Of a stretch of DNA of 6,934 bases, positions 1 through 6,934 are shown piece by piece. The notes beneath the pieces were generated by a model that was not told the DNA's origin, searched no databases, and was given only the letters and a program-made list of their open reading frames with translations. This DNA is from Candidatus Mcinerneyibacteriota bacterium (lineage in GTDB: Bacteria > AUK180 > JAQVHJ01). The DNA lies in NCBI GenBank assembly GCA_030630935.1, contig DAOVMD010000164.1, forward strand, positions 1 to 6,934, given 5' to 3'. The stretch's first letter is position 1. The number at the start of each line of letters is the position of its first letter. A program made the position numbers and the translations under genes.

Positions 1-13
1 AAACAATTCATAG

Positions 14-33
14 CCTGGGGTTTTAACCCTAGG
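14..33. repeat. Short palindrome (cctggggt / accctagg type)
   Basis: The arms 14-21 and 26-33 pair with one G-T wobble around a short T-rich loop, giving an 8-bp hairpin. No T tract follows, so it is not a convincing terminator. It belongs to the palindrome cluster of this intergenic region. Confidence 0.5.
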
Positions 34-52
34 AAAATGATAGAAGAACACA

Positions 53-66
53 CGGCATTTATGCCG
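53..66. repeat. Short palindrome (cggca-ttta-tgccg)
   Basis: A perfect 5-bp stem (53-57 with 62-66) encloses a ttta loop, 19 bp after the preceding palindrome. A T tract is absent on both sides. It is probably part of a composite intergenic repeat. Confidence 0.45.
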
Positions 67-146
67 CGTATGAAAACAATAAAAAGAGAAAATATTTTCA
101 ACAGGGATGTACGGGATAAAAAGAAAATAAAAGTAAAAAAAGATTA

Positions 147-180
147 GATTGCCGCGGTCGCTATGCTCTCTCGCAATGAC
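147..180. repeat. Imperfect palindromic intergenic repeat (gattgc...gcaatgac)
   Basis: The ends attgc (148-152) and gcaat (173-177) are inverted, and the centre is an imperfect GC-rich palindrome containing gcggtcgct. From memory, elements of the form gattgc...tcgct...cgcaatgac are dispersed in intergenic DNA of many uncultured bacterial genomes. I cannot confirm copy number from one window. Confidence 0.5.
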
Positions 181-260
181 AAATAACGTTTGCAGGTTTA
201 AAAACGGTAGAGAAAATCGGTTTATCAATTAATAATTATCAATCAGAAATCATAAATGTT

Positions 261-280
261 GAGGGGAGCAAGCTCCCTTT
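261..280. repeat. GC-rich hairpin (ggggagcaagctccc type)
   Basis: Positions 261-268 pair with 273-280 around a caag loop, including the perfect core gggag/ctccc and two G-T wobbles. Only a few T residues follow, and no gene lies upstream, so I treat it as an intergenic palindrome. Terminator activity is possible but unsupported. Confidence 0.5.
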
Positions 281-292
281 TAAAAGACGAAA

Positions 293-343
293 CTGTTCTC
301 TACTCTCAGCTCTCTGTTCTCGGTTCGGTTAACAGAGTTAACC
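293..343. repeat. 51-bp direct repeat, copy 1
   Basis: This pyrimidine-rich segment ends in a perfect inverted repeat, ggttaac-aga-gttaacc (327-343). It matches 538-588 at 47 of 51 positions by eye with no gaps. Inside the unit the octamer ctgttctc occurs twice, 21 bp apart. It is non-coding, with no transposase or terminal-repeat signature. Confidence 0.8.
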
Positions 344-537
344 AAAGTAAGATAAATTTTTAAATTTTAATTACTTATGGGATTCATCGATTGAAAATAA
401 TTTTCTTTAGGAAACCATGAAGAGCATTAAGTAAAAACAAGAAGGTTAATTTAAAGAGGTAAATCGGAGTGATGAAAAGTAATGAAATTTGAACCTCAAC
501 ATAGATGTGTTTATTAGATCAAAAGAATTTTATTTTT

Positions 538-588
538 CTGTTCTCGGCTCTCAGCTTTCTGTTCTCGATTCGGTTAACAGAGTTAACC
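538..588. repeat. 51-bp direct repeat, copy 2, abutting ccdA
   Basis: This is the second copy of the unit at 293-343, offset by 245 bp, with four substitutions. Here the terminal hairpin is longer: attcggttaac (568-578) pairs perfectly with gttaaccgaat (582-592) over 11 bp with an aga loop. The hairpin ends one base from the ccdA stop codon (594-596, minus strand). It could therefore serve as the 3' end structure of that mRNA, although no T tract follows on the minus strand. Confidence 0.8.
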
Positions 589-593
589 GAATA

Positions 594-1292
594 TTACATA
601 AATTTATTTGATATTGATTGAAGGACACCAAGGTAAATCATTACACCTACAGCTATAAGGAAAATACCAGCAATGATTTCTATTACTTTAAAATGTTTTT
701 GGATCTTTTTAAATAATGAAAAGAATAATCTTAAACTTAATGCAGTAATAAAGAATGGAATTGCAAGTCCAAGAGAATAGGTTGCTAATAAAAGAACTCC
801 ATGAGTTAACTGCCCTTTTTGACTCGCCATAAAAAGAATCGGAGCAAGGATAGGTCCAATACAGGGAGTCCAGCCAAATGCAAATGCTATTCCCATTAGA
901 AAACCTTTAACGGAACCAACTTTACCGCTTTGACTATGAAATTTCTTCTCATAAAGGAGAAACTTCAACTGAAATATTCCTGTCATATGAAGACCGAATA
1001 TTACAACAACTACACCCGCTACTTTTTGGATGATATTCATGTGATTTTCTAAAAAGGAACCGATGAATGTTGCAGTCGCTCCCAATAAAATGAATATTAA
1101 TGAAAACCCAAGGATAAATGCTAACGATGCCCATATAACCTTTCCAAACGCTCCCGATGTTTTGTTTTTAATATCATCAAGTGCAACTCCTGAAAAGAGA
1201 GAGAGGTATCCGGGAACAAGCGGTAATACACACGGTGTGAAGAATGATATTAACCCAGCAAAAAATGCGGTTAGAAATGAAACATTTTCCAT
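594..1292 (-). CDS. ccdA: CcdA/DsbD-type transmembrane thiol-disulfide reductant carrier
   Basis: This 232-residue, almost entirely hydrophobic protein belongs to the cytochrome c biogenesis CcdA family (DsbD transmembrane domain). Such proteins pass electrons from cytoplasmic thioredoxin across the inner membrane to periplasmic thiol proteins, for example for haem attachment to c-type cytochromes. The two diagnostic cysteines are present: C21 in TPCVLPLVPGYL near the N-terminus and C144 in GWTPCIGP. About six membrane helices can be drawn, and the length is normal for CcdA. I chose the ATG at 1292 because GAGGA (1304-1300) lies 7 nt upstream. The frame extends upstream to a TTG at 1313 that has no such site. 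No thioredoxin-like partner or cytochrome gene lies in the window, so its client is unknown. It is transcribed divergently from the lipoprotein block. Confidence 0.93.
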   Translation of the reverse strand: MENVSFLTAFFAGLISFFTPCVLPLVPGYLSLFSGVALDDIKNKTSGAFGKVIWASLAFILGFSLIFILLGATATFIGSFLENHMNIIQKVAGVVVVIFGLHMTGIFQLKFLLYEKKFHSQSGKVGSVKGFLMGIAFAFGWTPCIGPILAPILFMASQKGQLTHGVLLLATYSLGLAIPFFITALSLRLFFSLFKKIQKHFKVIEIIAGIFLIAVGVMIYLGVLQSISNKFM

Positions 1293-1299
1293 GATTTTA

Positions 1300-1304
1300 T
1301 CCTC
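1300..1304 (-). promoter_or_regulatory. Ribosome binding site deciding the ccdA start
   Basis: On the minus strand this reads GAGGA, 7 nt before the ATG at 1292-1290. It supports that start over the in-frame TTG at 1313. Confidence 0.75.
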
Positions 1305-1337
1305 GCAAATCAATTATGACTAAAAAACTCATAATTA

Positions 1338-1366
1338 AGTATAGCATAAAAAAATATAAATGTCAA
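1338..1366 (-). promoter_or_regulatory. Sigma70-type promoter of ccdA (extended -10)
   Basis: On the minus strand there is a perfect TTGACA -35 (1366-1361), a 17-bp spacer and a TATACT -10 (1343-1338) preceded by TGc. Transcription would start near 1331, leaving a leader of about 40 nt before the ATG. It faces away from the lipoprotein promoter at 1412-1440. Confidence 0.85.
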
Positions 1367-1411
1367 GCAGTTTTTAAGTAATTAATTTGACGTAAAAATT
1401 ATAAATATTTC

Positions 1412-1440
1412 TTGACTTTTCTTATTTTATATGATATCAT
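1412..1440 (+). promoter_or_regulatory. Sigma70-type promoter of the first lipoprotein gene
   Basis: TTGACT (1412-1417), a 17-bp spacer, and TATCAT (1435-1440) preceded by TGa form an extended -10 promoter. The start is expected near 1447, about 29 nt before the ATG. The block is almost identical to the promoter at 2435-2463, including most of the T-rich spacer, so both paralogs are probably co-regulated. Confidence 0.85.
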
Positions 1441-1462
1441 TTATTATAACCATAAAAAATCA

Positions 1463-1471
1463 AAAGGAGGT
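1463..1471 (+). promoter_or_regulatory. Strong ribosome binding site fixing the first lipoprotein start
   Basis: AAAGGAGGT lies 4 nt before the ATG at 1476. The in-frame ATG at 1431 overlaps the -10 element and would lie upstream of the predicted transcript start, so it is rejected. The second paralog has the same AAAGGAGGT (2485-2493) with the same spacing to its ATG. Confidence 0.88.
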
Positions 1472-1475
1472 CACG

Positions 1476-2240
1476 ATGTCCTGGAAGAAGTATTTTTATT
1501 TGATACTTGCGGTGGTTTTGTTTGCTTTTGTAGGTTGTATTGACTATGAAAACGAATTTAGTCTGAATAATGATGGTTCAGGCAAGGTACACATTCATTA
1601 TTGGATGTCAATGGATGCATATAACCAAATGAAATCCGGAGAAGGTAAGTCGGATCCTGCTTCTGAAGTTGATGTTAATAAGAAATATTCAGGAGAAGGT
1701 TTAACAGTCAGTGGTTTCAAAACCTATGATGTGACTGAGAAGAAAGAAGCTCCAAAAGAGGGCGAGGAAGCGCCGAAACCTGTAGTTACGAAGCATGTTG
1801 AGTTGGATGTTGGTTTCAAGAATATTACCAATCTCTCTAATTGTCCGGAATTCAAGTTCTGGAAGTTCACATTCTCAGCAGCAGACAAGATCGTTTTCAG
1901 TGCTGTAGTTACTCCGGAAAATAAAGAAGGAGTAAACGAGGGATCTAATTATTATACAGCAATATTTAATTTCCCCGGACCAGTCACTACCTTTAGTGAG
2001 AACGGAACATTTGATAAGTCAAAACCAAAGCAAATAATTTGGAAAATTGATGTTGGCAAGTTAAACAAAGAAGGTTGGACACTTACTGCAGAATCTCAGT
2101 TAGGAAAACCTGGTAGTCCACTCCCGATTCTGATTGTTTTTGGAGTTATTGTAGTTATTATTATAATTGCAATTGTAGCAGGCAAGAAGAAAGGCGGCGC
2201 GGCACCAGCTCCAGCTGCAGAAACGAAGAGTGAGGAATAA
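1476..2240 (+). CDS. Lipoprotein with C-terminal membrane helix, paralog 1
   Basis: The 254-residue product starts with a lipoprotein signal peptide (WKK, hydrophobic core, lipobox FVGC with C21 as lipidated residue). Next come a conserved NNDGSGKVHIHYWM segment, a Lys/Glu/Pro-rich loop (about 86-105), and a core with HVELDV and NITNLSNC (about 108-123). A nearly pure Ile/Val membrane helix (about 215-236) is followed by KKKGG and an Ala/Pro/Glu tail. By the positive-inside rule the tail is cytoplasmic, so the domain should face the periplasm, held by lipid at one end and a helix at the other. Apart from C21, the only cysteine is C123, conserved in the paralog at 2498. This architecture recalls LppM/DUF3153-like lipoproteins, but that is recollection and I cannot assign the family. 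The gene is monocistronic: own promoter, strong SD and a terminator at 2298-2336. Function unknown. Confidence 0.88.
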   Translation: MSWKKYFYLILAVVLFAFVGCIDYENEFSLNNDGSGKVHIHYWMSMDAYNQMKSGEGKSDPASEVDVNKKYSGEGLTVSGFKTYDVTEKKEAPKEGEEAPKPVVTKHVELDVGFKNITNLSNCPEFKFWKFTFSAADKIVFSAVVTPENKEGVNEGSNYYTAIFNFPGPVTTFSENGTFDKSKPKQIIWKIDVGKLNKEGWTLTAESQLGKPGSPLPILIVFGVIVVIIIIAIVAGKKKGGAAPAPAAETKSEE

Positions 2241-2336
2241 TTTAAAAATTTTTACTTTGAATTATTATTCATTTTACTTTTAAAATAAAAGAATATTAGA
2301 GTCATTGGGAGCAATAAACTTCCAATGACTCTTTTT
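2230..2336 (+). pseudogene. Relic of a propeller-lipoprotein gene start behind paralog 1
   Basis: A GTG at 2230 overlaps the end of paralog 1 by 11 nt, exactly as the GTG at 3270 overlaps paralog 2 (GTGAGGAATAA versus GTGACGAATAG). It encodes MRNNLKIFTLNYYSFYF and then stops at 2281-2283. The intact gene at 3270 begins MTNSFRFKTL and continues to SFYFSSC, so the start and the SFYF before the lipobox match. Nucleotide similarity continues past the stop: ttttactttt, ataaaagaa, gtcattggga and the terminator stem are shared. About 9 nt within the signal peptide and 5 nt after SFYF are missing relative to the intact copy, and homology fades just after the T tract. I read this as the truncated copy left by a tandem duplication. 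Confidence 0.7.
2298..2336 (+). terminator. Rho-independent terminator after paralog 1
   Basis: A 14-bp stem (2298-2311 with 2319-2332, one G-T wobble) with loop caataaa runs directly into T residues ending at 2336. It begins 57 nt after the stop codon. It aligns without gaps to the intragenic hairpin at 3353-3393. Confidence 0.9.
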
Positions 2337-2378
2337 CAAAACGATACCGCACACAACATTTCATTTTAAATATCCCCG

Positions 2379-2431
2379 AAAAAAAACAATGGTAAAACTC
2401 ATAGGAGTTCCCTTGAGTTTTTGTTTTTTTT
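2379..2431. terminator. Second, AT-rich terminator-like hairpin before promoter 2
   Basis: The arms aaaactca (2394-2401) and tgagtttt (2414-2421) pair perfectly. Further A/T pairing flanks them beyond a small bulge, and the right side runs into T-rich sequence to 2431. The left flank is A-rich, so the minus strand also ends in a T run and the element could act in both directions. An alternative small hairpin, aactc-atag-gagtt (2396-2409), competes for the left arm. It sits just upstream of the -35 of the next gene and may insulate the two copies. Confidence 0.5.
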
Positions 2432-2434
2432 AAC

Positions 2435-2463
2435 TTGACTTTTGTTATTTTATATGATATTAT
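2435..2463 (+). promoter_or_regulatory. Sigma70-type promoter of the second lipoprotein operon
   Basis: TTGACT (2435-2440), a 17-bp spacer, and TATTAT (2458-2463) preceded by TGa. It is nearly the same sequence as the promoter at 1412-1440. The -35-to-ATG distances differ by only one base between the copies. It should drive paralog 2 and, by read-through, the overlapping genes to 6639. Confidence 0.87.
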
Positions 2464-2497
2464 CCTAAATAATGTTAAAATTTAAAAGGAGGTCAAA

Positions 2498-3280
2498 ATG
2501 AGTAAGAAATTAGTTTATCTATTTATTGCTCTGGCATTGCTGTCTTTTGCAAGCTGTATTAATTATGATAATGAGATTACCTTGAATAATGATGGCTCGG
2601 GTAAAATTCATATTCATTATTGGATGGCTGAGTCCATGTATAACATGATGAAAGGTCAACCCCCGAAAGAGGGAGAAGCCCCGAAAGCTGATCCATTCTC
2701 TGAAGAGGAAGTTGCCAAGAGTTATCAGGGCGAAGGTTTAAAGGTCAGTGGTTTCAAAACATTTAAAGATGAAGAAAAGGAACCCAATCGTCATGTTGAG
2801 TTAGATGTTTCTTTTACGAATATCACCAATCTTTCTAATTGTAAAGAATTTGAAAAATGGGTATTCCAATTCGATGCAAAAGACTCGATTGTTTTCTCGG
2901 CAGTTTTACCTCCGGAAGCGAAACCGGATAAAGAGATGACCGAAGAAGAGAAGAAAAGTGCCAAGTCTGCTTCAGATATGTTAGCAGGATATTCCTATAC
3001 AATGACAATAAAATTTCCTGGTAAAGTACTTGAGACAAGTGGAACAATTGATACGGAAGATCCCACGAAAGTAAAATGGACCACAACTATGTCCGCAAAG
3101 AATGATGAAGGGATGAACCTTACCGCAAAGGTAGAGAAAGGCAAAGGTGCTGGTGGACCATTACCTTTAATTATTTTCGGTGGTTTTATTGTCGTAATTA
3201 TCATAATTGCAATTGTCGCCGGCGGCAAGAAGAAAGGCGCACCTGAAGTAGTAACTGAAGAAGTTCCAGGTGACGAATAG
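2498..3280 (+). CDS. Lipoprotein with C-terminal membrane helix, paralog 2
   Basis: This 260-residue paralog of the gene at 1476 has the same plan. It has a signal peptide with lipobox FASC (C20), then NNDGSGKIHIHYWM, a Pro/Glu/Lys loop (about 53-70), HVELDV and NITNLSNC (about 99-115). A charged insert (about 141-160) is absent or shorter in paralog 1. A membrane helix (about 221-242) is followed by GGKKKG and an acidic tail. The helix centre IVVIIIIAIVAG is identical in both copies. C115 is the only cysteine besides the lipidated one. The start is fixed by AAAGGAGGT 4 nt upstream of the ATG. The last 11 nt overlap the GTG start of the propeller gene, and this gene is first in a five-gene overlapping run. 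Expected location: periplasmic face of the inner membrane, with a short cytoplasmic tail. Function unknown; LppM/DUF3153-like topology is only a suggestion. Confidence 0.9.
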   Translation: MSKKLVYLFIALALLSFASCINYDNEITLNNDGSGKIHIHYWMAESMYNMMKGQPPKEGEAPKADPFSEEEVAKSYQGEGLKVSGFKTFKDEEKEPNRHVELDVSFTNITNLSNCKEFEKWVFQFDAKDSIVFSAVLPPEAKPDKEMTEEEKKSAKSASDMLAGYSYTMTIKFPGKVLETSGTIDTEDPTKVKWTTTMSAKNDEGMNLTAKVEKGKGAGGPLPLIIFGGFIVVIIIIAIVAGGKKKGAPEVVTEEVPGDE

Positions 3281-4262
3281 TTTCAGGTTTAAGACATTAA
3301 TATTTTTTATATTAATTAGTTTTTACTTTTCAAGTTGTATAAAAGAAGATACGGGTCATTGGGATGTAAATCATCCCGATGACTCTTTTTTTTCAAGTGT
3401 GATTATTAATGATATTTATTTTGATGATATTGGTCATGCATGGGTTGGAACGGATTCCGGGTTATATCTCCTGGAAGATGAAGAGATAATTAGTTCTTTT
3501 ACAACATCCAATGGTTTACCATCAAACTTTATCACTTCAATCATTCAAGATTCCCATGGACATATTTGGATAGGCACTCGTAAATCGGGTGTTGCTTTTA
3601 GAAAGGGTGGTGAGTGGTTCACAGTTACAACAGATGACGGTCTTGCTGATAACCATATCTCCTGTTTTTATCTTCGAGATAATGGAGATCTCTGGATTGG
3701 AACAGATGATGCTGTTTCGGTTTATATAGCAGGGACCTGGCTCAAGTATCGGATAGTCAATGGTAAATGGAACCATTATCCATCCGCAATCAAATCGGAT
3801 GGTGATGGAAATATATGGGTTACACTGGAATGGATCTCAGGGATAAATGTTTATGATGGTATTGATTGGATACATTACGGGACGAATATTGGGTTACCTA
3901 CGGACTATTTTACATCTGCATCTTATGGGTTAGGTAAGATGTGGTTGGGAACTAATGCCTTTGGAGTCATTTCATTTGACGGAGTAACCTGGGAGAATTA
4001 TACAATTGACGATGGTTTGATTAATGATCATGTTTCGTATGTATTTTGTGATTCACACGGATCTCTCTGGGTAGGAACTAATAATGGTCTTTCGAAATAT
4101 GATGGAAAGACCTGGAGTTCATTCACAAGTAATAATTCCGGTATCCCCGGGAATAGAATAAATGTTATTAATGAAGATAACCAGGGTCGAATCTGGATCG
4201 GAACAAATAACGGAATAGGAATTTATAGTGAAGAAGAAAGAGGTATTTTATTTTTTCCTTAG
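3270..4262 (+). CDS. Seven-bladed beta-propeller lipoprotein (two-component-regulator propeller repeats)
   Basis: The 330-residue product has a lipoprotein signal (hydrophobic 9-20, lipobox FSSC, C23) and then seven repeats of the Reg_prop type. Their signature WxGT tryptophans fall at residues 58, 100, 142, 183, 225, 267 and 309, spaced 41-42 residues apart. Typical linkers such as NGLPSN, DDGLADNH and YDGxxW are present. Seven repeats are enough for one closed propeller. In Bacteroidetes hybrid two-component systems such repeats form the periplasmic sensor, usually as two propellers fused to a kinase; here the propeller stands alone without any kinase domain. Blade 4 is divergent (NIWVTL instead of WxGT). 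The start is a GTG overlapping paralog 2 by 11 nt with only a weak purine stretch upstream, which suggests translational coupling. A terminator hairpin lies inside codons 28-42. Ligand or partner unknown. Confidence 0.9.
   Translation: MTNSFRFKTLIFFILISFYFSSCIKEDTGHWDVNHPDDSFFSSVIINDIYFDDIGHAWVGTDSGLYLLEDEEIISSFTTSNGLPSNFITSIIQDSHGHIWIGTRKSGVAFRKGGEWFTVTTDDGLADNHISCFYLRDNGDLWIGTDDAVSVYIAGTWLKYRIVNGKWNHYPSAIKSDGDGNIWVTLEWISGINVYDGIDWIHYGTNIGLPTDYFTSASYGLGKMWLGTNAFGVISFDGVTWENYTIDDGLINDHVSYVFCDSHGSLWVGTNNGLSKYDGKTWSSFTSNNSGIPGNRINVINEDNQGRIWIGTNNGIGIYSEEERGILFFP
3353..3393 (+). terminator. Intragenic rho-independent terminator/attenuator in the propeller gene
   Basis: A 14-bp stem (3353-3366 with 3372-3385, two G-U pairs) with loop taaat is followed immediately by eight T residues (3386-3393). 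It begins 72 nt after the paralog 2 stop and encodes the segment around GHWDVNHPDDSFF of the propeller protein. It is homologous to the terminator at 2298-2336. Full termination here would yield a short mRNA for paralog 2 alone, while read-through would give the five-gene message. A ribosome entering at the GTG 83 nt upstream could prevent folding; that mechanism is inference. Confidence 0.82.
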
Positions 4263-5493
4263 TTTAATATTTTTATTGACTTTCGTAAGGTTTGTCTCAG
4301 CCGAAAATGAAAATCTCAATATTTGGTTTGAATACAAAATTCGCGGAAATTATGGCAACCTCCCACAGCAACCGGAATTTCTGGAGAAAGGATACTGGTG
4401 GTGGAAAGAGGGGACACTCGGGTATTGGGAGAACAGCTTATCAATTACAGCTAAAGGCTGTGAGCATTTTGGGGGTTATCCTGTTAAATATTTACTTGAA
4501 ATCGGAACAGTTTCTACAAAAGACAAAAGAGATTACGAAGTCTGGTCAGATGATTATTCTCCAGCATTAAAAATGAAACAGGCGAATGTTGAGTTTGGAT
4601 ATATGGGGTTTTATTTAAAAGCCGGTAAAACACTTTTGGAATTTCCTTTGTTCTTTAAGGACAGAGTTTATGGAGCAATTGCCGGTTATAGATTTCGAAA
4701 ACAAAATTCGGATGAGTTGAAAACATTTCAACTTGAAATTAACTGGTACCAGATCATGGCGTATGAAGGGAAGTATATTGAAGAAGATATAAATTACAAT
4801 GACGATATTGATTTACAAGGAGGTGAGATTTCCATAGATTTTAATAGCAAGAAGTGGTACGATGCTTGTATTACATCAGTTAAACGAACAAATTTGATAT
4901 TTCAAAATAAAATTTTTATATTTAAATTAACGGATGCAGGGAGTGGTCGGTTAGGAAGCAATGTCAATATTTATGGTGGAAACATAAAAATCGGAACCGA
5001 GTATAAATTCATTGAATTCGGATATTGTCATCAACAGGGAGATTATTACGGGTATGAATTGAAGGATTATTTATATCGGTATAAATTCGAAACAACTGGA
5101 AGAGTTATTTTTGGTGGTACAATTGTAATTAATGCTGAGTTTTTAGGTCGTGGTTCGAAGAAGGGATACAATGAGAATTATTCATTCTTCAACCTATTAG
5201 AAGAGCCTGTATTAGATAATTACATTTTCAAGCCCAGTCCCGCAATGGTTGACCGCTTAAGTTTTGAGTTGACTTATGAGTATGGATTTGATAAAATAGA
5301 GAATATAAGTCTTGATCTTTTATATTTGATTTATCATTTTGACCATGCTGACTATAACACCGGTGAAGAGTTCAATCTCAAGTTCACGGTTGGTATTAAC
5401 GAGAACCTTAATTTAGACTTTGCCCTTGGAGTCAGCAGCTTCAATGGATTTTATAAAGGAGTATTTTTAACATACAGAGGAAAAATTCTATGA
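4228..5493 (+). CDS. Predicted outer-membrane beta-barrel protein
   Basis: This 421-residue protein has a classical signal peptide (KKK, hydrophobic stretch, cleavage expected after VSA at residue 25). It continues as an aromatic-rich sequence of alternating polar and hydrophobic residues typical of outer-membrane beta strands, e.g. LNIWFEYKIRG, VEFGYMGFYLKAG, KIGTEYKFIEFGYCHQQG, LSFELTYEYGF and GVFLTYRGKIL at the end. It lacks a lipobox and internal membrane helices. I do not recognise a named porin family, and the last residue is not the usual Phe/Trp. The start is a GTG with AGGA (4217-4220) 7 nt upstream, and the gene overlaps the propeller gene by 35 nt. Its 3' end overlaps the thioesterase start by ATGA. 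A role as channel or surface partner of the propeller lipoprotein is possible but unproven. Confidence 0.75.
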   Translation: MKKKEVFYFFLSLIFLLTFVRFVSAENENLNIWFEYKIRGNYGNLPQQPEFLEKGYWWWKEGTLGYWENSLSITAKGCEHFGGYPVKYLLEIGTVSTKDKRDYEVWSDDYSPALKMKQANVEFGYMGFYLKAGKTLLEFPLFFKDRVYGAIAGYRFRKQNSDELKTFQLEINWYQIMAYEGKYIEEDINYNDDIDLQGGEISIDFNSKKWYDACITSVKRTNLIFQNKIFIFKLTDAGSGRLGSNVNIYGGNIKIGTEYKFIEFGYCHQQGDYYGYELKDYLYRYKFETTGRVIFGGTIVINAEFLGRGSKKGYNENYSFFNLLEEPVLDNYIFKPSPAMVDRLSFELTYEYGFDKIENISLDLLYLIYHFDHADYNTGEEFNLKFTVGINENLNLDFALGVSSFNGFYKGVFLTYRGKIL

Positions 5494-5888
5494 TAACAGA
5501 AGAACGAGTGAGATACGTTGAGACAGATAAAATGAGTGTAGTTCATCATTCAGTTTATTTTCATTGGTTTGAGGTTGGCCGGACTGAGCTGATGAGAAGT
5601 TTGGGAATGTCTTATAAGGAGATGGAAGAATCAGGTGTAATAATTCCGGTCATTGAAACACATTGTAAATATATCGCACCTGCTGCATATGATGATATCA
5701 TTTTAATTAAAACCGAGATTAAAGAGAAATCAAGAGTTACTATTACATTTGATTATCAGATTACTAAGAAAAAGAATAATAAAGTTTTAGTTAAGGGTTG
5801 GACAAAACATACTTTCATAAACCAGGAGGGAAAAATCATTGAACTTCCAAAAGATTTCCTGAAGCAGATTAAGAAACATGAAAAATAA
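5490..5888 (+). CDS. YbgC/FadM-like acyl-CoA thioesterase (4HBT hotdog fold)
   Basis: The 132-residue protein has the length and motif order of single-domain hotdog thioesterases that hydrolyse acyl-CoA or related thioesters in the cytoplasm. The N-terminal block VRYVETDKMSVVHHSVY followed by FHWFEVGRTELMR corresponds to the family's Y-x-x-T-D-x-x-G-V-V-x-H/N-x-x-Y motif, with D13 as the expected catalytic aspartate. The usual Gly of that motif is Ser16. Later segments (THCKYIAPAAYDD, VTITFDYQI, VLVKGWTKHTFIN) match the central sheet. The start ATG overlaps the upstream stop as ATGA, with AGAGGA (5476-5481) 8 nt before it. The 3' end overlaps the next gene by 11 nt. The substrate cannot be inferred. 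YbgC often neighbours tol-pal envelope genes, but no tol gene is seen here. Confidence 0.88.
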   Translation: MITEERVRYVETDKMSVVHHSVYFHWFEVGRTELMRSLGMSYKEMEESGVIIPVIETHCKYIAPAAYDDIILIKTEIKEKSRVTITFDYQITKKKNNKVLVKGWTKHTFINQEGKIIELPKDFLKQIKKHEK

Positions 5889-6639
5889 AAAAACTTTCCC
5901 GGACCTCAGCATTTTTTTTCTGGAATTATTTAATCTATCATTAAATCCTGAAGATTTTAAAAAGGATTATTATCCTAATGAATTTAAATATGCAAGATTT
6001 GAGATCATTGAATATGTTAACGACCAGATTGAAGATGATGAGATTAATTTTTCGAGTATAGAAGATTTAAAACAAATTATTTTAATTTCTTCTTTTGAAT
6101 ATAATGAAAAAAAATATAATATTAAGAATTCTTTCCAGTTTAAGAATTCAGGTAAATGGAGAGCAAAGCTTTCGTTTCAACTTGAGAGAATATTCAAGAA
6201 AATTATCTTTAGAAAGATTCCTAAGTTAAAAATAACACTTACAATAAAGAGTAAGTTACGCGAGAAGAGTTTGAAACTATCACAGAAGCTGGCTTCTTAT
6301 GACCTGCTTAATGTTGTAAATGAAGTTTTCTTTGGAAAATATTCATTTTTAACCGATAAGGAAAAATTGAAGGAGGATATTGAGAAATATTTAAAATCAA
6401 TTTATCTTACCGGAGTTCAGGATAATATTAATCTTTCAAAGCGTGTTTTTTTTATCACATTGCCTTTTACATATATTCCGAATCTTGAACTTGATAATTT
6501 AATCGACTATAATTATACGAAAAACTTTCTTTTTAATGCAATCGACAGTTTATTTGACATTGAGGGGGAAGCTATGTTAATGTATTCAATTGATGATTTA
6601 GAAGTCCTGGCGATTACTTTACTTGAGGAAGATCTGTAA
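5878..6639 (+). CDS. Conserved-context hypothetical protein, Lys/Ile/Asn-rich
   Basis: I do not recognise this 253-residue protein. It has no signal peptide, no clear membrane helix and no cysteine, so it is probably cytoplasmic. The N-terminal half is acidic and aromatic (NEFKYARFEIIEYVNDQIEDDE). A basic central stretch, about residues 98-135, contains IFKKIIFRKIPKLKITL and KSKLREKSLKLSQK, and the remainder is predicted mostly helical with an acidic C-terminus (ITLLEEDL). Its ATG lies inside the end of the thioesterase gene (11-nt overlap) with no good SD, so translational coupling is likely. It is the last gene of the overlapping run, and its DNA looks more A/T-rich than its neighbours. It is a genuine gene by length and context; function unknown. 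Confidence 0.78.
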   Translation: MKNKKTFPDLSIFFLELFNLSLNPEDFKKDYYPNEFKYARFEIIEYVNDQIEDDEINFSSIEDLKQIILISSFEYNEKKYNIKNSFQFKNSGKWRAKLSFQLERIFKKIIFRKIPKLKITLTIKSKLREKSLKLSQKLASYDLLNVVNEVFFGKYSFLTDKEKLKEDIEKYLKSIYLTGVQDNINLSKRVFFITLPFTYIPNLELDNLIDYNYTKNFLFNAIDSLFDIEGEAMLMYSIDDLEVLAITLLEEDL

Positions 6640-6854
6640 GTTTAATTATTAGTTTTTGAAAATCGTTTATAATTTTTTTAAAAATAGAGTTCTTCTCCAT
6701 TTAAGTTGGTTGAAATTCCCGGGAAAGCCTGCTTAGCATTTAATATGAAGTACCCTGTATTTTTGATCGAATAGATATTATTTGTTTATTAACTTTTGAC
6801 CTTCCTGCAAAAAGTCAAATTTTGTAAAATATTTAATTTTTGAGCACAAATCAC
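6640..6854. other. Intergenic gap after the operon
   Basis: I see no gene here and no clear GC-rich hairpin with a T tract, so the operon's terminator is not identified. The stretch contains a 10-bp palindrome ttcccgggaa (6716-6725). It also has a loose inverted repeat, tttgac (6795-6800) and gtcaaa (6814-6819), that lies about 35 bp before the next -35 and could be an operator, with weak support. Confidence 0.4.
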
Positions 6855-6883
6855 TTGAAATAAATCGATAAATATGGTATAAT
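6855..6883 (+). promoter_or_regulatory. Sigma70-type promoter of the gene starting at 6922
   Basis: TTGAAA (6855-6860), a 17-bp spacer, and a perfect TATAAT (6878-6883) preceded by TGg. Transcription should start near 6890, about 32 nt before the ATG. Confidence 0.85.
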
Positions 6884-6921
6884 ATAAGTGTCGTAAACGT
6901 TGAAACTATGGGAGTAAAACG

Positions 6922-6934
6922 ATGTTTAAAGAAA
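6922..6934 (+). CDS. Start of a gene cut by the window end
   Basis: An ATG at 6922 with GGGAG (6910-6914) 7 nt upstream follows a strong promoter. Only four codons (M-F-K-E) are visible, so nothing can be said about the product. The leader, SD and promoter make it a credible gene start. Confidence 0.65.

Follow-up and report, generated by a model that had tools for sequence, protein, structure and literature searches.

Terminators in translated reading frames

Intrinsic terminators inside genes have been predicted by the thousand, and most of them are dismissed as chance occurrences or as masked by ribosomes. In the pyrBI attenuator of Escherichia coli, the reading frame involved has its own promoter and encodes a short leader peptide that is dispensable, and the system responds to UTP. 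The pyrBI intrinsic terminator lies in frame in this translated 5′ reading frame, which extends beyond the hairpin, and it gates the downstream genes (cited in PMC4824070). In the pil1 operon of Streptococcus gallolyticus, passage of the ribosome through a terminator hairpin in the leader peptide frame decides whether the operon is read through, and the leader varies in length with repeat number (phase variation; PMC3894217). Rho-independent terminators can overlap a neighbouring gene, and ORF-internal 3′ ends occur in E. coli (PMC7815308; PMC4824070). In the synthetic Terminator Operon Reporter the strong T1 terminator is translated in frame and stands between an upstream product and a downstream gene (PMC4879669). 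Such translated in-frame terminators can be silenced (PMC4879669; PMC3894217). In E. coli, a terminator that falls within the first 100 bp of coding sequence acts efficiently, as the ribosome lags behind, and in the same system stop-to-hairpin distances of >27 nt gave full termination (PMC4824070). No precedent for intragenic terminators conserved across genera was matched in the literature searched, with most subscription journals outside the scope of the search.

The DNA analysed here (the window) is a 6,934-nucleotide stretch from a Candidatus Mcinerneyibacteriota bacterium. It carries a hairpin and T tract at 3353-3393, which are read here, with a probability of roughly 0.72, as a Rho-independent terminator of the upstream gene (lipoprotein paralog 2) that lies across the 5′ coding sequence of the next gene and would attenuate the genes downstream. 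As in pyrBI, the putative terminator is within a translated frame upstream of the genes that it would control, four of them including the gene that it splits. Unlike in pyrBI, the operon's first promoter is not followed by a short peptide that serves only as leader; the frame is instead the N-terminus of a 330-aa lipoprotein and follows a full upstream gene. The arrangement can likewise be likened to pil1, but here the frame has no repeats and always spans the hairpin. It shares an intrinsic terminator at a gene junction within coding sequence with the ORF-internal E. coli cases, and differs from them in its conservation by matched changes under amino acid drift and in having related copies that are plain 3′-UTR terminators of paralogs. 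The Terminator Operon Reporter is an engineered system in which the terminator ends the upstream frame, whereas here it lies at the start of the downstream one. Selection would in this case keep an in-gene hairpin across genera inside a real coding region, with matched changes that alter the protein, and one terminator would function both in a 3′ UTR and as coding sequence. The locus thus offers a clean natural setting in which to test how an RNA switch shapes a protein linker, and an operon prediction made from gene overlap alone would miss the break at 3353-3393.

Gene content of the locus

Two lipoprotein paralogs lie on the forward strand of the window, paralog 1 at 1476-2240 and paralog 2 at 2498-3280. 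Paralog 2, whose transcript the hairpin would end, displays weak LppM-domain similarity (PF21946, E 1.1e-5, slightly below the curated cut-off) and is 61% identical to its counterpart in G001, a genome of another genus in the same family as the window's genome (G000). A sigma-70-like promoter candidate for paralog 2 is present at 2435-2463 on the forward strand (TTGACT-17-TATTAT with an extended TG; a consensus match only), and a similar promoter-like site occupies the equivalent place in G001 (contig L033, 3666-3694). All the lipoprotein paralogs come with a good promoter-like site and with AGGAGGT as ribosome site. A consensus scan found no forward promoter-like site of at least 9/12 between 3078 and 4811; it is possible that the downstream genes have an independent promoter, since consensus scans miss other sigma factors. 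No terminator for paralog 2 was found other than the in-gene hairpin.

The next gene (3270-4262, forward strand) starts with GTG and encodes the 330-aa propeller lipoprotein, with a hydrophobic signal stretch, a lipobox (...FSSC) that ends at Cys-23, and four Reg_prop stretches (PF07494, Pfam E 1.7e-31). Its N-terminus is 53% identical to that of the G001 ortholog. The Reg_prop stretches, the signal and lipobox, and an N-terminal ortholog in another genus together mark this predicted reading frame as a real gene. Its GTG lies over the stop codon of paralog 2 (3278-3280) in an 11-nt start/stop overlap on the forward strand (3270-3280, GTGACGAATAG), and no clear Shine-Dalgarno sequence precedes GTG 3270. 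The first-pass annotation had reported that the GTG overlaps paralog 2, and G001 keeps the 11-nt GTG/stop overlap as GTGAGGAATAG.

Three more forward-strand genes follow. The gene at 4228-5493 overlaps the propeller gene and encodes a 421-aa protein that is 58% identical to its G001 counterpart (C150) and has no Pfam match; a barrel-like outer-membrane protein would be a guess. It is overlapped in turn by a 4HBT thioesterase gene (5490-5888; PF03061/PF13279), and the last gene of the group (5878-6639) encodes a 253-aa protein with no assigned family. The proposal that the hairpin would split a five-gene operon is backed by this sequence evidence and by the second genome. G001 contig L128 begins inside the propeller gene, whose last codons read F-G-T-N-N-G-I-G-I-Y-S-E-E-T-R-D-I-L-F-F-P-stop (bases 3-68, read by eye; the window counterpart is IGTNNGIGIYSEEERGILFFP), and continues with the 421-aa homolog, the thioesterase in the same place, and a homologous open reading frame for the 253-aa protein (L128 1744-2538), in the order found in the window. 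By this comparison of predicted genes, the order propeller, 421 aa, thioesterase, 253 aa is conserved in G001.

The 5′ part of the G001 operon is on contig L033 (4649 bases, public as JAQVHJ010000240.1, from a metagenome-assembled bacterium). It contains ccdA-like and transposase-like genes and three lipoprotein paralogs, and it includes codons 1-54 of the propeller gene. A search of GTDB 220 genome contigs with a paralog profile for more orthologs recovered the G001 contig alone, and a search across the class and the phylum (7 genomes each) gave orthologs in G000 and G001 only. Both assemblies are fragmented (completeness 80% for G000 and 72% for G001), and with the operon found in two genomes, conservation here means one pairwise inter-genus comparison plus the paralogous copies.

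The in-gene hairpin and its conservation

The hairpin (3353-3385, forward strand) occupies codons 28-39 of the propeller gene. Its arms, GGGTCATTGGGATG (3353-3366) and CATCCCGATGACTC (3372-3385), form 14 pairs without a mismatch, seven of them G-C and two G.U wobbles, and enclose the 5-nt loop TAAAT. A run of eight Ts (3386-3393, forward strand) abuts the stem without a spacer and encodes the end of Ser-39, Phe-40, Phe-41 and the first base of Ser-42, so that hairpin and T8 together run from the last base of codon 28 into codon 42, counting GTG 3270 as codon 1. The hairpin begins 83 nt past that GTG and 73 nt past the paralog-2 stop. The 14-bp stem, 5-nt loop and T8 that the first-pass annotation placed at 3353-3393 proved correct to the base, and its placement in codons 28-42, past the lipidated cysteine, agrees with the cysteine at codon 23. 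Thermodynamic folding, which it had suggested as a check, gave -26.3 kcal/mol for 56 nt (z -6.2), a stability matched by 0/200 dinucleotide shuffles. Thus 3353-3393 is a stable, G+C-containing hairpin followed by a U tract, as expected of an intrinsic terminator. The window has 0 matches to Rfam cis-regulatory RNAs at the gathering score, and a known riboswitch or leader RNA was rejected on that ground.

Alignment with the orthologous operon had likewise been proposed as a check, and stem and T8 are kept in G001 in spite of the coding drift. From codon 28 onward the G001 gene reads GAGTCATTGGGAGTC AGG GACTCCCGGTGACTC TTTTTTTT, which forms 15 pairs (L033 4573-4605) followed by an identical T8 (4606-4613) in the same codons as in the window. 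Relative to the window, outer pair 2 has changed in G001 from G.T to A-T, pair 7 from T-A to T.G, inner pair 13 from T-A to G-C and pair 14 from G-C to T-A; the two-sided changes at pairs 13 and 14 alter residues in both arms (DVNH to ESGT). Synonymous sites between the two genomes are near saturation: at third positions of shared V, P, T, A and G residues in three neighbouring genes, fourfold-degenerate identity is 13/45, 16/53 and 19/57 (29-33%), about the level of chance. The hairpin is, by the matched base changes in this alignment, conserved between the genera, and both the stem and the U tract have been retained in evolution. Among the first 54 propeller codons (window 3270-3420), 23/27 shared residues use the identical codon, as against 36-49% in other genes. 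This excess is larger than the hairpin alone would give and could possibly reflect another RNA-level constraint, with the small numbers and AT-biased codons to be kept in mind.

Chance background was assessed in about 414 kb sampled from G000 (about 357 kb of it coding) and 117 kb from G001; rates of the 28 kb-per-event kind from such a partial genome sample are approximate. In the G000 sample, no sense-strand in-gene hairpin other than 3353-3393 reaches <= -16 kcal/mol and has a T-rich tail, and no other in-gene hairpin of at least 10 pairs ends in a full T8. The antisense strand of genes, a rough control for chance, gave two hairpins at <= -16 kcal/mol, both without a solid T run (TTGATCTT, TTTAATAT), and seven terminator-like hairpins of this stability are intergenic. 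Synonymous recoding of the window's 17 residues gave an equal or better fold in 23/20,000 draws, with T8 in 0 of the 23, and recoding of the G001 hairpin residues reached the native fold in 0/20,000 draws. When recoding was scored for this particular register, the window protein alone gave a mean of 11.1/14 pairs; part of the stem is therefore free once the protein is given, since its residues favour pairing. All pairs formed in 0.9% of window draws and 0.014% of G001 draws, and all pairs plus T8 in 0.08% (8e-4) and 0.0011% (about 1e-5), respectively. The encoded residues help to build the stem but do not suffice, and the 3353-3393 hairpin is non-random.

These figures bear directly on the idea that the hairpin is a relic without function, a leftover terminator in coding sequence that is retained by the protein sequence alone. 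The window residues do favour 11/14 pairs, and H-W, P and D-S-F-F are common to both proteins. But the complete stem with T8 is so rare among recodings of either protein, and the inner-stem residues differ in both arms with pairing intact while silent sites elsewhere have been nearly randomized, that a relic seems very unlikely.

Related hairpins behind the lipoprotein paralogs

A related hairpin follows paralog 1 in its 3′ UTR (2299-2335, forward strand), with stem core GAGTCATTGGGAG...CTTCCAATGACTC, a T5 tract and a folding energy of -22.1 kcal/mol in 61-nt context. In G001, one paralog hairpin (ATCATTGGGAGG...CCTCCCAATGAT, L033 2482-2512) has kept the stem and lost the T tract, and another (ACGGTAATCGGGAG...CTCCCGATTACCGT) has T5. 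Over the five hairpins of the locus 94% of cells pair, and 7/14 pairs show two-sided changes. Their covariation score is 0.42 against 0.22 in shuffles (0/500 reach 0.42), which do not remove the relatedness of the five, and against <=0.14 in slid controls, a somewhat flattering comparison in that the hairpins were aligned by sequence and the structure was drawn from the window's stem. The core TCATTGGGA..TCCCRRTGA is confined to this locus in both genomes; a genome-wide dispersed hairpin repeat was rejected, as the pattern is absent elsewhere in G000 and G001. The five hairpins are probably related, being the terminators of a tandem cassette made up of promoter, lipoprotein gene and terminator, and in the last cassette the putative terminator probably sits within the next gene. 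Because related terminators, which the first-pass annotation had overlooked, trail the paralogs at this locus, a paralog-2 terminator overlapped by the next gene is the simpler description.

The 5′ end of the propeller gene may itself have such an origin. With the hairpin included, the paralog-1 UTR matches the window propeller 5′ end in a whole-genome BLAST (E 1.2e-4). For the part upstream of the hairpin the likeness is modest (7/2000 shuffles and 3/484 AT-rich intergenic pieces score as well), and that part shows no likeness to the corresponding part of the G001 propeller gene (846/2000 shuffles as good). It is conceivable, though unlikely, that the start, the U-rich signal-peptide stretch and the linker were gained when a U-rich 3′ UTR and terminator, those of a tandemly duplicated lipoprotein cassette, came to be read as coding sequence, and that selection then preserved the old terminator as a built-in switch for the downstream genes. 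The history could equally have run the other way, with the paralog-1 3′ UTR descending by decay from the 5′ end of the propeller gene. The third G001 lipoprotein paralog (L033 1743-2453) has its C-terminal membrane segment replaced and a 3′ hairpin without a T tract; it is possibly a decaying or diverging copy.

Proposed attenuation and its alternatives

In the simplest model the paralog-2 promoter would drive all five genes. RNA polymerase starting there would yield the lipoprotein message, most transcripts would stop at T8, about 110 nt beyond the paralog-2 stop codon, and the minority that read through would supply the propeller protein, the 421-aa protein, the thioesterase and the 253-aa protein at lower dose. 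The predicted in-gene terminator would then probably work as a switch that yields one abundant message and, more rarely, a long one. We infer that 3353-3393 terminates, how strongly it does so, and that the downstream genes depend on read-through. The residues encoded by the hairpin appear to be no more than a loose linker that joins the lipid anchor to the first propeller blade, so the protein could tolerate the RNA constraint. A cost counts against this reading: a terminator inside a translated message would yield non-stop mRNA.

On a role for translation, published cases argue in either direction. Ribosomes that re-initiate at the overlapping GTG might, as the first-pass annotation proposed, raise read-through; the suggestion is plausible but tentative. 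A stricter arrangement, in which ribosomes re-initiating at GTG 3270 normally melt the hairpin and the downstream genes need leader translation as in pyrBI or pil1, appears rather unlikely. Both genomes retain the overlap GTGANGAATAG and a GTG-to-hairpin spacing of 83-86 nt, the hairpin lies in frame in the N-terminal part that is translated, and translation across an in-frame terminator abolishes termination in E. coli (PMC4879669) and in S. gallolyticus pil1 (PMC3894217). The GTG, however, lacks a clear Shine-Dalgarno sequence, no candidate signal is known, and terminators so near the start of a coding region work efficiently in E. coli (PMC4824070). Nor is a conserved competing antiterminator fold evident: single-sequence folds of 161-164 nt from the two genomes, two sequences only, have no competing stem in common and keep the terminator stem. 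We favour partial termination, with coupling that is modest or conditional, over a strict translation switch, since the hairpin, 83 nt past the GTG and 73 nt past the preceding stop, lies where the E. coli terminator work would predict termination.

Alternatively, the stem could act mainly as a 3′-end or stability element that shields a processed paralog-2 message from 3′ exonucleases, with little primary termination. The same stem family trails other lipoprotein genes, and the G001 copy without a T tract (L033 2482-2512) fits such a role, but a pure stability stem would not need the T8 that both in-gene copies keep at all synonymous positions, which makes this quite unlikely as the main function. 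T8 behind a hairpin is also a plausible slippage signal, at which polymerase would slip and give a truncated short lipoprotein in other frames; the +1 and -1 frames end after 2-7 codons in both genomes. Early stops are, however, expected in an AT-rich gene, no alternative product is conserved, and the related 3′-UTR copies need no reading frame. Slippage is highly improbable and was rejected, as the alternative frames close at once. Termination behind paralog 2 with partial read-through remains the preferred reading.

Sequences flanking the lipoprotein array

A CcdA/DsbD-type membrane protein gene (window 594-1292, minus strand) adjoins the lipoprotein array in both genomes. In G001 a transposase-like gene (L033 739-1647, MTRLSRIDKPGYYYHVISRGQRKETLF...), which by eye resembles REP-associated transposases, lies between the ccdA-like gene and the array; it is not in the window. 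The window has two copies of a tctcagctttctgttctcgattcggttaacagagttaacc element (296-345 and 536-592), and related inverted repeats (GTTCGGTTAACAGAGTTAACCGAAT and similar) occur in G000 contigs L053 and L062. From its distribution this element looks like a dispersed intergenic repeat.
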